This document shows, piece by piece, positions 1-64,000 of a DNA stretch of 64,000 nucleotides. Both the position numbers and the translations under genes were made by a program. The notes below the pieces were generated by a model. That model did no database searches and was not told the origin of the DNA. It saw only the letters and a program-made list of their open reading frames with translations. The number at the start of each line of letters is the position of its first letter. Position 1 is the first letter of the stretch. Source of the stretch: Hymenobacter sublimis (GTDB taxonomy: Bacteria; Bacteroidota; Bacteroidia; Cytophagales; Hymenobacteraceae); the NCBI RefSeq assembly GCF_023101345.1, contig NZ_CP095848.1:1673501-1737500 (forward strand), read 5' to 3'.

Positions 1-1
1 T

Positions 2-85
2 GAGCTAGACCACCAGTTGCGCACCCGCGACCAGGAGTTTGGCGAAAAGACTGCCAGCGGCCCCGCCAAGCCCGTCGAGGACTAA
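2..85 (+). CDS. C-terminal fragment of an unidentified protein
   Basis: The window opens inside a reading frame that runs to TAA at 83-85. Only the last 27 residues are visible. They are hydrophilic and charged, with an ELDHQLRTRDQEFGEK segment and a Gly/Ala/Pro-containing tail ending VED, so this is probably a soluble or peripheral C-terminus. No family can be named. A hairpin terminator follows about 30 nt downstream, which supports this being a genuine gene end. Confidence 0.55.
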   Translation, partial: ELDHQLRTRDQEFGEKTASGPAKPVED

Positions 86-117
86 GCACCCGCACCGCCT
101 CATAGGTAGTATACGTC

Positions 118-160
118 ATGCCGGCTGGTTCCTGAATTGGGAGCCAACCGGCATTTTTTT
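118..160 (+). terminator. Rho-independent terminator after the first gene fragment
   Basis: ATGCCGG at 118 pairs with CCGGCAT around 147-153. The imperfect stem extends through TGG/CCA, and a run of seven T follows. It lies just downstream of the TAA at 85. Confidence 0.7.
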
Positions 161-372
161 GCCGATTTGCGCAGGTAAAAGCGGTTTTGGTCGCTGAAAT
201 GACAGAGAAATAAATAAAGTGTGTCCCGTCCCGAATTAGGTTAGCAGCTTTTCCTCCTTTTATCTTTAGAGTCCAATAGTACCGCCAGCGTGCAGTTTAA
301 CGGTAGCTGCCCTGGTTTACTGTCTGGTACCCTCACGCGCTTTCCACACCTTTTCTTCAACTCAACCACTGT

Positions 373-1077
373 ATGAATGCCAAAACTCCTACTCCAGTAG
401 AACACGACGAACAAACGCCAGACCTGAACCACGAGGAAGACGAGCTGTCCTCGGGCAATGGCCGGTTGGCAATCATTGTTGGAATTATTGTGGCCGTGGT
501 GGTGCTGGGTTACGTGCTGCTGCCGGCTCAGGCCACGCGGCGCATCGCCAACGCCATGCCCATTATGGAATTGGGCGAGGCCAGCGTAACCGGCCACCGG
601 GAAAAGGAGGCCGCACCAGCCACCGAAGAGGAAGCCACCACCGAAACCGAAGCCAATGCCGAGGCCGCTACCAAGAAGGCTGCCAGCCGCTCGGCTACTG
701 CTACCCCCGAAACTGCAGCAGCCACTGCCCTAGCAGCTCCCGGCACGGAGGCCGCCACCGAGCCAGTAGCCATTGAGCCGGTACCAGCCGCTCCAGCTGC
801 CCCCGAAGCTGCCCCCGCAACCGTCACCCTGTCGGGCCGGATTCTCGATGAGGAGGGCCAGCCACTGGCCGGAGCCACCGTAATGCTGAAAGGCTCGCGT
901 AAGGTTGCCGGCACCGACGCCAACGGCAACTACAGCATTGAAGTGCCGGCCGGCGACAATACGCTGGTGTATGGTTACGGCGGCTACGAGGACCACGAAG
1001 TGCACGCCCGCAACGGCCAGCCCCAGAACGTTACCCTGGTGCCGCGCGAGGACGCCCCGCGTCGTCGGCGTCGGTAA
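373..1077 (+). CDS. Single-pass membrane protein with a C-terminal carboxypeptidase-regulatory-like domain
   Basis: 234 residues. An acidic, cytoplasm-like N-terminus (1-30) precedes one hydrophobic helix (about 32-52, rich in Ile/Val). A long Ala/Glu/Thr/Pro linker (about 70-150) follows, then a globular domain (about 152-225) beginning VTLSGRILDEEGQPLAGATV, and a terminal run of five Arg. That domain matches the carboxypeptidase D regulatory-like (CarboxypepD_reg) beta-sandwich common in Bacteroidota surface proteins. The gene stands alone between terminators. A TATCTTTA box at 261-268 is a plausible promoter and would leave a leader of about 100 nt. The role is unknown; displaying a beta-sandwich outside the inner membrane is an inference from topology. 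Confidence 0.75.
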   Translation: MNAKTPTPVEHDEQTPDLNHEEDELSSGNGRLAIIVGIIVAVVVLGYVLLPAQATRRIANAMPIMELGEASVTGHREKEAAPATEEEATTETEANAEAATKKAASRSATATPETAAATALAAPGTEAATEPVAIEPVPAAPAAPEAAPATVTLSGRILDEEGQPLAGATVMLKGSRKVAGTDANGNYSIEVPAGDNTLVYGYGGYEDHEVHARNGQPQNVTLVPREDAPRRRRR

Positions 1078-1170
1078 GCGAAGCGTGGCTTCCAGGCAAA
1101 GACATGCAGTTGGCCTAGAGCTTAGGTTGTAGGCATAACGCCACGGTTGCATTCTTCATTGCCGAGCTAA

Positions 1171-1216
1171 AACAACGCGTTATGCTAAGCCCTGCAAGGC
1201 ATAACGCGTTGTTTTT
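1171..1216. terminator. Strong hairpin terminator (15-bp perfect stem)
   Basis: AACAACGCGTTATGC (1171-1185) pairs perfectly with 1199-1213, with a 13-nt loop, and TTT follows. It lies between convergent genes and could act in both directions, because the left arm starts after A-rich sequence. Confidence 0.8.
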
Positions 1217-1257
1217 CGTTTTAAGCTGACCTCATCTATTGTTTACTCAGTTCATTA

Positions 1258-1294
1258 ACAAAAGGCCCCGTCGGATTTCCGGCGGGGCCTTTTT
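1258..1294. terminator. Bidirectional terminator of the permease gene
   Basis: AAAGGCCCCG (1261-1270) pairs with CGGGGCCTTT (1283-1292), with a T run on one side and an A run on the other. It sits 25 nt past the permease stop on the minus strand. Confidence 0.8.
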
Positions 1295-1318
1295 AGTAGT
1301 TTAATCAGCAAGCCGCGG

Positions 1319-2791
1319 CTACTGCGCTGGGGTAGCGGGCGGGCTGCTAGCCAGGCGTTTACCAAACAGAAAATACACCGGTACGCCCAACGCTACCAGC
1401 AGCAAGCCGCGCTGAGCGAACTTAGAGTTTTCGGGGTCCGTGAGCAAAATGAAGCAGAAGGCGGAGGCCAGCACCACGTACAGCAGCGGCACCAGCGGAT
1501 AGCCGAAGGCCCGGTAGGGGCGGGGCGCCTCGGGCCGGGTGCGGCGCAAAATGAAAATGCCGATAATGGTGATGACGTAGAACAGAATCACGGAGAACAT
1601 GACGTAGTTCAGCAGCTCACCATAGGAGCCCGACAGGCACAGCCCGCAGGCCCAGGCACACTGGGCCCACAGCGCCACGCTGGGCACGCCGGCCTTGTTG
1701 AGGCGGCCCATGCCCGAGAAAAACACTCCGTCGCGGGCCATGGCGTAGTACGCCCGCGCCCCCGACATCAGGATGCTGTTGTCGGCGCTGAAGGTGCTGA
1801 TCATAATCAGGACGGCCATGACGTAGGCGCCGGGCGCGCCCAGGATGCTTTCGGCGGCGGCCGTGCCTACCCGCTCGTTGGCGGCGTACATAATGCCGCG
1901 GCCTAGCACGTCGGTAGCATTCGGGTCGCCCTGCAGGGGTAGCACCAGCAGGTACACCACGTTGATCAGGATGTAGAGGGCCGTTACGATGGCCGTACCC
2001 AGGGCCATGCTCAGCACAATAGTGCGCTCGGGCTTCACAATTTCGTCGCCCGAGAAGCCAATATTGTTCCAGGAGTCGGAGCTGAACAGAGAGCCCGTCA
2101 TGGCTAGGCCAATGGCCGTTACCAAGGCCCCCGTGGTTAGCGGCACGCCCTGGCCGGCAGCGTTAAAACTCATGGCCTGCCACACGTTCTGGAAGTTCTG
2201 GCTAACAGCTTCACTGTTAATACCAAACGTTATGCCGCAGAGAATTAGCAGGGCCAGCGCCACCAGCTTGGTGCTCCCGAACACGTTGGCAATCAGCTTG
2301 CCCGAGCGCACGCCCCGGGAGTTGATAAAGGTCAGGAAAACCAGCAGGCCAATGGCCAGCAGCTGTACCGTGGTGAACGTGAAGGAACCAGCTTTCAGAA
2401 GCACATTCGTTTCCGAAAACCAAGGAATCAGGACGCCAGTAAAGCGGGCAAAGGCCACGGCCACGGCCGCAATAACCCCGGTCTGGATTACCAGAAACAG
2501 CGTCCAGCCGTAGAGAAAGGCCACCAGCTTGTTGTAGGCCTCGCGTAGGTACACGTACTGACCGCCCACTCTGGGGAACATAGAGGACAGCTCGCCGTAG
2601 CTTACGGCCCCGGCCAGGGTGATGATGCCCGTCACTAGCCACACGACCAGCATCCAACCCGCCGAGCCCACCAGACGGGCAATGCCCGTGGAGACGATAA
2701 AAATGCCGGAGCCAATCATGCTGCCGGTCACAATCATGACGGCATCAAACAGCGTAATGGCCCGCTGAAAATGACCTTGTTTTTCGGACAT
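1319..2791 (-). CDS. APC-superfamily amino acid permease
   Basis: 490 residues of almost continuous hydrophobic helices, consistent with 12 membrane segments in the inner membrane. The N-terminus carries the helix-1 signature of the amino acid-polyamine-organocation superfamily, with GSMIGSGIF near residues 23-31, where the backbone binds the amino acid carboxylate. A conserved loop, YGELSSMFPRVGGQYVYLRE, lies near 65-85. The length is typical of LAT/SteT-like exchangers. Substrate cannot be read from the sequence; uptake or exchange of neutral amino acids is an inference. The start is the ATG at 2791. The gene is monocistronic and ends at a shared terminator. Confidence 0.88.
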   Translation of the reverse strand: MSEKQGHFQRAITLFDAVMIVTGSMIGSGIFIVSTGIARLVGSAGWMLVVWLVTGIITLAGAVSYGELSSMFPRVGGQYVYLREAYNKLVAFLYGWTLFLVIQTGVIAAVAVAFARFTGVLIPWFSETNVLLKAGSFTFTTVQLLAIGLLVFLTFINSRGVRSGKLIANVFGSTKLVALALLILCGITFGINSEAVSQNFQNVWQAMSFNAAGQGVPLTTGALVTAIGLAMTGSLFSSDSWNNIGFSGDEIVKPERTIVLSMALGTAIVTALYILINVVYLLVLPLQGDPNATDVLGRGIMYAANERVGTAAAESILGAPGAYVMAVLIMISTFSADNSILMSGARAYYAMARDGVFFSGMGRLNKAGVPSVALWAQCAWACGLCLSGSYGELLNYVMFSVILFYVITIIGIFILRRTRPEAPRPYRAFGYPLVPLLYVVLASAFCFILLTDPENSKFAQRGLLLVALGVPVYFLFGKRLASSPPATPAQ

Positions 2792-3080
2792 AAAGGGAGA
2801 GTAGAGAGTGTTTCAGGCCGGAAGATAGAAGATTAGCCCGGAGATAAGGGCACAGGCGCGCTGCCCCGCACCCGGTTTCTGCGTAGACGGCAGGTGCTGT
2901 ATCCCGTTTAGGATAGGGTGAAAACCAGTGCGCGCCAGCTCGGGGGAGCGGGCCAGCGGCAAAGCAGCAAACGTGCCCGGGCCGCGGGCACAGCCTTCCT
3001 TTCAAACCACTACTACCCGAAGTAGGTAGGGTATCTGCCAGTTAGCAATAACTTCCACCGTATGCTCCCGGCCAAACCCC

Positions 3081-3088
3081 TATTTTTG
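3081..3088 (+). promoter_or_regulatory. -7 box TATTTTTG
   Basis: Exact match to the Bacteroidota sigma-A -7 consensus TAnnTTTG, 26 nt before the ATG at 3115. No clear -33 TTG was seen at the usual distance. The rest of the 323-nt gap (2792-3114) holds only a weak TATCTTCC on the minus strand for the permease. Confidence 0.6.
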
Positions 3089-3114
3089 CCGGCCCGCCAC
3101 CCTGAGTTTCCTGC

Positions 3115-5856
3115 ATGTCGCAACGAGTACTGGTCTTTTTAACGGGTTTGCTGCTGCTCACGGCGCTGGGCTCCTACGTGTATTACCGCCGCACAGTGGC
3201 GCGCGTACCCGTGGACCCCTGGGCCCTGGTGCCCGACGATGCCGTGCTCGTAACCGTTACCCGCGACCATCCTACCCTGGTGCGCCACCTGAAGGAAACC
3301 CAGCTTTGGGACAACCTGACGGCCGTGCGCTACTTCCAGCAGATGGAAGACAACCTGGCCCTGGCCGACAGCCTGACCGGGGGACGCAACGTGGTGCTGC
3401 GTTTTTTAGGCCGAAAGCGGGTCCTGACGTCCCTGCACGTCACCAGTCCCGGCCGCTTCGATATCCTGTTTCAGGTGCCCATTGGGAGCGTGCGCGAGTA
3501 TCGGCAGGTGCGCAGCCTAGTGGAGGGCTTGAGCCGCGACCCGCGCTTCCTGGTAACTACCCGCGACTACCTCGATGAGGTGTTGACCGAGGTGCGGCCC
3601 CGCTCCGGCGGGGAAGGCGTAACCATGCTCAACTACCGCAACCACTTGCTGATCAGTGCCAACCCAGTACTGGTGGAAGCTGTGGCCCGCCGCCTCGAAA
3701 ACCTGGATGCTCCTACCGTGGCGGCCGAGTTTCAGAGCACCGACTACTTCCAGCTCCGCGACGTAGATGCCACCTTGCTACTTAACCAGCGGCGGCTACC
3801 CCAGCTCATGAACGTGTTCTTTCGGCAGGAGCTGGGCACCGAAATAGCCGCCGTGGCCAGCTTGGCCCGCAACGAGATGACTCAGCTCAAGCTGGCCGGC
3901 AACAAAGTCGTACTCAACGGTTTTGCCAACCCCGAAACCGCCCGCGACGCCCTGCACCAGCGGCTAGTAGGCCAGCCCGCCCAGCGCCTGCGCATGGCCG
4001 AAGTGCTACCCCTGCGTACGGCCCTCGTGGTGCACCTGGGGTTGGGCCCGGCGGCAGTTCTGCGCGGCTCTCGCCCGCCCCTCACGCTTACTGACTCGCT
4101 GGCGCCGGCCGTGCAGCCTCTGTTAGACTGCCTCACGACCCAGCTCAGCCAGGAAGTGGCCCTGTGTTACCTGGCTACGGCCTCGGCCCGGGCACGGCCG
4201 GGCAAGCTGGCGGTAGCCTACACGGCCAACCCTGGGAAAATAGGTCTGCTGCTGGGCCAGCTGCGGCGAGCCGTGGGAGCCAGTCCGGCCTTTGGGCGGG
4301 TGGGGCCGTATCAGCTGCACCAAACTGGCGTGCCGGAGCTACCGCAGCTGCTGCTGGGTTCCTTGTTCAAGGGGTTTGGGCCGCAGCCGGTGGTAGCGCA
4401 GGTGGGCAATTACGTAGCCTTCGGCGACGATGAGCCGGCCCTGCGCCAGTGGCTAACGGATATAGCCGCCGGAGAGGTTTGGAGCCGCTCGCCTACCCAG
4501 GTAGCCTTCCTGCAGGATACCCAGCCCCTGGCCCGACTAAGCGTGATGCTGGACACACGCAACTGCTGGAACCTGCTGCTGCGCGGCTTACAGGAGGAGC
4601 GCCGGGCCGGCTTGCTGCGCAACGAAAGCCTATTCAAACGCTTCCCCCAAATTGCCATGCAGTGGGTGCCAGCGGCCAACGAGCGGGAAGCTGGGGCCCA
4701 GTATTTCACCCAATTTGTGCTCCGCCACCCGGCCGTGGGGCCCGCCGTGGCCCGCCCCCAGAACCCCAACGGCACCGGCAGCGTGCTCGATTTTAAGCTA
4801 CCGCTCAGCTCCTCCCCCGAACTTGTAACTGTGGCCGGTGCCAAGCTGCCGGGTGTGCTGGTGCAGGATACGGCGCGGGTGCTTCACTACGTCACCCCCG
4901 ACAACGTGGTGGCCTGGTCTGACTCCTTGCCCGGACCGGTGGTAGGGCCCATCTACCGTCTGCCCGGTGGCACGGGGGTGTTGCTGGCTACCCCCAGCCA
5001 GCTGTTTCAGTACAACAGCAGCGGGCAGGTGCAGCCCAACTTCCCCCTAAATCTGCCGGATACCGTGCGGGCTACCTCCCTGAGTATTTCGCCGCCCGGC
5101 GGCGGGGTAGCGCGGCGCCTGCTGGTAGCTGGGGCCAGCGGCAACTTGTTTCTGTATGATACGCAGGGCCGGGCCTACCCCGGCTGGCAACCCAAGCAAC
5201 TGGAGTTCCGGCTGGCAGGTCCGCCTCAGTACCTGACAGTGGATGGGCGCGACGTAGTGGTGGTACTGCTGGAAAATGGCTACGTGTATGCTTTCGACCA
5301 GGCCGGAGCGTCCTATCCTGGTTTTCCCATTAGCATGGGCGCGCGCCTGGGCAGCGGCGTGCTCGTGGAAACCGGCGCCACCTTCAGCCGCACGCGCCTC
5401 ACGGTGGTTAGCCAGCGCGGCGAGCGGGTCAGCTTCAACCTAAGCGGCGACATATTGGCCCGGGCCCGGGTGGCTACCTGGAGCCGCACCTCTCAGTTCC
5501 GATTGGTGCCTGATCAGGAACAGCGCTCCTACGTGGTGGTGCGCGAAGATGGGGGGCAGCTAACGCTGTTTAGCCCCTCCGGTCAGCAGGTGCTTAGCCA
5601 GCGCTTTATCACCTCGGCGCCGCGCTCGGTGCAATTTTTTAGCTTCGGACCGGGGCGGCAGGTATATGCCCTCACCGAAACGGGCCCCGGCAAGGCCTAC
5701 CTCTACGACGCCCGCGCCCGCCTGGTCGGCGGTCAGCCCTTCGATAGCAGCGCCCCCCAAATTGCTCTCACCCACGACCCCGCCACCGGCCTCTACCACC
5801 TCTTCCGGGTAGTCGGCAACGAACTGCGCCGCACCGACGTGCGACTGGCGCAGTAG
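3115..5856 (+). CDS. Membrane-anchored DUF3352-like protein with C-terminal beta-propeller
   Basis: 913 residues. One N-terminal hydrophobic segment (about 5-24) could be an anchor or an uncleaved signal. The next part starts VPDDAVLVTVTRD and resembles DUF3352-type proteins. The last third is repetitive: units near residues 630, 678 and 723 share a Y/F-x-x-x-G-x-x-x-PGFP-like pattern (LFQYNSSGQVQPNFPLNL, LFLYDTQGRAYPGW, YAFDQAGASYPGFPI), as in PQQ/WD-type propeller blades. The protein is probably exported and anchored in the periplasm, but its function is unknown. It has its own -7 box and ends at a large palindrome shared with convergent corA. Confidence 0.7.
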   Translation: MSQRVLVFLTGLLLLTALGSYVYYRRTVARVPVDPWALVPDDAVLVTVTRDHPTLVRHLKETQLWDNLTAVRYFQQMEDNLALADSLTGGRNVVLRFLGRKRVLTSLHVTSPGRFDILFQVPIGSVREYRQVRSLVEGLSRDPRFLVTTRDYLDEVLTEVRPRSGGEGVTMLNYRNHLLISANPVLVEAVARRLENLDAPTVAAEFQSTDYFQLRDVDATLLLNQRRLPQLMNVFFRQELGTEIAAVASLARNEMTQLKLAGNKVVLNGFANPETARDALHQRLVGQPAQRLRMAEVLPLRTALVVHLGLGPAAVLRGSRPPLTLTDSLAPAVQPLLDCLTTQLSQEVALCYLATASARARPGKLAVAYTANPGKIGLLLGQLRRAVGASPAFGRVGPYQLHQTGVPELPQLLLGSLFKGFGPQPVVAQVGNYVAFGDDEPALRQWLTDIAAGEVWSRSPTQVAFLQDTQPLARLSVMLDTRNCWNLLLRGLQEERRAGLLRNESLFKRFPQIAMQWVPAANEREAGAQYFTQFVLRHPAVGPAVARPQNPNGTGSVLDFKLPLSSSPELVTVAGAKLPGVLVQDTARVLHYVTPDNVVAWSDSLPGPVVGPIYRLPGGTGVLLATPSQLFQYNSSGQVQPNFPLNLPDTVRATSLSISPPGGGVARRLLVAGASGNLFLYDTQGRAYPGWQPKQLEFRLAGPPQYLTVDGRDVVVVLLENGYVYAFDQAGASYPGFPISMGARLGSGVLVETGATFSRTRLTVVSQRGERVSFNLSGDILARARVATWSRTSQFRLVPDQEQRSYVVVREDGGQLTLFSPSGQQVLSQRFITSAPRSVQFFSFGPGRQVYALTETGPGKAYLYDARARLVGGQPFDSSAPQIALTHDPATGLYHLFRVVGNELRRTDVRLAQ

Positions 5857-6018
5857 GTGGTGATTCAGTAACTTAGCGAATTAGTAGTTGGGTAGGGGAA
5901 TAAAAGTGATTCAGTGATTTACTAAATAAACCCGTCTGTCATCCTGAGCAGAGCGCAGGATGACAGACGGGTTTCACTCACCTACCCAGCCACCAATTCA
6001 CTAACTCGATAATCACCG
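5857..6018. repeat. Nested intergenic inverted repeat with 19-bp perfect core hairpin
   Basis: The core arms 5928-5946 and 5956-5974 are perfectly complementary over 19 bp with a 9-nt loop. They contain CTGTCATCCTG...CAGGATGACAG and end in TTT, so the core should terminate both convergent genes. Outer flanks are also complementary with mismatches: 5859-5897 against about 5978-6018 (GTGATT...GGGTAGG on both arms). The outer arms reach the stop codons of both flanking genes. Confidence 0.8.
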
Positions 6019-7221
6019 CTTAGTTAACCAGCCTTTGCGGTAGAAATAGGTGAGCTGCCCAATGACAATTAGGGCTAGTACGGCCAGCAGGACGGGGTAG
6101 CCCCAAGGGCTGTAGAGTTCCGGCATGTTGAGGTAGTTGACGCGGCCATCGGGGGCTTCGCGCTGGAAGTTCATGCCGTAAAGGCCCACCACAAAGCTGA
6201 GCGGAATGAAGATACTGCTGATAATAGTCAGCACTTTCATGACCTCGTTGGCCCGGTTGCTCTGGTCCGACATATACAGGTCAATCAGGCTGCTGACGGT
6301 TTCGCGGTAGCTTTCAGCTAGGTCCAGGGCTTGGATGGCGTGGTCGTAGCAGTCCTTGAAAAACACCTTGATTTCCTCCGGAATTTCCTCGTCGGGTAGG
6401 CGCAGCAGTTCGGCAATCTTGTCGCGTTCTGGGTACACCAGGCGGCGGAACCGGACGATATCCTTCTTGATATGCAGAATCCGGTTTAGCACCCGCCGGT
6501 CGGAATTACCCTGGAAAATGCGCTCCTCCAGAACCTCCAGGTAGTCGCCGATGGCGGCCATGGTGGGGTAGTAGTGGTCAAGAACGACGTCGGTGAGGGC
6601 GTAGGCCAGGTACAGCGAACTGCGCTTGCGGATGGTGCTGCGGCTGGAGCGTAGGCGCTGGCGCACGGCCTCCAGGCAGTCCTCGTAATCATCCTGAAAG
6701 GTGAGCACATAGTTGGGGCCGGTGAAGATGGACAGCTGATCGTCGTCGATGTCGAGCAGGCGGGTGAACTCCGTCATGCGCGAAACCAGGAACAGCCCGT
6801 CCTCGGTTTCCTCCACTTTCGCCCGTTGGTAGTCGCCCAGCACGTCCTCCATTTGCAGGGGGTGGATGCGAAAATCCTCCTGAAACCGCTGCATCAGGGC
6901 CAGGTCGTCGTAGCCACGCACGTCAATCCAGTGCCGCCGCTCGGGGTGCTGGCGGAAGTAGGTCAGCAGGTGGCCGTAGTCGTGATATTCCCGCTCCTCT
7001 AGGAAATCATCGCCGTAGGAAATTAAAAACAGCCGGGGTTTCAGAGAATCCTCGCGGATAACCAGTGTGCCAGGGCGCTGGCCTACCCCTTGTTGCCGGG
7101 CCTGGCGCGTAGCGTCATGGTCGGCGATGCCGCGGGAGTGGAGCTGCTCGTCCTCCTCTTCCGGCAAGGGCAGAACGGGCGGCGGGGTAGCAGTAAGGGG
7201 AGTAGAGTCGGAGGCAGACAT
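6013..7221 (-). CDS. corA: Magnesium/cobalt transporter CorA
   Basis: 402 residues from the ATG at 7221; an in-frame TTG at 7233 is a weaker start. The family organisation is clear: a cytoplasmic alpha/beta and helical funnel for most of the length, then two C-terminal membrane helices (about 330-350 and 375-395). The signature YGMN lies at about 348-351, just after the first helix, and forms the ion selectivity mouth. The basic tail GWLTKR is typical. It mediates Mg2+ (also Co2+/Ni2+) uptake as a pentamer in the inner membrane. The acidic, proline-rich N-terminal extension (about 1-50) is longer than in minimal CorA proteins. The gene is divergent from the transferase gene at 7431 and convergent with the propeller gene. 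Confidence 0.93.
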   Translation of the reverse strand: MSASDSTPLTATPPPVLPLPEEEDEQLHSRGIADHDATRQARQQGVGQRPGTLVIREDSLKPRLFLISYGDDFLEEREYHDYGHLLTYFRQHPERRHWIDVRGYDDLALMQRFQEDFRIHPLQMEDVLGDYQRAKVEETEDGLFLVSRMTEFTRLLDIDDDQLSIFTGPNYVLTFQDDYEDCLEAVRQRLRSSRSTIRKRSSLYLAYALTDVVLDHYYPTMAAIGDYLEVLEERIFQGNSDRRVLNRILHIKKDIVRFRRLVYPERDKIAELLRLPDEEIPEEIKVFFKDCYDHAIQALDLAESYRETVSSLIDLYMSDQSNRANEVMKVLTIISSIFIPLSFVVGLYGMNFQREAPDGRVNYLNMPELYSPWGYPVLLAVLALIVIGQLTYFYRKGWLTKR

Positions 7222-7430
7222 TATCAGAAACAAGCAACCAATTGTGGAGGCAGTTTACGGCATTCACACCAAAAAAGCTCGGCCTGGCGTAAGGTAGCTG
7301 GCAACTGGTGGGCGCGGACGCAACGTGCCAATTTCCTATTCTGCGCACTATGGCCCGGTAGGCAGGCTTGTTCCGTGGCTGTTTCCAGCGAAAAATCCTC
7401 GTACTTTCGCCCGCTGCTTTGCCCTTACCC

Positions 7431-8444
7431 GTGCCGCCTTTGCATTCACCTGCTGCCTCCACTCGTCTGTGGCCGCTGCCCGCTGGCGGCGGGCAGTACG
7501 CGGTTAGGCTGCGGCTGGAAGCGGGAGCAGCGCCAACGCTACCCCTGGCTTATTCGCCCTGGCTTTACTTTACGCCGGCTCATCTGGCCCTCCAGAATTC
7601 TCCCGGCAGCCAGCTGCATTTTTTTCTGGAAGACGTAGCCATCGGCCAAACCGTAGCCCAGCTTTCGGTGTTCGAGGCGGAAGACCAAATGATGGCCCGC
7701 AGCCCCTGGCAAGCTCCTTTCGGGGCCGTGCAAGCCGCCGACGGGCTGCCCGATGCGGTGTTGCGAGCTTTTCTGGAGGTAGTGCAGGAGCAGCTGGTGG
7801 AGCGCGGCATTCGGCACTTCACGCTGCGGCCCCACGCCTTTGCCTATCACCCGCGGGCCAGCGCTCAGCTTACCCATGTGCTGACCCAGCTGGGCTACAC
7901 GGTGGAGCTAGCCGAGGTAAACATGCACTTGCCCGTAACCCAGAGCTACCGGGCGGGTTTGCACCCCTCGGAGCGGCGGCGCCTGCTAAAGTGCGAGCGG
8001 CACGGTTTGCGCTTTGAGCAGGAGCCCCCGTTGTTGCTGCCGCTAGCCTACGAGTTTTTGCGCCGTTGCCGGGAAGAAAAGGGTCAGACCTTGTCTATGC
8101 CCCTGGAGCGGCTGCAAGAGCTATTCCAGAAGTTTCCGCGAAACCATTTCCTGTTTTCGGTGCGGGATGCCCAGGGCGAGTGGGCGGCCCTGACGGTGGC
8201 CATTCAGGTAAGCCCCGCGGTGCTCTATAACTTCTATCCGGCCAGTCCGGTAGCGTATAATTCCCTGAGCCCGGTAGTGCTGCTCAACGCTGGCCTGCAC
8301 GCATTCAGCCAGGCCAGCGGCATGCGGCTGCTGGACCTGGGCACTTCCACTCTACCCACCGGCCTAAATCAGTCGTTGCTGCAGTTTAAGCGCCACCTGG
8401 GCGGCGTAGCTAGCCTCAAGCTGACGTTTACCAAGGCCCTGTAA
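7431..8444 (+). CDS. GNAT/FemAB-like acyltransferase of the surface-glycan group
   Basis: About 337 residues from a GTG at 7431. An ATG at 7368 is in frame but lies upstream of the best promoter box (TACTTTCG at 7402-7409), so the GTG is preferred. The C-terminal half has the pattern of FemAB-like GNAT proteins: a basic YRAGLHPSERRRLLKCE segment, a substrate-like core, then LLDLGTSTLPTGLNQSLLQFKRHLGG near the end, resembling the acyl-donor loop. No membrane segment is visible, so it should be cytosolic. It may transfer an aminoacyl or acyl group to a glycan or lipid precursor. This is inferred from family and from its place upstream of a flippase and a glycosyltransferase. Confidence 0.65.
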   Translation: MPPLHSPAASTRLWPLPAGGGQYAVRLRLEAGAAPTLPLAYSPWLYFTPAHLALQNSPGSQLHFFLEDVAIGQTVAQLSVFEAEDQMMARSPWQAPFGAVQAADGLPDAVLRAFLEVVQEQLVERGIRHFTLRPHAFAYHPRASAQLTHVLTQLGYTVELAEVNMHLPVTQSYRAGLHPSERRRLLKCERHGLRFEQEPPLLLPLAYEFLRRCREEKGQTLSMPLERLQELFQKFPRNHFLFSVRDAQGEWAALTVAIQVSPAVLYNFYPASPVAYNSLSPVVLLNAGLHAFSQASGMRLLDLGTSTLPTGLNQSLLQFKRHLGGVASLKLTFTKAL

Positions 8445-8491
8445 AGTACCGGGGCGTGCCGGCCGGTAGTAAGCCGCGCCGCCGGAGCGCG

Positions 8492-8499
8492 TAACTTGC
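8492..8499 (+). promoter_or_regulatory. -7 box TAACTTGC immediately upstream of the flippase ATG
   Basis: The box ends 5 nt before the ATG at 8505 (GGGCC between). The same arrangement, CTTGCGGGCCATG, recurs at 12868-12880. It suggests a leaderless transcript. Confidence 0.5.
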
Positions 8500-8504
8500 G
8501 GGCC

Positions 8505-9800
8505 ATGGAAATTCCTTCTTCCGTCCCGGATTCCCGGCCTGAACCCCGCGCGGCCGTGCTAGGCCGTTTCCTGCGCGGCTCGTTGGGCTCGGGTGTGGCC
8601 GTGGGGGCGCGCACGGCGGGGGCTCTGGTGCTGAACAAGCTGTTAGCCGTGTATGGCGGACCCGGTGGCCTCACGCTGCTGGCCCACTTCCAAAACCTGA
8701 TGGCCTTGTTTACTACCCTGCCTAACGATGGAGTGCACGTGGGGGTAGTAAAGTACCTGGCTCCGCTGCGCGCCGGCTCCGGCCGCTACCGGGCCTGGCT
8801 GGGGGCCGGCCTCGTGCTGAACGTAGCGGCCCTAGCCGTGGCGGCGCTGGCACTGTTGCTGGCACCCGGTCCGCTGGTAGCAGTATTCGGGAGAGGGCTA
8901 GGATGGGTAGCGGGCCTGCTGGCGGGGCTAGCCCTGCTCACGGGGCATGCGTTGGTGGTGTCGGTGCTGCTGGCGGCGGGGCGGCTGCGGGCCTACGTGG
9001 GCCTGACGGTGCTGCTGAGCTTGCTGGGGCCGGCTGTGGTAGCCCTGGTGCTGGCCGGGGGCGGTTCCATTCCGGCGGCCCTGCTGGCCTACCTGCTGGC
9101 CCAGGGGGCAACCCTGGGACCCGCGCTGCTAGTAGCGCGCCGGGCTGGGTTGTTGCCTTCGTTGCGGGGCCGCATCAGCCGCGCCGGTCTGCGGGCACTG
9201 GGGCGCTTTCTGCTAATGGCCTTGAGCGTGCTGCTGTTCAGCAAAGCCGTGGATTTTAGCTTGCGCCAAGTGCTCATCCGGCAGTTTGGGCTGGGCCCCA
9301 CCGATTTATGGCAGGCTGTAGCCAAGCTCTCTGACAACTACACCATGGTATTCTCGGCCCTGATGAGCAGCGTGTACTACCCCCGGCTGGCAGCCCTAAG
9401 CGGCCGGCCCACCGAGCGGCGGCGGTTGGTGCGCACCGTGCTGGCCCTGCTAGCGCCCGGATTGGCCCTGGGGCTGGGAGCATTATGGTTGCTGCGCGGG
9501 GGGCTGCTAGCCGTGCTCTTCGAGGCCCGTTTTGTAGAAGCCAACTTTCTGCTGGCTCCCCAATTGCTCAGCGACTGGCTGAAATTCCTGACCTGGGTGC
9601 TGCTGTTCTTGCTCACGGCTCAGGCGCGGGTGGGGCAGTACGTGGCCGTGCAGGCGGTTTCGGCTTTGGTGCTGGCGGTGCTGCTGGCGCTGCTGTTGCC
9701 CACGTACGGCCTGCTGGGAGCCCCACTGGCTCAGGCCGCCCGCTACGGTCTGCTGTTGGCGTGGTGCCTCTGGTTTTTTCGGCGGGAGCTGAGCCACTAG
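8505..9800 (+). CDS. Wzx-type polysaccharide flippase (O-antigen translocase-like)
   Basis: About 431 residues from the ATG at 8505. A TTG at 8496 is in frame but lies inside the promoter box. The protein is very rich in Leu/Ala/Gly, with roughly 10-12 membrane helices, as in the MOP/polysaccharide transport superfamily. Characteristic features are the N-terminal GSGVAVGARTAGALVLNKLLAVYGGPGG segment (described here by its ends at about 26-53), a central charged loop with KLSDNYTMVFSALMSSVYYPR (about 280-300), and a late FVEANFLLAPQLLSDWLK stretch. It would flip an undecaprenyl-linked oligosaccharide across the inner membrane. The neighbouring GT2 and GT-C genes fit that job. The substrate is unknown. 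Confidence 0.8.
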   Translation: MEIPSSVPDSRPEPRAAVLGRFLRGSLGSGVAVGARTAGALVLNKLLAVYGGPGGLTLLAHFQNLMALFTTLPNDGVHVGVVKYLAPLRAGSGRYRAWLGAGLVLNVAALAVAALALLLAPGPLVAVFGRGLGWVAGLLAGLALLTGHALVVSVLLAAGRLRAYVGLTVLLSLLGPAVVALVLAGGGSIPAALLAYLLAQGATLGPALLVARRAGLLPSLRGRISRAGLRALGRFLLMALSVLLFSKAVDFSLRQVLIRQFGLGPTDLWQAVAKLSDNYTMVFSALMSSVYYPRLAALSGRPTERRRLVRTVLALLAPGLALGLGALWLLRGGLLAVLFEARFVEANFLLAPQLLSDWLKFLTWVLLFLLTAQARVGQYVAVQAVSALVLAVLLALLLPTYGLLGAPLAQAARYGLLLAWCLWFFRRELSH

Positions 9801-9968
9801 AGTAGGCTGGGCTGGTAGAATCACCAGCAGCTTGTGGCTACCGCCGAGCAAGCTAGGTTTCTGTGCAAAGGCATTTCTTTCCTGCCTGCCAAGCAGAGGG
9901 GAGCCTGGCTGCCACCCGTCGAGCTATTTCGCGCGCCGCCTTCCTCCGCATTCAGGGCGCAAACTCTT

Positions 9969-9976
9969 TATCTTGC
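9969..9976 (+). promoter_or_regulatory. -7 box TATCTTGC upstream of the GT2 gene
   Basis: It ends 7 nt before the ATG at 9984, which supports 9984 rather than the in-frame upstream codon at 9834 as the start. Confidence 0.5.
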
Positions 9977-9983
9977 CGGCTCA

Positions 9984-10892
9984 ATGTCAGCTGCATCTGC
10001 CCCCCTTGTCACTGTTGTGGCCTTGTGCTACAACCACGCCCGGTTTCTGGAGGCGGCTCTTACCTCTATTTCTGCTCAGACCTACTCGAATCTGGAAGTG
10101 ATTCTGGTGGACGATGCCAGCACCGACGACAGCCCGGCCATTCTGCGCCGCTACGCCGCCGCGCACCCCAGTTGGCAGCTTCACCTGCTCCCGGAAAACG
10201 TAGGGAACTGCCGGGCCTTCAACCACGGATTTCGGCAGTCGAAGGGGGAATTTCTACTGGATTTTGCTACTGATGACGTGCTGCTCCCGGAGCGCATTAG
10301 TCAGCAAATCAGGCAATTTGCACAGGCAGGGCCGCGCTGCGGTGTGGTCTATTCCGATGCTGAGCTGATCGACGAAGACGGCCGCCACGTGCGCAACCAC
10401 TTCCGCCGCGACGCCCGCGGGCAGCTACACCCGCTACCTGCCTCCGGCTTGGTCTTTACTGAGGTGCTGGCCCGCTACTTCATCAGCACCCCCACCATGA
10501 CCATGCGCCGCGCCGTGTTGGAGGAGTTAGGTGGCTACGACGAAACCCTGGCCTACGAGGACTTTGATTTCTGGGTGCGGGCCAGCCGCAACTGGGAGTT
10601 TCACCTGCTGCCTGAAGTAACCACTCAGAAGCGCCTGCACCCGCAGTCCATGTCGCGTAAAGGCTACCGCCCCCACGACCCTTACCTGGCGTCTACCATC
10701 CGGGTGTGCCGCAAGGCGCTGGCGTTGTGCCGTACGGAGCAGGAGCGGGCCGCCCTGGCTGTGCGCGTGCGTTGGGAGTTGCGCCAGGCTATTCGGTACC
10801 GCAACCGTCCCGAGGCCCGCGCGCTGTACCAGCTGCTGCGCGAGTTGCGTGGCGTGCGCCCCCTCGATTGGCTGCTGGCCCTAGCCCGCTAA
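9984..10892 (+). CDS. Family 2 glycosyltransferase
   Basis: 302 residues from the ATG at 9984. The GT-A fold of GT2 enzymes starts at once (PLVTVVALCYNHARFLE). The nucleotide-sugar-binding DDASTDD is at 43-49, a metal-binding-type acidic cluster (DFATDD) at 93-98, and an EDFDFW motif at 192-197 matches the ED acceptor/catalytic-base region. The C-terminus is basic, with no clear membrane helix. It probably adds a sugar to a lipid-linked glycan in the cytosol next to the flippase. Its stop codon overlaps the tail of the convergent GT-C gene by 4 nt (10889-10892). Confidence 0.88.
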   Translation: MSAASAPLVTVVALCYNHARFLEAALTSISAQTYSNLEVILVDDASTDDSPAILRRYAAAHPSWQLHLLPENVGNCRAFNHGFRQSKGEFLLDFATDDVLLPERISQQIRQFAQAGPRCGVVYSDAELIDEDGRHVRNHFRRDARGQLHPLPASGLVFTEVLARYFISTPTMTMRRAVLEELGGYDETLAYEDFDFWVRASRNWEFHLLPEVTTQKRLHPQSMSRKGYRPHDPYLASTIRVCRKALALCRTEQERAALAVRVRWELRQAIRYRNRPEARALYQLLRELRGVRPLDWLLALAR

Positions 10893-12577
10893 AACCCCGA
10901 TACCTCGAACAGCGCCACCGGCCCATCCTCGGCCACCAACAGGCGGCCTGGGTACCAGCTCAGCACTGAGTCGGGGGAGTAGCGAATCAGCTTGCGCGTT
11001 AGCTCGTCGTTGCTGAGAGTGGCGCGGTTGAGCAGCAGCCAGGCGTGCTGGCCCGGGGCCAGCTGCACCGAGTCGCGGGCCCAGTAGCGCCGGTACTGCA
11101 GGCCGGTCGGCGGACGGAAGCCGTAGTAGAAATCGTAGTTGCCAATCAGGTAGTCATCCACGAAAACTACTCCCTGGGCGGGTGCTTGCAAGTGCTGCCG
11201 AATAAGACGGTCCTGCGCAAAATGGGCCGAAACGGAAGGCTTCTGCATAAAGTACAGCGGCCGGATAGCCAGGGCTCCAGCCAGCACAAGCACCGTCAGG
11301 GCGCTAAGCCCCGCGGTACCGGCCCGGAGGCGGGCGGGCCACCACGGCCGGCCGGCGCCCAGCCCTAGCAGCAGCAGATAGAAACCAGGAAGTGCGTAAA
11401 GAAGGGCGGCCGCATTACGCAACCACGCGGCAGCCAGCAGCAACACCAGTCCCGTGGCGCCGGCCCACCAGCCGGCCCGTTGCACTATAGTGCGCACTCC
11501 GAAGCCTGCCGCCAGGGCCAGGGGCGGCAGCAGGGGAGTAGTCATGCGCGGCAGCAGGCTGATGGGGTTGTATTGGCTGAGCGAGGTGCTACCTACCCAG
11601 TAGAGCAGCAGCGTACTCAGGGCCAGCAGCAGCCAAAATCGGCGGTCTGGGGCTTCGGCTGGTGGGCGCGCAGCCCCCGTTGCTGCATCGGCGAGGGGCA
11701 CTTTGGGGTGGCTCCCGGCCACGACGGCCAGCACCAGCATCAGCCCCATGCCGGCCGCTACAAAAAAGGCTAGGGGCTGCCAAGTCACGCGGCTGAGCAG
11801 GGCCGCCCGGTTGCCGGCCAGGTAGTTGCCTTCCTGTAAAAACTGATTGGTGTGCTCAATCAGGTGAATGCGGTAGAGGGCGTCGTGGGTGTAGTACTGG
11901 TAGAAGCCCAGGTAGGCCGCCAGCAGCCCGGTACCGGTAGCCAGCGCCGCTCCCCAAAACTGCCCGTGCCGCCGCTGCCAGGCATCCCAACCCAGCATGC
12001 CCAGGTAGAAAGGCAGGTAGTAGACAATGGTTTCCTTGCTAAGCAGGGCGGCAAAGGAAAGCAGCGCAAACCCTGCTCCCCACCAGCTCGCCATCCGTCC
12101 CGGCTCCCGGCCCCGCAGCAACACCCCGGCCCCCGCCAAGCACCAGAACATGAGAATGTTATCAGGATAGAGGTAGTTGGTTAGGTTGAGCGTGAAGTAG
12201 TGCAGCCCCAGCAGCAGCATGGCCGCTGCCGCCACCAGCGGCTCGCGCCGACGGTACAGACGCCACACCAAAACCGCGCAGCCCAAGGTAGCCAGCAGAG
12301 GCCACAGGGTAGTGCTGATGATGTTCAGGCCAAACAAGGCGTAGCACAGCGCCACCGGCCCGAAAATCAAGGGGCGCTCTTTCAAAGGGTCGTGCAGCAG
12401 CCCCAGCGGATCGGGCTCCACCCGGAAGGTACCCGTGAGCAGCTGGTGGGCGTAGCGGGCGTAGAAATAGTCATCGAGGGCGTACAGGCCTTCGTGCGTA
12501 AGCAGGAAGTAAGCTACAGTCAGCACTACTACCAGTAGCAAAGTCCAGTCGGGCAAGCGGGAGGTCAAACGATTCAC
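10889..12577 (-). CDS. GT-C (GT39/PMT-like) membrane glycosyltransferase
   Basis: About 562 residues from a GTG at 12577. Upstream in-frame codons, including an ATG, lie within or beyond the promoter and inverted repeat and are rejected. Helix 1 (about 11-26) is followed by an external loop with the acidic pair ALDDYFYARYAHQLL (D35, D36), the usual catalytic/metal site of GT-C polyprenyl-phosphate-sugar transferases. A dozen or so further helices follow, including LYPDNILMFW and LLSKETIVYYLPFY segments as in the dolichyl-phosphate-mannose/ArnT family. A soluble C-terminal domain of about 90 residues ends the protein. It would transfer a sugar from a polyprenyl-phosphate donor outside the inner membrane. 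Acceptor unknown. Confidence 0.78.
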   Translation of the reverse strand: MNRLTSRLPDWTLLLVVVLTVAYFLLTHEGLYALDDYFYARYAHQLLTGTFRVEPDPLGLLHDPLKERPLIFGPVALCYALFGLNIISTTLWPLLATLGCAVLVWRLYRRREPLVAAAAMLLLGLHYFTLNLTNYLYPDNILMFWCLAGAGVLLRGREPGRMASWWGAGFALLSFAALLSKETIVYYLPFYLGMLGWDAWQRRHGQFWGAALATGTGLLAAYLGFYQYYTHDALYRIHLIEHTNQFLQEGNYLAGNRAALLSRVTWQPLAFFVAAGMGLMLVLAVVAGSHPKVPLADAATGAARPPAEAPDRRFWLLLALSTLLLYWVGSTSLSQYNPISLLPRMTTPLLPPLALAAGFGVRTIVQRAGWWAGATGLVLLLAAAWLRNAAALLYALPGFYLLLLGLGAGRPWWPARLRAGTAGLSALTVLVLAGALAIRPLYFMQKPSVSAHFAQDRLIRQHLQAPAQGVVFVDDYLIGNYDFYYGFRPPTGLQYRRYWARDSVQLAPGQHAWLLLNRATLSNDELTRKLIRYSPDSVLSWYPGRLLVAEDGPVALFEVSGF

Positions 12578-12581
12578 CGGG

Positions 12582-12589
12582 GCAAGGTA
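12582..12589 (-). promoter_or_regulatory. -7 box TACCTTGC for the minus-strand GT-C gene
   Basis: It lies 4 nt upstream of the GTG at 12577 and forms the tip of the left repeat arm. Confidence 0.55.
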
Positions 12590-12864
12590 GGGGGCGGTGG
12601 TGAAATAGTGAGATGGTGAAATAGAGAGTGAGTGAAGTGGTGTCATGACGAGCAGAGCGCGGCTATCCATCCTTCACGAAGTACTGCACCCTGAAATATG
12701 ACCAGCCTCGACGTCTGTACTGGCGGTAAGGGCTTGTCACGTTTCTAAGGTTGTCACAAAGAGAGGAAAGATAGAGTCGTTGTGCCTCCTGGCTCACGGC
12801 ACCACTTCACTCACGATTTCACCACCTCACTATCTCACCACCTCACTATCTCACCACCGCCCCC

Positions 12865-12872
12865 TACCTTGC
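12865..12872 (+). promoter_or_regulatory. -7 box TACCTTGC for the plus-strand GT-C-like gene
   Basis: It lies 5 nt upstream of the ATG at 12878 and forms the tip of the right repeat arm. Confidence 0.55.
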
Positions 12873-12877
12873 GGGCC

Positions 12878-14611
12878 ATGATGCTGCGTCGTCTCTATGT
12901 GTTGGGGTTGCCTTTGCTGCTGATGTTCCTCAGTGGCGTGGTGCTGGGCTGCTACTTCGAAACCAACGACGACCTGACAATTATTGCATTACTGCGCGGT
13001 ACTACCGCGGCCGCTCCCGTAATCGATCTGCACCTGTATTTCCACGGTTACGCTGCTCTCTGGAGCCGCCTGTACGCGGCTGCGCCCTACCAGCCCTGGT
13101 ACGCCTATACCTTGTACGGGCTGCTCTATTTGGCTGCAGTGCTGATGGTTGCCGTGCTCAGGCGCCTGTTGCAGGCGCACACTGAGCGGTGGTGGGGGCT
13201 AGTATTCATCGTGCTGATTTGGGGGGTAGCCTGGCTGGAGCACGGGTTCTGGTTTAACTACGCGCGGGTGCCGGTGCTACTGGCCGGGGCCGGGCTGCTG
13301 TTCGCGGCCCAACGAGCCCCAACCCGCCACGCGCTGATCCTGGGGCTGCTGGCCTTCGGACTGGCCTGGCTGATTCGGCCGAGCGCGGCGCTGCTGGGCG
13401 TGGTGGCCGCGCTGCCCGGCGCGTGGTGGCTGGCGGGCCGCCGAAGTCTGCCGCTGCTGGCCGGGATAGGGACGTGGGCGGTGGTGGGCGCGCTGTGGCT
13501 GAACCTAACGTGGAGCCCCGCTGCCGCCACTTTTCGCCGCCTCGATGTCCTTAAATCCAACCTCAACGATTTCCAGCTGACGGCCCCGCCTCTCCAGCCC
13601 CTCTCACCCCGGGACAGCCTGGGGCTGGCCGCTGCCCGCCACTGGCTGCTGACCGATTCTACCCTGATTAACGAGGCGTTTTTTGCCCGCGCCGCGCCCT
13701 TCCGCCCTGAATATTTTCTCCAGCACACGGCCCCCAGCAAGCTACGCGCGCTGCTGGTTCAACTGGCCCGCGACTATTTCCCGATGCTGCTGCTCGTGCT
13801 GGCTACCTGGGCGCTGGTGCTTCGGCACCGGGTAAGTGACTGGCAATTCTGGCTCGGGCAGCTGGCATACGTGAGTTTGATCTTAGGGCTAGGCACGCTG
13901 CTGAAGCTGCCACCCCGGCTGGCGCTACCCCTGCTGGACTTTTGGGTGCTCAGCAACCTGGTGTTTCTGTTTCGCTTACCAGCCAGCTTGCTACCTCGCA
14001 ACCCCGTCCGAGCCTTGCTGCTGGTGCTGGCGGTGGTGGCCCTGCCTTACGGCTATAAAACCTGGCACCGCCGCGGCGTGCTAACCCAGGAGCGGCTGCG
14101 CAACCGCATCGAGCGCCAACTCATCTTGGCCAGCTCAGCTATCCTTTCCCCTGATGAGCGTCGGGCCTTGCTACTCACCCCGATGCAGCGAAATGAGCTA
14201 TACCGTTTGCCAAGGGCGCGGGTAATCGTTTCAGATGCGCTGGAGGAAACGTACAAGTCTGAGTCGCCCTTCACGGAAGGGCACCCCTTCGCCAGGCCAT
14301 ACTCCTATGTCCTGGCTTCTCCTAATCGGTATCTTTCTATAATGGGTTGGCAGACGCTGCACCCTGCACAAACGGCCCTGCTCCACCACCTCACGGGCAC
14401 CCGCAACTTCACGGCGGCTTTGCGGCGGCTGGGGGCGCGGCCGGATGTAGCCTGGGTGCTCACTCCCAACGGCGCGGCGCTGCTCAACTGGCAATTAACT
14501 CTGGAGCGGCGGCCTAGCCAGCCAGTAATGCAATTATTTCCTGTGGAGCTGGAGTCGAAGCGCGGGGCAAGAGCGCAGGTGTACCGAATGCGTACAAAAT
14601 TTTCGCAATAG
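12878..14611 (+). CDS. Polytopic membrane protein, GT-C-like
   Basis: 577 residues from the ATG at 12878; a second ATG follows at once. The ORF extends upstream to 12782, but that part encodes the repeat arm as a Ser/His/Thr-rich string and is not credible protein. About 10-11 membrane helices follow. The first external loop carries CYFETNDDLTI (E28, D31, D32), an acidic motif like the catalytic site of GT-C transferases. The last 150 residues are soluble and begin after YGYKTWHRRGV. Role in glycan assembly is inferred from topology and from divergence with a GT39-like gene. No named family is certain. Confidence 0.65.
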   Translation: MMLRRLYVLGLPLLLMFLSGVVLGCYFETNDDLTIIALLRGTTAAAPVIDLHLYFHGYAALWSRLYAAAPYQPWYAYTLYGLLYLAAVLMVAVLRRLLQAHTERWWGLVFIVLIWGVAWLEHGFWFNYARVPVLLAGAGLLFAAQRAPTRHALILGLLAFGLAWLIRPSAALLGVVAALPGAWWLAGRRSLPLLAGIGTWAVVGALWLNLTWSPAAATFRRLDVLKSNLNDFQLTAPPLQPLSPRDSLGLAAARHWLLTDSTLINEAFFARAAPFRPEYFLQHTAPSKLRALLVQLARDYFPMLLLVLATWALVLRHRVSDWQFWLGQLAYVSLILGLGTLLKLPPRLALPLLDFWVLSNLVFLFRLPASLLPRNPVRALLLVLAVVALPYGYKTWHRRGVLTQERLRNRIERQLILASSAILSPDERRALLLTPMQRNELYRLPRARVIVSDALEETYKSESPFTEGHPFARPYSYVLASPNRYLSIMGWQTLHPAQTALLHHLTGTRNFTAALRRLGARPDVAWVLTPNGAALLNWQLTLERRPSQPVMQLFPVELESKRGARAQVYRMRTKFSQ

Positions 14612-14678
14612 ATAGATGAAGCCAAAATTTTATTGGTGTTACGGGACTTATTCCGACTACGGCGGGGTAGGAGTACCA

Positions 14679-14686
14679 TACCTTTG
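14679..14686 (+). promoter_or_regulatory. -7 box TACCTTTG for the desaturase gene
   Basis: Exact TAnnTTTG match, 34 nt before the ATG at 14721. Confidence 0.6.
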
Positions 14687-14720
14687 ATGTTGCATATTAC
14701 TCCCTTCACCACCCGTTGCC

Positions 14721-15701
14721 ATGATTACTGACTCCGTAACCTCCCGAGCGGAAGTGCTCCAGCATATGGAGCCTTATGTAAAAGAAAATATTGGCTCCTT
14801 TCTGAAAAGCGTGGAGTCTAGCTGGCAACCTTCGGACTTCCTACCTGATCCGCGCCAGGATAACTTTTTTGACGAAGTAAAACTGCTTCGTGAGCGGGCC
14901 ACGGGCCTGAGCTACGACCTGTTAGCCGTCCTGATTGGGGATACCATCACGGAAGAAGCCCTGCCTAACTACGAAGCTTGGTTTCACCAGCTCGATGATC
15001 TGAACCGGGACCATGACAACGGTTGGGCGCAGTGGATTCGGGGCTGGACGGCCGAGGAAAACCGCCACGGCGACCTGCTTAACCGCTACCTCTACCTCTG
15101 TGGCCGCGTGAATATGCGCGAGTTTGAGGTCAGCACCCAGCACTTGATTGCCGACGGCTTCGACCTGGGCACGGCCCACGACCCGTACCGCGCCTTTGTG
15201 TACACGAGCTACCAGGAAGCGGCTACCAACCTCTCACACCGCCGCGTGGGTACGCTGGCCCGCAAAGCCGGCGACGACCAACTCTCTAAAATCTGCGGCA
15301 TGATTGCCGGCGACGAAACCCGCCACGCCCGCGTGTACCAGGGTTTTGTGGAGAAGATTTTCGAAGTTGACCCCTCCCAGATGATGCTGGCGTTTGAAGA
15401 CATGATGCGCAAGAAAATTGTCATGCCAGCCCACTACATGCGCGAAATGGGTGTGGAAATGGGCAAAACCTTCGGCCACTTCACCGACGCGGCCCAGCGC
15501 CTGGGCGTGTATACCAGCCAGGATTACACGGATATTCTGGAAAGCCTGATCAACATCTGGAAAATAGACCAGATTACTGGCTTGAACAGTGCCGCCGAGA
15601 AAGCCCGCGAGTACATCATGGCTCTGCCTAACCGCCTGCGCCGCGTTGCTGACCGCATGCCAGTCCCCAAGCTCGAATACAAGTTCAAGTGGATTGAGTA
15701 A
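14721..15701 (+). CDS. Acyl-[acyl-carrier-protein] desaturase (soluble di-iron)
   Basis: 326 residues, the normal length of plant/actinobacterial-type acyl-ACP desaturases (FA_desaturase_2). The di-iron ligands are visible: a first Glu in TITEEALP (about 76-82), EENRH at 112-116 and DETRH at 198-202, a paired ExxH arrangement in a four-helix bundle. WAQWIRGWTAEENRHGDLL is close to the family signature. The protein has no membrane segments. It inserts a double bond into ACP-bound fatty acids, probably to adjust membrane fluidity. It is a single gene with its own promoter and terminator. Confidence 0.93.
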   Translation: MITDSVTSRAEVLQHMEPYVKENIGSFLKSVESSWQPSDFLPDPRQDNFFDEVKLLRERATGLSYDLLAVLIGDTITEEALPNYEAWFHQLDDLNRDHDNGWAQWIRGWTAEENRHGDLLNRYLYLCGRVNMREFEVSTQHLIADGFDLGTAHDPYRAFVYTSYQEAATNLSHRRVGTLARKAGDDQLSKICGMIAGDETRHARVYQGFVEKIFEVDPSQMMLAFEDMMRKKIVMPAHYMREMGVEMGKTFGHFTDAAQRLGVYTSQDYTDILESLINIWKIDQITGLNSAAEKAREYIMALPNRLRRVADRMPVPKLEYKFKWIE

Positions 15702-15714
15702 GGTACAGCTTCCA

Positions 15715-15753
15715 TAAAAAAAGCCTCCGCAACTACTTGCGGAGGCTTTTTTA
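15715..15753. terminator. Bidirectional terminator after the desaturase gene
   Basis: AAAAAAGCCTCCGCAA pairs with TTGCGGAGGCTTTTTT around a 4-nt loop. It lies between convergent genes. Confidence 0.85.
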
Positions 15754-15771
15754 TGAGGCGTATTAGTAAGA

Positions 15772-16431
15772 TTACTTGGCGTCCATGGACTGGCCCATTA
15801 CCAGCTTGCCCGTGTTATCGAGCGTGTATTCTACGGTGCGTGTGCCGGTAGCAGGGGTGGAGCCTGCCGTGGTGCCGGCCGTAGTACCAGCGGTGGCCGT
15901 TGCCGTGCTAGTTACGGGGAAGGTCCGCACTAGCTTATTGCCGCTGATCTGGTAAGTATCTTGGCCAGAGTAGCCCATGCCGGCATTACCGCCCGGCGTA
16001 CCGGGAGCCGTAATAGGCGTGTAACCCCGCTCCGCAAACTCAAAAGCGTACAGGCCGCCGTTGGCGCGCTTGTTATCTGTCATCACGTACAGCTCGGGCT
16101 TGCCGTTGCCATTCAGGTCGCCGGAGGCTACGTTGGTAACGGCCCCGCTTACCTCTACGCGCAGTGGGTCAATGGTTTGAGCCGTACCGCGGTACGAGCG
16201 GACGCTGATAAACCGGGGCTCCTGCGAGCCGTAGGATTTCACGGTGAAACGGTAATCTCCCTGCGTTACTTCGCGGTTAAAGCTTACATCACTTTCATCT
16301 ACGGTAGGGGAAACCGGAACTGATTCGGCGGAGGATTCGCTGGCCACGGGGCGCGTCGAGTCGCAGGCCGTCAGGGAAGCCGCTACAACGCCGGTAGCCA
16401 GCAGCAAACGAGGAAAAGAAGAAGTGAGCAT
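15772..16431 (-). CDS. Lipoprotein with an FG-GAP/EF-hand-like calcium motif
   Basis: 219 residues from the ATG at 16431. The ORF extends upstream to 16485, but 16431 places a normal lipoprotein signal at the N-terminus (hydrophobic 8-20, lipobox SLTAC, Cys23). The mature part starts with a Ser/Glu/Val-rich tether. SGDLNGNGKPELYVMTDN (about 103-120) follows, the D-x-N-x-N-G-x-x-x-L calcium loop of FG-GAP/VCBS propeller blades. A TATATAGTTAGTTAG low-complexity stretch lies before the C-terminus. The protein is probably anchored in the outer membrane. Function unknown. Confidence 0.72.
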   Translation of the reverse strand: MLTSSFPRLLLATGVVAASLTACDSTRPVASESSAESVPVSPTVDESDVSFNREVTQGDYRFTVKSYGSQEPRFISVRSYRGTAQTIDPLRVEVSGAVTNVASGDLNGNGKPELYVMTDNKRANGGLYAFEFAERGYTPITAPGTPGGNAGMGYSGQDTYQISGNKLVRTFPVTSTATATAGTTAGTTAGSTPATGTRTVEYTLDNTGKLVMGQSMDAK

Positions 16432-16522
16432 GGTAGAAGAGGTATTAGGGAGTATTCCTGAGGTAGCGTACGAGACTTCCCGCACTCTAGGTTCGCCGGG
16501 AGAGAGTTCGGCGTTTGTAAAC

Positions 16523-16530
16523 GCAAGGTA
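16523..16530 (-). promoter_or_regulatory. Candidate -7 box TACCTTGC for the lipoprotein gene
   Basis: It overlaps a TATCTTTA just upstream and lies about 90 nt before the ATG at 16431, in an AT-rich stretch. Nothing else was recognised in 16432-16648. Confidence 0.35.
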
Positions 16531-16648
16531 AAGATATTGAGTTGTATTTTTTCTATTATATATTGATTAACGGATTGCCTGCAAGTAATATAGCATATAA
16601 TCAATGTTTTCGACCCCGCAGCTTACTAATTCCGCTGAAAAAGGTAGG

Positions 16649-16930
16649 TTAAGGCACTATTTGCACGCCCTTCCAGAAGGCCACGCGGCCCTTTATCTGC
16701 TGGGCAGCTTCCTTGGGGTCAGGGTAATACCAAGCGGCGTCCTTGTTTAGTTCCCCATTCACGCGCAGGGAGTAGTAGCTGGCCCGTCCTTTCCAGGGGC
16801 AGGTAGTGCCCGCAATGCTGTCCTCGAAAAACTCCCGCTTAATAGCATCCGCGGGGAAGTAGTGGTTATTCTCAATCACTACCGTATCGTTGCTTTCGGC
16901 CACAACGGCGTTGTTCCAGATGGCTTTCAT
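16649..16930 (-). CDS. DUF427 domain protein
   Basis: 93 residues from the ATG at 16930. The frame continues upstream to 17053, but the added residues do not match the family. The sequence runs MKAIWNNAVVAESNDTVVIENNHYFP, then CPWKGRASYYSLRVNG and AAWYYPDPKEAAQQIKGRVAFWKGV. This is the single DUF427 (NTP_transf_9) beta-barrel domain with its conserved CPWKG and WYYP motifs. The protein is small and cytosolic. The biochemical role of the family is not established. Confidence 0.88.
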   Translation of the reverse strand: MKAIWNNAVVAESNDTVVIENNHYFPADAIKREFFEDSIAGTTCPWKGRASYYSLRVNGELNKDAAWYYPDPKEAAQQIKGRVAFWKGVQIVP

Positions 16931-17096
16931 ATACTGAGAGAATCTTGGTTTAAGGAAATGTGGAATTCGGCGGCATAAGAAGGCAAAAGGATAGTAGCTT
17001 CCGGCTACCTTCTCACCTCCATAAGTTGCAGCCCCGACTGTAGAAACGAACATTGCTACCCCAACGGTTGTTCTGAAAGCTCATTCCCCTTGTATT

Positions 17097-18203
17097 ATGT
17101 CCGCAGGCTTTCGTTTTCGGGATTACGTGCCCGAGGAGTCGACCGAAAAAGGCTTCGACTCCCTCTTCAAGATATTCATGCAGCTTGTCACCATCACTAG
17201 CGGCGACGTGGGTGAGGCCCTTTCGTGGCTGAACGAGCTGGATAAGCAGTACGGCCTGACTGACGACGGCTACGGCATGGGCGACTTCATTGAGGACCTT
17301 AAAAAGAAGGGCTACATTGATGAAGACCCGCAGGAGCCGGGCGCCTTTAGCATCACGGCCAAAAGCGAGCAGAACATCCGTAAGTCGGCCCTGGAGGAAA
17401 TTTTTGGCAAGCTCAAGAAGTCGGGCCAGGGCAACCACCGCACGCCCCACACGGGCCAGGGCGACGAGCAAAGCACCGACATGCGGGAGTTCCGCTTCGG
17501 CGATTCGCTCGACCAGATTTCCATGACCGAGTCCATTCGGAATGCTCAGCTCAACCACGGCATGGAGGGCGACAACTTCATGCTGACGGAAAACGACTTG
17601 GAGGTGCGCGAGAACGAGCACAAGTCGCAGACCAGTACGGTGCTTATGATTGACATTTCGCACTCCATGATCCTGTACGGCGAGGATCGGATTACGCCCG
17701 CCAAAAAGGTAGCTATGGCTCTGGCCGAGCTGGTGAAGCAGAAGTATCCCAAGGACTTTCTCGATGTCATCGTGTTCGGTAACGACGCCTGGCAGATTGA
17801 GGTCAAGGAGCTGCCTTACCTGCAAGTGGGGCCCTACCACACCAACACGGTAGCGGGCCTGGAGTTGGCCCTGGATCTGCTGCGCAAACGCAAAACGCCC
17901 AACAAGCAGATTTTCATGATTACCGACGGCAAGCCCACTTGCCTGAAAGAAGCCAACGGCTACTACAAAAACTCCTTTGGCCTCGACCGGAAAGTGGTCA
18001 ACAAAACCCTAAACCTGGCCGCGGCAGCCCGCCGGCTGAAGGTGCCCATTACTACCTTTATGATTGCCTCGGACCCCTACCTGCAGCAGTTTGTGGAAGA
18101 GTTTACGCAGGTAAACCAGGGCAAAGCCTACTACAGCTCCCTGAAAGGCCTGGGCCACCTGATATTTGAGGACTATAAGCGCAACCGCCGCAAGTCAGTG
18201 TAA
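17097..18203 (+). CDS. VWA domain protein, partner type of MoxR ATPases
   Basis: 368 residues, no signal peptide. The N-terminal half (1-170) is charged and helical, ending in a linker rich in Gly/Gln/Asp. A von Willebrand factor A domain begins near 180 with a complete MIDAS motif MIDISHSM (D186, S188, S190) and a later MITDGKPT (metal-site Thr/Asp). Such cytosolic VWA proteins usually act with a MoxR-type AAA+ ATPase in metal-cofactor insertion or complex maturation. A matching ATPase is encoded at 23718, 5.5 kb away. The pairing is an inference from family habit. Confidence 0.82.
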   Translation: MSAGFRFRDYVPEESTEKGFDSLFKIFMQLVTITSGDVGEALSWLNELDKQYGLTDDGYGMGDFIEDLKKKGYIDEDPQEPGAFSITAKSEQNIRKSALEEIFGKLKKSGQGNHRTPHTGQGDEQSTDMREFRFGDSLDQISMTESIRNAQLNHGMEGDNFMLTENDLEVRENEHKSQTSTVLMIDISHSMILYGEDRITPAKKVAMALAELVKQKYPKDFLDVIVFGNDAWQIEVKELPYLQVGPYHTNTVAGLELALDLLRKRKTPNKQIFMITDGKPTCLKEANGYYKNSFGLDRKVVNKTLNLAAAARRLKVPITTFMIASDPYLQQFVEEFTQVNQGKAYYSSLKGLGHLIFEDYKRNRRKSV

Positions 18204-18234
18204 CTGCCTGAGGCACTATCTCAAACTGATTTTT

Positions 18235-18280
18235 CACAGAAAAAGCCGCTAACGCAGAACGTCAGCGGCTTTTTCTGTGA
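18235..18280. terminator. Bidirectional terminator (16-bp perfect stem)
   Basis: CACAGAAAAAGCCGCT (18235-18250) pairs with AGCGGCTTTTTCTGTG (18264-18279) between the convergent VWA and receiver genes. Confidence 0.85.
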
Positions 18281-18313
18281 AAAGATTCGACGAGCTACGA
18301 ACAGGTAGGCGGG

Positions 18314-18727
18314 CTAGGCCGGAAACTCCAGGTTGAAATGCTGCTTCAGCACCTCATGGACCATTTTTTTGGTCAGGGGCTTGTTCAGGAACCCATTGGT
18401 GGGTAGCTGCTGCAGGCGGGTGACGTCGCGGGGGTTAAGCGAGGTAGTCAGCATCACGATGACCACGGACTGCTTGTGGGCAAAGGAGAGGTTTTGGTAG
18501 GCTTCCAGAAAGTCGAAGCCATTCATGACGGGCATGTTAATATCGAGCAGAATCAGGGCCGGACAGGTGTCGTTGGGGCCGTTCTGCTCAATGAGGCGCA
18601 GGGCCTCGCGGCCGTTTTCTGCTACCAGCACTTGGTCGGTTACCCCCAGGTTTTCCAGGAGCAGCCGGTTAAGAAAGTTGGTGGTTTTGTCGTCGTCCAC
18701 CAATAAAATGCAGGAAATCTTATCCAT
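18314..18727 (-). CDS. Stand-alone CheY-like response regulator
   Basis: 137 residues forming one receiver domain. The acidic pocket is D11-D13, the phosphoacceptor is D62 (ILLDINMPVMNG), the switch residues are T94/T95 (MLTTS), and the conserved lysine is K116 in FLNKPLT. There is no output domain. It lies 62 nt downstream of the PAS histidine kinase gene on the same strand, so the two probably form an operon. The receiver is the likely phosphotransfer target, passing the signal by protein contact or to another phosphorelay member. Confidence 0.9.
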   Translation of the reverse strand: MDKISCILLVDDDKTTNFLNRLLLENLGVTDQVLVAENGREALRLIEQNGPNDTCPALILLDINMPVMNGFDFLEAYQNLSFAHKQSVVIVMLTTSLNPRDVTRLQQLPTNGFLNKPLTKKMVHEVLKQHFNLEFPA

Positions 18728-18789
18728 TATGTATTGTAGGAATTTAGCTGCACGTAACTACGCGTAATCCGGAAGCCCAGCGCATCGGG

Positions 18790-21120
18790 TTAGTGCCGAA
18801 AATACACCTGAAAGCTGGAACCTACCCCAACCTGGCTGCTGACCATGATTTTTCCGCCGGCATTGTCTACCATTTTCTTGACCATGTACAGCCCAATGCC
18901 GCTGCCCTCCACGTGGTTATGAAACCGGCGGAACATGCCAAATAGTTGTTCCTGATGCGTGTTCGCAATGCCCAGGCCGTTGTCCGTAACGGTTAGTACG
19001 TGGTAGGGCGGGGCCAGCTCGTAGCTAATGCGTACCAGCGGGGGGCGGTCCGGGGCGCGGTATTTTAGGGAGTTACTCAGCAGGTTATACAGCACAGAAC
19101 GCAGGTTTTTGGCCGAGAACCGAACAACCAGCCCCCCCGGAACCCTGCTCTGAAGTTGGCCCGCCGCGGCTGCCCGCAGCGGCTCCAGGTCCAGGCATAC
19201 GTCTTGCAACACGCTGGCCAGCTCCACGAGAACCGCTTCCTCGCTGTTTTCCTTCTGCAGCTTCACAACGTCCGTGAGGTTGGCAATGGTTTTGGTGAAG
19301 CGGTCCACGGACTCCTGCATCATATCCGTGAGGCGCTGCACCTGCCCGGAGTGCCGGGTTTCGGGCGGCAGCGTCTGCAGCAAGGCGTGCAGCAGCCCCT
19401 CGATATTATGAATGGGGGCTTTCAGGTCGTGGGAGGCGGTGTACACGAAGTTGTCCAGGTCGTTGTTGGTTTGCACCAACTGCTCGTTCATCTGCTTAAG
19501 CTCCGTGATGTCAATGGCCGAGCCCACGTAGCCGTACAGCTCGCCGTTGGGGTAGTAGCTGGGGGCGCCCTGCGCCAGCAGCCAGCGGTATTGCCCATCG
19601 TGGCGCCGCATGCGGTGTTCCAGCCGGTAAATGGTTTGGCGGCTGATGGCCTCCGTCAGGATGTGCTGGGCGTGCTCCAGCTCCTCAGGATAAAGGTAGC
19701 TGGCCCAGCCTACCCGCAGGTACTCCTCCAGGCTCACGCCCACAAACTCCAGAAAGGCCCGGTTAACGTAGCGGATCGACGAATCTGGATGCACGGCCCA
19801 CACGTGGTTGGGTGCCGCGTCGGCCATGATGCGGAACCGCTCCTCGCTTTCCTCTAGCTCGGCGGCATACTTCTCAATGCGCTGGCGGGCCAGCATCAGG
19901 TCCGTAACATCGGCGCCCGTGTTTACGATGCCGTACACGCTGCCATCGGGGTTGTACAGGGGCGTGAAGTTGTAGTGGTAGTAAAAGGTTTGAGGCGCGC
20001 CGTCGATTACTACCTCTATCTGCTGGTTCCGAACGCCAAACGGCTGCCCAGTAGCAAACACCTGCTCCATTTGGAAGAATACATCCTGGTCTTCGAACTC
20101 GGGCAGTACCTCAGCAAAGGCCCGGCCCAGCACGGCGCGGCCTTTGCCCCAGGCTGTTAGCATGGCTTGGTTTGCTGACTGAATGCGTAGATCCTGGCCT
20201 ACGTGCACGCTAATCGGAAAGGGCGCGCTGTCTACCAGGGCCCGCACCTGCCGCTCACTTTCCTCAACCTGCTGCCGCGCTATTACCTGTGCCGTCACGT
20301 TGTGCGCCACGCAAAAAACGCCGGCGGCGGTAGCATCGGTAGGGTTTTCAAAGTAGGCCTGATAGATGAAGTTATAGTACTGCACCGGCTGCTCGGGCCC
20401 CGCAAATTGCACCGGATATTCGGTGCCGAAGTAGGATTCTCCGGTTTTGCGCACTTGGTCCAGCAGCTCGGCAAATCCATGCTCGCGGGCGTGGGGTAGG
20501 GCCGCGAACAGGGGCTGCCCCGTAACGGCCGGGGTAGTGCCCCAGAAACGGTGCATTTCGTCGTTGGCCAGTTCAATTGTGTATTCCGGGCCGGTGAGAA
20601 TGCAAACGGCCACCGGGGCCTGCAGAAACAGCCCGTACGTTTTCTCAATCTTGCTCAACTCGCGCTGCTGATCCTGCTTGCGCACCTGTTCGGTAATGTC
20701 CTGGGTAGTGTGCAGCAAATACTGCACCTGCCCGGCCGCGTCCAGCAAGGGTTTGGTCAGGCTAGACCAATAGCGGGGCTCAAAAACTCCGGCCGCATTA
20801 CGCAAGTCGTAGCGCACAACGGGCATCTGGTCGGACTGCTGGGTGTGGGCCGCGTTTTGCAAGGAGGCACGCAAGGCCGAGGGGCCCGTGGCCGTGGGGG
20901 CATCCGGGTTTTCGGGGTACACCGTAAACACGCTCTGGCCAATTACTTGCTGGCGGGTGCGGGCCGTGAGTTCAAGCAAATCCGTGCTGATAGCCAGCAC
21001 CGTGTAGGCGGGAGCATTGGGCGCCAGCAGTAGAAAGCTGCCCGGCAGGGCCTCAAATGCTGCCTGATAATCCACGGGTTGGTCTGGCACGGAAGGCAAG
21101 GGCTGAGATGAGGGAAGCAA
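18790..21120 (-). CDS. Cytosolic multi-PAS sensor histidine kinase
   Basis: 776 residues with no membrane helix, so a cytosolic sensor. Four PAS regions follow in order (about 20-150, 155-280, 290-410, 425-545). The last is the best match, with RFRIMADAAPNHVWAV and a PAC-like YGYVGSAIDITELK. The kinase core has phospho-His564 in TASHDLKAPIHNIEGLL, N-box NLLSNSLKY (679-687), G1 DNGLGI (713-718) and G2 GSGIGLYM (739-746). It autophosphorylates and should signal through the receiver encoded just downstream. Ligands or cofactors of the PAS domains cannot be deduced. It is divergent from the TlpA-like gene; a TATCTTTC box lies near 21135-21145 on the minus strand. Confidence 0.9.
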   Translation of the reverse strand: MLPSSQPLPSVPDQPVDYQAAFEALPGSFLLLAPNAPAYTVLAISTDLLELTARTRQQVIGQSVFTVYPENPDAPTATGPSALRASLQNAAHTQQSDQMPVVRYDLRNAAGVFEPRYWSSLTKPLLDAAGQVQYLLHTTQDITEQVRKQDQQRELSKIEKTYGLFLQAPVAVCILTGPEYTIELANDEMHRFWGTTPAVTGQPLFAALPHAREHGFAELLDQVRKTGESYFGTEYPVQFAGPEQPVQYYNFIYQAYFENPTDATAAGVFCVAHNVTAQVIARQQVEESERQVRALVDSAPFPISVHVGQDLRIQSANQAMLTAWGKGRAVLGRAFAEVLPEFEDQDVFFQMEQVFATGQPFGVRNQQIEVVIDGAPQTFYYHYNFTPLYNPDGSVYGIVNTGADVTDLMLARQRIEKYAAELEESEERFRIMADAAPNHVWAVHPDSSIRYVNRAFLEFVGVSLEEYLRVGWASYLYPEELEHAQHILTEAISRQTIYRLEHRMRRHDGQYRWLLAQGAPSYYPNGELYGYVGSAIDITELKQMNEQLVQTNNDLDNFVYTASHDLKAPIHNIEGLLHALLQTLPPETRHSGQVQRLTDMMQESVDRFTKTIANLTDVVKLQKENSEEAVLVELASVLQDVCLDLEPLRAAAAGQLQSRVPGGLVVRFSAKNLRSVLYNLLSNSLKYRAPDRPPLVRISYELAPPYHVLTVTDNGLGIANTHQEQLFGMFRRFHNHVEGSGIGLYMVKKMVDNAGGKIMVSSQVGVGSSFQVYFRH

Positions 21121-21288
21121 GGTAGCAGAAGGCGAAAGATATTACTACCACAGACAACCGCCGCGCGTAGCCTGCTGCCAGCCGCAAAAGATGCCCGACA
21201 TCAAAAAATAGTGGATTCGTCATCAGGTAGTTAGCTAGTCATTTTCGGCGGAGCGCTACCTTAAGCACGATTTTACTATCCTGCCTAT

Positions 21289-22761
21289 ATGAAATATTTG
21301 GTTCCTGTAGTATTCGCATTAAGCGGCTGCGCTACCCTTCGGACCTCGTCGCCGCCTGCCGCGCCCCTGGCCATGGTGGCCCCTACTACCGCGGTGTTGC
21401 GCGGCCGGTTACTCCACGCTGCTCCCCACGATACCGTGCGAATCTGGCGCAAGCTACCTCCTCTGGCCGAGCGCGGGCAGCAGAAATTTCCGGTAGCACC
21501 CGATGGCTCGTTTGAAGTCCGGCTGACCGGCCTCACCGGGCCCATCGATGCGCAACTGGTTCTCGGCGATGCGCTTACGGTGTACCTCAGCCCCGGCGAC
21601 TCGCTGGAGCTCACCGCCGACCGGCAGCAGTTGCTCGCCACCCTGCGTTTCAGGGGGCGCGGGGCCCACGCCAACAACTACCTCACCCAGGCCCAGCGCC
21701 ACTTTGACTACAACTTCGGGGAGCTGCCCGAAAACCTGCACGCGGCCGTGACCCCGCCCGAGTTCCGGCAGCGAGCCGACGCCTACCACCAGCGCCAGCT
21801 CGATACCCTTGCGGCCTGGCAGGCACGGCAACCCTTGCCCGCGGAGCTAGTGACGTTGCGCCGGCAACTGCTAGAGTTGCAGCGCGGGCTTTCCCTGTTG
21901 CGCTACGTGGGCCACCGTAAAGGCCAGGCCCAGCGGGAGCCCGAGTTGCCCGCTGGCTACTTCGACTTTCTGAAAACGCTACCCTTGCCCGCTGAGGGTC
22001 TGTTTGCTGCTCGTCCCACGTTCCTTCAAACCCTAGCTTTCTTCCATGGGGCTTACAGTTACGTGTTTCTGCTGCCGCCTTCCGATCAACTTTCCTTGGC
22101 TCCTAATCTTCCGGATCGGCTTTACGCACCCGCCACGGCTCACCTGGGCGAAACCACCCTGCGCGACCAAGTGATAGGGGAAATGTTGCTGAGGCAGCTG
22201 TATGATTTCCCGACCACCCGCGCGGCGGTAGGGGCCGTGCTGCCGACTTACCTGGCCCGCACGCACGACTCCACGTACGTGCGCAGTGTGCGCCACGCCT
22301 GGCGCGTAACGGGCGGCTTACAGCCCGGCCAACTAGCCCCGGCCTTTGCCCTACGCGACGGCCAAGGCCAAACCGTGACACTAGCCGACTTCCGGGGCAA
22401 GGTCATCTACCTCGATTTCTGGTACAGCAGCTGCGCCCCTTGTCTGGCCGAAACCCCCGCCGCCGTAAAGCTGAAAAAGCAGTTTCTGGGTCGCGACGTG
22501 GTGTTTCTCTACATCTCCGTAGACCGCAAAGCTACTGACTGGCAGCGGGCCCTGGCTAAGTACCCGCTTACCAGCCCCGGTAGCGTACACCTGCTCGACC
22601 CCGGCGGGGAAAAGGCTTCTTCGGCGTACGGCGTATCGGCCTTTCCCAGCTACTGGATTATCGGGCGCGATGGGCGCATCTGGCGCGGCGGTGCCCCGCG
22701 TCCCTCCGCCGGTACTGAAACGGTGGCCGCGCTGGAGCAAGCGTTGGCGCAAAAGCCCTGA
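21289..22761 (+). CDS. TlpA-like thiol-disulfide oxidoreductase lipoprotein
   Basis: 490 residues. A short lipoprotein signal ends at the lipobox LSGC (Cys14). Residues 35-125 form a beta-rich domain like the DUF4369 region that precedes thioredoxin folds in Bacteroidota. A helical middle segment (130-340) follows. The thioredoxin/AhpC-like domain starts at GQLAPAFALRDGQGQTVTL (about 347) and holds a CAPC redox pair (C382, C385) in DFWYSSCAPCLAE. The mature protein should be a membrane-anchored periplasmic disulfide reductase, as in cytochrome c maturation or oxidative protein repair. Its partner is unknown. A convergent gene starts 27 nt beyond its stop. Confidence 0.85.
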   Translation: MKYLVPVVFALSGCATLRTSSPPAAPLAMVAPTTAVLRGRLLHAAPHDTVRIWRKLPPLAERGQQKFPVAPDGSFEVRLTGLTGPIDAQLVLGDALTVYLSPGDSLELTADRQQLLATLRFRGRGAHANNYLTQAQRHFDYNFGELPENLHAAVTPPEFRQRADAYHQRQLDTLAAWQARQPLPAELVTLRRQLLELQRGLSLLRYVGHRKGQAQREPELPAGYFDFLKTLPLPAEGLFAARPTFLQTLAFFHGAYSYVFLLPPSDQLSLAPNLPDRLYAPATAHLGETTLRDQVIGEMLLRQLYDFPTTRAAVGAVLPTYLARTHDSTYVRSVRHAWRVTGGLQPGQLAPAFALRDGQGQTVTLADFRGKVIYLDFWYSSCAPCLAETPAAVKLKKQFLGRDVVFLYISVDRKATDWQRALAKYPLTSPGSVHLLDPGGEKASSAYGVSAFPSYWIIGRDGRIWRGGAPRPSAGTETVAALEQALAQKP

Positions 22762-22788
22762 GGGCAGTAGAAACAAGCGGTATGGGTG

Positions 22789-23484
22789 CTAAGGATGATA
22801 GGGCAAGCGGTACTGCTCTAGTTGCACAGTGTTGGCCGCCCGTTGATACCAATCATTGAACACCAGCTCTAGAGTATCTACTTCAAAGGAGCCGATACGT
22901 GTCTGCTGCTCTTGCTGCACTAGGGCTACTAAGTGGGCCGGGTCGCGGAGTGGCGTCGTGAAGCGTACGACGGTGGAATGGGCCGTACGCAGGGCGTAGC
23001 GCTGGTCGATGGACTGCGGTAAGCTGGAGTGCCGAAACGCTACTCGTAGCGCATTGCGCAGCTTTTCCAGGCTATCGTCTTCCGGAAAGCCCTGTACCAT
23101 AATACCACCGGCGGAAACCGTTAGGCCGGCGTAGCGAATACGGAACGGGCCCACCGCGCGCAGCACAGTTCCCACCAGCTGCCGGTAGGCCGCTGAGTCC
23201 ACGAGGTGCAGGGAAAAGCCAGGGTAGCAGGAAATAATGGACAGGATGGTAAGATGCGTGTCGGAGGCAGGGTAGTAGTACTGGTTGGGCTCTGCGCGCT
23301 GCACAGTGGCTAGTACTTCGGCAATGCGGGCGGTAACTGCGGCCGGAGGGCGGGCCAACAAGGTGAGGCCCCGGCGGGAGTCCTGCTCTGGCACCTCAAG
23401 CAGCAAGTCAAGTTCAGCCTCGCCCTGCAGAAGCTGGCGAACGGCGACAGTTCGCATGGCGTCATAGTGTTCCTGTAGGCTCAT
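22789..23484 (-). CDS. 2H phosphoesterase-superfamily protein (2'-5' RNA ligase-like)
   Basis: 231 residues from the ATG at 23484. The ORF continues upstream to 23622, but the N-terminal extra part is basic and atypical. Two H-x-T/S-x motifs of the 2H fold are present: THLTILSI (H77, T79) and AHSTVVRF (H169, T171), in two halves of similar size. Enzymes of this fold act on cyclic phosphates or 2'-5' RNA ends; the substrate here is unknown. No signal peptide, so it should be cytosolic. It is convergent with the TlpA-like gene and divergent from the AAA+ gene. Confidence 0.75.
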   Translation of the reverse strand: MSLQEHYDAMRTVAVRQLLQGEAELDLLLEVPEQDSRRGLTLLARPPAAVTARIAEVLATVQRAEPNQYYYPASDTHLTILSIISCYPGFSLHLVDSAAYRQLVGTVLRAVGPFRIRYAGLTVSAGGIMVQGFPEDDSLEKLRNALRVAFRHSSLPQSIDQRYALRTAHSTVVRFTTPLRDPAHLVALVQQEQQTRIGSFEVDTLELVFNDWYQRAANTVQLEQYRLPYHP

Positions 23485-23717
23485 ACAAAGGCAGTGAGTG
23501 AAAAGCAAAACCAAAGCGGTGCCCTGGCTTTGCTCTACGCGGGCTGGGGGTGAGTTCCAGCGTCGCAACCTACACCCGAAAAACCTGCCCCGCCAGAAGT
23601 CCTTCTTTTCTTCCCGAACCAACCACCCTGCTTCCTAGTTATACTACTACCTCCGCCACCCGAGCCGAACTACCACTGGTCCGGATTCCGTAGGGTGGCC
23701 GGTAATCCACTCCCCGT

Positions 23718-25244
23718 ATGACGCAACCCGACATCCGCACCCTCGGTGCCCTGAAGAAATCCGGCTATCAGCCCCGCTCCGTGAAGCAGGAGCTGCGTGA
23801 CAATCTGATTACCAAACTGCAAAGCAAGGAGGACGTGTTTCCCGGCATTTATGGCTACGAGGAAACCGTAATTCCTGAACTCCAACGCGCCATTCTGGCC
23901 GGCCACCACATCAACCTGCTGGGCTTGCGTGGCCAGGCTAAAACCCGCATTGCCCGCCTGTTGGTAGGCTTGCTCGATGAGTTTATTCCGGTAGTAGAAG
24001 GCTCGGAGCTGAACGATGACCCGTTGCAGCCCCTGTCGGTTTTCGCCAAAAACCTGATTGCCGAGCGCGGCGACGATACGCCCGTAACCTGGCTGCACCG
24101 CGACGACCGGTACACCGAGAAGCTGGCTACCCCCGATGTATCGGTAGCCGACCTCATCGGCGACGCTGACCCCATTAAAGCCGCTACCCTGAAGCTGCCG
24201 TATTCTGATGAGCGGGTAATTCACTTCGGCCTGATTCCTAGGGCGCACCGTGGCATTTTCGTGATTAACGAGCTGCCCGACTTGCAGGCCCGCATTCAGG
24301 TGTCCCTGTTCAACATTCTGCAGGAAGGCGACATCCAGATTCGGGGCTTCAAGGTGCGCCTGCCCTTGGATCTGCAATTCGTGTTCACGGCCAACCCCGA
24401 GGACTACACCAACCGGGGCTCCATCGTAACGCCCCTCAAAGACCGTATTGACGCCCAAATCATCACGCATTACCCGAAATCTATTGAAATCGGTAAGCGC
24501 ATTACCAAGCAGGAAGCCCGCATCCGGGAGGAGCAGAAAGGCCTGGTGACCAGCAACGAAATCGTGCACGACTTGGTGGAGCAGGTGGCCGTTGAAGCCC
24601 GTGGCTCCGAGTTCGTGGACGCTAAATCGGGCGTGTCGGCCCGCCTCACCATCTCGGCCTACGAGCAGGTAGTGGCCGGAGCGGAGCGCCGGGCCCTGAT
24701 CAATGGCGAGAAGAATACCTACGTGCGCGTGGGCGACTTTATTTCGGCCGTGCCCGCCATTACGGGCAAGGTGGAGCTGGTGTATGAAGGCGAGCAGGAA
24801 GGTGCGGGCATCGTGGCCGAAAAGCTCATGGGCAAGGCCGTACGTACCCTGTTCCTGAACTTCTTCCCTGACCCCGACAAAGCTAAAAAGCTGAAAGGCC
24901 GCCCTTCGCCCTATAAAACGGTGCAGGAGTGGTTTGGCAGCGGCCACACCGTGGACATGCTCCACGATGCCTCCACGAAAGACTACCGCGCCGCTCTCGA
25001 CCAAGTGCCCGGCCTGCGCGACATTGTGAAGGAGCTGCACCCCAACGAGGACGAGGAAACCACCTACTTCCTGATGGAGTTTCTGCTCCACGGCCTCTCG
25101 GAGTACAGCCTGATTTCGCGCAACCGCCTTACCGCCGGCGCCCAATTCAAGGACCTGCTCAGCAGCATGTTCACCATGCCTAGCTTCGGCGAAGATGACG
25201 ACGAGGACGAAGACGAAAAGCCCCAGCGCGGCCGCCGCCGCTAG
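23718..25244 (+). CDS. MoxR/magnesium-chelatase-type AAA+ ATPase
   Basis: 508 residues. Walker A is GLRGQAKT (69-76). A Walker-B-like stretch, HRGIFVINELPDL (about 177-189), has Asn-Glu in place of the usual Asp-Glu. Sensor 1 is in FTANPEDYTNRGS (about 223-235). The ATPase module resembles the ChlI/MoxR branch of AAA+ proteins. The C-terminal third is a helical domain ending in a strongly acidic then basic tail (EDDDEDEDEKPQRGRRR). Such ATPases remodel target complexes together with a VWA protein; the one at 17097 is the obvious candidate. Cytosolic. The target is unknown. Confidence 0.87.
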   Translation: MTQPDIRTLGALKKSGYQPRSVKQELRDNLITKLQSKEDVFPGIYGYEETVIPELQRAILAGHHINLLGLRGQAKTRIARLLVGLLDEFIPVVEGSELNDDPLQPLSVFAKNLIAERGDDTPVTWLHRDDRYTEKLATPDVSVADLIGDADPIKAATLKLPYSDERVIHFGLIPRAHRGIFVINELPDLQARIQVSLFNILQEGDIQIRGFKVRLPLDLQFVFTANPEDYTNRGSIVTPLKDRIDAQIITHYPKSIEIGKRITKQEARIREEQKGLVTSNEIVHDLVEQVAVEARGSEFVDAKSGVSARLTISAYEQVVAGAERRALINGEKNTYVRVGDFISAVPAITGKVELVYEGEQEGAGIVAEKLMGKAVRTLFLNFFPDPDKAKKLKGRPSPYKTVQEWFGSGHTVDMLHDASTKDYRAALDQVPGLRDIVKELHPNEDEETTYFLMEFLLHGLSEYSLISRNRLTAGAQFKDLLSSMFTMPSFGEDDDEDEDEKPQRGRRR

Positions 25245-25324
25245 CTTGTTCTGCTGATGCGGAAGGAAGTTGGGTACATCATCTAACGAAGTAATTCAGA
25301 TTCCTCCTGCGTCGGAATGACAAT

Positions 25325-25365
25325 GAAAACGCCCCGGATACCGAAAGGTGTCCGGGGCGTTTTCG
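25325..25365. terminator. Terminator of the AAA+ gene (14-bp perfect stem)
   Basis: GAAAACGCCCCGGA (25325-25338) pairs with TCCGGGGCGTTTTC (25351-25364). It also carries A/T runs for termination from the opposite side. Confidence 0.82.
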
Positions 25366-25456
25366 TTAGCTAGCATCTGGTGGAGCGGATTAAGAGCCGA
25401 TCATATTAAGAACCGCAAGCAGGACTGACTGGCCTGTATTAACAGTTAACTCGAAG

Positions 25457-25554
25457 ACCGTCCTGCAGAGGCGCAGCCGAAGCATCTCGCGTGCTGATGT
25501 TAGGATTACCACTGCAACATTAGCCCGCAAGACGCTTCGCTTGGCAAGACGGCG
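25457..25554. repeat. REP/MITE-like imperfect hairpin repeat
   Basis: CCGTCCTGC...CCGAAGCATCTCGCGTGCTGATGTT on the left is imperfectly complementary to ACATTAGCCCGCAAGACGCTTCGC...GCAAGACGGC on the right, over about 45 nt with a short spacer. It shares the GAAG-centred arm design of the element at 63849. It lies inside the 365-nt gap between two convergent genes (25245-25609), which otherwise holds only the terminator. Confidence 0.6.
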
Positions 25555-25609
25555 TTATGCTATGGATAAGCTGTGAGTGGTAGCCCAGCCTGATGCTTAG
25601 GTAGCCAAT

Positions 25610-25873
25610 CTAGCTGTTGCCAACTTGCCGGGCTTTGGCCTCGTTCTTCAAGGCCTTCAGGCGTAGCTGGCGAGCTTTGAGCTCCTGCTTTTCGCTTTTG
25701 GCCCGAAGCTCCGCTTCATCGCTAATGCGTTTTTGTTCGGCTACTCGGTTTTGCATCTCCTGAATCTGTGGGTCGGAAGAGCTTCCTTCGCCTTTTACTA
25801 AGCTGCAGCCCATGCTCAGCGGTAGTAGCAACAAAACGGGAAGTAATCGAAGTTGATGGTTGGACACTAACAT
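25610..25873 (-). CDS. Small coiled-coil lipoprotein
   Basis: 87 residues. The signal has a Leu-rich core (8-19) and lipobox LSMGC with Cys23. The mature part is one charged helix (about 36-80) with regular Leu/Ala/Lys/Glu spacing, probably a coiled coil. It resembles small envelope lipoproteins of Lpp-like size, but no family is recognised. The upstream 160 nt (25874-26034) is AT-rich with no feature I can name. Confidence 0.62.
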   Translation of the reverse strand: MLVSNHQLRLLPVLLLLPLSMGCSLVKGEGSSSDPQIQEMQNRVAEQKRISDEAELRAKSEKQELKARQLRLKALKNEAKARQVGNS

Positions 25874-26034
25874 AGTGACAATTATTAAGTGACAGGTGCT
25901 ACTGTTACGAAATCATCAAGCAAGTTGTTAAAGATGAGCTTCTTAGTGAGAAGTAGATAATGTTACAGTTTATGTAATTTCTGATCCGCAGACAGCTCTG
26001 TTTGTAGCTACTCTGAGCGGCAGCGCTAGCCGCT

Positions 26035-27399
26035 TTAATGGCGTTGTTGGTCTGGCAGCGTAGCGTCCGGATGTGTTTCGGGAAGCGGATGGGTAGGCTC
26101 GAGTACTTCCTCCCCCGACACGGCTAGGCCCTGCAGGGCCCGCTGGTGACGGGCTTCATCGAATTCGTTTTCGCTTTTGGCAATGACCAGCGTGGCTACC
26201 CCATTGCCAATCACGTTCGTGATGGCGCGGGCTTCCGACATAAACCGATCCACGCCCAGCAACAGGGCCACGCCTTCCACTGGAATAACGCGGGTAGCCG
26301 CCAGGGTAGAGGCCAGCACGATAAAGCCCGAACCCGTGACGCCTGCTGCCCCCTTACTGGTTAGCATCAGGATGCCGATCAGGGTGATTTCCTGGGTGAG
26401 GGAAAGCGGAATGGTAAAGGCTTGGGCCAGGAAAATAGCCGCAATAGAGAGGTAGATGGAGGTGCCATCGAGGTTAAAAGAGTAGCCCGTGGGAATGACC
26501 AGGCCCGCCACGGAGCGGGAGCAGCCGTAACGCTCCAGCTTGTCGATCATGCGCGGCAGCGCCGACTCGGAGGAAGATGTCCCCAGCACCAGCAGAATCT
26601 CCTCCCGAATAAAGCCCAGAAAGCGCCACAAACTCAGCCCGTAAAAGCGCATAATAGCATTTAGCACCCCAAACACGAACAGGAACATGGTCAGGTAGAC
26701 CACCAGCATAAGCTTGCCCAGGGGTAGCAGCGCGTGCAGGCCATACTTGCCAATGGTAAAGGCCATGCCCCCGAAGGCTCCCAGGGGCGCCAGCCGCATT
26801 ACCAGGGCCAGCACCCCAAACAGGACGTGCGAGAGCCGGTCGAAGGTTTTCATGAGCGGCTCGCCAAACTCGGCCGGAACGCGGCTGATGGCCAGCCCAA
26901 ACAGCACGGCAATCAACAGCACCTGTAGCACCTCGCCCTCGGCAAATGCTCCAACCAGACTATGGGGTACTATATGGGTGAAAAAGTCAACCCAATTCAT
27001 GCCCTCGCCCGCAGCGGCCTGGGCCGTGTACTTGGAAGCTTCCGTGGCCTGCGCGGCACTCTGCGTTGCTACCGAAGCCCGGGCATCAATGCCCACGCCT
27101 GGTTGGGCCAGGTTAGCGGCCGTAACTCCAATAATCAAGGCCAGAGTCGTGACGATTTCGAAGTAGAGCAACGCCTTTCCACCTACCCGGCCTACCTTTT
27201 TCAGGTCGCCCATGCCCCCAATGCCCAGCACCACCGTCAGGAAGATGATGGGGGCAATAAGCATCTTGATCAGGTTAATGAACGTGTCGCCGATGGGCTT
27301 GAGCGCAGCCCCGAAGCCAGGAAACAACGTGCCCACCAGCACCCCCAGGGCTATGGCCGTGAGTACCTGAAACGTGAGGTTTGATGCGAGTTTTTTCAT
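26035..27399 (-). CDS. dctA: C4-dicarboxylate:cation symporter, DAACS family
   Basis: 454 residues from the ATG at 27399; the upstream in-frame start at 27420 adds seven atypical residues. The glutamate/dicarboxylate symporter (DAACS) fold is clear. The serine-rich reentrant hairpin [12 protein letters not shown], the NLDGTSIY motif in transmembrane segment 7 ([17 protein letters not shown]), the second hairpin [17 protein letters not shown] and the C-terminal [16 protein letters not shown] are all present in order. It takes up succinate, fumarate or malate with protons or sodium; aspartate or glutamate is possible. Residues 110-140 contain an Ala/Gln-rich periplasmic loop longer than in DctA of enterics. 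Confidence 0.88.
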
Positions 27400-27595
27400 A
27401 GAAGGAAAGCCAATCAGCAAGTACGCTTGGCCCTAAGGTGAAAATCAAAACGCCGCTAAACCGCTGCCTTCGCACCTTACGGGTAGCGCCCATTGAATGC
27501 AGAGGCTGCCATTTAGCTGCCACGCAACCCCTGCTAGCGGTGCAGAAGCGGAGCCGCAAAGATGCGTCTCAACGTCCGCGTTGCGGCTACCCATG

Positions 27596-27633
27596 AAAGA
27601 GGGCCGCCTATTGCTTAGGCGGCCCTCTTTTTT
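27596..27633. terminator. Bidirectional hairpin terminator downstream of the cyclophilin gene
   Basis: AAAGAGGGCCGCCT pairs with AGGCGGCCCTCTTT around a 7-nt loop, with T6 on one side and A3 on the other. The remainder of the 255-nt gap 27400-27654 shows nothing recognisable. Confidence 0.85.
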
Positions 27634-27654
27634 CACGTTAGCAAGCCAGAAAGC

Positions 27655-28113
27655 TTACGCTTCGTTTACCACGATTTTCTCGATGGTGTCATTGGCTTTA
27701 ATCTGGTCGATGATGTCCAGGCCTTCTACCACTTTGCCGAACACAGTGTGGTTGCGGTCAAGGTGGGCCGTGTTCTGGCGGTCGTGCACGATGAAGAACT
27801 GGGAGCCGCCCGTGTTGCGGCCGGCGTGGGCCATGCTCAGGGCGCCGCGCTCATGGTACTGGTGGTCGCCGGTCAGCTCGCAATCAATTTTGTAGCCGGG
27901 GCCGCCGGTACCGGGCGTGCCCTTGGCGCCGTCGCGGGAGTTGGGGCAGCCGCCCTGAATCACGAAGTTGGGAATGACACGGTGGAATTTCAGTCCGTCG
28001 TAGAAGCCTTTCTGGGCCAGATCGGTGAAGTTCTTCACGGTGTTGGGAGCGTCCTGTTCGTAGAACTCCACTTTCATCACGCCTTTGTTGGTGTGGATTT
28101 CGGCAGTTTTCAT
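27655..28113 (-). CDS. Cyclophilin-type peptidyl-prolyl cis-trans isomerase
   Basis: 152 residues from the ATG at 28113; upstream codons to 28245 lie before the promoter-like box TACCTTTA (28182-28189, minus). The single cyclophilin domain shows [13 protein letters not shown] with catalytic-region Phe/Arg, [17 protein letters not shown] in the variant [15 protein letters not shown] and [12 protein letters not shown]. There is no signal peptide, so it is a cytosolic PpiB-like foldase that accelerates prolyl isomerisation. It is divergent from the fasciclin lipoprotein. Confidence 0.93.
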
Positions 28114-28310
28114 CGGGTAAATAGTAGGTGGAATGGGCCCGTATACGCGCCTGGCGGCGCGGCGGGTATGGTGTTGGGTGGTAAAGGTAGCCATTTTGAG
28201 GCCGGACAAGCATCCAGGTGCCGCTTTGGTGCGTAAGCATACCACTGGTTGGCTAGCTCAACCGCAGCACGCTCTTTCCTACCTCTCCCAAACTCCTGTT
28301 TCGCGCCCTT

Positions 28311-28964
28311 ATGAAGAAGACTATGCGCCTGGCTACTCTTACCTTATTGTCGGCGGGTACGCTGAGCTTCGGCCTCAGCAGCTGCGGCGACAACAACCAA
28401 ACCACCGAAACAACCACCACAACCGATTCTATGGCTACAACCGTCGATTCGGCGGCCATGATGTCGGACTCCGCCCGCATGGGCAAGGCCGAGGGGGTAC
28501 TGGTGGACGGCGTACCGATGACGCCGGACAAAACTATCGTGCAAAACGCCGTACAGGCCACCAGCGTGACTACCCTGGTGAAAGCCGTGAAGGCTGCCGG
28601 CCTCGATGAGACTTTGAGCAGTGCCGGACCTTTCACTGTCTTCGCGCCCACCAACGCCGCCTTTGACAAGCTGCCCAACGGCGCTCTGGCCGGCCTGATG
28701 AAGCCCGAAAGCAAAGACAAGCTGAAAGGCGTGCTGACTTACCACGTCATCCAGGGCCGCCTGCTGGCCCAGGACCTGCGCGACGGACAAGAACTGACGA
28801 CCGTAAACGGCGAAAAAATCAAGATATCAGTGCAGAACGGCAAAGTGATGATTAGCAACGGCAAGGACGCTCCCGTCAGCGTCCAGACGCCCGATGTTAT
28901 TTCCAGCAATGGCGTCACCCACGTCATCGACGGCGTATTGCTACCCCTGGCCCCGGCCAGCTAG
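28311..28964 (+). CDS. Fasciclin (FAS1) domain lipoprotein
   Basis: 217 residues. The signal ends at lipobox LSSC (Cys25). A Thr/Ser/Met/Asp-rich tether (28-60) follows, then one FAS1 domain (about 75-215) with the two conserved boxes GPFTVFAPTNAAFDKLP and NGVTHVIDGVLLP and the central YHVIQGRLLAQDL. FAS1 proteins are surface adhesion or matrix modules. In this phylum single-domain lipoproteins are common and usually uncharacterised. The gene has its own terminator. Confidence 0.9.
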   Translation: MKKTMRLATLTLLSAGTLSFGLSSCGDNNQTTETTTTTDSMATTVDSAAMMSDSARMGKAEGVLVDGVPMTPDKTIVQNAVQATSVTTLVKAVKAAGLDETLSSAGPFTVFAPTNAAFDKLPNGALAGLMKPESKDKLKGVLTYHVIQGRLLAQDLRDGQELTTVNGEKIKISVQNGKVMISNGKDAPVSVQTPDVISSNGVTHVIDGVLLPLAPAS

Positions 28965-28989
28965 CAGCAGCTCTTTCCTGATTGGTTAA

Positions 28990-29020
28990 AAAGGCCCGGT
29001 TGTTTCAGCCGGGCTTTTTT
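28990..29020. terminator. Terminator after the fasciclin gene
   Basis: AAAAAGGCCCGG and CCGGGCTTTTTT flank an 8-9-nt loop. Confidence 0.8.
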
Positions 29021-29087
29021 GCGTTAGAAGGTAACGCCGTAATGACGGAATAACTCCCCATTTGCTAGCTGCCTACCGGCTATTCTC

Positions 29088-29972
29088 TTACAACCCTGCC
29101 CCCTCCGCTACCCGTTCCGCGAAACCGGCCCAATCGTTCTGCTCGCCCTTCGCAACACTGGTGGAGAGATGGTCGTGGATAATATTGGCGAAAGGCATGG
29201 GCACTACCCGGGTGCGGGCCTCATCCAAGACCAAGCGGAGGTCTTTGCGGATGATGGCCGGCGGGGCTCCCACGGGCTGGTAATGGCGCTCAGCAATGAG
29301 CTTGCCGTAGCTCTTGTAGATGGGCGTGTTGAACAGGGTAGAAGTAAAGAACTCGTAGACCTGCTGGCGGTCGAGGCCGCTTTTTTGGGCGAGCGTGAAG
29401 GCCTCGGCCATGGCTTCAATGGCGGCTCCGAGCATAAAGTTGCCACAAAGCTTAACCACGGAAGCGGCCCCGGCATCATCCCCGAAATCGTGGACACCCT
29501 GACCCAGGGCCCCCAGCACCGGCTTAATCTTCTCGCGGGCACTGGCCTCGCCGGCCACGGCCAGCCACAGCTTGCCGGCCGCCGCTACATCAGGCTTGCC
29601 AAACACGGGGGTAGCAACCAAGGAACTACCGTGGCGGCCATGCTCCTCGGCCAGACGACGGTTGGTATCCGGGGCTACGGTGCTGCACGAGGCGTGAACG
29701 GCTCCCTGGGGCAAGGCGGTAAGGAAACCGGTTGGCCCCAGGCACAGCTCCAGCAGAGCCGCGTCATCGGTTACCATGGTAAAGACGAACTCCGCGTCTT
29801 GCACGGCTTCGGCGGGGGTAGCTGCTACCGTGGCGCCCTGTTGTTGCAGAGGGTCGGCCTTGCTGGCGGTGCGATTATAAACGCGCAGGCGGTGGCCGGC
29901 CTTGAGCAGGTTGGCGGCCATCGCCTGGCCCATGCTGCCCAGGCCCAAGAAGGCTATGCGATGTTGTGTCAA
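29088..29972 (-). CDS. NAD(P)-dependent beta-hydroxyacid dehydrogenase (3-hydroxyisobutyrate dehydrogenase family)
   Basis: 294 residues. The N-terminal Rossmann motif is IAFLGLGSMGQAMA (GxGxxG at 10-15). A catalytic-lysine-type helix VVKLCGNFM lies at about 172-180, with K174. The usual DAPVSGG signature is replaced by VATPVFGKPD (about 119-128). This replacement points to the GLYR/succinic-semialdehyde-reductase-like branch rather than true 3-hydroxyisobutyrate dehydrogenase. Cytosolic, probably dimeric or tetrameric. The substrate is not determined. Confidence 0.85.
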   Translation of the reverse strand: MTQHRIAFLGLGSMGQAMAANLLKAGHRLRVYNRTASKADPLQQQGATVAATPAEAVQDAEFVFTMVTDDAALLELCLGPTGFLTALPQGAVHASCSTVAPDTNRRLAEEHGRHGSSLVATPVFGKPDVAAAGKLWLAVAGEASAREKIKPVLGALGQGVHDFGDDAGAASVVKLCGNFMLGAAIEAMAEAFTLAQKSGLDRQQVYEFFTSTLFNTPIYKSYGKLIAERHYQPVGAPPAIIRKDLRLVLDEARTRVVPMPFANIIHDHLSTSVAKGEQNDWAGFAERVAEGAGL

Positions 29973-30098
29973 AGCGGAAGTCGTAAAAGGTGAAGTTGTG
30001 AGCTATATCGGCCTGCTAGGTGCCGAATCAGAATACTACGCAAATCAGCATACGGGGTAGGAGCACAGTTTCACACCCGCCTAAAGTTGTCCTTCCGC

Positions 30099-31025
30099 TT
30101 ATTTCCGGTTGTCGTCGCCTGCCAGCATGCTCACGTAGCTGTCGTAGCGGGGCAGGGCAATTTTGCCTTTGTCAACGGCCTCGCGCACGGCGCAGCCCGG
30201 CTCGTGCAGGTGCTGGCAGTTGTGGTAGCGGCACTGGTTGAGCAGGGCGCGCATTTCGGGGAAGAAATGGGCCAGCTCGCCGGGCTTCATGTCTACTAGG
30301 CCCAGTTCCTTGATGCCGGGCGTGTCGATGAGGTAGGTGCCGGGCCGGACTTCCAGCATCTCGGCGAAGGTAGTAGTGTGCACGCCTTTGTCGGAAAACT
30401 CGCTGATTTCGGCCGTTTTCAGGTCTAAGTCCGGTACCAGCACGTTAATCAGCGTACTTTTCCCTACCCCCGAGTGGCCGGATAGCAGGGACACTTTTTC
30501 ATTCAGCAGCGCATCAATGGCCGCTACCCCTTCGCCGGTGTGGGCGGAACAGCGCAGGCCAGGGTAGCCCACGCGCTGGTACATGTGCAGAATCTGCTCC
30601 TGATAATCAGCCAAGTCCTCGTCGTAGAGGTCAGTTTTGTTGAAGAGCAGCGTCACAGGAATGCTGTAGGCCTCTGCCGTAACCAAAAACCGGTCGATGA
30701 ATCCGAAGGAGGTGGCTGGCGAGGCCAGCGTCACGACCAGCAACGCTTGGTCGAGGTTGGCTGCTACAATGTGGGCGTGTTCGGCCTTGTGCACCGAGCG
30801 GCGGATGATGTAGTTGCGCCGCGGCTCAATGTGATGAATCACGCCCGCGCCCTCGGTTTGTTCCTCCACCGTAAACTCTACCTGGTCGCCCACGGCCAGC
30901 GGGTTGCTCACTTTCAGCCCCTTGTGCTTGAACTTGCCCCGTAGTCGGCAGCGGTGCAGCTGGCCGGTAGCCGTTTCGCGCACGATGTACCACGAGCCCG
31001 TAGATTTAACGATGATGCCGATCAT
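30099..31025 (-). CDS. rsgA: Ribosome small-subunit maturation GTPase RsgA
   Basis: 308 residues from the ATG at 31025. The frame continues to 31121, but that part is encoded by an inverted-repeat region. Circularly permuted GTPase order is seen: NKTDL (G4, 129-133), GHSGVGKS (G1, 183-190), the T-rich switch GVHTTTF, and DTPG (G3, 234-237). An N-terminal OB fold (1-70) and a C-terminal zinc site (C265, C270, H272, C278) complete the YjeQ/RsgA architecture. It assists late 30S maturation. The gene follows waaA on the same strand, separated by an inverted repeat. Confidence 0.94.
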   Translation of the reverse strand: MIGIIVKSTGSWYIVRETATGQLHRCRLRGKFKHKGLKVSNPLAVGDQVEFTVEEQTEGAGVIHHIEPRRNYIIRRSVHKAEHAHIVAANLDQALLVVTLASPATSFGFIDRFLVTAEAYSIPVTLLFNKTDLYDEDLADYQEQILHMYQRVGYPGLRCSAHTGEGVAAIDALLNEKVSLLSGHSGVGKSTLINVLVPDLDLKTAEISEFSDKGVHTTTFAEMLEVRPGTYLIDTPGIKELGLVDMKPGELAHFFPEMRALLNQCRYHNCQHLHEPGCAVREAVDKGKIALPRYDSYVSMLAGDDNRK

Positions 31026-31062
31026 GCGAGCGGTGAGATGGTGAGGTGAAATAGGGAGTTGA

Positions 31063-31166
31063 AGGGAGGTGGTAAGACGGTGACCTGGGGAGCTGAGTGT
31101 GCCCGCGGCGTGGTACTGCACAAGCAGCCCAGCTAGTTCGCCGGGTCACTTTCTTGCCACCTCCCT
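31063..31166. repeat. Imperfect inverted repeat between waaA and rsgA
   Basis: The left arm 31063-31088 and the right arm 31141-31166 pair over 26 nt with about 4-5 mismatches (AGGGAGGTGG...GTGACC and its complement). The right arm overlaps the last codons and TGA stop of waaA. Confidence 0.7.
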
Positions 31167-32399
31167 ATCGAGCCAGCTCATGATTTTGCCCGTGGCCCCG
31201 CTGTGGTCGTGCACGTAGTCTAGGCTCAGGTCCTGGACGGTGAGGCGCGCCTCCTCGCGGTGGTAGAGCGGACCGAAGGCCGTGAGCAATTCATCGGCGG
31301 AGGAAATGGGAAAGGCGCAACCAAGCTCGACCAAATCCTGGGCTTCCTGGAACTTATAGTACGTGGGCCCAAAGAACAAGGGTAGGCCGAAAGCAGCCGC
31401 TTCCAGCGTGTTGTGCAGCCCCTTGCCAAAGGCCCCACCAATGTAGGCGTAGTGCCCGAACCGGTAGAGCTGACTTAGCAGCCCCACGTTGTCCATGAGC
31501 AAGACGCGGCTATCGGCCACGGTAGCGGCATCGGCTTGGGAGTAGCGCACCACCCGGCCAGGCAGGGCCTGCTCCACGAGGCGCAGGTTGGTTTCGTTGA
31601 TTTCGTGGGGAGCCACAATGAAGCGCAACTGGTCGGCGTACTGGTGCAGCAGGGGAGTAAGGGCCGGCATATCCTCAGGCCAGCTGCTGCCGATAATAAA
31701 CACTGGAGCCCAATCATCGGTAAAGGCATCCACCAGGGGTAGGGCGCGGGGCGGGGCTGAGGCCGTGCGCACAACGGTATCGAAGCGGGTGTCGCCGGCC
31801 ACGCTAGCTCTAGCTATGCCGGCCCGGCGCAACAAGTCTACAGAAGCCTGGTTTTGGGTGAATATGTGGGTGAACTGGCTCAGGATGCGGCGAAAAAAGC
31901 CTCCCCAGGGCTGAAAGAAAGCCTGCTCGGGCCGGAAAATGGCCGAAACGCAAATTGTAGGAATAGCGCGCCGCCGCAACTCTGTCAGGAAGTAGTACCA
32001 AAATTCGTATTTCACGAACACGGCCAGCGCGGGCCGCACGGCATCCAGAAAAGTACGGGCATGCTCGGCCGTGTCCAGGGGCAGATAGAATACGTAGGCA
32101 GCACCCGGCCAGTTTTTGCGCACCTCATAGCCCGAAGGCGAAAAGAACGTCAGCACGATTTTGTGGCCGGGGTGACGGGCCACGTAGGCTTCCATCAGGG
32201 GGCGGCCCTGCTCAAATTCGCCCAGGGATGCGCAGTGAAACCACGCTAATGAAGCTGTTTCGTGGCGCAACGCCTCCTGAATATGCGGCAGCAAGCCGCG
32301 CCGGCCATCGACCCACTGCGCCGCCTTGGGCACAAAGGGCGCTACTAGCCGCAGGAGCAGCGCGTAGAGGGGCAGGGCAATGGAATAAAGGAAACGCAA
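31146..32399 (-). CDS. waaA: 3-deoxy-D-manno-octulosonic acid (Kdo) transferase
   Basis: 417 residues. The N-terminus is a membrane-associated helix (1-20). The GT-B fold of KdtA/WaaA follows, with the catalytic Glu61 in SLGEFEQGRPL, a VFVKYEFWYYFL segment (about 127-138), an N-domain end at AGDTRFD and a C-terminal donor site containing GGAFGKGLHNTLEAAAFGLP. It attaches Kdo from CMP-Kdo to lipid A precursors on the cytosolic face of the inner membrane. This implies lipopolysaccharide with an inner core. The last codons lie within an inverted-repeat arm. Confidence 0.93.
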   Translation of the reverse strand: MRFLYSIALPLYALLLRLVAPFVPKAAQWVDGRRGLLPHIQEALRHETASLAWFHCASLGEFEQGRPLMEAYVARHPGHKIVLTFFSPSGYEVRKNWPGAAYVFYLPLDTAEHARTFLDAVRPALAVFVKYEFWYYFLTELRRRAIPTICVSAIFRPEQAFFQPWGGFFRRILSQFTHIFTQNQASVDLLRRAGIARASVAGDTRFDTVVRTASAPPRALPLVDAFTDDWAPVFIIGSSWPEDMPALTPLLHQYADQLRFIVAPHEINETNLRLVEQALPGRVVRYSQADAATVADSRVLLMDNVGLLSQLYRFGHYAYIGGAFGKGLHNTLEAAAFGLPLFFGPTYYKFQEAQDLVELGCAFPISSADELLTAFGPLYHREEARLTVQDLSLDYVHDHSGATGKIMSWLDREVARK

Positions 32400-32408
32400 C
32401 GTCGAAAA

Positions 32409-32516
32409 TCAGGTATCAGGTGAAACAGCCCCGAAACTACTACAGGGGAGCTGCACGGCTTCCTTGCCGGAGACGCAGCCAATGCTTTCGGCTGCAACTA
32501 CGCCGTTGAGCTGCAT
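32409..32516 (-). CDS. Possible 35-residue leader peptide upstream of waaA
   Basis: An ATG at 32516 opens a 35-codon frame ending just 9 nt before waaA. It runs MQLNGVVAAESIGCVSG... and includes two Cys, with PCSSFGAVSPD at the end. It lies in the long leader after an exact -7 box at 32574-32581. There is no family match and short frames arise by chance in high-GC DNA, so support is weak. Confidence 0.2.
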   Translation of the reverse strand: MQLNGVVAAESIGCVSGKEAVQLPCSSFGAVSPDT

Positions 32517-32573
32517 AACGGCGCCGCTTGCTACGCTAGAAGCCGCCGCGGAACGTTCGGAGCTGCCGCGCCG

Positions 32574-32581
32574 CAAAAGTA
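32574..32581 (-). promoter_or_regulatory. -7 box TACTTTTG upstream of waaA
   Basis: Exact TAnnTTTG on the minus strand, about 175 nt before the waaA ATG. This gives an unusually long leader. Confidence 0.5.
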
Positions 32582-32613
32582 CGTGGTTCCGGTTTTGCCG
32601 CCGCACCATCACT

Positions 32614-32645
32614 AAAAAAGCCCTGGCCGAGGGGCCAGGGCTTTT
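32614..32645. terminator. Terminator after the peroxiredoxin gene
   Basis: AAAAAGCCCTGGCC and GGCCAGGGCTTTT pair with a short loop. It lies between the peroxiredoxin stop and the waaA promoter. Confidence 0.82.
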
Positions 32646-32665
32646 GCTTTAAAGGGCCTGTGTGC

Positions 32666-33304
32666 TTAGTGAGCCGACTGCTTGCCGAGGTAATTAGCTA
32701 CGCCCTCGCGGGTAGCCGACATAGCCTCTTTGCCTTCTTCCCAGTTTGCGGGGCACACTTCGCCTTTTACTTCGAAGTACTGCAGAGCGTCCACCATGCG
32801 CATGGCTTCGTCGATGCTACGGCCCAGCGGCCCGTCGTTTACAACTTGGTGGCGCACAATGCCGTCCTTGTCAATCAGGAACAAGCCACGGTAGGCGAGG
32901 GGTGAGCCCACAAAGGTCATTTCGCCGGCCTCGTTGTAGTCGTAATGGCCCCCGAGTACGTCGTAGTTGGCGGCAATGGTTTTCGTGGCATCAGCTACCA
33001 GAGGGTAGGTAACGCCGGCAATACCACCGTTGTCGCGGGGCGTTTGCAACCAGGCGAAGTGGGAGAAGTGGGTATCCGTAGAGCAGCCAATGATGGCAAC
33101 CCCCTTGGCCTCGAAATCAGCCAGGCGGTCCTGGAAGGCAATGATTTCAGTGGGGCACACGAACGTGAAGTCGGCGGGGTAGAAGTAGAAGATAACGTGC
33201 TTCTTGCCCAAGTAACGGTCGAGGGAGAAATCCTCCTCGAATTCGCCATCGATAACGGCGGTGGCTTTGAAAGAAGGAGCGCGCTTACCTACGAGAACTG
33301 CCAT
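32666..33304 (-). CDS. 2-Cys peroxiredoxin (AhpC/TSA type)
   Basis: 212 residues from the ATG at 33304, 24 codons inside the longest frame. The peroxidatic cysteine is C50 in FYPADFTFVCPTE and the resolving cysteine is C184 in KGEVCPANW, giving a typical 2-Cys enzyme. SPLAYRGLFLIDKDGIVRH and NDGPLGRSIDEAMR are family motifs. It reduces H2O2 and organic peroxides in the cytosol. A Fur-family regulator gene lies 111 nt upstream on the same strand, which suggests peroxide-responsive control. This control is inferred from context. Confidence 0.94.
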   Translation of the reverse strand: MAVLVGKRAPSFKATAVIDGEFEEDFSLDRYLGKKHVIFYFYPADFTFVCPTEIIAFQDRLADFEAKGVAIIGCSTDTHFSHFAWLQTPRDNGGIAGVTYPLVADATKTIAANYDVLGGHYDYNEAGEMTFVGSPLAYRGLFLIDKDGIVRHQVVNDGPLGRSIDEAMRMVDALQYFEVKGEVCPANWEEGKEAMSATREGVANYLGKQSAH

Positions 33305-33415
33305 GAGTTTGGTAATGAAGTGAAAAAGGTACTGGGGACTAAAAAACGGCAGCAGAAAGCCGGCAGCGTAGAGCAAGGCACACTAGTCGTGGTGCAATAA
33401 CCACCTACCAGGGGC

Positions 33416-33874
33416 TTATTTACTTGCCAGCTTGCTACCTGTGATGTGCAGGGAAAAGGAGTGGGGCTGAAAGTTCTGCAGGCCTTTAGCGGCAAAAAAC
33501 TCCCGGATCAGGCTGTCGAGCTGCGGGTCGCAATAGTCGATGATTTCCTGGGTATTGGTGCAGAACAGGTGGTGATGCTCCGTGCAATCGGCATCGTAGC
33601 GGCGGGAAGTGCCTTCGGCTGCGGCCACGCGCCGGGTAAGGCCGGCCGCCACAAAAGAATCGAGGGCTTTGTACACCGTGCCCAGCGAAATGCTGGGTTC
33701 TTGGCTAATTACCTGCCGGTGCACCTGCTCGGCGGTGGGGTGGCCCGGCAGCGTAAGCAGGCTTTCCAGAATCATAAGGCGCTGACGGGTAGCCCGCAGG
33801 CCTGCCTGAGTGAGCCGCGCCCGGAGGTGTCCTGCGTCGGGGGTAGGGGGAAAATGATCAGTAGAAAGAGCCAC
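33416..33874 (-). CDS. Fur-family transcriptional regulator (PerR-like)
   Basis: 152 residues from a GTG at 33874, the normal Fur length. The GTG follows an exact promoter box, and the upstream frame to 34000 is rejected. The winged helix has TRQRLMILESLL and SLGTVYKALDSFVAAGLTRRV (the recognition helix). The metal region has HHHLFCTNT: the His cluster (100-102) and C105 are kept, but the second Cys of the usual CxxC is Thr108, so the standard structural zinc pair is incomplete. Control of the adjacent peroxiredoxin gene is likely. Confidence 0.85.
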   Translation of the reverse strand: MALSTDHFPPTPDAGHLRARLTQAGLRATRQRLMILESLLTLPGHPTAEQVHRQVISQEPSISLGTVYKALDSFVAAGLTRRVAAAEGTSRRYDADCTEHHHLFCTNTQEIIDYCDPQLDSLIREFFAAKGLQNFQPHSFSLHITGSKLASK

Positions 33875-33894
33875 CAGACAAGAATAATTCTCCG

Positions 33895-33928
33895 CAAAGA
33901 TACGCGTATAAGGTGCAGCAGGGCAAAA
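33895..33928 (-). promoter_or_regulatory. Promoter of the Fur-family gene (TTTTG, 21 nt, TATCTTTG)
   Basis: The -7 box occupies 33902-33895 and TTTTG 33928-33924 on the minus strand. The spacing is close to the Bacteroidota -33/-7 consensus. This is among the best promoters in the window. Confidence 0.7.
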
Positions 33929-34114
33929 TTGTTTCCAGTGGCCGGTATTTCGCCGGCTCACAATGAAACAAACAGCCCCCATCAACTCTGTGGGAATCAC
34001 GCTGCTAGGACGCGGCAGGCTAGTGTAGTGCAGGCTAACAAAACCTGCTGTACGGGACGGGTAGCGGCAGCCTGGTTGTAAGCCTTTACTAGCTTCCAGA
34101 TGGTAAGTTAGTTT

Positions 34115-35416
34115 CTACAGAAGCCGGCCAGAGGCGTCCTCAGCGGCCCGACACACAAACTGAAAGGTTTGGCGGGTGCGCTGCTCCAGCAGCAACTCCC
34201 GCCCCTGGGTGAGGCGCCGGATGCTGGCCGCATCGTAGTTCTTAATGGTGTAGAGTTCCAACCCCGTGTTATAGTGGATGGTAAACTGCCCCCGCAGCGC
34301 CTCTAGCAGCTTCTCGAGCCGATAGGCCGAGAAATCGGTGCATACCGAAAAGCTGATGGCTGAATTTTGCATCAGATGAATTTTAAGCCGCACCTGAGCC
34401 AAAGCGCCAAAAATTACCTCTAGGTTTTCTTCGGAAATAAAGGTCAGGTCCTTCGATTCAAAGGAAACCAGGCACTGGCTGGTTTTGCGGATGAAGGCCG
34501 GGGCCAACAGCCCATGACGACAGTCGTGGATGCGCGTTCCTTCGGCCGCGGGGTCCAAAAACGACTTAACCAGCAGCGGAATGCTGCGCACCGCCAAGGG
34601 CTTAATGGTTTTGGGATGAATAACGGAGGCCCCGTAGTACGCCATTTCAATGGTTTCCTGGTAGCTAACCTCGGGGTAGCGGACGGTGTCGGCGAAAATC
34701 TTGGGGTCGGCGTTAAGCAGGCCAGCCACGTCCTTCCATATCGTCACCGACTCCGCACCGAGGCAATACGCGAAGATGGCGGCCGTGTAGTCGGAGCCCT
34801 CCCGGCCCAGGGTAGTGGTGTAGCCGCTAGCTGTGCCACCCAAAAACCCCTGCGTTACGACTGGCCCACGGCTCAGCACCTGGGGTAGGGTAGTGCGCAG
34901 GTTGCGCTTCGTAGTCGGCCAGTCAATGCGGCCCTCCCGCCAGGTGTGGTCCGTGCGCAGCAGAGGGCGGCAGTTAAGCCAGTGCGCGCCCAAGGCCCGA
35001 GCCACAATCAACGTCGCCAGCAATTCTCCGAAGCTCACTATTTGGTCGTAGTGCTTGTCAAACTCCCCCGTCGGAAGAGTTGCCAGCCGGTCCTGCAATT
35101 GTTCTAGCAACTGCGCAAGGGTAGGCACGCCTGCAGTTGGGGCTGCCGTATCATCGGAGACGGCTAGGTCCTGGGCTACGCGTTGGTGAAAGTCGCGGAT
35201 GGCAGCCAGCGGCGCGGCGTAGTCCTGCCCGGCCTGCGCCAGTTGGTACACCTCTTCCAGGGCATTGGTGGTCTTACCCATGGCCGAGACGACAATAAGT
35301 AGTTGGCCGCTGCTGCCGTGTTCCTGCACAATGCGGGCGAGGTTGCGAATAGCCGCGGCATCCTTCACGGAGGCGCCGCCGAACTTGAAAATCCGAAGAG
35401 GATGCGGGTGCTGCAT
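34115..35416 (-). CDS. Aspartate kinase
   Basis: 433 residues. The N-terminal ATP-binding motif is IFKFGGASVKD (about 9-19). FGELLATLIVARAL and the substrate loop GFLGGTASGYTTTLGREGSDYTAA mark the amino acid kinase domain. The C-terminal 130 residues contain an ACT-type regulatory region, somewhat short (SFSVCTDFSAYRLEKLLEAL). It phosphorylates L-aspartate as the first step toward Lys, Thr and Met; which product inhibits it cannot be told. The ATG at 35416 lies only 4 nt after the promoter box. Confidence 0.92.
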   Translation of the reverse strand: MQHPHPLRIFKFGGASVKDAAAIRNLARIVQEHGSSGQLLIVVSAMGKTTNALEEVYQLAQAGQDYAAPLAAIRDFHQRVAQDLAVSDDTAAPTAGVPTLAQLLEQLQDRLATLPTGEFDKHYDQIVSFGELLATLIVARALGAHWLNCRPLLRTDHTWREGRIDWPTTKRNLRTTLPQVLSRGPVVTQGFLGGTASGYTTTLGREGSDYTAAIFAYCLGAESVTIWKDVAGLLNADPKIFADTVRYPEVSYQETIEMAYYGASVIHPKTIKPLAVRSIPLLVKSFLDPAAEGTRIHDCRHGLLAPAFIRKTSQCLVSFESKDLTFISEENLEVIFGALAQVRLKIHLMQNSAISFSVCTDFSAYRLEKLLEALRGQFTIHYNTGLELYTIKNYDAASIRRLTQGRELLLEQRTRQTFQFVCRAAEDASGRLL

Positions 35417-35420
35417 GGCC

Positions 35421-35428
35421 CAAATGTA
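35421..35428 (-). promoter_or_regulatory. -7 box TACATTTG directly before the aspartate kinase ATG
   Basis: Exact consensus. Only GGCC separates the box from the ATG at 35416, consistent with leaderless translation. Confidence 0.6.
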
Positions 35429-35533
35429 GGACCAAGCGCCGTTTTGCTCAGAAAAGAAGAGAAATTGACTGGGTAAGAGCTGCCGTAAAAACGTTGTAGC
35501 GAAATTTCGCTCAGGCTACTCCGGCAAATTGGT

Positions 35534-35541
35534 TAATTTTG
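35534..35541 (+). promoter_or_regulatory. -7 box TAATTTTG for fbp
   Basis: Exact TAnnTTTG match, 31 nt before the ATG at 35573, divergent to the aspartate kinase promoter. Confidence 0.6.
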
Positions 35542-35572
35542 GCCTTTCCCACCCGCATCCTATTTCCACCCC

Positions 35573-36601
35573 ATGACAAACCACGACAAGCTGGCCCTAC
35601 CCGTTGGCACTACCTTGGACCGCTTCATCATGCGCAAGCAGGAAGACTTCCCGTATGCCACCGGCGAGCTTTCCCAGCTGCTGCGCGATATTGCCCTGGC
35701 CGCCAAAATTGTAAACCGAGAAATCAACCGCTCGGGCCTGATTGATATTGCTGGGGCCTATGGTAACCGCAACGTGCAAGGCGAAGACCAGCAGAAGCTT
35801 GACGTTATTGCTAACATCCGCTTTATCCGGGCTTTGCGCAACGGCGGCGAGGTATGCACCATCATTTCCGAGGAAGACGATGAAATGATTCAGACCGGCA
35901 ACGTGCAGGGCAAGTACGTGGTAGCCATTGACCCCCTGGACGGCTCCTCTAACATTGATGTGAACGTGTCCATCGGCACCATCTTCAGCATCTACCGCCG
36001 CGTATCGCCCACCGGCAACGACGGGACGCGTCAGGACTGCCTCCAGACTGGGACGCATCAGGTGGCAGCCGGCTATGTAATTTATGGCTCTAGCACGATG
36101 CTGGTATACACCACCGGCAACGGCGTAAACGGCTTTACCTACGAGCCTTCCCTCGGCGAATTCTTCCTCTCGCACCCGAACATTCAGACGCCCAAATCGG
36201 GGGCTATCTACTCCGTTAATGAAGGAGTATCAGAGTCGTTTTCGGAGGGAATGAAGGGCTTTGTGGCGTATTGCAAAGAGCAGAACTACTCGGCCCGCTA
36301 CATTGGCTCCCTGGTAGCTGACTTTCACCGGAACCTACTGAAGGGCGGCATTTATATGTACCCTACCTCCAAGAAAGCCCCGAACGGTAAGTTGCGCCTC
36401 ATGTACGAATGCAACCCCTTGGCTTTCATTGTGGAGCAAGCCGGTGGCAAGTCTAGCAACGGCCGCCGCCGAACCCTGGAAATTGAGCCCCACGACTTGC
36501 ACGAGCGGTGCCCTTTGTTCATCGGCTCCCCAGAAATGGTAGAGAAAGTAGAGGAGTTTCTAGCACCGGAGTTTGCCAGCGACGCCATTCTTAAAGCCTA
36601 G
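35573..36601 (+). CDS. fbp: Class I fructose-1,6-bisphosphatase
   Basis: 342 residues, the family's usual length. The metal site is visible as ISEEDDE (E100-E101-D102) and [12 protein letters not shown] (D120, D123), followed by substrate-site motifs [35 protein letters not shown] and [20 protein letters not shown]. It hydrolyses fructose-1,6-bisphosphate to fructose-6-phosphate in gluconeogenesis. Cytosolic. Own promoter and a strong shared terminator. Confidence 0.95.
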
Positions 36602-36620
36602 CCAATACGGATCCTACTTA

Positions 36621-36662
36621 CATAAAGAAAGCCGCCCAGACTCCTGGGCGGCTTTCTTTATG
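36621..36662. terminator. Bidirectional terminator (18-bp perfect stem)
   Basis: CATAAAGAAAGCCGCCCA pairs exactly with TGGGCGGCTTTCTTTATG around a 6-nt loop, between convergent fbp and the DUF5606 gene. Confidence 0.87.
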
Positions 36663-36679
36663 TAGGGCAATAGGAAAAG

Positions 36680-37276
36680 CTACTCCGCTTTTTTCTTGTT
36701 GGCCTTTTTGGCGGGCTTCGTCTCGCCAGCTTCTGGGTTGCCGGCTGCGTTGGTTTCTTCCGCGGCTGGGATGATGCCCGCCGTGCTCATGGCCTCGTCA
36801 GCAGTAGGATCAGCCTCAGTTTTCTTGCTGGCTTTCTGCTCGTTAGTTGTTTCCGGGGCATCGGTTTCATCCTCGGCTGGCGCCTGATACTCAAGGCGCT
36901 TGCTAACGGTATTATACCACTGCACCAGCTTCTTGATGTCCGACATGTACACCCGGTCCCGGTCGTAATCAGGAATAATCTCGCCCATGAAGGCCGTCAA
37001 GTCCCGGTCGTCCGATTTATGGGTCAGGGCTAGGTCAGCGCCGTGCTTCTGGTGAATGCGGTCAAACACTTCCGTCAGGGGCACGGTCTGGTCGTAATCC
37101 TGGGTATAAATGGAAATTTCCTGGAGTAACGACACCTTATTGCGGGCAGAGGCCACAGAGCGGGTGCCTTTCTCGTCGAGGGCTTCAATGATAACGCCGG
37201 CGCGGGTTGGTTTCACGAGGCGGTACAGACCGGGCATTCCGCTGATAGCGGCAACTTCCTTCAGGTCGTAGGGCAT
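36680..37276 (-). CDS. DUF5606 domain protein
   Basis: 198 residues. The first 145 are the conserved part of the Bacteroidota DUF5606 family: a small Sm-like start, LKEVAAISGMPGLYRLVKPTRAGV, and a helical end, VYMSDIKKLVQWYNTV. The remainder is a low-complexity Ala/Glu/Thr/Lys tail ending in a Lys cluster, which varies between relatives. No signal peptide. Function unknown. It follows the TonB-family gene by 30 nt on the same strand. Confidence 0.85.
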   Translation of the reverse strand: MPYDLKEVAAISGMPGLYRLVKPTRAGVIIEALDEKGTRSVASARNKVSLLQEISIYTQDYDQTVPLTEVFDRIHQKHGADLALTHKSDDRDLTAFMGEIIPDYDRDRVYMSDIKKLVQWYNTVSKRLEYQAPAEDETDAPETTNEQKASKKTEADPTADEAMSTAGIIPAAEETNAAGNPEAGETKPAKKANKKKAE

Positions 37277-37306
37277 AAGAAAAAGCAGTTGTTGGAAAGT
37301 GCGAAG

Positions 37307-37780
37307 TTACTCAGTTGCGGCGGCTTGGCCGGGGGCAGGCAGCTTGAAGGTAATGGGCAGGCTGGTCAGGATGGCGTAATCGGGCTTGTTGAACTTCAGC
37401 AGGCGCACTACCCGGAGGGCCTCTTCCCCGCAGCCACCCCCAATGTTCTTCACCAGCTTAATCCCCGACATGGTACCGTCGGTGTTCAGGGTGAAGCTAA
37501 CAATACATTGACCCTGAATGCGGTTGCGCCGAGCCATGACGGGGTACTTCAGCTCCTTCTCAATGAAGGCGTACATGGCCTCCTGCCCACCCTGGTAATA
37601 CTCCGCCACCGGAATGGCCTTGGGAGCATGGGCCGGAGCGGTCTGGGCGGGGGCGTCGGTCGGGGCTGTTGCCTCCGGAACCGGGCCGTCGGTTTTGATT
37701 TTTACTTTGGTTTTCTGAGCCACAGCCGCGGTAGAACAAGCCAGCAGGCCGATACCCAGCAGAATGGGTAGTTTTTTCAT
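37307..37780 (-). CDS. TonB-family (TonB C-terminal domain) periplasmic protein
   Basis: 157 residues from the ATG at 37780; the upstream frame to 37831 adds a non-signal extension. A signal peptide (1-22, ending AAVAQ) precedes a short Lys/Thr segment, a Pro/Ala-rich linker and a TonB C-terminal-like domain with YPVMARRNRIQGQCIVSFTLNTDGTMSGIKLVKNIG. The N-terminus looks like a cleaved signal rather than the usual membrane anchor. This suggests a periplasmic TonB-domain protein rather than a complete energy transducer. Located between engB and the DUF5606 gene. Confidence 0.82.
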   Translation of the reverse strand: MKKLPILLGIGLLACSTAAVAQKTKVKIKTDGPVPEATAPTDAPAQTAPAHAPKAIPVAEYYQGGQEAMYAFIEKELKYPVMARRNRIQGQCIVSFTLNTDGTMSGIKLVKNIGGGCGEEALRVVRLLKFNKPDYAILTSLPITFKLPAPGQAAATE

Positions 37781-37852
37781 GAAATTAGCGAAGAAAGACG
37801 GGAAATGCCCAGTAGCTGAGCCTGGCCGCAACCAGGCAATTACGGGGCCAAT

Positions 37853-38470
37853 TTACGCATTATCGGCCTCTTGCGCGAGCTGCTCATTCACGTCGGCAAT
37901 GAACTGCAGAATTTCCTCCCGACCCGTTTTATCCTCCGCTGACGTGATGAAATGGCGGGGTACTTCATCCCAGCTTTGTTGCATGGTTTGCAGGTAGGTT
38001 ACCACGTTCTGCTGGGTGCGTGAGCCGGATTGTTTGTCGGCCTTCGTAAATACCATCACGAAGGGAATGCCCTCGGCTCCGAGTTGCTCCATAAATTCCA
38101 AGTCAACGGCTTGCGGTGGGTGGCGAGAATCTAGCAGCACAAATACGCACGCCAGATTTTCTCTTTTGCGTAAATAATAATTAATCATTCGGCCCCATTT
38201 TACCCGCGAATCTTTGCTTACGCGAGCGTATCCGTAACCGGGTAAATCAACCAAATACCAATTATTATTAATAAGAAAGTGATTGATTAATTGCGTCTTG
38301 CCCGGTAGAGAAGACGTTTTTGCCAAACCTTTTTGCCCCGTCAGCATATTAATTAGGGAGGACTTGCCCACGTTGGAGCGGCCAATAAAGGCGTACTCTG
38401 GGAGCGTAGGGGGCGGACAATCCTCAAGACGAGAATTGCTCATCAGAAATTTTGCTTCCTGGATATTCAT
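37853..38470 (-). CDS. engB: Ribosome-biogenesis GTPase EngB (YihA/YsxC)
   Basis: 205 residues from the ATG at 38470. TTG at 38476 is in frame but inferior. G1 is GRSNVGKS (30-37), switch SSLPGKTQLINHF, G3 DLPGYG (75-80), G4 TKAD (142-145), all typical of the TrmE-Era-EngA-EngB superfamily EngB branch. It is required for 50S assembly. A -7 box TACCTTTG lies 22 nt upstream, so it heads the minus-strand run engB, TonB-family, DUF5606. Confidence 0.95.
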   Translation of the reverse strand: MNIQEAKFLMSNSRLEDCPPPTLPEYAFIGRSNVGKSSLINMLTGQKGLAKTSSLPGKTQLINHFLINNNWYLVDLPGYGYARVSKDSRVKWGRMINYYLRKRENLACVFVLLDSRHPPQAVDLEFMEQLGAEGIPFVMVFTKADKQSGSRTQQNVVTYLQTMQQSWDEVPRHFITSAEDKTGREEILQFIADVNEQLAQEADNA

Positions 38471-38492
38471 ATACAAATGGTCAGCAGAAATA

Positions 38493-38500
38493 CAAAGGTA
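38493..38500 (-). promoter_or_regulatory. -7 box TACCTTTG for engB
   Basis: Exact consensus on the minus strand, 22 nt upstream of the ATG at 38470. Confidence 0.62.
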
Positions 38501-38548
38501 GATATTCAGCGGGTACCGGATGAATTCATAATTTTTTGGAGAAAAACC

Positions 38549-38577
38549 TTGTAGTTTAAGTAGTCAGACTATATTTG
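38549..38577 (+). promoter_or_regulatory. Distal promoter upstream of the PorE-like gene (TTG-18 nt-TATATTTG)
   Basis: TTG at 38549-38551 and TATATTTG at 38570-38577 give a near-ideal Bacteroidota promoter, 343 nt before the proposed ATG at 38920. Confidence 0.6.
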
Positions 38578-38693
38578 TGCGGTCAGTAGTGACTAGAGGT
38601 GAGGTAGGTAATTAGAAATCTTAACCTCTTTTAGCCTTGATTTTCAAGTATTTCAAAGAATTGGATGCGGCTAAGGTCGTATTATAAAATTTC

Positions 38694-38701
38694 TATCTTT
38701 G
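38694..38701 (+). promoter_or_regulatory. Proximal -7 box TATCTTTG upstream of the PorE-like gene
   Basis: Exact TAnnTTTG match, 218 nt before the ATG at 38920. No TTG at 17-23 nt upstream. Confidence 0.55.
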
Positions 38702-38793
38702 CCCGCTATTTGTCAAGTACAAAGGCAACATAGCGGGGTAAACCGGCTAGACTGATAGTGGTTAATTCATGTCAGTCGTGCTTTTTTGCCGTG

Positions 38794-38819
38794 CCTGCCT
38801 CAACCCTGAGGCAGGTTTT
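38794..38819 (+). terminator. Terminator-like hairpin inside the PorE-like leader
   Basis: CCTGCCTCA pairs perfectly with TGAGGCAGG around a 4-nt loop and TTTT follows. It could be an attenuator or the 3' end of a short RNA from 38577/38701. The rest of the 449-nt gap 38471-38919 shows nothing else I recognise. Confidence 0.5.
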
Positions 38820-38919
38820 CAGTATAAGAGGCAACTCTTGAAAAACTGCCTGCACAGCCGGTGTACGGCATTTCTCAATTCCTCCCTTGCAACTCCTTAT
38901 TTCCCTAAACCCTCCAACA

Positions 38920-41196
38920 ATGGACAATTTAGTCAGAAGGTTATTGAAAGCCTCGTGCGCCTTCGCGCTTACGGCTGCTATGGCCCAGCCTGCCCTGGCT
39001 CAAAGCCAAAGCACACGCAAGCAACTGAAGACTGCTAACAAGTTTTTCTCGCAAGAGAACTACCGGGCCTCCATTCCTTACTATGAGCAAGTGTTGGCCA
39101 AGGAGCCCAACAATGCGCAGGCTTTGTTCCGGGCGGGTATAGCCTATATGTCGTTCGACAAAGAAAAAGCTAGCGACTACATCTATAAAGCGCAACGGCT
39201 AAAGAAGAACGTATCGAAGGATGTAGAGTACTGGCTGGGTCGGGTGGATCACCTGAACTACAACTTTGACGAGGCTATTGCCCACTTCCAAGCGTATAAC
39301 GCCACGCTGAAGAGCAAGGATACCCGCAAGAAGGAGCTGGCGCAACTCATTCAGCACAGCAAAAATGCCAAGGTGCAATTCAATAGCCCCAAGGATATTT
39401 TTGTAAAAAACCTGGGTCCTACTATCAACACTCCGTACTCGGAGCACAGCCCCGTAATTTCTGGCGACGACAAGCTACTGTTGTTCACCTCGCGCGGTGA
39501 GAACGTAACAGGAGCTGGCAATGCTGAAGGTAAAAAAGGTGGCAACTTGGCGTCGGACGGTGAGTACTTTGAGGACATCTTCGAAGCCAAGCGGATAGAT
39601 GAGGAGAACTGGGAAAAGCCTCGTTCCCTGAGCGGCGTTCTAAACGGCAAAGGCCACGATGCTTCCATTCAGGTGTTTGACAATGACACCAAAATGCTCA
39701 TGTACCGGCAAGATGAAAATGGCGACATTTTCTACACTGAAAAAACCGGTGGTGACTGGACAGCTCCCAAGAAGTTGAACAGCAACGTTAACTCAAAAGC
39801 ATTTGAATCAGACGCCTTCATTACTCCCGATGGCCTAACCATTTACTTCTCTACCAGCAAGTTCTCTGAGGAAGGGACGCTGGATATTTACTACGCCACC
39901 CGCCAGCCTGGTGGCGACTGGGGGCCTGCTAAAACGCTCGGTAACGCCGTAAATACGGTGTACGACGACGACAGCCCCTACCTGAGCAAGGACGGCAAGA
40001 CGCTGTACTTCTCTTCGCGCGGCCACAACACCATGGGTGGCTACGATATCTTCAAGTCGGATTGGGATTCCGTGGGCAATAAGTGGGGCCGGCCCGAAAA
40101 CATGGGCTACCCTGTTAATACGCCCGACGATGATACTTACTACCGCTTGAGCCCTGATGGTAGCTACGCCTACTTGTCTTCGTACCGCATTGGTGGCTAC
40201 GGAGAAAAGGACATCTATACCATCAACTACATTAAGAACGCCATCATTCGGGGTCGAGTGCTGTCATCTCGTGACAGCACGATTATTCCCGGCGTAGAGT
40301 TGGTGTTCAGTGGCACCCAGGCTGACAAAACGGCCCTTAGCTACCGCGACGTAACTAAGCCCGAAACCGGCGACTACCAGGTAAACGTGCTGTCGGGCCG
40401 TACTTACCAGGTAGCCGTGTCGAAGGATGGGCAAAACATTGAAACGCAGGAGTTTGCTGTTCCGATTTCCACCAACGATTCAACCGTAATCGAGAAAGAT
40501 TTCTACGTAAACTACGTAGATACCACTCAGCGTAACTTTGCACAGTTCCAGAAGATTTATTTCGACACGGATAAGTACAAACTGCGTCCTGAGTCTATCA
40601 CGGAGCTGAACAACATCAGCAGCATTTTGAAGGCTAACCCTGGGGTAAACATCTCCATTGAAGGCCACTGCGACTCGCGCAACACGGACGAGTACAACAT
40701 TGTATTGGGCCAGAATCGTGCTGATGCGGCTTACAACTACCTGAAAAAGTCGGGTGTTGCTGAGACACGCATGGTAACGGTAAGCTACGGTGAGCGTCGT
40801 CCGGCCGCGGCCAACGATTCGCCGGAGAATATGCAGCTTAACCGCCGCGTAGAGTTCCGCGTGATTGTAAAAGAAGGTGAAGCGGCTCCACAGCTGACGA
40901 ATCCTTCGGCTGGTGGTACTGGTCCGGGCACGGGTGCTGGCACTTCTTCGTCCTCTTCTTCCTCAACTACGGGCACAGCTACTTCGGTGCCGCTGCAGCC
41001 TGGCAAGAGCAAGGCCAAGTTGCCCGACGGCACTAAGGTGAAAACCAAGGTAGATGAGGACAGCGACAAAGTGAAGGTAAAAACCAAAGGCGCCAACGAC
41101 GAGAAGAGCAAGACCGTCACTAAAGACGGTACCATCGACTCCAAAGCCAAGGAAGCTGATGGTTCGAAAACCAAAGTGAAGACGGACAACGACTAA
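38920..41196 (+). CDS. PorE-like TPR/PD40-propeller/CRD/OmpA protein
   Basis: 758 residues from the ATG at 38920. The order is: signal peptide (1-27), TPR-like helices (about 35-150), PD40/WD40-like propeller (165-438, repeats with DGxxxYFSS or DIYxx), a carboxypeptidase-regulatory-like domain (442-525), an OmpA peptidoglycan-binding domain (about 545-652, with the conserved EGHCDSRNTDEYNIVLGQNRA and RRVEF), and a Gly/Ser-rich then Lys/Asp-rich tail to 758. This is the order described for PorE of the type IX secretion system. It should bind peptidoglycan from the periplasm. UbiE and a PorT-like gene follow. PorE paralogues exist, so the exact role is inferred. Confidence 0.82.
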   Translation: MDNLVRRLLKASCAFALTAAMAQPALAQSQSTRKQLKTANKFFSQENYRASIPYYEQVLAKEPNNAQALFRAGIAYMSFDKEKASDYIYKAQRLKKNVSKDVEYWLGRVDHLNYNFDEAIAHFQAYNATLKSKDTRKKELAQLIQHSKNAKVQFNSPKDIFVKNLGPTINTPYSEHSPVISGDDKLLLFTSRGENVTGAGNAEGKKGGNLASDGEYFEDIFEAKRIDEENWEKPRSLSGVLNGKGHDASIQVFDNDTKMLMYRQDENGDIFYTEKTGGDWTAPKKLNSNVNSKAFESDAFITPDGLTIYFSTSKFSEEGTLDIYYATRQPGGDWGPAKTLGNAVNTVYDDDSPYLSKDGKTLYFSSRGHNTMGGYDIFKSDWDSVGNKWGRPENMGYPVNTPDDDTYYRLSPDGSYAYLSSYRIGGYGEKDIYTINYIKNAIIRGRVLSSRDSTIIPGVELVFSGTQADKTALSYRDVTKPETGDYQVNVLSGRTYQVAVSKDGQNIETQEFAVPISTNDSTVIEKDFYVNYVDTTQRNFAQFQKIYFDTDKYKLRPESITELNNISSILKANPGVNISIEGHCDSRNTDEYNIVLGQNRADAAYNYLKKSGVAETRMVTVSYGERRPAAANDSPENMQLNRRVEFRVIVKEGEAAPQLTNPSAGGTGPGTGAGTSSSSSSSTTGTATSVPLQPGKSKAKLPDGTKVKTKVDEDSDKVKVKTKGANDEKSKTVTKDGTIDSKAKEADGSKTKVKTDND

Positions 41197-41215
41197 TCGT
41201 CTGTTCTCAGAATGC

Positions 41216-41252
41216 AAAACGGGTCGGGCTAATAGTCCGACCCGTTTTTTTT
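41216..41252 (+). terminator. Terminator between the PorE-like gene and ubiE
   Basis: AAAACGGGTCGG pairs with CCGACCCGTTTT and T8 follows. It separates the two transcription units. Confidence 0.85.
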
Positions 41253-41325
41253 CAACATAATGCAGGCGGGCCCGTTGTATTTGGGCAATTTCGCCCCCGT
41301 TTCCTCGTTCTTCGCCCTGAGAAGT

Positions 41326-42054
41326 ATGTCCGTAGTACCTTATAAAGATGATGCCGCCGATAAAAAGTCGCAGGTGGCCCAGATGTTCAACAGCATTGCT
41401 GGCAAGTACGACTTCCTAAACCACTTTCTGAGTGTGGGCACGGACATCTACTGGCGCCGCAAAGCCGTGGATGAGCTCAAGCAGCTGCGGCCCGCCCGGA
41501 TTCTGGACATTGCCACCGGCACGGCTGATTTCGCCATCGAAACCCTGCGGGCTGCTACCCCTGATGCCCAGATTACAGGAGTAGACATTTCGGAAGGCAT
41601 GCTAGAGGTAGGGCGGCGTAAGCTGCAGCAGAAAGGCCTGACCCAGCGGATACAGCTAGAGTTGGGCGATTCGGAAAACCTGCCGTTTCCGGATAACCAC
41701 TTTGACGCGGTGACGGCGTCCTTTGGGGTGCGCAACTTTGAAAACCTAGAAAAGGGGCTGGCAGAAATGCACCGGGTGCTGCGGCCGGGCGGCAAAATGG
41801 TGGTGCTGGAGTTTTCCAAACCCACGGCTTTCCCCATGAAGCAGGCCTACAACTTTTACTTCAAAAACATTTTGCCGGTATTTGGGAAGTTGATTTCCAA
41901 GGACCGCGCGGCCTACACCTACCTGCCCGAGTCAGTGCAGGCATTCCCCGATGGCCAGGACTTTCTGGCTATTCTGCGTAAAATCGGCTTTAACTCTCCC
42001 GCATGGCAACCCCTTACGTTCGGCATCAGCTCCATTTACACGGCTCAAAAGTAA
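41326..42054 (+). CDS. ubiE: Demethylmenaquinone methyltransferase
   Basis: 242 residues from the ATG at 41326. AdoMet-binding motif I is DIATGTAD (61-68); family signatures [17 protein letters not shown] and [24 protein letters not shown] are intact. It catalyses C-methylation of demethylmenaquinone. In this phylum menaquinone is the usual quinone. The 3' end overlaps the PorT-like gene by 52 nt, an arrangement I remember as common in Bacteroidota. Confidence 0.93.
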
Positions 42055-42815
42055 CCCGACTAGCCCTGCTGGCGCTGGCGCTTGGAACGTTGCCTTTCAG
42101 TGCCCAAGCCCAACGCAAAAGCCGCAGCTCCGCCAGTCGGGGCAGTAATGGCCAGGTGAAATCCGTAACTGTGGACAACCTACCCGGCTACGACTCCCGC
42201 TGGTTGCACTTAGGTATGTACGTGGCGCCTCATTTCTCGCGCTATAAAATAGAACAGGCGGCAGGCTACCCCAGCCAAGGCGCGTCGGCTAACTCCATCA
42301 TCAGCCCCGGGTTTTCGGTAGGCTTTCTGGGCGACCTGCGGATAGGAGATTATGGAGCTCTGAACTTCTCGCCCGGCGTGAGCTTCCTGACCCGGCGGAT
42401 TGAATTTAAGAGTTACGGGTACGCACCTACCAGCTCCAACGACCCAGAAGAAATAGAAGACCAGGAAATTGGCAGCACTCAGATTGACCTGCCGGTTCTG
42501 TTCAAGCTGAAGTCGCAGCGGCGGCGCAATTCCCGCGTGTATATTATTGGAGGAGTCAAGCCGAGCTTTAACATCGGAAACCGCCGCAAAGACCCCGAGG
42601 TAAACCTGCTGCAGGCCCAGCGCAGTGACGTGGCGCTGGAATATGGGGTCGGCATGGACCTGTTTTATCCGTTCTTTAAGTTCTCGCCCGAGCTGCGCTT
42701 TTCTCACGGCCTCATGAACCTGTATAAGCCCGGCACCGATGTGTACAGCCGCAGCCTACAAAGCATGAAAAGCAACACGGTAACTTTGTACCTGAACATC
42801 TGGTCGGGGCGCTAA
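42003..42815 (+). CDS. porT: PorT-like outer membrane beta-barrel protein
   Basis: 270 residues. A long N-region precedes a signal-like core, ending SAQA (about 36); the mature part is rich in alternating hydrophobic/polar strands with aromatic girdles (for example [27 protein letters not shown]) and a terminal [12 protein letters not shown] strand, matching the beta-barrel PorT/Sprt family. PorT is part of the type IX secretion machinery in related species. The start overlaps ubiE; no better in-frame start was found. An SDR gene begins 2 nt after its stop. Symbol assigned from synteny and general form, so moderate. Confidence 0.72.
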
Positions 42816-42816
42816 C

Positions 42817-43581
42817 ATGGATTCACGGATGACGAAAACTGCATTTATCACCGGGGCCTCCTCCGGTATTGGGCGGGCTACGGCCGTGGCCTTGGGCAAA
42901 GCAGGCTTCCGGCTGGTGCTAGCGGGGCGCCGCCGCGAGCGGCTAGAGGAACTGGCGCAGGAGCTAGCAGGAGTACCCACGCAGCTGCTAACGTTTGATG
43001 TGCGCGACCGAGCGGCGGTAGAAGCCGCCGTGCAACGTTTGCCCGCCGAGTTTCAGGACATTGACGTGCTGATCAACAACGCCGGTAACGCCCACGGGTT
43101 GGCACCCATCCAGGAGGGTAGCCCTCAAGACTGGGATGATATGCTGGATGGCAACGTGAAAGGCCTGCTGTACGTGAGCCGGGCCGTATTACCCGCCATG
43201 ACCCGCCGTAACTCAGGGCATATCATCAACATCGGTTCTATTGCCGGCCATGAGACGTACGCCAACGGCAACGTGTATTGCGCCTCTAAAGCCGCCGTAG
43301 CCGCCCTGACCAAAGGTATGCGGCTCGACTTACTGCCTCACCATATTCGGGTGGCAGAGGTGAACCCAGGGGCCGTGGAAACGGAGTTTTCAGAAGTTCG
43401 CTTCAAGGGTGATACTGCGCGAGCTGCCGGTGTGTACAAGGGTTTTGAACCGCTACGGGCCGAAGACGTGGCTGACTTGATTCAGTTTATGGTCACAAGG
43501 CCAGCCCACGTCAACATTGCGGAAGTTCTGATTCTACCGGCCGCGCAAGCCGCTGCCGCTACCATCCGGAAGGAGGTATAA
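42817..43581 (+). CDS. SDR-family NAD(P)-dependent oxidoreductase (YdfG-like)
   Basis: 254 residues; a second ATG at 42829 is possible. Cofactor site TGASSGIG (12-19), LINNAG (85-90), catalytic S141, Y154 and K158 in YCASK. NPGAVETEFSEVRFKGD resembles the serine-dehydrogenase/3-hydroxy acid dehydrogenase YdfG group. Cytosolic. It is translationally coupled to the PorT-like gene, but a functional link is not evident. A perfect hairpin terminates the unit. Confidence 0.9.
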   Translation: MDSRMTKTAFITGASSGIGRATAVALGKAGFRLVLAGRRRERLEELAQELAGVPTQLLTFDVRDRAAVEAAVQRLPAEFQDIDVLINNAGNAHGLAPIQEGSPQDWDDMLDGNVKGLLYVSRAVLPAMTRRNSGHIINIGSIAGHETYANGNVYCASKAAVAALTKGMRLDLLPHHIRVAEVNPGAVETEFSEVRFKGDTARAAGVYKGFEPLRAEDVADLIQFMVTRPAHVNIAEVLILPAAQAAAATIRKEV

Positions 43582-43596
43582 CTAGTTAGCTTTTTA

Positions 43597-43640
43597 CCAA
43601 CAAAGAAAGGCCGCTTCAGAGAGCGGCCTTTCTTTGTTGG
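43597..43640. terminator. Bidirectional terminator (19-bp perfect stem)
   Basis: CCAACAAAGAAAGGCCGCT (43597-43615) pairs exactly with 43622-43640, between convergent genes. Confidence 0.87.
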
Positions 43641-43651
43641 TGGCAGATCAA

Positions 43652-44326
43652 TCAGTGACGAGAAGCCAGTTGAGCCTCGTTTAACTCGGCAAGCACGGCG
43701 GCATTCAGCGTATGCTTGCCGGCAAAGCGAAGGATAGTCGGCTCAACGCCGACGTGCCGAAACAAGTGACGCTGCTGCTCCAAGTCTTCCTCCGTAATGA
43801 ACTCATCCTCGGTGCCGCAAATCAAGGTCACGGGCAAATCCTGCAAGAAGTGGGTGGCCACATCGAAATCCATGTCGGGCGGAAAGGCACCGGCCCACAG
43901 TACCAGTTGCACTGGGCGAAACCGGGCCTGAGTTAGCCAGCGGCAAACTGTAGCTGCGCCCTGCGAGAAGCCCAGCACCGTCACGGCTACGTCGGGCGCG
44001 GCTTGGGGTAACACTACCTCAACTAATTGGTTGAGGTAGGCCACGTAGTCATTAATTTCCGTGAGCCGGTCTTCGCGGGTCATCCAAGTAGCCCCAATGC
44101 GCCCGTTCGTGCCCTGCAAGTAAAAGCGCGAGAGGCCTTCGGGAGCCAGCACTACTAGGTCAGGGGCGGTGGCAGCTAGGGGCGCGAAGTGCCGAATAAA
44201 GTAAGCCGCCAACTGCCCGTAGCCGTGCGCCACCACCCACAGGCGCCGGGTAGATGCCGATATTTCGCCGACCTGGTAGTAGCGGGCCGTACGCACAACG
44301 GGCAGATGATGCTCCTGAGCAAGCAT
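43652..44326 (-). CDS. Alpha/beta-hydrolase, phospholipase/carboxylesterase-like
   Basis: 224 residues. WVVAHGYGQLAAYF is the oxyanion region, the nucleophile elbow GFSQG holds S121, and D174 (GTEDEF) and H205 (GKHTLN) complete the triad. Size and VLGFSQGAATVCRW match the bacterial phospholipase/carboxylesterase (serine hydrolase) group. There is no signal peptide, so the site is probably cytosolic; the ester substrate is unknown. It follows the cytidine deaminase gene by 122 nt on the same strand. Confidence 0.85.
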   Translation of the reverse strand: MLAQEHHLPVVRTARYYQVGEISASTRRLWVVAHGYGQLAAYFIRHFAPLAATAPDLVVLAPEGLSRFYLQGTNGRIGATWMTREDRLTEINDYVAYLNQLVEVVLPQAAPDVAVTVLGFSQGAATVCRWLTQARFRPVQLVLWAGAFPPDMDFDVATHFLQDLPVTLICGTEDEFITEEDLEQQRHLFRHVGVEPTILRFAGKHTLNAAVLAELNEAQLASRH

Positions 44327-44448
44327 AAGGGGAAACAGGAAGAAAGTGTGCGGGTCGGTTTTTCCTGCCAGAAGAGCTAAGAATAGGCATGAGGCAAACC
44401 GAGCCGCGGGGGCTGGCTAAACAGCAAGCACCCCATTTTGTCCGCTCA

Positions 44449-44943
44449 CTATTTAACGGTGGGCAGGTCGTCGGAGGTGAAGCCGAAGGGTAGTAGATCT
44501 GACAGGGAGCTAAACCGGTAGATGCTACCGTTTGGGCCGGGCAGCAGCAACGGAATTGGCTGGTGCTGCCGGTGCTCATACTCGGCCATTACCTGGCGGC
44601 AGGCTCCGCAGGAAGTAACGGGCACAAACTCCCCATTGGCGGGCCGGGCGGCCACGGCCATGCCCAGAATGCGGCGCTCAGGTTGGGTGGCCGCTAGGCC
44701 AAACAAGGCCGTGCGCTCGGCGCACAAGCCCGAAGGAAAGGCGGCATTTTCTTGATTGGTACCCCGGAAAATAGTGCCATCATCCAGCAGCAAGGCCGTG
44801 CCTACGTGAAAATGGGAGTAGGGGGCATAGGCGTGGTCGGTGGCGGCGCGGGCGGCCTGCCAGGTAGCGGCTTCGGCAGAAGTTAGGTCGGCTTCGGAAG
44901 CCACTACGTCAACGGTAATGGTCAGGTGGAGAGGGTGGGCCAT
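44449..44943 (-). CDS. cdd: Cytidine deaminase
   Basis: 164 residues from the ATG at 44943. The zinc site is CAE (C74, E76) and PCxxC-like CGAC (C112, C115) in VPVTSCGACRQV. YAPYSHFHVGTALLLDDG and NAAFPSGLCAERTAL are family signatures. It deaminates cytidine or deoxycytidine in pyrimidine salvage. A TTTCTTTG-like box ends 6-7 nt before the ATG, another possible near-leaderless start, though the box deviates at its second base. Confidence 0.93.
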   Translation of the reverse strand: MAHPLHLTITVDVVASEADLTSAEAATWQAARAATDHAYAPYSHFHVGTALLLDDGTIFRGTNQENAAFPSGLCAERTALFGLAATQPERRILGMAVAARPANGEFVPVTSCGACRQVMAEYEHRQHQPIPLLLPGPNGSIYRFSSLSDLLPFGFTSDDLPTVK

Positions 44944-45231
44944 CGGGGGCAAAGAAAGAACGGCCCGGTGCCGACGCGCGGCCCCGGGGAGTGAAAAGGG
45001 GCGGTGAATGTACGAGTTTTTTGCTTGCTGGAGGAAGCCGCCGAAAAAATACCGTAACCCGCAATTCCGCCCCGCTTGCAGGCAGGTAGCCGCTGCCGCG
45101 CCGCCCAGCTGACTGCGTCGGTAGCCCACCACCGTGTGCTGACGCGCAAATTTCTAATATTGGCACTTGCTTCCCGGCCTTGATTCGGTAGGCAGCTTCT
45201 TGGCCACCCCTTCGCCCACCCATTTCCTACT

Positions 45232-46599
45232 ATGACCCGTATTCTGCTGCTTGGTGCCGGCCGCTCGGCTTCCTCCCTTTTGCAGTACCTGCTGCAGCAC
45301 GCTCCCCAGCAAAACTGGCAGCTTACGGTGGCCGATATGCAGCCGGCGCATCTGAAGCCCGTGCTGGCGGCTCATGCGGCTTACGCTCAAGCCGTTCCGT
45401 TTGGTATGCAGGATGAAACGGGACTGCTGCAGCTGGTGCAGGGTGCCGACATTGTGGTGTCGATGCTGCCAGCCTTGCTTCACGGCCCCGTGGCTAGGGC
45501 CTGCGTGCAACTGGGCCGCCACTTGGTAACGGCTAGCTACGTGAGCGAAGAAATCCGCGGCTTGGATGAGCAAGCCCGGGCCGCCGGCATTACCATCCTG
45601 ATGGAGTGTGGCCTAGACCCCGGCCTAGACCATATGTCGGCCATGCGGCTGCTGGCTGACATTCGGGGGCGCGGTGGGCAACTCACGGCGTTTAACTCTT
45701 ACTGCGGTGGGCTGCTGGCTCCTAGCGCGGAGGGCGACAATCCGTGGAAGTATAAATTCACCTGGAACCCGCGCAATGTTGTGCTGGCGGGCCAAAGCAC
45801 GGCTAAATACCTGGAGGCCGGCCGGCTCCGCTTTATCCCGTATCAGCAGCTATTCGCCCGCACCCAAACCATAGTAGTGCCCGGCGTGGGCGAGTTTGAG
45901 GGCTACGCCAACCGGGACTCGCTCAGCTACCGGGCGCCGTACGGCCTGCACGACGTGCCAACCATGCTGCGCGGTACCCTGCGTCGTCCCGGTTACTGCG
46001 CTGCCTGGCACGCCTTGGTCCGCCTGGGCCTTACCGACGACTCCGTGCACCTGGGCAACCCGGCGGACCTGCCGTGGTCGGAGCTAATCGAAGCCTACTT
46101 GCCAACCGCCATGCCCGGCCAGGCGCTGCCTACCCGGGTGGCTGTCTACCTCGGGCTGGCGCCGGAAGGACCGGAAATGCAGCATCTGGCCTGGCTGGAG
46201 CTGTTCACGGCCCGGCCCGTGGGCCTACCCGATGCTACCCCGGCCCAGCTGCTGGAGCAGCTGCTAACGGAAAAGTGGGCCTTACAACCCACCGACCACG
46301 ACATGATTGTCATGCAGCACCTACTGGAGTTTACGCTGGATGGCCAAGCCCACGTTGCTACCTCCTCGCTGGTGGTAGTAGGCGATGATACCGTGCACAC
46401 GGCCATGGCCAAAACCGTTGGGCTGCCGGTGGCTATGGCCGTGCGGCGCCTGGCCCAGGGCCAGCTTACCCAGCGGGGCGTAATCATTCCTACGCTACCG
46501 GAGTTGTACGAACCTATTTTGGCGGAACTGGCTCAGGACTACGGCATTCAGTTCATGGAAGAGGAACAGGCGCTACCCCAGCAGCAACTCATCAGCTAA
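45232..46599 (+). CDS. Saccharopine dehydrogenase-family enzyme
   Basis: 455 residues. It has an N-terminal Rossmann fold (ILLLGAGRSASS), IVVSMLPALLHGPVARACVQ and LMECGLDPGLDHMSAM. The C-terminal domain includes FNSYCGGLLAPSAEGDNPWKYKFTWNPRNV, described here by its ends at about 154-183, which resembles the glutamate-forming saccharopine reductase branch. It likely catalyses an NAD(P)-linked step at the lysine/saccharopine node or a related reductive reaction. Substrate not proven. The ABC permease-like gene begins 25 nt downstream. Confidence 0.87.
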   Translation: MTRILLLGAGRSASSLLQYLLQHAPQQNWQLTVADMQPAHLKPVLAAHAAYAQAVPFGMQDETGLLQLVQGADIVVSMLPALLHGPVARACVQLGRHLVTASYVSEEIRGLDEQARAAGITILMECGLDPGLDHMSAMRLLADIRGRGGQLTAFNSYCGGLLAPSAEGDNPWKYKFTWNPRNVVLAGQSTAKYLEAGRLRFIPYQQLFARTQTIVVPGVGEFEGYANRDSLSYRAPYGLHDVPTMLRGTLRRPGYCAAWHALVRLGLTDDSVHLGNPADLPWSELIEAYLPTAMPGQALPTRVAVYLGLAPEGPEMQHLAWLELFTARPVGLPDATPAQLLEQLLTEKWALQPTDHDMIVMQHLLEFTLDGQAHVATSSLVVVGDDTVHTAMAKTVGLPVAMAVRRLAQGQLTQRGVIIPTLPELYEPILAELAQDYGIQFMEEEQALPQQQLIS

Positions 46600-46624
46600 A
46601 GTCATCTCACCCGTTTGAAATAGG

Positions 46625-47599
46625 ATGGCTGCCGGCAGCGTTGCAGAGTGCGTGCGTAACTACCTCTTACTGCGGGTCCGGGTGCTAGGTCGACTGCTGC
46701 GCGAGTTGGGCTGGTGGCGTCTCCTAGTGCTGGGGGCCTTGCTGACGCTGGCGGGGGCACGGGCGCTGGTAGTAGCCGCTAGTAGCCCGTCCCTGGCCTG
46801 GCTGGTGCCGCTGGGGGTAGCGGGGCTACTATTGGGCTTGCACCGCCCGCGCCCCGACCTGACGTTTCTGCAGCTCGCGGCCCCTCAGTTCCGGCACTGG
46901 CTAGCTGTCGAATATGCTTCACTGAGCTTGCTGCCTACGTTATTTCTGCTGGCCTGGGGCCGTTGGGGGCCTGCTGTGCTTACCGTGGCCCTAGCCGCCG
47001 CCGTAGCGCTAGTTCCGGCCGCCACTGCCCGCGCCAGCCGGACCCGTTGGCCCAGCTTGTTTCGGAGTAGCTCCTTTGAGTGGGTGAGCGGTAGCCGCCG
47101 CCCAGGCCTAGGACTGGCGTGGCTGGGGCTGCTGGCTGGGGCGGCCGCTACCCGGCACACCGCCACCGGCCCCGCCTTGGCAGTAGTAGGCTGGCTTTTG
47201 CTACTTCTGAATATTTACGGTCCGGCGGAACCCCAGGCTTGGCTGCTGCCCGTGTTGCGTACCCCTAGCCAGTGGCTCCGAAACCGGGTAGGGTGGGGGC
47301 TGCTGTATTTCGGGCTGACGGTGGCGCCGCTAGTTGGTATTATGGCCCAGGGCCCGGCGGGGGGAGGGGGTAGCGCCGGCCTGCTGCTCTGGTGTGGGCT
47401 CGTTGTTACCATGATAATTCTGGCCAAATACGCCTTTTACCCCCACGCCACCCTGGCCCGCCTCACCCAGGCTGGGGCCGTAGTGGTAGGCTTTTCTATC
47501 CTCGGCAGCAACCCCGCCTACCTGGCCCTGCTGGCCGCCTGCTTTGTGGGCCTGCTGCTAAAAAGTCACCGCCGATTAGCTCCTTATCAGTATGATTGA
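46625..47599 (+). CDS. ABC transporter membrane subunit, uncharacterised type
   Basis: 324 residues with about 8-9 hydrophobic helices and basic loops, no recognised family motif. The stop overlaps the start of the ATP-binding gene by 8 nt, so it is almost certainly the paired permease. It resembles, in size and pairing, other Bacteroidota two-gene ABC exporters of unknown substrate. Function inferred from context only. Confidence 0.6.
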   Translation: MAAGSVAECVRNYLLLRVRVLGRLLRELGWWRLLVLGALLTLAGARALVVAASSPSLAWLVPLGVAGLLLGLHRPRPDLTFLQLAAPQFRHWLAVEYASLSLLPTLFLLAWGRWGPAVLTVALAAAVALVPAATARASRTRWPSLFRSSSFEWVSGSRRPGLGLAWLGLLAGAAATRHTATGPALAVVGWLLLLLNIYGPAEPQAWLLPVLRTPSQWLRNRVGWGLLYFGLTVAPLVGIMAQGPAGGGGSAGLLLWCGLVVTMIILAKYAFYPHATLARLTQAGAVVVGFSILGSNPAYLALLAACFVGLLLKSHRRLAPYQYD

Positions 47600-48290
47600 A
47601 ATTCGTGGCTTGCGCAAAAGCTTCGGCGAGCAGCTTGTCCTGCAGCACATCGATCTGACCTTGCCGCCTGGTAGGTTGCACGGCCTGGTGGGGGCCAACG
47701 GCGCCGGCAAAACTACCCTGCTGCACTGCCTCTACGGGCTGCACCCTGACTACTCCGGTACTATCCGCGAAACTACCGGCTTATCCATCCGCCAGCACAC
47801 GGGGCTGTTACCCTATGGACCGTACTTCTACCCGCGCATTACCGGCCGCGAGTACGTGGAGTTTTGCTTGCAGGCCCGGGGCCGTGCCGTGCCGGATCTG
47901 GCAGCCTGGAACTACCTCTTGGAGTTGCCCTTGGACCAATACGCCGAGGAATACTCGGCCGGCATGAAAAAGAAGCTGGCCCTGTTGGCTTTGCTGGTGC
48001 AGAACTTCCGCTACCTCATCCTCGATGAGCCCTTTAATGGCCTTGACCTAAGTACGAATTTGCTGGTAATGGAGCTGCTGCGGCGCCTGCGCGACCAGGG
48101 AGTGGGCATCCTGCTAACCTCGCACCTGCTGGGCTCCCTCACCGAGCTATGCGACGAAATAACAGTGCTGGCCGCCGGGCAGGTGCTCCGCCACTACCCG
48201 GCCGCCGAGTTCGTGCACCTGCGCACCGATCTGCTCGACCGTCTGCACCAGCAAAAGCTGGCCCACTTGCGGGAGCTGCTGCCAGCGTAG
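47592..48290 (+). CDS. ABC transporter ATP-binding protein
   Basis: 232 residues. Walker A GANGAGKT (34-41), signature EEYSAGMKKKLALL (YSAGM 121-125), Walker B YLILDEP (141-147) and an H-loop SHLLG are visible. The Q-loop position reads LLPYGPYFYPRIT, with Tyr where Gln is usual. This is a feature of some related Bacteroidota ATPases in my memory. Translation is coupled to the preceding permease gene. It drives transport of an unknown substrate; single-domain, CcmA-like export type. Confidence 0.9.
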   Translation: MIEIRGLRKSFGEQLVLQHIDLTLPPGRLHGLVGANGAGKTTLLHCLYGLHPDYSGTIRETTGLSIRQHTGLLPYGPYFYPRITGREYVEFCLQARGRAVPDLAAWNYLLELPLDQYAEEYSAGMKKKLALLALLVQNFRYLILDEPFNGLDLSTNLLVMELLRRLRDQGVGILLTSHLLGSLTELCDEITVLAAGQVLRHYPAAEFVHLRTDLLDRLHQQKLAHLRELLPA

Positions 48291-48307
48291 CCCAGTTGCT
48301 GCCGGCT

Positions 48308-49030
48308 CTACAAGGCCAGGTAAAACGGGGCCAGTAACTGCTGAAACGGACGCGAGTAAACGGCGTCATCATTCTCGTGGAGTAGCAGTTGCTGTTCCTG
48401 CACCTGACCTGGCTGGCCCCCGAAACTGCTGATGTGACGCAACGCCTTGCTACCCGGCCGGTGATGCAGGACCAGCCGGCTAATGAGGTGCAGCCCGGCC
48501 CTGGCCGCGTCCAGCTCAAAATGCTGCATTTCGGGTGGGGGTAGCAGCACGGTAAGCTGGCCGGCCGGCGTTAGGTAGGCGGCAGCAAACGCGGCCAGCT
48601 CGGGAAAAGTCAGGGAGTCAGCGGCGGTGTGGCGGGCTGTGGTGCGGCCGGCATTTGGGGAGCGGAGCGAGTTGCGGAAAAACGGCGGGTTGCAGAGAAT
48701 GTGGTCGAAGCGTGCTGGGCTAGTGGCCGCAAACCCGGCCAGGGGCTGCGCGTGCACTACCAGCCGGCTAGCCCAGGGGCTGGCCTTGAAGTTAGCCGCC
48801 GCCTGGGTTGCAGCGGCCGCATCCAATTCTACTGCTTCCACCAAAGCGGTGGGGTTGCGCTGCGCGACCATGAGGGCCAGCAGGCCGGTGCCAGTGCCTA
48901 CGTCCAGAATGCGGCCCGCACCTTCCACGGCCGCTACGGCGCCCAGCACGCAAGCATCAGTGCTGACCTTCATGGCGCACGCACCCTGCTCTACCCGAAA
49001 CTGCTTGAACTGAAAGTAGGCGTTGGGCAT
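48308..49030 (-). CDS. trmN6: tRNA1(Val) adenine(37)-N6 methyltransferase-like protein
   Basis: 240 residues from the ATG at 49030; the upstream frame to 49051 overlaps rnhA. AdoMet site ILDVGTGTGLLAL (DVGTGTGL 43-50) and amino-methylating NPPFF (114-118) define the TrmN6/YfiC group. It modifies A37 of tRNA1(Val) in Escherichia coli. RnhA ends one nucleotide before its ATG, so the two form an operon. The convergent ABC gene ends 17 nt away. Confidence 0.85.
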   Translation of the reverse strand: MPNAYFQFKQFRVEQGACAMKVSTDACVLGAVAAVEGAGRILDVGTGTGLLALMVAQRNPTALVEAVELDAAAATQAAANFKASPWASRLVVHAQPLAGFAATSPARFDHILCNPPFFRNSLRSPNAGRTTARHTAADSLTFPELAAFAAAYLTPAGQLTVLLPPPEMQHFELDAARAGLHLISRLVLHHRPGSKALRHISSFGGQPGQVQEQQLLLHENDDAVYSRPFQQLLAPFYLAL

Positions 49031-49031
49031 G

Positions 49032-49499
49032 CTACCCGCGCTTGGCCTCAATCAGTTCGTAGCCCTCATCCGTGAGCAAGGGGCCTTTAGTGGCGCTCCA
49101 CACGGCTAACTGGTCGCACCGCTCATTTTCGGGGTGGCCGTTGTGGCCGCGCACCCACCGGAACTGCACGCTGCGCTGCTTGTATATTTTGAGAAAGCGT
49201 CGCCAGAGGTCTTCGTTGGCTTTCTTGCCAAAGTCCGGCTTGGCGGCCCAGCCAAACACCCACTTTTTCTCCACGGCATCTACCACGTAGCGCGAGTCCG
49301 TGACGACGGTAATGGGCAGCTCGGGGCGGGTAATGGCTTCCAGGCCCACAATGACGGCTAGCAGCTCCATGCGGTTGTTGGTGGTGAGGCGGAAGCCCTG
49401 GGTTAGCTCTTTTTCGTGCTGACCAAAGCGCAGAATAGCCCCGTAGCCGCCCGGCCCAGGGTTGCCCCGCGAGGAGCCATCGGTGAATAGGTGAATCAT
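49032..49499 (-). CDS. rnhA: Ribonuclease HI
   Basis: 155 residues. The DEDD metal-binding set is D7 (LFTDGSSRGNPG), E45 (NNRMELLA), D68 (VTDSRYV) and D129 (ERCDQLA), with the supporting H119 in WVRGHNGH. It removes RNA from RNA-DNA hybrids. Cytosolic. The trmN6 gene follows after 1 nt. Confidence 0.96.
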   Translation of the reverse strand: MIHLFTDGSSRGNPGPGGYGAILRFGQHEKELTQGFRLTTNNRMELLAVIVGLEAITRPELPITVVTDSRYVVDAVEKKWVFGWAAKPDFGKKANEDLWRRFLKIYKQRSVQFRWVRGHNGHPENERCDQLAVWSATKGPLLTDEGYELIEAKRG

Positions 49500-49506
49500 A
49501 CGGTCT

Positions 49507-49612
49507 GGGGTCTTAGGAGCTTGGGGTATTAGGGGCTTGGATGAGGTTCTAAACCAGAATATGTATTCAGAACATCCTCCAAACCCTAATATTCCAAGCT
49601 CCCAAAGCCCTA
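49507..49612. repeat. Imperfect intergenic inverted repeat, rnhA-marC
   Basis: Arms 49507-49550 and 49570-49612 share complementary blocks GAGCTTGG, TATTAGGG and CTTGG/CCAAA with several mismatches and small shifts, spaced by about 19 nt. The right arm includes the marC TAG stop (49610-49612). Confidence 0.65.
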
Positions 49613-50170
49613 AAAATTACTTTTAAACAGCTTGATGGCAATAGCCAACAGAATCACGCCAAACACACGGCGCAGAATGTCCTCACCGGCTTTGCCCAAC
49701 TTGCGCTCAATCCAGGCCGAGCTTTTCAGTACCAGGTACACGAACACCAGGTTTACCAGCACGCCAGCCAGCACGTTGGGTAGCTGGTAGGCGGCGCGCA
49801 AAGACAGCAGCGTGGTCATGGTGCCGGCGCCCACAATCAGCGGAAACGCCAGCGGCACGATGGAGCCCGTGGCGCTGAGCGGATTGTGCTTGAACAGCTC
49901 CACTCCCAGAATCATCTCCATGCCAATCAGGAAGATGATGATGGCGCCCGCCAGGGCAAACGACTGGAAGTCAACCCCAAACAACGACAGGATGCTCTGG
50001 CCCAGAAACAGGAAGGCAATCATCAGGACCCCGGCCACGAGCGTGGCCTTTTCCGAGTGAATCTTGCCCTCACGCTGCCGAATCTGGATAATAATGGGGA
50101 TGGAACCCAAAATATCAATGATGGCAAAAAGCGTCAGCGTAACCGACGCAATTTCCTTTAAGCTGAACAT
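49610..50170 (-). CDS. MarC-family integral membrane protein
   Basis: 186 residues, six predicted helices. The N-terminus (FAIIDILGSIPIIIQI) and AFPLIVGAGTMTTLLSL match the MarC/UPF0056 family, as do the second-half FLIGMEMILGVELF and VFGVILLAIAIKLF segments. Inner membrane. Function of the family is unclear; the old drug-resistance role in E. coli was not upheld. The aminotransferase gene precedes it on the same strand. Confidence 0.88.
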   Translation of the reverse strand: MFSLKEIASVTLTLFAIIDILGSIPIIIQIRQREGKIHSEKATLVAGVLMIAFLFLGQSILSLFGVDFQSFALAGAIIIFLIGMEMILGVELFKHNPLSATGSIVPLAFPLIVGAGTMTTLLSLRAAYQLPNVLAGVLVNLVFVYLVLKSSAWIERKLGKAGEDILRRVFGVILLAIAIKLFKSNF

Positions 50171-50177
50171 AGGGAAA

Positions 50178-50255
50178 GGTGAAGTTGTGAAGGGCGAAAT
50201 TGCAAAAACCGGCTAGTGTGCGTCAGAGCGCAACTTCACCCTTCACAACTTCGCC
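50178..50255. repeat. Intergenic inverted repeat (23 of 26 nt) upstream of marC
   Basis: GGTGAAGTTGTGAAGGGCG... (50178-50203) pairs with 50230-50255, with 3 mismatches in 26 and a 26-nt loop. The repeat fills the gap between the aminotransferase stop and the marC ATG. Confidence 0.8.
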
Positions 50256-50261
50256 GGTGCC

Positions 50262-51329
50262 TTACGCAAACTCCCGGGCGAAAAACTGCACCAGCTGCTC
50301 AAAAGCCGCGTCGGGAATGGCCGGGAAATTGGCAATGCGCAGGCTGGTAGGCTTCCAGGTGCCGTAGCCGCTGCCCAGCTGCAGGCCCTGGGCCAGGGCC
50401 CGGCGCTTTACTTCCTCAATCAGGGCCGGGGGGCCTTGCAAACCAATAACGGTAGTAGAACGGGCCTCGGGATTGGTAATTAGGGGCGAGAGTTGGGTAG
50501 CCTGGTCGAAGTAATCGTAGAGCTTGTTGGCCCGGTCCTGCAGGTGCTGGTGCACCGCCTTGATGGCGGGCCGGTCGGCGAGGGTGCGGCTCAAGAGGTA
50601 GATATCCAGCACGTTGGGCGTGTGGGTGGTCTGGTAGTTGAGCATCTTCTCGTACTGGGCCATGAGCGAGTTGTAGTGGCGGCGCTCATTGATTTTGCGC
50701 ACCCGCTCGATGGCCCGCGGCGAAAGCAGCATAACGGACAAACCCGCCGGCAAGCCAAAGCACTTCTGCACCGAGGCGTACCAGATATCGGCCTTGATGT
50801 ACTTGAGCTGAATGCCGGCCAGCGAGGAGGTAGCATCCACGGCCAGCAGGGCGTTGCCGGGCAGGCGGTTGTACATGTTCAGTACTACCCCGTCGCGCAG
50901 CTGGGTAGCGTTGCTGGTTTCGTTCTGGGTGATGCAGACCAGGTCCGTCTTCTCGTCGAGGCCGGGCAGGTTGTAGACATCGGGCACCTCATCAACGCCG
51001 AACTTCAGGCCCACCGACTCGGGTCGCAGCTCTTTGGCGTAGTCAAACCACTTCTCCCCGAAGGCCCCGTTGTAGAGGTGGAAGCTCTTGGTAGGCGTTA
51101 GGCTTTGGGCCAGCACCTCCCAGCACTCCGTGGCCGAGCTCATGAAAAATACCGTGTAGTCTTGCGGGATGTTAAGCTTGTTTTTCAGCTCCTGCACGGT
51201 TTGGCGCATGAGCTGCACAAACCGCTCGCCCCGGTGTTGGGCCGACAGCCAGCCTTCGTCAAAAGCATCCTGGAGGTACTGGCGCACCTGCGGGTACACT
51301 TGCGAAGGGCCGGGATTGAATGTATACAT
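50262..51329 (-). CDS. Class V aminotransferase (phosphoserine aminotransferase-like)
   Basis: 355 residues. PLP-lysine K189 lies in YASVQKCFGLPAG, with D165 in LLAVDATSSLAG contacting the cofactor. The N-terminus FNPGPSQVYPQV and HRGERFVQLM resemble SerC and alanine-glyoxylate aminotransferases. The size and SSATECWEVLAQ are consistent with SerC-like enzymes. Serine synthesis is the simplest proposal; other class V substrates remain possible. It follows aroQ on the same strand. Confidence 0.85.
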   Translation of the reverse strand: MYTFNPGPSQVYPQVRQYLQDAFDEGWLSAQHRGERFVQLMRQTVQELKNKLNIPQDYTVFFMSSATECWEVLAQSLTPTKSFHLYNGAFGEKWFDYAKELRPESVGLKFGVDEVPDVYNLPGLDEKTDLVCITQNETSNATQLRDGVVLNMYNRLPGNALLAVDATSSLAGIQLKYIKADIWYASVQKCFGLPAGLSVMLLSPRAIERVRKINERRHYNSLMAQYEKMLNYQTTHTPNVLDIYLLSRTLADRPAIKAVHQHLQDRANKLYDYFDQATQLSPLITNPEARSTTVIGLQGPPALIEEVKRRALAQGLQLGSGYGTWKPTSLRIANFPAIPDAAFEQLVQFFAREFA

Positions 51330-51377
51330 AGGAAGGAAAGGCTAAGGAAATGGAAAGGCAAAGGACGGGGAAATGGG

Positions 51378-51465
51378 GAGTTAGTGAATGCGTAATTGAG
51401 TGAATTGTTGTGCTGTCAGTGCCGCTTTGCCTGCGTAACTCACTCAATTACGCATTCACTAACTC
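51378..51465. repeat. Perfect 26-bp intergenic inverted repeat, aminotransferase-aroQ
   Basis: The arm 51378-51403 (GAGTTAGTGAATGCG...) is exactly complementary to 51440-51465; the loop is 36 nt. The right arm contains the aroQ TAG stop (51459-51461). Confidence 0.9.
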
Positions 51466-51908
51466 ACTTTAAACCCTACCCGTTTGGGTCGCTGCCCGTC
51501 GAAATAGTGCAGGGCCAGCTTGTAGCTTTCGAGCTTGAAGCCACTGATGCTGCCTACGCAGTTGCGCCCGATGAGACTTTTCTGGCGAAACTCCTCGCGG
51601 GCGTGCAGGTTGCTCAGGTGTACCTCTACCACGGGCGTACCAATGGCGGCAATGGCGTCGGCCAGGGCCACGCTGGTGTGCGTGTAGCCGCCGGCGTTCA
51701 GCACCACGCCGTGGTAAGTGAAGCCCACCTCGTGCAGCTTGTCGATCAGGGCACCCTCGTGGTTGCTCTGGAAGTATTCCAGCGTGAACTGCGGGAAAGC
51801 CTCACGCAGCTCCGGCAGGTAGTCCTCGAAGGAGCGGGCGCCGTAAATGCCGGGCTCGCGCTGGCCGAGCAGGTTCAGATTAGGGCCGTTGAGCAGCAGA
51901 ATTTGCAT
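51459..51908 (-). CDS. aroQ: Type II 3-dehydroquinate dehydratase
   Basis: 149 residues from the ATG at 51908. LLLNGPNLNLLGQREPGIYG, catalytic Tyr22 and His102 (HLSNLHAREEFR), and LNAGGYTHTSVALADA are all present. It converts 3-dehydroquinate to 3-dehydroshikimate in aromatic amino acid synthesis; the fold is flavodoxin-like and typically dodecameric. Divergent from xerD, a pairing I recall as conserved in Bacteroidota. Confidence 0.95.
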   Translation of the reverse strand: MQILLLNGPNLNLLGQREPGIYGARSFEDYLPELREAFPQFTLEYFQSNHEGALIDKLHEVGFTYHGVVLNAGGYTHTSVALADAIAAIGTPVVEVHLSNLHAREEFRQKSLIGRNCVGSISGFKLESYKLALHYFDGQRPKRVGFKVS

Positions 51909-52065
51909 AGGAGAGAGGGGGTAGGGCAAGAAGCACAGGACGGGAGCCGCCGGTAGCGCCCCAACCAGCCGCGCAAAGGTAGTAGCCTAAGGGAGCCCGC
52001 CGAAGTTTGGCGGTGATTTGCGCTGCTAACGCTAAAACGGCCCGGTTAGCGTGTGCGTGGTGGCG

Positions 52066-52092
52066 TTGGGCCTGCCTACATCGTTACCTTTG
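52066..52092 (+). promoter_or_regulatory. Promoter of xerD (TTG-16 nt-TACCTTTG)
   Basis: TTG at 52066-52068 and an exact -7 box at 52085-52092, 33 nt before the ATG at 52126. Confidence 0.6.
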
Positions 52093-52125
52093 GCGCTACC
52101 CGTGCCACTAGTTCCCGCGCTGTTC

Positions 52126-53028
52126 ATGTCTACTTGGTCTATTACGCTCAAACAGTTCGAAGGCTACCTACAGCTGGAAAAATCCCTTTCTGCCAACTCC
52201 GTGGAAGCCTACGTGCGCGACGTGCACAAGCTGCGCCAGTACCTGGAGCTGGAAAACCTGCCGGCCACGCCCCAGCAAGTCACCACCCGCATCCTGCGCG
52301 ACTTCCTGACCTGGCTGGGCGGCCTGGGCATGACGGCCACCTCCCAGGCGCGCACCCTCTCGGGCATCAAGGCCTTCTACCGCTTCCTGATTATGGAAGA
52401 CATGCTTACGCTAGACCCCACCGACACGCTGGATGCGCCCAAAACCGGCCGCAAGCTCCCTGATACGCTCAGCTACCCCGAAATTGAGCAGGTACTCAGC
52501 GGCATCGACCTGAGCACGCCCGAGGGCACCCGCAACCGCGCCATGCTGGAAGTGCTGTATAGCTCCGGCCTGCGCGTAAGCGAGCTGACGGGTCTGCGCC
52601 TCTCAAATCTGTACGCCGACCAGGGCTTTGTGCGCGTGACGGGCAAAGGCAACAAGGAGCGCCTAGTACCCATCGGGCGCGATGCGCTGAAGCACCTGGG
52701 CTTCTACCTGCAAAGCATCCGGGCCCACCTCGACATCAAGCCCGGCCACGAAGACACGGTGTTTCTGAACAAGCGCGGCAGCGGCCTTTCGCGGGTGATG
52801 GTGTTCAACATCATCAAGGATGCGGCAGTGAAGGCGGGCATTCAGAAAAGTATCAGCCCCCACACGTTCCGGCACAGCTTTGCTACCCACCTCATTGAGG
52901 GCGGAGCCGACCTGCGGGCCGTGCAGGAAATGCTGGGCCATGAAAGCATCACGACCACCGAAATCTACACCCACCTCGACCGGGACTACCTGCGCCAGGT
53001 TATCACGGAGTTTCATCCGCGCAGCTAG
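52126..53028 (+). CDS. xerD: Site-specific tyrosine recombinase XerD
   Basis: 300 residues from the ATG at 52126; the frame extends to 52051 but crosses the promoter. Core-binding SAM-like domain 1-110; catalytic domain with R150, H246, R249, H272 and nucleophile Y281 (EIYTHLD), plus a lysine near 174-177. The size and HTFRHSFATHLIEGGADLR are typical of the housekeeping Xer proteins that resolve chromosome dimers at dif with FtsK, whose gene lies 2.4 kb downstream. Not a phage integrase. Confidence 0.94.
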   Translation: MSTWSITLKQFEGYLQLEKSLSANSVEAYVRDVHKLRQYLELENLPATPQQVTTRILRDFLTWLGGLGMTATSQARTLSGIKAFYRFLIMEDMLTLDPTDTLDAPKTGRKLPDTLSYPEIEQVLSGIDLSTPEGTRNRAMLEVLYSSGLRVSELTGLRLSNLYADQGFVRVTGKGNKERLVPIGRDALKHLGFYLQSIRAHLDIKPGHEDTVFLNKRGSGLSRVMVFNIIKDAAVKAGIQKSISPHTFRHSFATHLIEGGADLRAVQEMLGHESITTTEIYTHLDRDYLRQVITEFHPRS

Positions 53029-53054
53029 CTGCAGCAGCGCCACGGGAAAGCACC

Positions 53055-53477
53055 TTATCCTACCTGGCGCTGGCAGCTGCTGAGCCACTCCACGGCCTCG
53101 AACTCGCTGTCGAAAATCTGGATTTCAAACTGCCTCAGCAGCCGCTTGCTATCGGCCACCGACCAGGTGTTTACCACGGCATCAGCTTGGGCAATATGCG
53201 CCACGTAGCGCAGGCCAGCCTCGGCGGCCAACGGCCCCCAGGTGGCGGCCAGCCACTCCAAGGAATCAAACCAGGGCCCTACCACCTTGCTGTTATCATT
53301 GAGCAGGTAGGGGCAATGCACTTGTTCCAGCATCTGCAGCCCGACTGTAGCACCCTCCCGGGCGTAGTCGGGCCCGATGTGCCCCGCCCAGGTGGCCCGG
53401 AGCCAGTGGTGCGTCTCGTCGTAGGATAACTGGCAATAATTCGGGCGGTCGGGGTTAGAAAGCAGGCGGTAGAGCAT
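53055..53477 (-). CDS. STAS/SpoIIAA-like hypothetical protein
   Basis: 140 residues, no signal peptide. The pattern of alternating strands and helices, with YDETHHWLRATWAGHI near the start and a middle YLLNDNSKVVGPWFDS, is like STAS/SpoIIAA-type folds that are common as unknowns in Hymenobacter relatives. No catalytic residue is recognised. The assignment is by general resemblance and is uncertain. Its tail faces xerD; it is divergent from the next gene. Confidence 0.55.
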   Translation of the reverse strand: MLYRLLSNPDRPNYCQLSYDETHHWLRATWAGHIGPDYAREGATVGLQMLEQVHCPYLLNDNSKVVGPWFDSLEWLAATWGPLAAEAGLRYVAHIAQADAVVNTWSVADSKRLLRQFEIQIFDSEFEAVEWLSSCQRQVG

Positions 53478-53550
53478 AGTAGGTAAAGATAGATAAAATC
53501 AGATATACCGGGGTGTAGTGGCAATAGGGTTCGGCTACCCCAGGAAATTT

Positions 53551-53558
53551 TAGTTTTG
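53551..53558 (+). promoter_or_regulatory. -7 box TAGTTTTG before the polytopic protein gene
   Basis: Exact TAnnTTTG match ending 10 nt before the ATG at 53569; the next in-frame ATG is 53584. Confidence 0.55.
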
Positions 53559-53568
53559 CGCCGGTTGC

Positions 53569-55320
53569 ATGGCCCTCCACACTATGGCTGAACATACTAG
53601 GAAGACGGCTCTTCGAAATTGGTTGGTGAGCCCGTTGCTGTGGGCCGTAGGGAGCCTGTTGCTGTTGAGTCTGGTGTACGTGGCCCCGAAGGGAGCTACC
53701 TACATCCTCATCGATGATAACCTGGATACGGAGCTGGCTCCGCCCTTCGTTCTGCTGCAAGAAGGCAAGGCCCTGGACTACCGCTCCACTACTGTAGTAG
53801 AGCGGCTTATGAACGGGTTGCCGCGCAACGCCCTTCGGCCTGGTTTGCAGCCCCTAGTGGGCCTGATGGCTCTGCTGGACCCGCTGCCTGCCTACCTGCT
53901 GCATGAGCTGTTGGTGCGGCTGGCGGGCCTAGTGGGCATGTACCTGCTGCTGCGCCGCTACGGCCTACCCGGTGCCCGCCACGCTACGTTGTGTGCCGCG
54001 CTGGCCCTGGCTTGGGCCGTGTTGCCCACCTACACGGCCTATGGGGCCTCGGTGCTGGGACAACCCTGGGTGGTGCTGGCCCTGCTAAACCTGCGGCTGG
54101 GGCCGGGCCGCTGGTCTGACTGGCTGGTGCTGGTAGGGTTTGCGCTCTGGTCGAGCCTGGTGCTAACGGGCGTGTTCGTGCTGGCGGCGGCGGGAATGGT
54201 GCTGGTCTGGGATGCTAGCCGGCACCGCCGGGTAGCGTGGCGGCCGGTGCTGGGGGTAGGACTGTTGGCCCTGGGCTACTTGCTGGTGGAATATCCACTG
54301 GTGTACTCCCTGCTGATTGAGCGGCAGTTCGTCTCGCACCGAGTTGAGTTTGACTACGCCCAACTTGCGCCCGGTGGGGTAGGGGCAGGGCTGATCGGGG
54401 CGGTCCGTTATTTTGGGCTGGGGCAGTACCACGCCGGCCTGTTCTTGCGCGCCGCTCCTCTGCTGGCAGCCGGGCTGGCTCTGGCTTACGTGCCAGCCGG
54501 TCCGGCCCGGCGACGGCTGGTGCAGTGGCTGGCTTTTAGCCTGAGTATTCTGGGAGTAGTAGCCTTGTTTTGTGGGTTTTATCCTCAGCTGATAGGGGTG
54601 GCGCAACGGCTGCTACCCTTGCTACGGGCTTTTAACCTTTCCCGCATACACTTCCTTACGCCCTTGCTGTGGTTCGGTGTGCTGGTGCTGAGCTTGCGCC
54701 GCCTACCAGCCGGATGGCTACCCCTGGGGCTGGTGGGGCTGCAGTTGCTAATCGGGCTGAGCATGAACCCTGAGTGGACCCTGAACGTGCGCCGCCTGCT
54801 CGGCCGCCTGCCTGCCACCGAGCCCACCTACGCCGCCTACGTGGCCCCGGAGCTGTTCGCGCGGGTTCAGCAAGCAATTCGGGCCCGTACGGGTCAGCGG
54901 CCCGCCCAGTACCGGGTGGCCTGCCTGGGCTTTCCGCCGGCCGTAGCCTCGCTCAACGGCTTTTATACCCTGGATGCCTACCAGAACAATTACCCGCTGT
55001 CGTACAAGCGGCAGTTCCGCCCGCTGATGGCGGCAGAGCTGGCCAAAAGCCCCGCCCTCCAAACCTATTTCGACGCCTGGGGCAACCGCTGCTACTTATT
55101 TTCGGCCGAGTTGGGCAAGAACTTTCGCGTAGCGGCGTTTCCGGCCCAAGTAGTACACGAGTGGGCTTTCGATGCCCAGGCATTTCGCCGGTTAGGGGGG
55201 CGCTACGTGCTATCGGCGGCTCGGCTGCAACATCCGGAGCGGAGCGGGCTGCAACTGCTCGAAAGCCGGACGGCCCCCGGAGCTTACTGGCGAATTTGGG
55301 TGTACCAAGTCCGGAACTGA
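53569..55320 (+). CDS. Polytopic membrane protein, GT-C-like (possibly DUF6044)
   Basis: 583 residues; ATG 53584 is an alternative start. Helix 1 (20-38) is followed by an external loop with ATYILIDDNLDTE (D49, D50, D53), in the place of the acidic catalytic motif of GT-C transferases. About 11 further helices follow, then a soluble C-terminal domain (about 425-583). The DDN motif and size recall the DUF6044/YkoS-like group, but this cannot be verified here. A role in envelope glycan transfer is inferred. FtsK lies 119 nt downstream. Confidence 0.6.
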   Translation: MALHTMAEHTRKTALRNWLVSPLLWAVGSLLLLSLVYVAPKGATYILIDDNLDTELAPPFVLLQEGKALDYRSTTVVERLMNGLPRNALRPGLQPLVGLMALLDPLPAYLLHELLVRLAGLVGMYLLLRRYGLPGARHATLCAALALAWAVLPTYTAYGASVLGQPWVVLALLNLRLGPGRWSDWLVLVGFALWSSLVLTGVFVLAAAGMVLVWDASRHRRVAWRPVLGVGLLALGYLLVEYPLVYSLLIERQFVSHRVEFDYAQLAPGGVGAGLIGAVRYFGLGQYHAGLFLRAAPLLAAGLALAYVPAGPARRRLVQWLAFSLSILGVVALFCGFYPQLIGVAQRLLPLLRAFNLSRIHFLTPLLWFGVLVLSLRRLPAGWLPLGLVGLQLLIGLSMNPEWTLNVRRLLGRLPATEPTYAAYVAPELFARVQQAIRARTGQRPAQYRVACLGFPPAVASLNGFYTLDAYQNNYPLSYKRQFRPLMAAELAKSPALQTYFDAWGNRCYLFSAELGKNFRVAAFPAQVVHEWAFDAQAFRRLGGRYVLSAARLQHPERSGLQLLESRTAPGAYWRIWVYQVRN

Positions 55321-55413
55321 CTAGCTGAGCAACTGCCTCTTGCCTAGTGTAAAGCCCATTTAATGTCGGAATTACTTCATTAGCCGGCTACCCAGTTACT
55401 CACCGGAAATGTC

Positions 55414-55421
55414 TAGATTTG
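55414..55421 (+). promoter_or_regulatory. -7 box TAGATTTG for ftsK
   Basis: Exact consensus, 18 nt before the ATG at 55440. Confidence 0.6.
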
Positions 55422-55439
55422 GTCTTTGGCGTGTCTCTA

Positions 55440-58400
55440 ATGGCTAAAAATACCTACAAGCAATCCTCCTCCGCGGCCTCGGGCCGTACCAACGAGCCCC
55501 GGCCCGTGAGTGAGCCGCGTGCGGCCCGCAACCCGTCTTCCCGTCCTGCCGAGCCCGAGCCTACCCGCGAAGCTGCTCGTCGGAACGAGCCTGCTGCCCG
55601 GGCACCCCGGACCACGGCTGCTCCCAAAGCGCCGCGCAAGCCCCTGAAGCTACCCGCCGTCAACCTAAGCGGGCTGTTCAGCTTCCTGCGCGACCGGCGG
55701 TTTCAGCTATTTCTGGGCTTCTTCTTCCTCATCGGGTCTATCTACCTGACCATTGCCTTCATTTCCTTCCTGTTCACGGGCCACGCCGACCAGAGCGTGA
55801 CGGAAACAGTGGGCCGCACCCCGCTCAAGGAAGCAGGCCAGGAAACCGGCAACTGGCTGGGCCTGATTGGGGCAGTGCTGGCGCAATTCCTGATTCAGAA
55901 GGGCTTTGGCGTGGCAGCCTTCGCGGCCATTCCCATTGTCTTCTTTATCGGCTACAAAATTGTGTTCCGGCGCGCGGGGGTGTCTTTCACCTACGTGCTG
56001 GCATTGTGCCTGTTTACCATGCTCTGGCTCAGTGTGTTGCTGGGCTACGTGGTGCTGACTATTCAGAGTCCCGATGTGGACCCCAACTTGGCGCACAGCC
56101 TCGACTTTCTGTGCGGCGGCGTGGGCTACGAAACGGCCTTCTGGCTGGATAGCCTCATTGGCTGGGGCACGGTGCTGCTGCTAGCTTTCCTGCTGATTTC
56201 CTTCGTGGTGTTCTTCTTCAACGTGACCAGCCTCAACCTGAACCTACGCCGGAGCGCCGGTGAGGAGGAGGACGAGGTGGAAACAGAGGAGCCTGCCTAC
56301 GCCCCAGCCCGTCGGGCCCAAGCTGCTAACTTCGCTAGCGCAGAGCCTCACGAAGAAGAGGAAAAGGATGATTCCCTGGGTATTACGCTTAAGCGCGTGG
56401 GACCCCTGGCTCCCGCAGCCTCCAGCGAAGATGAACGGGAAGAAGAGGAGGACGAAGAACTTCCCGCCCAGCCCCTGCGCACCGGCCCGGTAGCCGCCCC
56501 GATGCCCAGCGCGCCGCATGGCGTAGCTGCTAGCACTGCTGCCACTGTGGGTGCCGGTGGCCTAGCTGCTGCCGCTACGGCCCTGCCCCTGAGTGTATCT
56601 TCTGCCGCTGGCTCGGCGCTGACTGGTGCCGCGGCAGCCTTCACTACGGCAGCCCCGGCCAGCGGCCCCAGCTTCTCGGTTGAAATACCGGCGGCAGAAG
56701 CAGCGCCGGTGCCCGTGCCCAAACCGACTCCGGCCGTTATTTCTTCGGTGCCTACCCCGCTCTCCCTGGCCGACCTGGTAGACGATGATACCCCGTTACC
56801 TGCCCCAACGGCCCCGGTCGCGCCCCTGGTAGCCGCGGCTCCGTTGGTGTCCACTGGCTTGTCGTTTGAGGTGGAGGATGCTACTACCTCCTCGCACGAG
56901 CTAGACCCCTCGGCGGGCGCCGACATGGCCGTTATTGCCGAGGAAAATGAGGAGGAAGAAGCCATGCCTACTGGCGAGTACGATCCTACCCTCGACTTGC
57001 CGCGCTACCAGTACCCCACCCTTGAACTGCTGAATGACTACGGGGTAGCGAAAGCCCAGGTAACTAAGGAGGAACTGGAGGCCAACAAGGACCGGATTGT
57101 AGAAACGCTGGGCCACTACGGCATCAACATCGCCAGCATCAAGGCTACCATCGGGCCCACGGTCACGCTCTATGAGATTGTGCCGGATGCCGGGGTGCGC
57201 ATCTCCAAAATCAAGAGCCTCGAAGATGATATTGCCCTGAGTTTGGCGGCCCTGGGCATCCGCATTATTGCGCCTATTCCGGGCAAGGGCACCATCGGTA
57301 TTGAGGTGCCCAACGCTAAAAAGGAGATGGTGAGCATCCGCTCGGTATTTAACACCGACAAGTTCATCGGCACCGAAATGGACTTGCCCATTGCCTTTGG
57401 CCGCACCATCACCAACGAAGTGTTCGTGGTGGATTTGGCCAAGATGCCCCACTTGCTGATGGCCGGTGCTACGGGTCAGGGCAAGTCGGTGGGTCTGAAC
57501 GTGATTCTGGCTTCCCTGCTCTACAAGCGCCACCCTTCTCAGCTCAAGTTCGTGCTCGTCGACCCCAAAAAGGTGGAACTGAGCATTTTCAATAAGATTG
57601 AGCGTCACTTCCTGGCCAAGCTACCCGATACGGAGGAGCCCATCATTACCGACACCAAGAAGGTAGTAAACACGCTCAATTCCCTGTGCATGGAAATGGA
57701 CCGGCGCTACGACCTGCTCAAGGACGCCGGCTGCCGCAACCTGAAGGAGTACAACCGCAAGTTTGTGGAGCGCCGCCTCAACCCCAAAAAGGGCCACCGC
57801 TACATGCCCTTTATTGTGCTGGTTATTGACGAGCTGGCCGACCTGATGATGACCGCCGGTAAGGAGGTAGAAACGCCCATTGCTCGCCTAGCCCAGTTGG
57901 CCCGCGCCATCGGTATTCACCTGATTGTGGCTACCCAGCGCCCGTCGGTAAACGTTATTACGGGCATCATCAAGGCCAACTTCCCCTGCCGGATTTCCTT
58001 TAAAGTGACGAGCAAAATTGACTCCCGCACCATTCTCGATGCCGGCGGGGCCGACCAACTCATTGGGCAGGGCGACATGCTCATTTCCCAGGGTTCTGAC
58101 ATCATCCGGGTGCAGTGTGCCTTTATTGATACGCCCGAGGTAGACCGCCTCTGCGACTTCGTGGGCGAGCAGCAGGGCTACCCCGATGCCTACCACTTGC
58201 CCGAGGTAGTAGGGGAAAGCGGCGGGGGCAACGACGCCGAGGACTTCGACCCGGCCCAGCGCGACTCCATGTTCGAGGAAGCCGCCCGCGTCATCGTCAC
58301 GCACCAGCAGGGCAGCACCTCCCTGCTGCAGCGCCGTCTGAAGCTGGGCTACAACCGCGCCGGCCGATTAATTGACCAATTGGAACACGCGGGCATCGTC

Positions 58401-58487
58401 GGACCGTTTGAAGGTAGTAAGGCGCGGGAGGTTCTAATTCCGGATGAGTATAGTTTGGAACAGTTGTTGAATACCCTGCCCCGGTAA
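55440..58487 (+). CDS. ftsK: DNA translocase FtsK
   Basis: 1015 residues from the ATG at 55440. N-terminal cytoplasmic Pro/Arg/Ala-rich tail (1-75), four membrane helices (about 88-265), a very long acidic then Ala/Pro/Ser-rich linker (270-515), the alpha-beta motor with Walker A GATGQGKS (676-683) and Walker B VIDELADL (795-802), and the DNA-reading gamma winged helix (940-1010, YNRAGRLIDQLE). It pumps DNA at the division septum and activates Xer recombination. The downstream lolA adjacency is familiar from this phylum. Confidence 0.96.
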   Translation: MAKNTYKQSSSAASGRTNEPRPVSEPRAARNPSSRPAEPEPTREAARRNEPAARAPRTTAAPKAPRKPLKLPAVNLSGLFSFLRDRRFQLFLGFFFLIGSIYLTIAFISFLFTGHADQSVTETVGRTPLKEAGQETGNWLGLIGAVLAQFLIQKGFGVAAFAAIPIVFFIGYKIVFRRAGVSFTYVLALCLFTMLWLSVLLGYVVLTIQSPDVDPNLAHSLDFLCGGVGYETAFWLDSLIGWGTVLLLAFLLISFVVFFFNVTSLNLNLRRSAGEEEDEVETEEPAYAPARRAQAANFASAEPHEEEEKDDSLGITLKRVGPLAPAASSEDEREEEEDEELPAQPLRTGPVAAPMPSAPHGVAASTAATVGAGGLAAAATALPLSVSSAAGSALTGAAAAFTTAAPASGPSFSVEIPAAEAAPVPVPKPTPAVISSVPTPLSLADLVDDDTPLPAPTAPVAPLVAAAPLVSTGLSFEVEDATTSSHELDPSAGADMAVIAEENEEEEAMPTGEYDPTLDLPRYQYPTLELLNDYGVAKAQVTKEELEANKDRIVETLGHYGINIASIKATIGPTVTLYEIVPDAGVRISKIKSLEDDIALSLAALGIRIIAPIPGKGTIGIEVPNAKKEMVSIRSVFNTDKFIGTEMDLPIAFGRTITNEVFVVDLAKMPHLLMAGATGQGKSVGLNVILASLLYKRHPSQLKFVLVDPKKVELSIFNKIERHFLAKLPDTEEPIITDTKKVVNTLNSLCMEMDRRYDLLKDAGCRNLKEYNRKFVERRLNPKKGHRYMPFIVLVIDELADLMMTAGKEVETPIARLAQLARAIGIHLIVATQRPSVNVITGIIKANFPCRISFKVTSKIDSRTILDAGGADQLIGQGDMLISQGSDIIRVQCAFIDTPEVDRLCDFVGEQQGYPDAYHLPEVVGESGGGNDAEDFDPAQRDSMFEEAARVIVTHQQGSTSLLQRRLKLGYNRAGRLIDQLEHAGIVGPFEGSKAREVLIPDEYSLEQLLNTLPR

Positions 58488-58606
58488 GAGCTCAACACGA
58501 AAACCCGGCGCCTAAACTTTGTTTTATACTTTTACGCGCTGCAGTTAAACTTTATCGGAGTTCTACGCTCTTACAGTACGCTCTCCAACACCACCTCTCT
58601 TTTGCA

Positions 58607-59251
58607 ATGAAAAAATATCTCGCCCTGCTCGCCCTTTCCGTGTCGCTGACTACCGTCGCCACGGCGCAGCAGGACCCCAAAGCGGGTAAAATCCTGGACC
58701 AGATGAGTGCCAAGTACCAGGCCATGAAGGCTTTCAAGGCAACTTTTACTCAAACCCTCGAAAATGATGCGGCCAAGGTGAAGGAGAACCTGAGCGGCGA
58801 CATTACCGTGAGCGGCCAGAAGTTCCGGCTGAAAATGAGTGGTCAGGAAGTCATCAACAACGGCCAGACCATGTGGACTTACATGAAGGCCGAAAACGAG
58901 GTGAACATCTCGGACTACGAGCCCGAGGATCAGGAAATCTCGCCCTCCCAGATCTACACCCTCTACAAGAAAGGCTACAAGTATGCCTACGTGCAGGAAG
59001 CCAAGGAAGGCGGCGAACTGGTTGATGTAATCGAGCTGTCGCCCGAAGACCGGAACAACCCAGTGTACAAGGTGCGCCTGAAGGTAGGTAAGACGGACAA
59101 AGCCGTGAAAAGCTGGCAGATGTTCAAGAAGAACGGCAACCGCTACACTTACAAAATCAGCAAGTTCCAGCCCAACGTACCGGTAGACGCTACCACCTTT
59201 AACTTCGACAAAGCCAAATACAAAGGAGTGAAGGTGATTGATCTGCGCTAA
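58607..59251 (+). CDS. lolA: Outer membrane lipoprotein carrier protein LolA
   Basis: 214 residues. Signal peptide 1-20 (TVATA-Q). LolA-like beta sheet start, MSAKYQAMKAFKATFTQTLEND, VSGQKFRLKMSGQEVINNGQTMWTYM and a C-terminal VDATTFNFDKAKYKGVKVIDL. It ferries lipoproteins through the periplasm; here the usual lipid-binding Arg is not obvious. Placed 119 nt after ftsK; a strong hairpin follows the stop. Confidence 0.87.
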   Translation: MKKYLALLALSVSLTTVATAQQDPKAGKILDQMSAKYQAMKAFKATFTQTLENDAAKVKENLSGDITVSGQKFRLKMSGQEVINNGQTMWTYMKAENEVNISDYEPEDQEISPSQIYTLYKKGYKYAYVQEAKEGGELVDVIELSPEDRNNPVYKVRLKVGKTDKAVKSWQMFKKNGNRYTYKISKFQPNVPVDATTFNFDKAKYKGVKVIDLR

Positions 59252-59271
59252 CCCAGCGCGGCGGTTCATAT

Positions 59272-59316
59272 CCGGCCCGCTTCCGCACCGTGCGGAGGCG
59301 GGCCGGTTTCTTTTTG
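59272..59316 (+). terminator. Terminator after lolA
   Basis: A 16-bp stem with one mismatch (CCGGCCCGC..CCGCA against TGCGG..GCGGGCCGG) and a T-rich tail TTTCTTTTT. Confidence 0.8.
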
Positions 59317-59396
59317 GCCTGGTTGTGCGCGCTCGTCCGGGATTATCTATCTTTCCTGCTTTAGTAATATTTCATAAATATTCTAGTAGAGCCGCT

Positions 59397-60680
59397 ATGC
59401 AGGAAGATTTTCTCCACTATGTCTGGCAACATCAGTACTTCAGTAAAACAGACTTACGGACGGAAGACGGACAGCCGATAACCGTGCTTCGGCCCGGTCA
59501 GCGCAACTCCGATGCCGGCCCAGATTTCCTGAACGCCCGCCTGCAGCTTGGCGAGGTAGAGTGGAATGGTGCCGTCGAAATCCACCTCCGGGCCTCCGAT
59601 TGGCATCGCCACCAGCACCAGACGGATCAGAAGTATGACCAGGTAGTGCTGCACGTAGTACTTACCGCCGATGCCCAGGTCCAGCGGACAAACGGCTCCG
59701 TGGTGCCAGCCCTGGCCCTGGCCCCGCGCCTGGAGCCCGGACTGCTGGCGGCCTATGAGAAGCTGCGCAACCAGCCTCACGAGGTGCTGCTGCCCTGCGC
59801 GCCCCTGTTACCGCAGGTATTGGAGCTCACCCGCACCATGATGACCAGCCGAACCCTGTTGGAGCGGGTAGAGCAAAAAGCTGAGGTATTGCTAAGTCTG
59901 TTTCAGCAGCAGGGGCAGGATTGGGAAGCCACCGCTTGGCATGGGCTAGCCGCGGCCTTTGGCTTTCAGAAAAACACAGAACCCATGGCTCGCCTAGCCA
60001 AGGCGTTACCCCTGGCCGTGCTCCGCCGCCACCGGCACGAGGTACGGCAGCTGGCAGCGCTAGTGTTCGGGCAGGCTGGTTTTCTGGAGGACGATATGCG
60101 GGACGATGCGTATGCCCAGGGGCTGCAGCAGGAGTTTGTGTTTCTGCGCCACAAGTACAACCTGAGCGGTACCGCCCTGGCCCCCCACGACTGGAATTTC
60201 CTGCGCCTGCGCCCGGCTAACTTTCCGACCGTACGCTTGGCCCAGTTAGTAAGCCTGCTGCACGCTCGCCCTACCTTGTTTGACGCCTTGCAAACCGCCG
60301 GGAGCGTGCGGGCGCTGGAGGCGTTTTTTGCCACTTCACTGCCTGAGTACTGGCTAACACATTCCCGGCCTGGGCGCCCCGGCAAGGTAGCCGCGCTGGG
60401 GCGCAGCAGCGTGCATCTGTTAATCACGAATCTGGTGGTGCCTTTGCGGGTAGCATTTGCTCAGTACGTAGGCAACCAAGAGCTCATTGAAGCGGCCGTG
60501 TCATTGTTGGAGGAACTGCCGCCCGAGCACAACCACCTGACCGACGCGTACGAGGCCGCTACCTTCCGCAACAGCTCGGCCGCTGACTCGCAGGGTCTGC
60601 TGGCCCTGCACCGCGGCTACTGCGCCCCACGCCGCTGTGTGGAGTGTGCCATTGGGGCTAGTATCTTGCGGCGGCGCTAG
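59397..60680 (+). CDS. DUF2851 family protein
   Basis: 427 residues from the ATG at 59397; the frame extends to 59238, but that part spans the lolA terminator. The start MQEDFLHYVWQHQYF, then GQRNSDAGPDFLNARL and VEWNGAVEIHLRASDW, are the conserved front of DUF2851. A Cys-rich end, YCAPRRCVECAIG, may bind metal. No signal peptide; cytosolic. Function of the family is unknown. A TATCTTTC box lies at 59348-59355. Confidence 0.9.
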   Translation: MQEDFLHYVWQHQYFSKTDLRTEDGQPITVLRPGQRNSDAGPDFLNARLQLGEVEWNGAVEIHLRASDWHRHQHQTDQKYDQVVLHVVLTADAQVQRTNGSVVPALALAPRLEPGLLAAYEKLRNQPHEVLLPCAPLLPQVLELTRTMMTSRTLLERVEQKAEVLLSLFQQQGQDWEATAWHGLAAAFGFQKNTEPMARLAKALPLAVLRRHRHEVRQLAALVFGQAGFLEDDMRDDAYAQGLQQEFVFLRHKYNLSGTALAPHDWNFLRLRPANFPTVRLAQLVSLLHARPTLFDALQTAGSVRALEAFFATSLPEYWLTHSRPGRPGKVAALGRSSVHLLITNLVVPLRVAFAQYVGNQELIEAAVSLLEELPPEHNHLTDAYEAATFRNSSAADSQGLLALHRGYCAPRRCVECAIGASILRRR

Positions 60681-60726
60681 CGCTGGTGCCAGCGTGCTAC
60701 CCCTTTGACTTAAACCCTCCGTACTG

Positions 60727-61998
60727 GTGCTGCCCAAGCTGCTGGTTGCCTTCTTGCTTAATGCGTTGTTGCTGCTGGCGTTTCTGCGGTGGCTACCGCG
60801 CCTACGGCAACTCCCGGGGCTGGGGCGCTGGGTGCTACCTACGCTGGCTTTAAAGCTAGTCGCAACCGGAATATCGGTGATGCTGCTAAGCGAAGATGCC
60901 CGCTATTTTTTGGTTTGGTCGGGGCGAATGACGGAGCAACTGTGGCAGAGCCCAGGGCAGTGGCTGCGCATGCTCACAACCGATGAGTTTCACTTGGGCC
61001 GCTGGCACCTGGTATTCCACGGGTTTTCAAATACGTTCTTCCTTACCAAGGTATTATCTGTAGCAAATCTGGCTAGCCTTAACAACCCGTTGCTCACTGC
61101 TTGCTACTTGTCGGTGGGCAGCTTTGTAGGAAGCTGGGAATTGGTGCGGCAGCTGCACCGGTGCTTCCCAGCGGCTAATGCTGGCGCTGCTATTGTGGGG
61201 TTTCTACTCTGGCCCACAGTAGTCTACTGGACGGCCGGACTCACCAAGGAAAGCTTGCTGGTGAGCAGCGGGGCCCTGGTGGTGGCGCTGGTTGTACGTC
61301 TGCTCTACGGGGAGCTGCCCATGCGGTGGCCCCTGCTGGGGGGGCTGCTCGTAGTGGTCGGGCTGCATTTCAAAATGCGCTATTTTTTTGCGGTGGTGCT
61401 ATTTGGGGTGTTGGCGGGGCTGGGCCTGGTGCGGTTGGTGCAGCAGCTAGGCATAGGCCGGAGCCGGCTAGTGCAACTAAGCCTGATAGTGGGGCTGCTG
61501 GGAGCGGGGGCCTGGGCCGCCAGTGAGGTAAGCCCCGTTTTTCGTGCTAATAAATTCACCTCCCAGCTGCAGCGCAACTACACGCAGCTGCTGGCCTCCT
61601 CCCGCCACCGCCCGCATCTAACCTACCCCGACCTGCGTCCTACTACCGCAAGCGTCGTTCGGCATGCCCCGCAAGCCCTCGTGAATACGCTAGTGCGCCC
61701 CTGGCCCTGGGAAGGCCGCACCGTTCTTTACAGCATTGCCGGAACGGAAAACCTAGGGCTGCTGCTGGTCCTGTTGCTGGCGTTAGGGGCTGTCGGGCGT
61801 CGGCAACCTGGCTACTTACCATTCGCGCTGGTTGCGGCTTTGCTGCTTTACTGCTGCCTAGTGGCGGTCCTGCTCGGCCTGACGACACCCAACCTAGGTA
61901 CCCTGAACCGGTACCGCGTGACGTTTCTGCCGTTTCTGCTGCTGTTGGTGCTGCAAAACGCCTGGGCCACCCGCCTACTTCGCTACCTCAGGCTGTAG
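60727..61998 (+). CDS. Polytopic membrane protein, GT-C-like
   Basis: 423 residues from a GTG at 60727, 46 nt after the DUF2851 stop. About 9-10 membrane helices. The first external region has VMLLSEDARYFLVW (E56, D57), again an acidic pair in the position of the GT-C catalytic motif, and a later KESLLVSSGALVVAL helix. Less clear than the other GT-C-like genes. No family name can be given. Glycan transfer or donor-lipid handling is inferred. Confidence 0.58.
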   Translation: MLPKLLVAFLLNALLLLAFLRWLPRLRQLPGLGRWVLPTLALKLVATGISVMLLSEDARYFLVWSGRMTEQLWQSPGQWLRMLTTDEFHLGRWHLVFHGFSNTFFLTKVLSVANLASLNNPLLTACYLSVGSFVGSWELVRQLHRCFPAANAGAAIVGFLLWPTVVYWTAGLTKESLLVSSGALVVALVVRLLYGELPMRWPLLGGLLVVVGLHFKMRYFFAVVLFGVLAGLGLVRLVQQLGIGRSRLVQLSLIVGLLGAGAWAASEVSPVFRANKFTSQLQRNYTQLLASSRHRPHLTYPDLRPTTASVVRHAPQALVNTLVRPWPWEGRTVLYSIAGTENLGLLLVLLLALGAVGRRQPGYLPFALVAALLLYCCLVAVLLGLTTPNLGTLNRYRVTFLPFLLLLVLQNAWATRLLRYLRL

Positions 61999-62076
61999 CC
62001 GCCATTTTCGTTGCTTGCCCAGAGGTAGGCGGCATTAACCCCACGGATCAGCTGCGGACAAGGGCTCAAGAAGTCG

Positions 62077-62084
62077 TATCTTTG
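62077..62084 (+). promoter_or_regulatory. -7 box TATCTTTG for the NeuD-like gene
   Basis: Exact consensus, 55 nt before the ATG at 62140. Confidence 0.6.
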
Positions 62085-62139
62085 CCCTCCAAAAAATAAC
62101 CTTCCGGCCGCCATACGGTCGTTTCTGATACGCTGATCC

Positions 62140-62778
62140 ATGGAAAACCCCGTAATCATTTTGGGTGCGCAAGCCGTCGGCACGGCCGCCCTCGACGCCT
62201 TTCAAAGCAATGACGTCGTTGTGTACTGCCTGCTCGATGATGACGCCGCCCTGCAGAATACCGAACTGAACGATGTACCAGTAATGGGCAACACCGACGA
62301 CAAGGAACTGCTGAAGCTGCTGGGCAAAAAGTGTGAGGTATTCGTGGCCACCGAGGATACGGCCAGCCGGCGCAGCCTAACGAGCATGCTGCGCGAGGAG
62401 TACGAAGTGGCGCCCGTCAATGCCATTCACCAGCGCGCCAGCGTGTCACAGCATGCGTGGCTGGGGCACGGCAACCTAGTAGGGGCCAATGCTGTGGTAG
62501 CGGGTAGCGCCAAAATTGGTGATGGCTGCATTCTAGGCGCCAACGCTGTAGTCGATGTCAAAGCTGAGCTCGGCGATTACGCCCAGCTCGGGGCCGGCGC
62601 CATTCTGAACGCCGACGTGAAGGTGGGCGAACTGGCCTTTATTGGGGCTGGGGCCGTGGTGGTAGCTGGCGTGAAAATTGGGGCTAAAGCCCGCGTGGGC
62701 GCTGGTTCAGTGGTGGTGGCCGACGTGTCGGCTGGTCAAACGGTATTCGGCAACCCGGCTCAGGCAATTAAGAATTAA
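62140..62778 (+). CDS. NeuD-like sugar O-acyltransferase
   Basis: 212 residues. An N-terminal Rossmann-like PglD domain (VIILGAQAVGTAALDAF) is followed by a left-handed beta-helix of hexapeptide repeats (about 95-210), with motifs such as IGDGCILGANAVV, VGELAFIGAGAVV and GNPAQ at the end. This family acetylates sialic or amino sugars with acetyl-CoA as trimers. It may modify glycans made by the nearby GT-C-like protein; the substrate is unknown. The stop lies in an inverted-repeat arm. Confidence 0.85.
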   Translation: MENPVIILGAQAVGTAALDAFQSNDVVVYCLLDDDAALQNTELNDVPVMGNTDDKELLKLLGKKCEVFVATEDTASRRSLTSMLREEYEVAPVNAIHQRASVSQHAWLGHGNLVGANAVVAGSAKIGDGCILGANAVVDVKAELGDYAQLGAGAILNADVKVGELAFIGAGAVVVAGVKIGAKARVGAGSVVVADVSAGQTVFGNPAQAIKN

Positions 62779-62870
62779 GAATAAAAATGAAGAATTAGGT
62801 AACGTACTCCCAGCAGACAGTACCTAACTCTTGATAGTGAATTCTTAATTTTTCATTCCTCATTCTTAAG
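62769..62870. repeat. AT-rich imperfect inverted repeat, NeuD-like gene to trhO
   Basis: The left arm 62769-62806 and right arm about 62819-62870 are complementary with mismatches; shared blocks include TTAAGAAT, AAGAATT and TTAGGTA with their complements. The left arm contains the TAA stop 62776-62778. Confidence 0.65.
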
Positions 62871-62876
62871 TAAACA

Positions 62877-63830
62877 ATGGACTACCTCGTTCTGCTGTAC
62901 TACTGCTACACGCCTATCGAGAATCCCGAGCAGTTTCGGGAGGAACACCACCGCCTGTGCCTGAGCCTGAATTTGCTGGGGCGCATCATTGTGGCCTCCG
63001 AAGGACTTAATGGTACGGTTTCGGGCCGCCGGGCCGATTGTGAGCAGTACATGCGCTTGGTGAAGGCTGACCCGCGTTTTGCTACCCTGGAATTTAAGGT
63101 AGAAGAGGCCCCAGCTCATACTTTCCAGAAGCTGCACGTGCGCGTGAAGCCCGAAATTGTGCACGTGGGTTTGCCCCACATCAAGCCCTACGAGCGCACG
63201 GGCATTCACCTTTCTCCTACCGAGTTTCGCGACCTGAAAGACCAGGACGACGTAGTAGTGCTTGACGTGCGCTCCGACTACGAGCACAACCTGGGCCGCT
63301 TCAAGAATGCCATTACCCTTGACATCGAAAACTTCCGGGAGTTTCCGGAGAAGGTGCAGGAGCTGAAGCAGTTCAAGGACAAGAAAGTGCTGACTTATTG
63401 CACCGGCGGTATCAAGTGCGAAAAGGCCTCAGCTTTCTTGCTGGAGCAGGGCTTCGAGAACGTATACCAGCTGCACGGCGGCATCATTAAGTACGGCCTG
63501 GAAGCCGGAGGAGAGGATTTTGAGGGCAAGTGCTATGTGTTCGATGGGCGCGTAGCCGTGGACGTGAACAGCGTTAACCCCAGCGTCATCAGCCAGTGCC
63601 ACCACTGCCACACGCCCTCCGACCGGATGGTGAACTGCGCCAACCCGCACTGCAACGCCCACATTCCGCTCTGCGAAGCCTGCGGGCAGCAGCTTGCTGG
63701 CGCCTGCTCCACTACCTGCCAGGAGCACCCCGACAAGCGCCCTTACGACGGCACCGGCGCCTACCCCAAAAACAGCAATAACTACAACCCCGAGCAGGGG
63801 CTGCTCTCGTACCGCGCCCCGGTGCGGTAA
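62877..63830 (+). CDS. trhO: tRNA uridine(34) hydroxylase TrhO (rhodanese-like)
   Basis: 317 residues. N-terminal acylphosphatase-like domain (1-100), rhodanese domain with VVLDVRSDYEHNLG and active-site Cys175 in YCTGGIKCE, and a C-terminal Cys-rich zinc-binding region (C241, C244, C254, C259, C266, C269, C277, C281). The family (YceA/TrhO) hydroxylates U34 of certain tRNAs. The ending QEHPDKRPYDGTGAYPK is normal for it. Cytosolic. Confidence 0.94.
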   Translation: MDYLVLLYYCYTPIENPEQFREEHHRLCLSLNLLGRIIVASEGLNGTVSGRRADCEQYMRLVKADPRFATLEFKVEEAPAHTFQKLHVRVKPEIVHVGLPHIKPYERTGIHLSPTEFRDLKDQDDVVVLDVRSDYEHNLGRFKNAITLDIENFREFPEKVQELKQFKDKKVLTYCTGGIKCEKASAFLLEQGFENVYQLHGGIIKYGLEAGGEDFEGKCYVFDGRVAVDVNSVNPSVISQCHHCHTPSDRMVNCANPHCNAHIPLCEACGQQLAGACSTTCQEHPDKRPYDGTGAYPKNSNNYNPEQGLLSYRAPVR

Positions 63831-63848
63831 AAACTTCTAAAATCAGCT

Positions 63849-63950
63849 GTCATCCTGCGCCAGAGCGAAGGACCTTGTTAGGCAAGAACGAATCGGTCAT
63901 ACGATGGTCGTTATAATCTGCCAAGGTCTTTTGCTTTTGCTCAGGATGAC
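63849..63950. repeat. REP/MITE-like imperfect hairpin repeat
   Basis: GTCATCCTG...GAAGGACCTTG at 63849 is imperfectly complementary to CCAAGGTC...CAGGATGAC ending at 63950. The core word GTCATCCTG also occurs in the 5928 hairpin. The remaining sequence to 64000 shows no gene. Confidence 0.68.
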
Positions 63951-64000
63951 GTGCTTTTTGCGCGGCTGTTATTCCATCGGAGCGAACCCAAACTGCAGTT

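Follow-up and report, generated by a model that had tools for sequence, protein, structure and literature searches.

Both template switching and heptad repeats have been described before. The G-rich heptamers GGGAATC and GGGGA(C/T)T of Xanthomonas and Nostoc were presented as quadruplex formers, with 70 and 75 inverted heptamer pairs in two Xanthomonas genomes and few in Nostoc (PMC4692102). Direct repeats of TAACTGA, for which a regulator-binding role was proposed, occur in Beggiatoaceae, Cyanobacteria, and some Bacteroidetes (PMC4679880). REP elements of the CGTC-tagged superfamily have been reported in Bacteroidetes too (PMC3733652).

The long inverted repeats that we describe here, from intergenic spacers of Hymenobacter, share features with these systems and differ from all of them. 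The Xanthomonas and Nostoc repeats likewise have 7-nt units and lie mainly between aligned genes, with few between divergent genes, and at most 50 nt from a stop codon (sense strand) or start codon (antisense strand); however, each genus has one unit family there, as compared to several vocabularies in Hymenobacter, and 83% of the Xcc repeats keep the same context in Xac, whereas Hymenobacter arms are often swapped between species (PMC4692102). The TAACTGA repeats also have 7-nt units, most often terminating 1 nt short of a start codon and sometimes overlapping a stop codon, but they are direct, with one inverted case (PMC4679880). Arm homogenization and spacer inversion are the marks of template switching between inverted repeats, or quasipalindrome correction; Hymenobacter shows spacer inversions and some changes that may reflect arm homogenization. 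In yeast the process was described for short repeats of coding DNA (PMC8604942), whereas ours are long, spacer-filling bacterial repeats with 7-nt periodic arms. One Hymenobacter class (GTCATNC...) resembles the REP elements (PMC3733652) in being dispersed, palindromic, and intergenic, and may belong with them, while the non-REP class has no clear sequence family and the H. sublimis genome has no match to the RAYT transposase. The stem-loop families of 40 bacterial genomes are similarly intergenic, some of them crossing gene borders, but are defined as sequence families (PMC2267715), whereas Hymenobacter arms mostly share no such family. The statement in a preliminary description of this DNA that no named element of the kind is known is partly wrong, given the related 7-nt repeats of Xanthomonas, Nostoc, and Beggiatoaceae. 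In general and Hymenobacter literature from a collection with few subscription journals, we recognized no description of genus-wide spacer rewriting or of such repeats.

Results

The window is a 64,000-nt stretch of Hymenobacter sublimis (GCF_023101345.1, NZ_CP095848.1 1,673,501–1,737,500, forward strand), with features collected in Table 1. Three consecutive gaps in the aroQ–amt–marC–rnhA run, numbered 1 to 3 from aroQ, each hold a long inverted repeat, as previously claimed. The gap 1 arms pair at 26/26 positions (97% over 29 nt) and the gap 2 core at 21/23 (82% in a 33-nt extended version), while gap 3 pairs at 81% ungapped and folds over almost its whole length. The loops are 36, 26, and 49 nt, respectively, the repeats cover most or all of the intergenic space, and, judged by eye, the three sets of arms are mutually unrelated and none of the repeats has a T-run. 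The predicted gene-strand RNA folds of gaps 1, 2, and 3 have energies of −47.6 (z = −10.9), −47.1 (z = −7.2), and −55.9 kcal/mol (z = −8.7), with equally stable folds in 0/200 shuffles. The further claim that a stop codon lies inside an arm in two of the three gaps is clear for aroQ, but the amt and marC stop codons only touch the outermost base of extended arms. Rfam covariance models at gathering scores returned 0 matches within the 64-kb window. The tyrosine recombinase divergent from aroQ is presumably a candidate for the label XerC/D.

Table 1. Genes and inverted-repeat arms discussed in the text (positions in the window)
Feature	Position	Strand	Remarks
aroQ, class II dehydroquinase	51459..51908	-	PF01220
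amt (name used here), class V aminotransferase	50262..51329	-	PF00266
marC	49610..50170	-	PF01914
rnhA, RNase H	49032..49499	-	PF00075
Tyrosine recombinase, divergent neighbor of aroQ	52126..53028	+	PF00589, PF02899
Gap 1 arm distal to aroQ	51378..51403	.	26/26 complementary to 51440-51465
Gap 1 arm with aroQ stop codon inside	51440..51465	.	pairs with 51378-51403
Gap 2 arm adjoining marC start	50181..50203	.	21/23 complementary to 50230-50252; extended 50171-50203
Gap 2 arm adjoining amt stop	50230..50252	.	extended arm to 50262
Gap 3 arm adjoining rnhA start	49508..49534	.	81% complementary to 49584-49610
Gap 3 arm adjoining marC stop	49584..49610	.	pairs with 49508-49534
Left arm, divergent-gap inverted repeat, GTGA-type units	12582..12628	.	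score 35, loop 197 nt
Right arm, same divergent-gap repeat as 12582-12628	12826..12872	.	score 35, loop 197 nt
Long-loop inverted repeat, tandem gap	31063..31166	.	one arm runs 21 nt into upstream gene end
REP-like (GTCATCCTG) inverted repeat	63849..63950	.	sequence

Repeats scoring at least 13 were found in 15/49 window gaps. Nine have loops of at most 10 nt and are mostly terminator-like; the six with longer loops are 1169–1215, 12582–12872, 31063–31166, and gaps 1–3. A REP-like repeat lies at 63849–63950; the preliminary description had mentioned four more similar loci. Gene starts around the divergent repeat 12582–12872 are uncertain, and we did not count it as evidence.

Intergenic inverted repeats are real and far above chance. 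In 464 kb of the H. sublimis genome, repeats scoring at least 14 occupy 33/170 tandem, 33/52 convergent, and 1/51 divergent gaps, whereas shuffling all 273 gaps gave 0.2 on average. A 1.26-Mb set drawn from H. sublimis itself, from 18 relatives, and from the species pair X and Y has repeats scoring at least 13 in 156/524 tandem, 89/127 convergent, and 21/145 divergent gaps; in its shuffled control 1/796 gaps did. The comparison with shuffled intergenic sequence that had been proposed earlier therefore gives a far higher frequency in the real spacers. Genes were called with a home-made program, and their start positions are approximate.

The repeats of this genome fall into two classes. Class 1 comprises ordinary terminator-like hairpins with loops of ∼4 nt and frequent T-runs; class 2, which includes gaps 1–3, has arms of ∼30 nt, loops of ∼34 nt (median 32–34 nt in tandem gaps), and rare T-runs. 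T-runs accompany 3/86 non-REP long-loop tandem repeats as compared to 14/35 short-loop ones, and the median distance from the stop codon to the repeat start is 9 nt for long-loop repeats versus 24 nt for short-loop ones. Arms of the long-loop class have inward polarity (C 16% and G 31% in 5' arms), and the non-REP arms are built of units with a degenerate 7-nt quasi-period, some being 8 nt: in 75 arms of non-REP long-loop tandem repeats, identity is 0.42 versus 0.30 at lag 7 and 0.41 versus 0.29 at lag 14, while the 7-nt period was absent from 40 short-loop arms. A search of the loops for a conserved core found TGAGTT and AACAAC enriched, but neither defines the class.

Arms also begin at stop codons more often than expected. 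In tandem gaps 69/121 long-loop repeats start within −9 to +12 nt of the stop codon, and 44/121 also end near the next start codon; when placement was randomized within the gap the means were 52.3 and 31.2, and the observed counts were reached in 3 and 0 of 20 000 trials, respectively. A looser null that added 45 nt of each gene gave expectations of 19.4 and 8.5, but the gap-confined null is fairer, and by it the flush appearance at stop and start codons arises in good part because the repeats fill short gaps.

Orthologous spacers in other Hymenobacter species carry long inverted repeats at corresponding places, often with different arms, in agreement with the earlier proposal that structure rather than sequence is conserved; the repeats at one site can be unrelated even between close species. 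Many orthologous gaps, though, have no repeat. Lengths were compared in 22 non-REP gaps where one of two species has a long-loop repeat and the other nothing that reaches a score of 13. Their median length excess was 15 nt, against a median repeat span of 99.5 nt. Two of the 22 resembled whole insertions (at least 0.7 of the span added), as compared to 3/4 REP-like cases; 10 differed in length by no more than 0.25 of the span, and the other 10 lay in between or were shorter. In 11 of the 22 a weaker repeat (score 11–12) was found in the other species; in the 11 gaps with no trace there the median excess rose to 32 nt, with a span of 99 nt, and some of these may reflect partial insertion.

Some changes between relatives are candidate marks of template switching. 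In gap 110 of species X and Y the loop is inverted between the two (score 20 versus 8; 0/1000 shuffles), the only clear inversion without REP words; the loop is also inverted between relatives in two REP-like divergent-gap pairs. Among the loops of 880 pairs, 60 scored at least 11, of which 21 were significant in the forward orientation only, 4 in the inverted only, 3 in both, and 32 in neither. H. elongatus has a 41-nt arm that is a copy of the final 36 nt of aroQ, stop codon included. Such coding-sequence copies are uncommon, though, with 6 found in 1039 gap entries, some species being counted twice. Long-loop repeats compared between two species show 13 paired changes, a number to which alignment in repetitive arms may contribute false pairs, against ∼2 expected under independence by our own arithmetic. 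Paired changes among relatives thus exist, but are outnumbered by 78 one-sided changes; for shorter-loop repeats the one-sided and paired counts are 53 and 12, and the difference between the two classes is not significant (Fisher p = 0.51).

The spacer between aroQ and the recombinase carries a repeat in 20/38 species, and in 7 of these the repeat directly adjoins both start codons; 11 of the 20 contain REP-like words, as does 1 of the 7. The window's own copy of this gap has no repeat. Divergent-gap repeats are in some cases REP-like or built from a pair of promoter-like motifs that face each other (L143 and L123 are examples), and exact matches to the TAnnTTTG promoter motif were not found in divergent loops.

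Discussion

The reading that we favor, to which we give nearly an even chance, is that template switching at the level of DNA creates and renews the spacer repeats, rather than selection for an mRNA hairpin keeping them. A replication template switch would copy one spacer end onto the other to produce the second arm, with its reach limited by coding sequence and promoters; slippage of small units would yield the 7–8-nt periodicity, one-sided mutations would erode each repeat until the next rewriting, and promoters occupying the space may account for the scarcity of repeats in divergent gaps. As far as sequence comparison can tell, the spacer inversions and the aroQ-end copy in H. elongatus point to such switching. 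These, with the paired changes, lend some support, short of proof, to the arm-to-arm template switching suggested in the preliminary description, with the mechanism itself inferred. Inversion of spacers by intermolecular switching is not seen as a general route, in that forward-oriented loops dominate; switching, if it is the rule, must therefore be intramolecular.

Selection might instead maintain hairpins at mRNA 3' ends or between cistrons, keeping the pairing while sequence drifts, and acting as terminators without T-runs, as RNase barriers, or in stop–start coupling of translation. The enrichment of tandem and convergent over divergent gaps fits a 3'-end role, as do the very stable predicted folds of gaps 1–3 and the existence of some paired changes; moreover, 43 of the 44 stop-to-start repeats have no TAnnTTTG within 75 nt upstream of the start codon, as would be the case inside operons, and one repeat fills the gap between the genes for S7 and EF-G, which normally form one operon. 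Yet the mismatches on the transcribed strand of 121 long-loop tandem repeats (89 G.U, 87 A.C, and 75 other; 95% interval for the G.U share 0.43–0.58) do not favor G.U over A.C, whereas those of 35 short-loop repeats lean that way (12, 4, and 3; p = 0.08). Arms that abut both start codons in divergent gaps should fall in two different mRNAs, T-runs are scarce in the long-loop class, and the near relative H. glacieicola has no gap 1 repeat. On this sequence evidence a conserved mRNA hairpin is disfavored for the long-loop class, contrary to one of the explanations first offered, and we consider it unlikely. Ordinary intrinsic terminators, whose appearance some short-loop hairpins of this genome do have, in gaps of the same classes, are a most improbable account of gaps 1–3, with their 26–49-nt loops and no T-run visible by eye; the long-loop class generally lacks the short-loop GC hairpin with T-run of Rho-independent termination, and its repeats start closer to the stop codon.

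Insertion of mobile REP- or MITE-like elements at gene borders, with families replacing each other site by site, seems to us distinctly unlikely as the general explanation. It would suit the REP-like repeats, which add near or above their own span in three of four one-species cases, better than the non-REP ones. By eye, unit vocabularies do reappear at several loci, and gap 2 resembles two other loci (72% over most of its length), but gaps 1 and 3 have one short partial match each and 7-mer recurrence is weak by the count of the commonest, which occurs 9 times in 111 non-REP arms where shuffled arms reach as many as 8. Whole-element insertion is probably not the main non-REP route, given the 2/22 count, with the reservation of the 32-nt excess in trace-free gaps. 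The H. sublimis genome has no match to the Y1 transposase (RAYT, PF01797), with 5/14 control genomes positive, nor to reverse transcriptase, and we reject either as the engine in this genome. DNA-level functional elements selected between genes, such as cruciforms or heptad-binding proteins serving as insulators or roadblocks, would accommodate the occurrence in all three gene orientations, the inward polarity, and the 7-nt period, as well as the like placement of heptad repeats in other phyla; however, no single core sequence was found for a protein to bind, and many comparable gaps and many orthologues have no repeat, making this an improbable reading.

Template switching allows a broader proposal, which we advance tentatively and with considerable doubt: that in Hymenobacter chromosomes a continuous, genome-wide rewriting makes the two ends of a spacer inverted copies of each other in ∼7-base steps, whatever the direction of transcription, so that spacer sequence turns over more quickly than genes diverge yet keeps its mirror form, and that the heptads long noted in cyanobacteria, xanthomonads, and sulfur bacteria were left behind by this process. 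If this were true, conserved intergenic structure without conserved sequence need not imply a conserved RNA, since a mutational process would remake the hairpins, and surveys of RNA structure and terminators would be misled by them. It would also supply a testable origin for unexplained seven-base repeats in several phyla, and a natural system for watching template switching genome-wide. The cell may nonetheless make use of the resulting RNA hairpins. Catching of stop codons was rejected as the reason for the units, as stop triplets in 86 5' arms are only moderately above shuffles (178 versus 148.9); arms with stops in all three frames number 17 in the same set, as compared to 7.1 in shuffles.

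Frequency, placement and anatomy

The inverted repeats are real. The three that the preliminary description had placed in the spacers between the genes for class II dehydroquinase (aroQ), class V aminotransferase (amt), MarC and RNase H (gaps 1–3) were confirmed in position, with fold z-scores of -7 to -11, and its expectation of an excess over shuffled sequence was borne out. With matches scored +1, mismatches -2 and a cut-off of 14, 464 kb of this genome (the window plus 20 stretches) holds repeats in 33 of 170 tandem, 33 of 52 convergent and 1 of 51 divergent gaps, far above the shuffled mean of 0.2. When the sample was widened by 18 relatives and by 220 kb from each of two species, X (G009) and Y (G023), and the cut-off set at 13, the counts were 156/524, 89/127 and 21/145, respectively, as compared to 1 of 796 gaps in the shuffled control.

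The repeats fall into two classes. Short-loop tandem hairpins (loop ≤10 nt, n = 35) have a median loop of 4 nt, a median start 24 nt past the stop codon and a T-run in 14 cases; they look like intrinsic terminators. Long-loop tandem repeats (n = 121) have median arms of ∼30 nt, median loops of 32–34 nt, a median start 9 nt past the stop and a T-run in 6 cases, and we reject ordinary terminators as their identity. GTCATNC words mark 35 of them as REP-like; 86 are non-REP.

Long-loop repeats tend to fill their gaps: 69 of the 121 start at the stop codon, and 44 additionally reach the next start. Our first null, which expected 19.4 and 8.5, exaggerates this effect; a null confined to the gap gave means of 52.3 and 31.2 and attained the real counts in 3 and 0 of 20 000 trials. 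One such repeat (L077; L and G numbers denote sampled loci and genomes) lies among the S12, S7 and EF-G genes, which normally form one operon. In the amt–marC gap of H. amundsenii (L010/L134), 71-nt arms of GATGTTGCT-type units fill the 179 nt from stop to start.

Coordinates of individual features
Feature	Position	Description
Promoter-like block	window 51330-51377	TACCTTTGC and variants; separates repeat from amt start
Perfect inverted repeat	L077 1498-1605 (G000:C1:3569366-3569400 region)	28-nt arms, GGGTCTTA octads; occupies S7/EF-G spacer of this genome, 5 nt from stop, 7 nt from start; S12 upstream
Split amt homologue	G010, near C1:4173670-4174727	two overlapping matches, one with internal TGA

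The promoter-like block, which we take to match the Bacteroidota -7 motif, recurs in the aroQ–amt gaps of relatives.

Units recognized by eye in the non-REP arms include GTGAAAT, AGTTGTC, GTGCTTA, TTAGCTG, GGGTCTTA, GAGTTAT and AATTAAA. Among 75 non-REP tandem arms of at least 18 nt, identity at lags 7, 14 and 8 was 0.42, 0.41 and 0.35, as compared to 0.30, 0.29 and 0.29 after shuffling; no comparable periodicity was found in 40 short-loop arms. By count, however, the commonest 7-mer occurs just 9 times across 111 non-REP arms (shuffled maximum, 8). In the 5′ arms C is scarce (16%) and G abundant (31%). Across all sampled loci, 86 non-REP long-loop 5′ arms contain 178 stop triplets (148.9 in shuffles), and 17 have stops in all three frames (7.1 in shuffles).

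The same gaps in related species

A protein search with amt retrieved 53 loci, 41 named Hymenobacter; the nearest relative among them is H. glacieicola (90.4–93.5% DNA identity across five genes). Counting the window, at a cut-off of 13, repeats occur in 24/42 species at aroQ–amt, 34/42 at amt–marC (23 spanning stop to start), 15/28 at marC–rnhA and 20/38 at the divergent aroQ–recombinase gap, where 7 adjoin both starts and REP-like words mark 11 of the 20 and 1 of the 7. The arms sort by eye into several vocabularies, some shared at one gap by distant species. At marC–rnhA a GGGTCTTGG-like vocabulary is common to the distant L130, L144, L152, L153 and L156 and, loosely, the window, while other species differ, a hint that it has persisted for a long time while its units turned over. 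Identity between H. glacieicola and the window over gap and flanks is 75.5%, 84.9% and 63.9% for gaps 1–3; its gap 1 has no repeat scoring at least 10, its gap 2 is homologous but imperfect, and its gap 3 is different. The split amt homologue of G010, with its internal TGA, is probably a frameshift or assembly error.

X and Y share 141 reciprocal best hits (mean amino-acid identity 92%) and 103 conserved gaps; in 24 of these both species have a repeat, whichever its class. In 15 gaps where both have a repeat and the better one's loop exceeds 14 nt, arms align at ≥65% in 10 and fall short in 5. At replaced gaps (e.g. 80, 104 and 153), judged by eye, similarity stops at the border of the coding sequence or promoter.

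Origin and level of action

We analyzed 26 gaps in which one species has a long-loop repeat and the other nothing scoring at least 13. In the 4 REP-like gaps the median excess length is 107.5 nt and the span 91.5 nt; in the 22 non-REP gaps the figures are 15 nt and 99.5 nt, with 2 seemingly inserted, 10 almost unchanged in length and 10 intermediate or shorter. The majority of non-REP repeats are thus not whole insertions, and insertion of a whole mobile element does not account for most repeats. A weaker repeat (score 11–12) persists in the other species at 11 of the 22; at the remaining 11, which show no such trace, some extra length is common (median excess 32 nt, span 99 nt).

Pairing selected in mRNA should favor G.U over A.C mismatches on the transcribed strand, and long-loop tandem repeats lack such an excess (89 versus 87; 12 versus 4 in short-loop repeats, p = 0.08). 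Arms adjoin both start codons of divergent genes (L053, L054, L058, L061, L067, L070 and others), so that a single mRNA begun between the genes cannot contain both, though one begun inside a neighboring gene conceivably could. We infer promoters inside these loops, where TAnnTTTG has no exact match. The paired changes for which the preliminary description proposed to look in relatives do occur but are in the minority: between X and Y, long-loop repeats show 13 of them and 78 one-sided changes, a ratio no different from that of shorter-loop repeats (12 versus 53). RNA hairpins possibly play a role.

The best reading, to which we give about an even chance, is that template switching would rewrite the spacers at the DNA level. 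The process is known to homogenize arms and invert spacers (PMC8604942); Ladoukakis and Eyre-Walker, as recounted in PMC4060949, proposed it to explain why bacterial coding sequences have an excess of short inverted repeats. The loop of X/Y gap 110 aligns inverted (score 20 versus 8 forward; 0 of 1000 shuffles), as do divergent-gap loops of two REP-like pairs, L137/L161 (14 versus 6) and L148/L149 (13 versus 5). Among 880 loop pairs from four gaps, 60 score at least 11: 21 match in forward orientation alone, 4 in inverted orientation alone, 3 in both and 32 in neither; one of the 4, window and L144, may reflect inner arm words in common. In H. elongatus (L066, L151) a 41-nt arm contains the final 36 nt of aroQ with its stop, and the partner arm lies 23 nt further on; such coding-end copies number 6 across 1039 gap entries, some species being entered twice.

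Range beyond Hymenobacter

Heptad elements have been published for Geobacter and heptad repeats with gene-relative placement like that in Hymenobacter for Xanthomonas and Nostoc (PMC4692102) and for Beggiatoaceae and others (PMC4679880); stem-loop families were surveyed across 40 genomes (PMC2267715). Tandem and convergent gaps hold long-loop repeats in 12/168 cases in 13 order-level genomes (385 kb), versus 168/651 among the Hymenobacter gaps sampled. By eye, three of these 12 order-level cases have unit-like arms: G026, at the stop only, and G028 and G038, at both ends.
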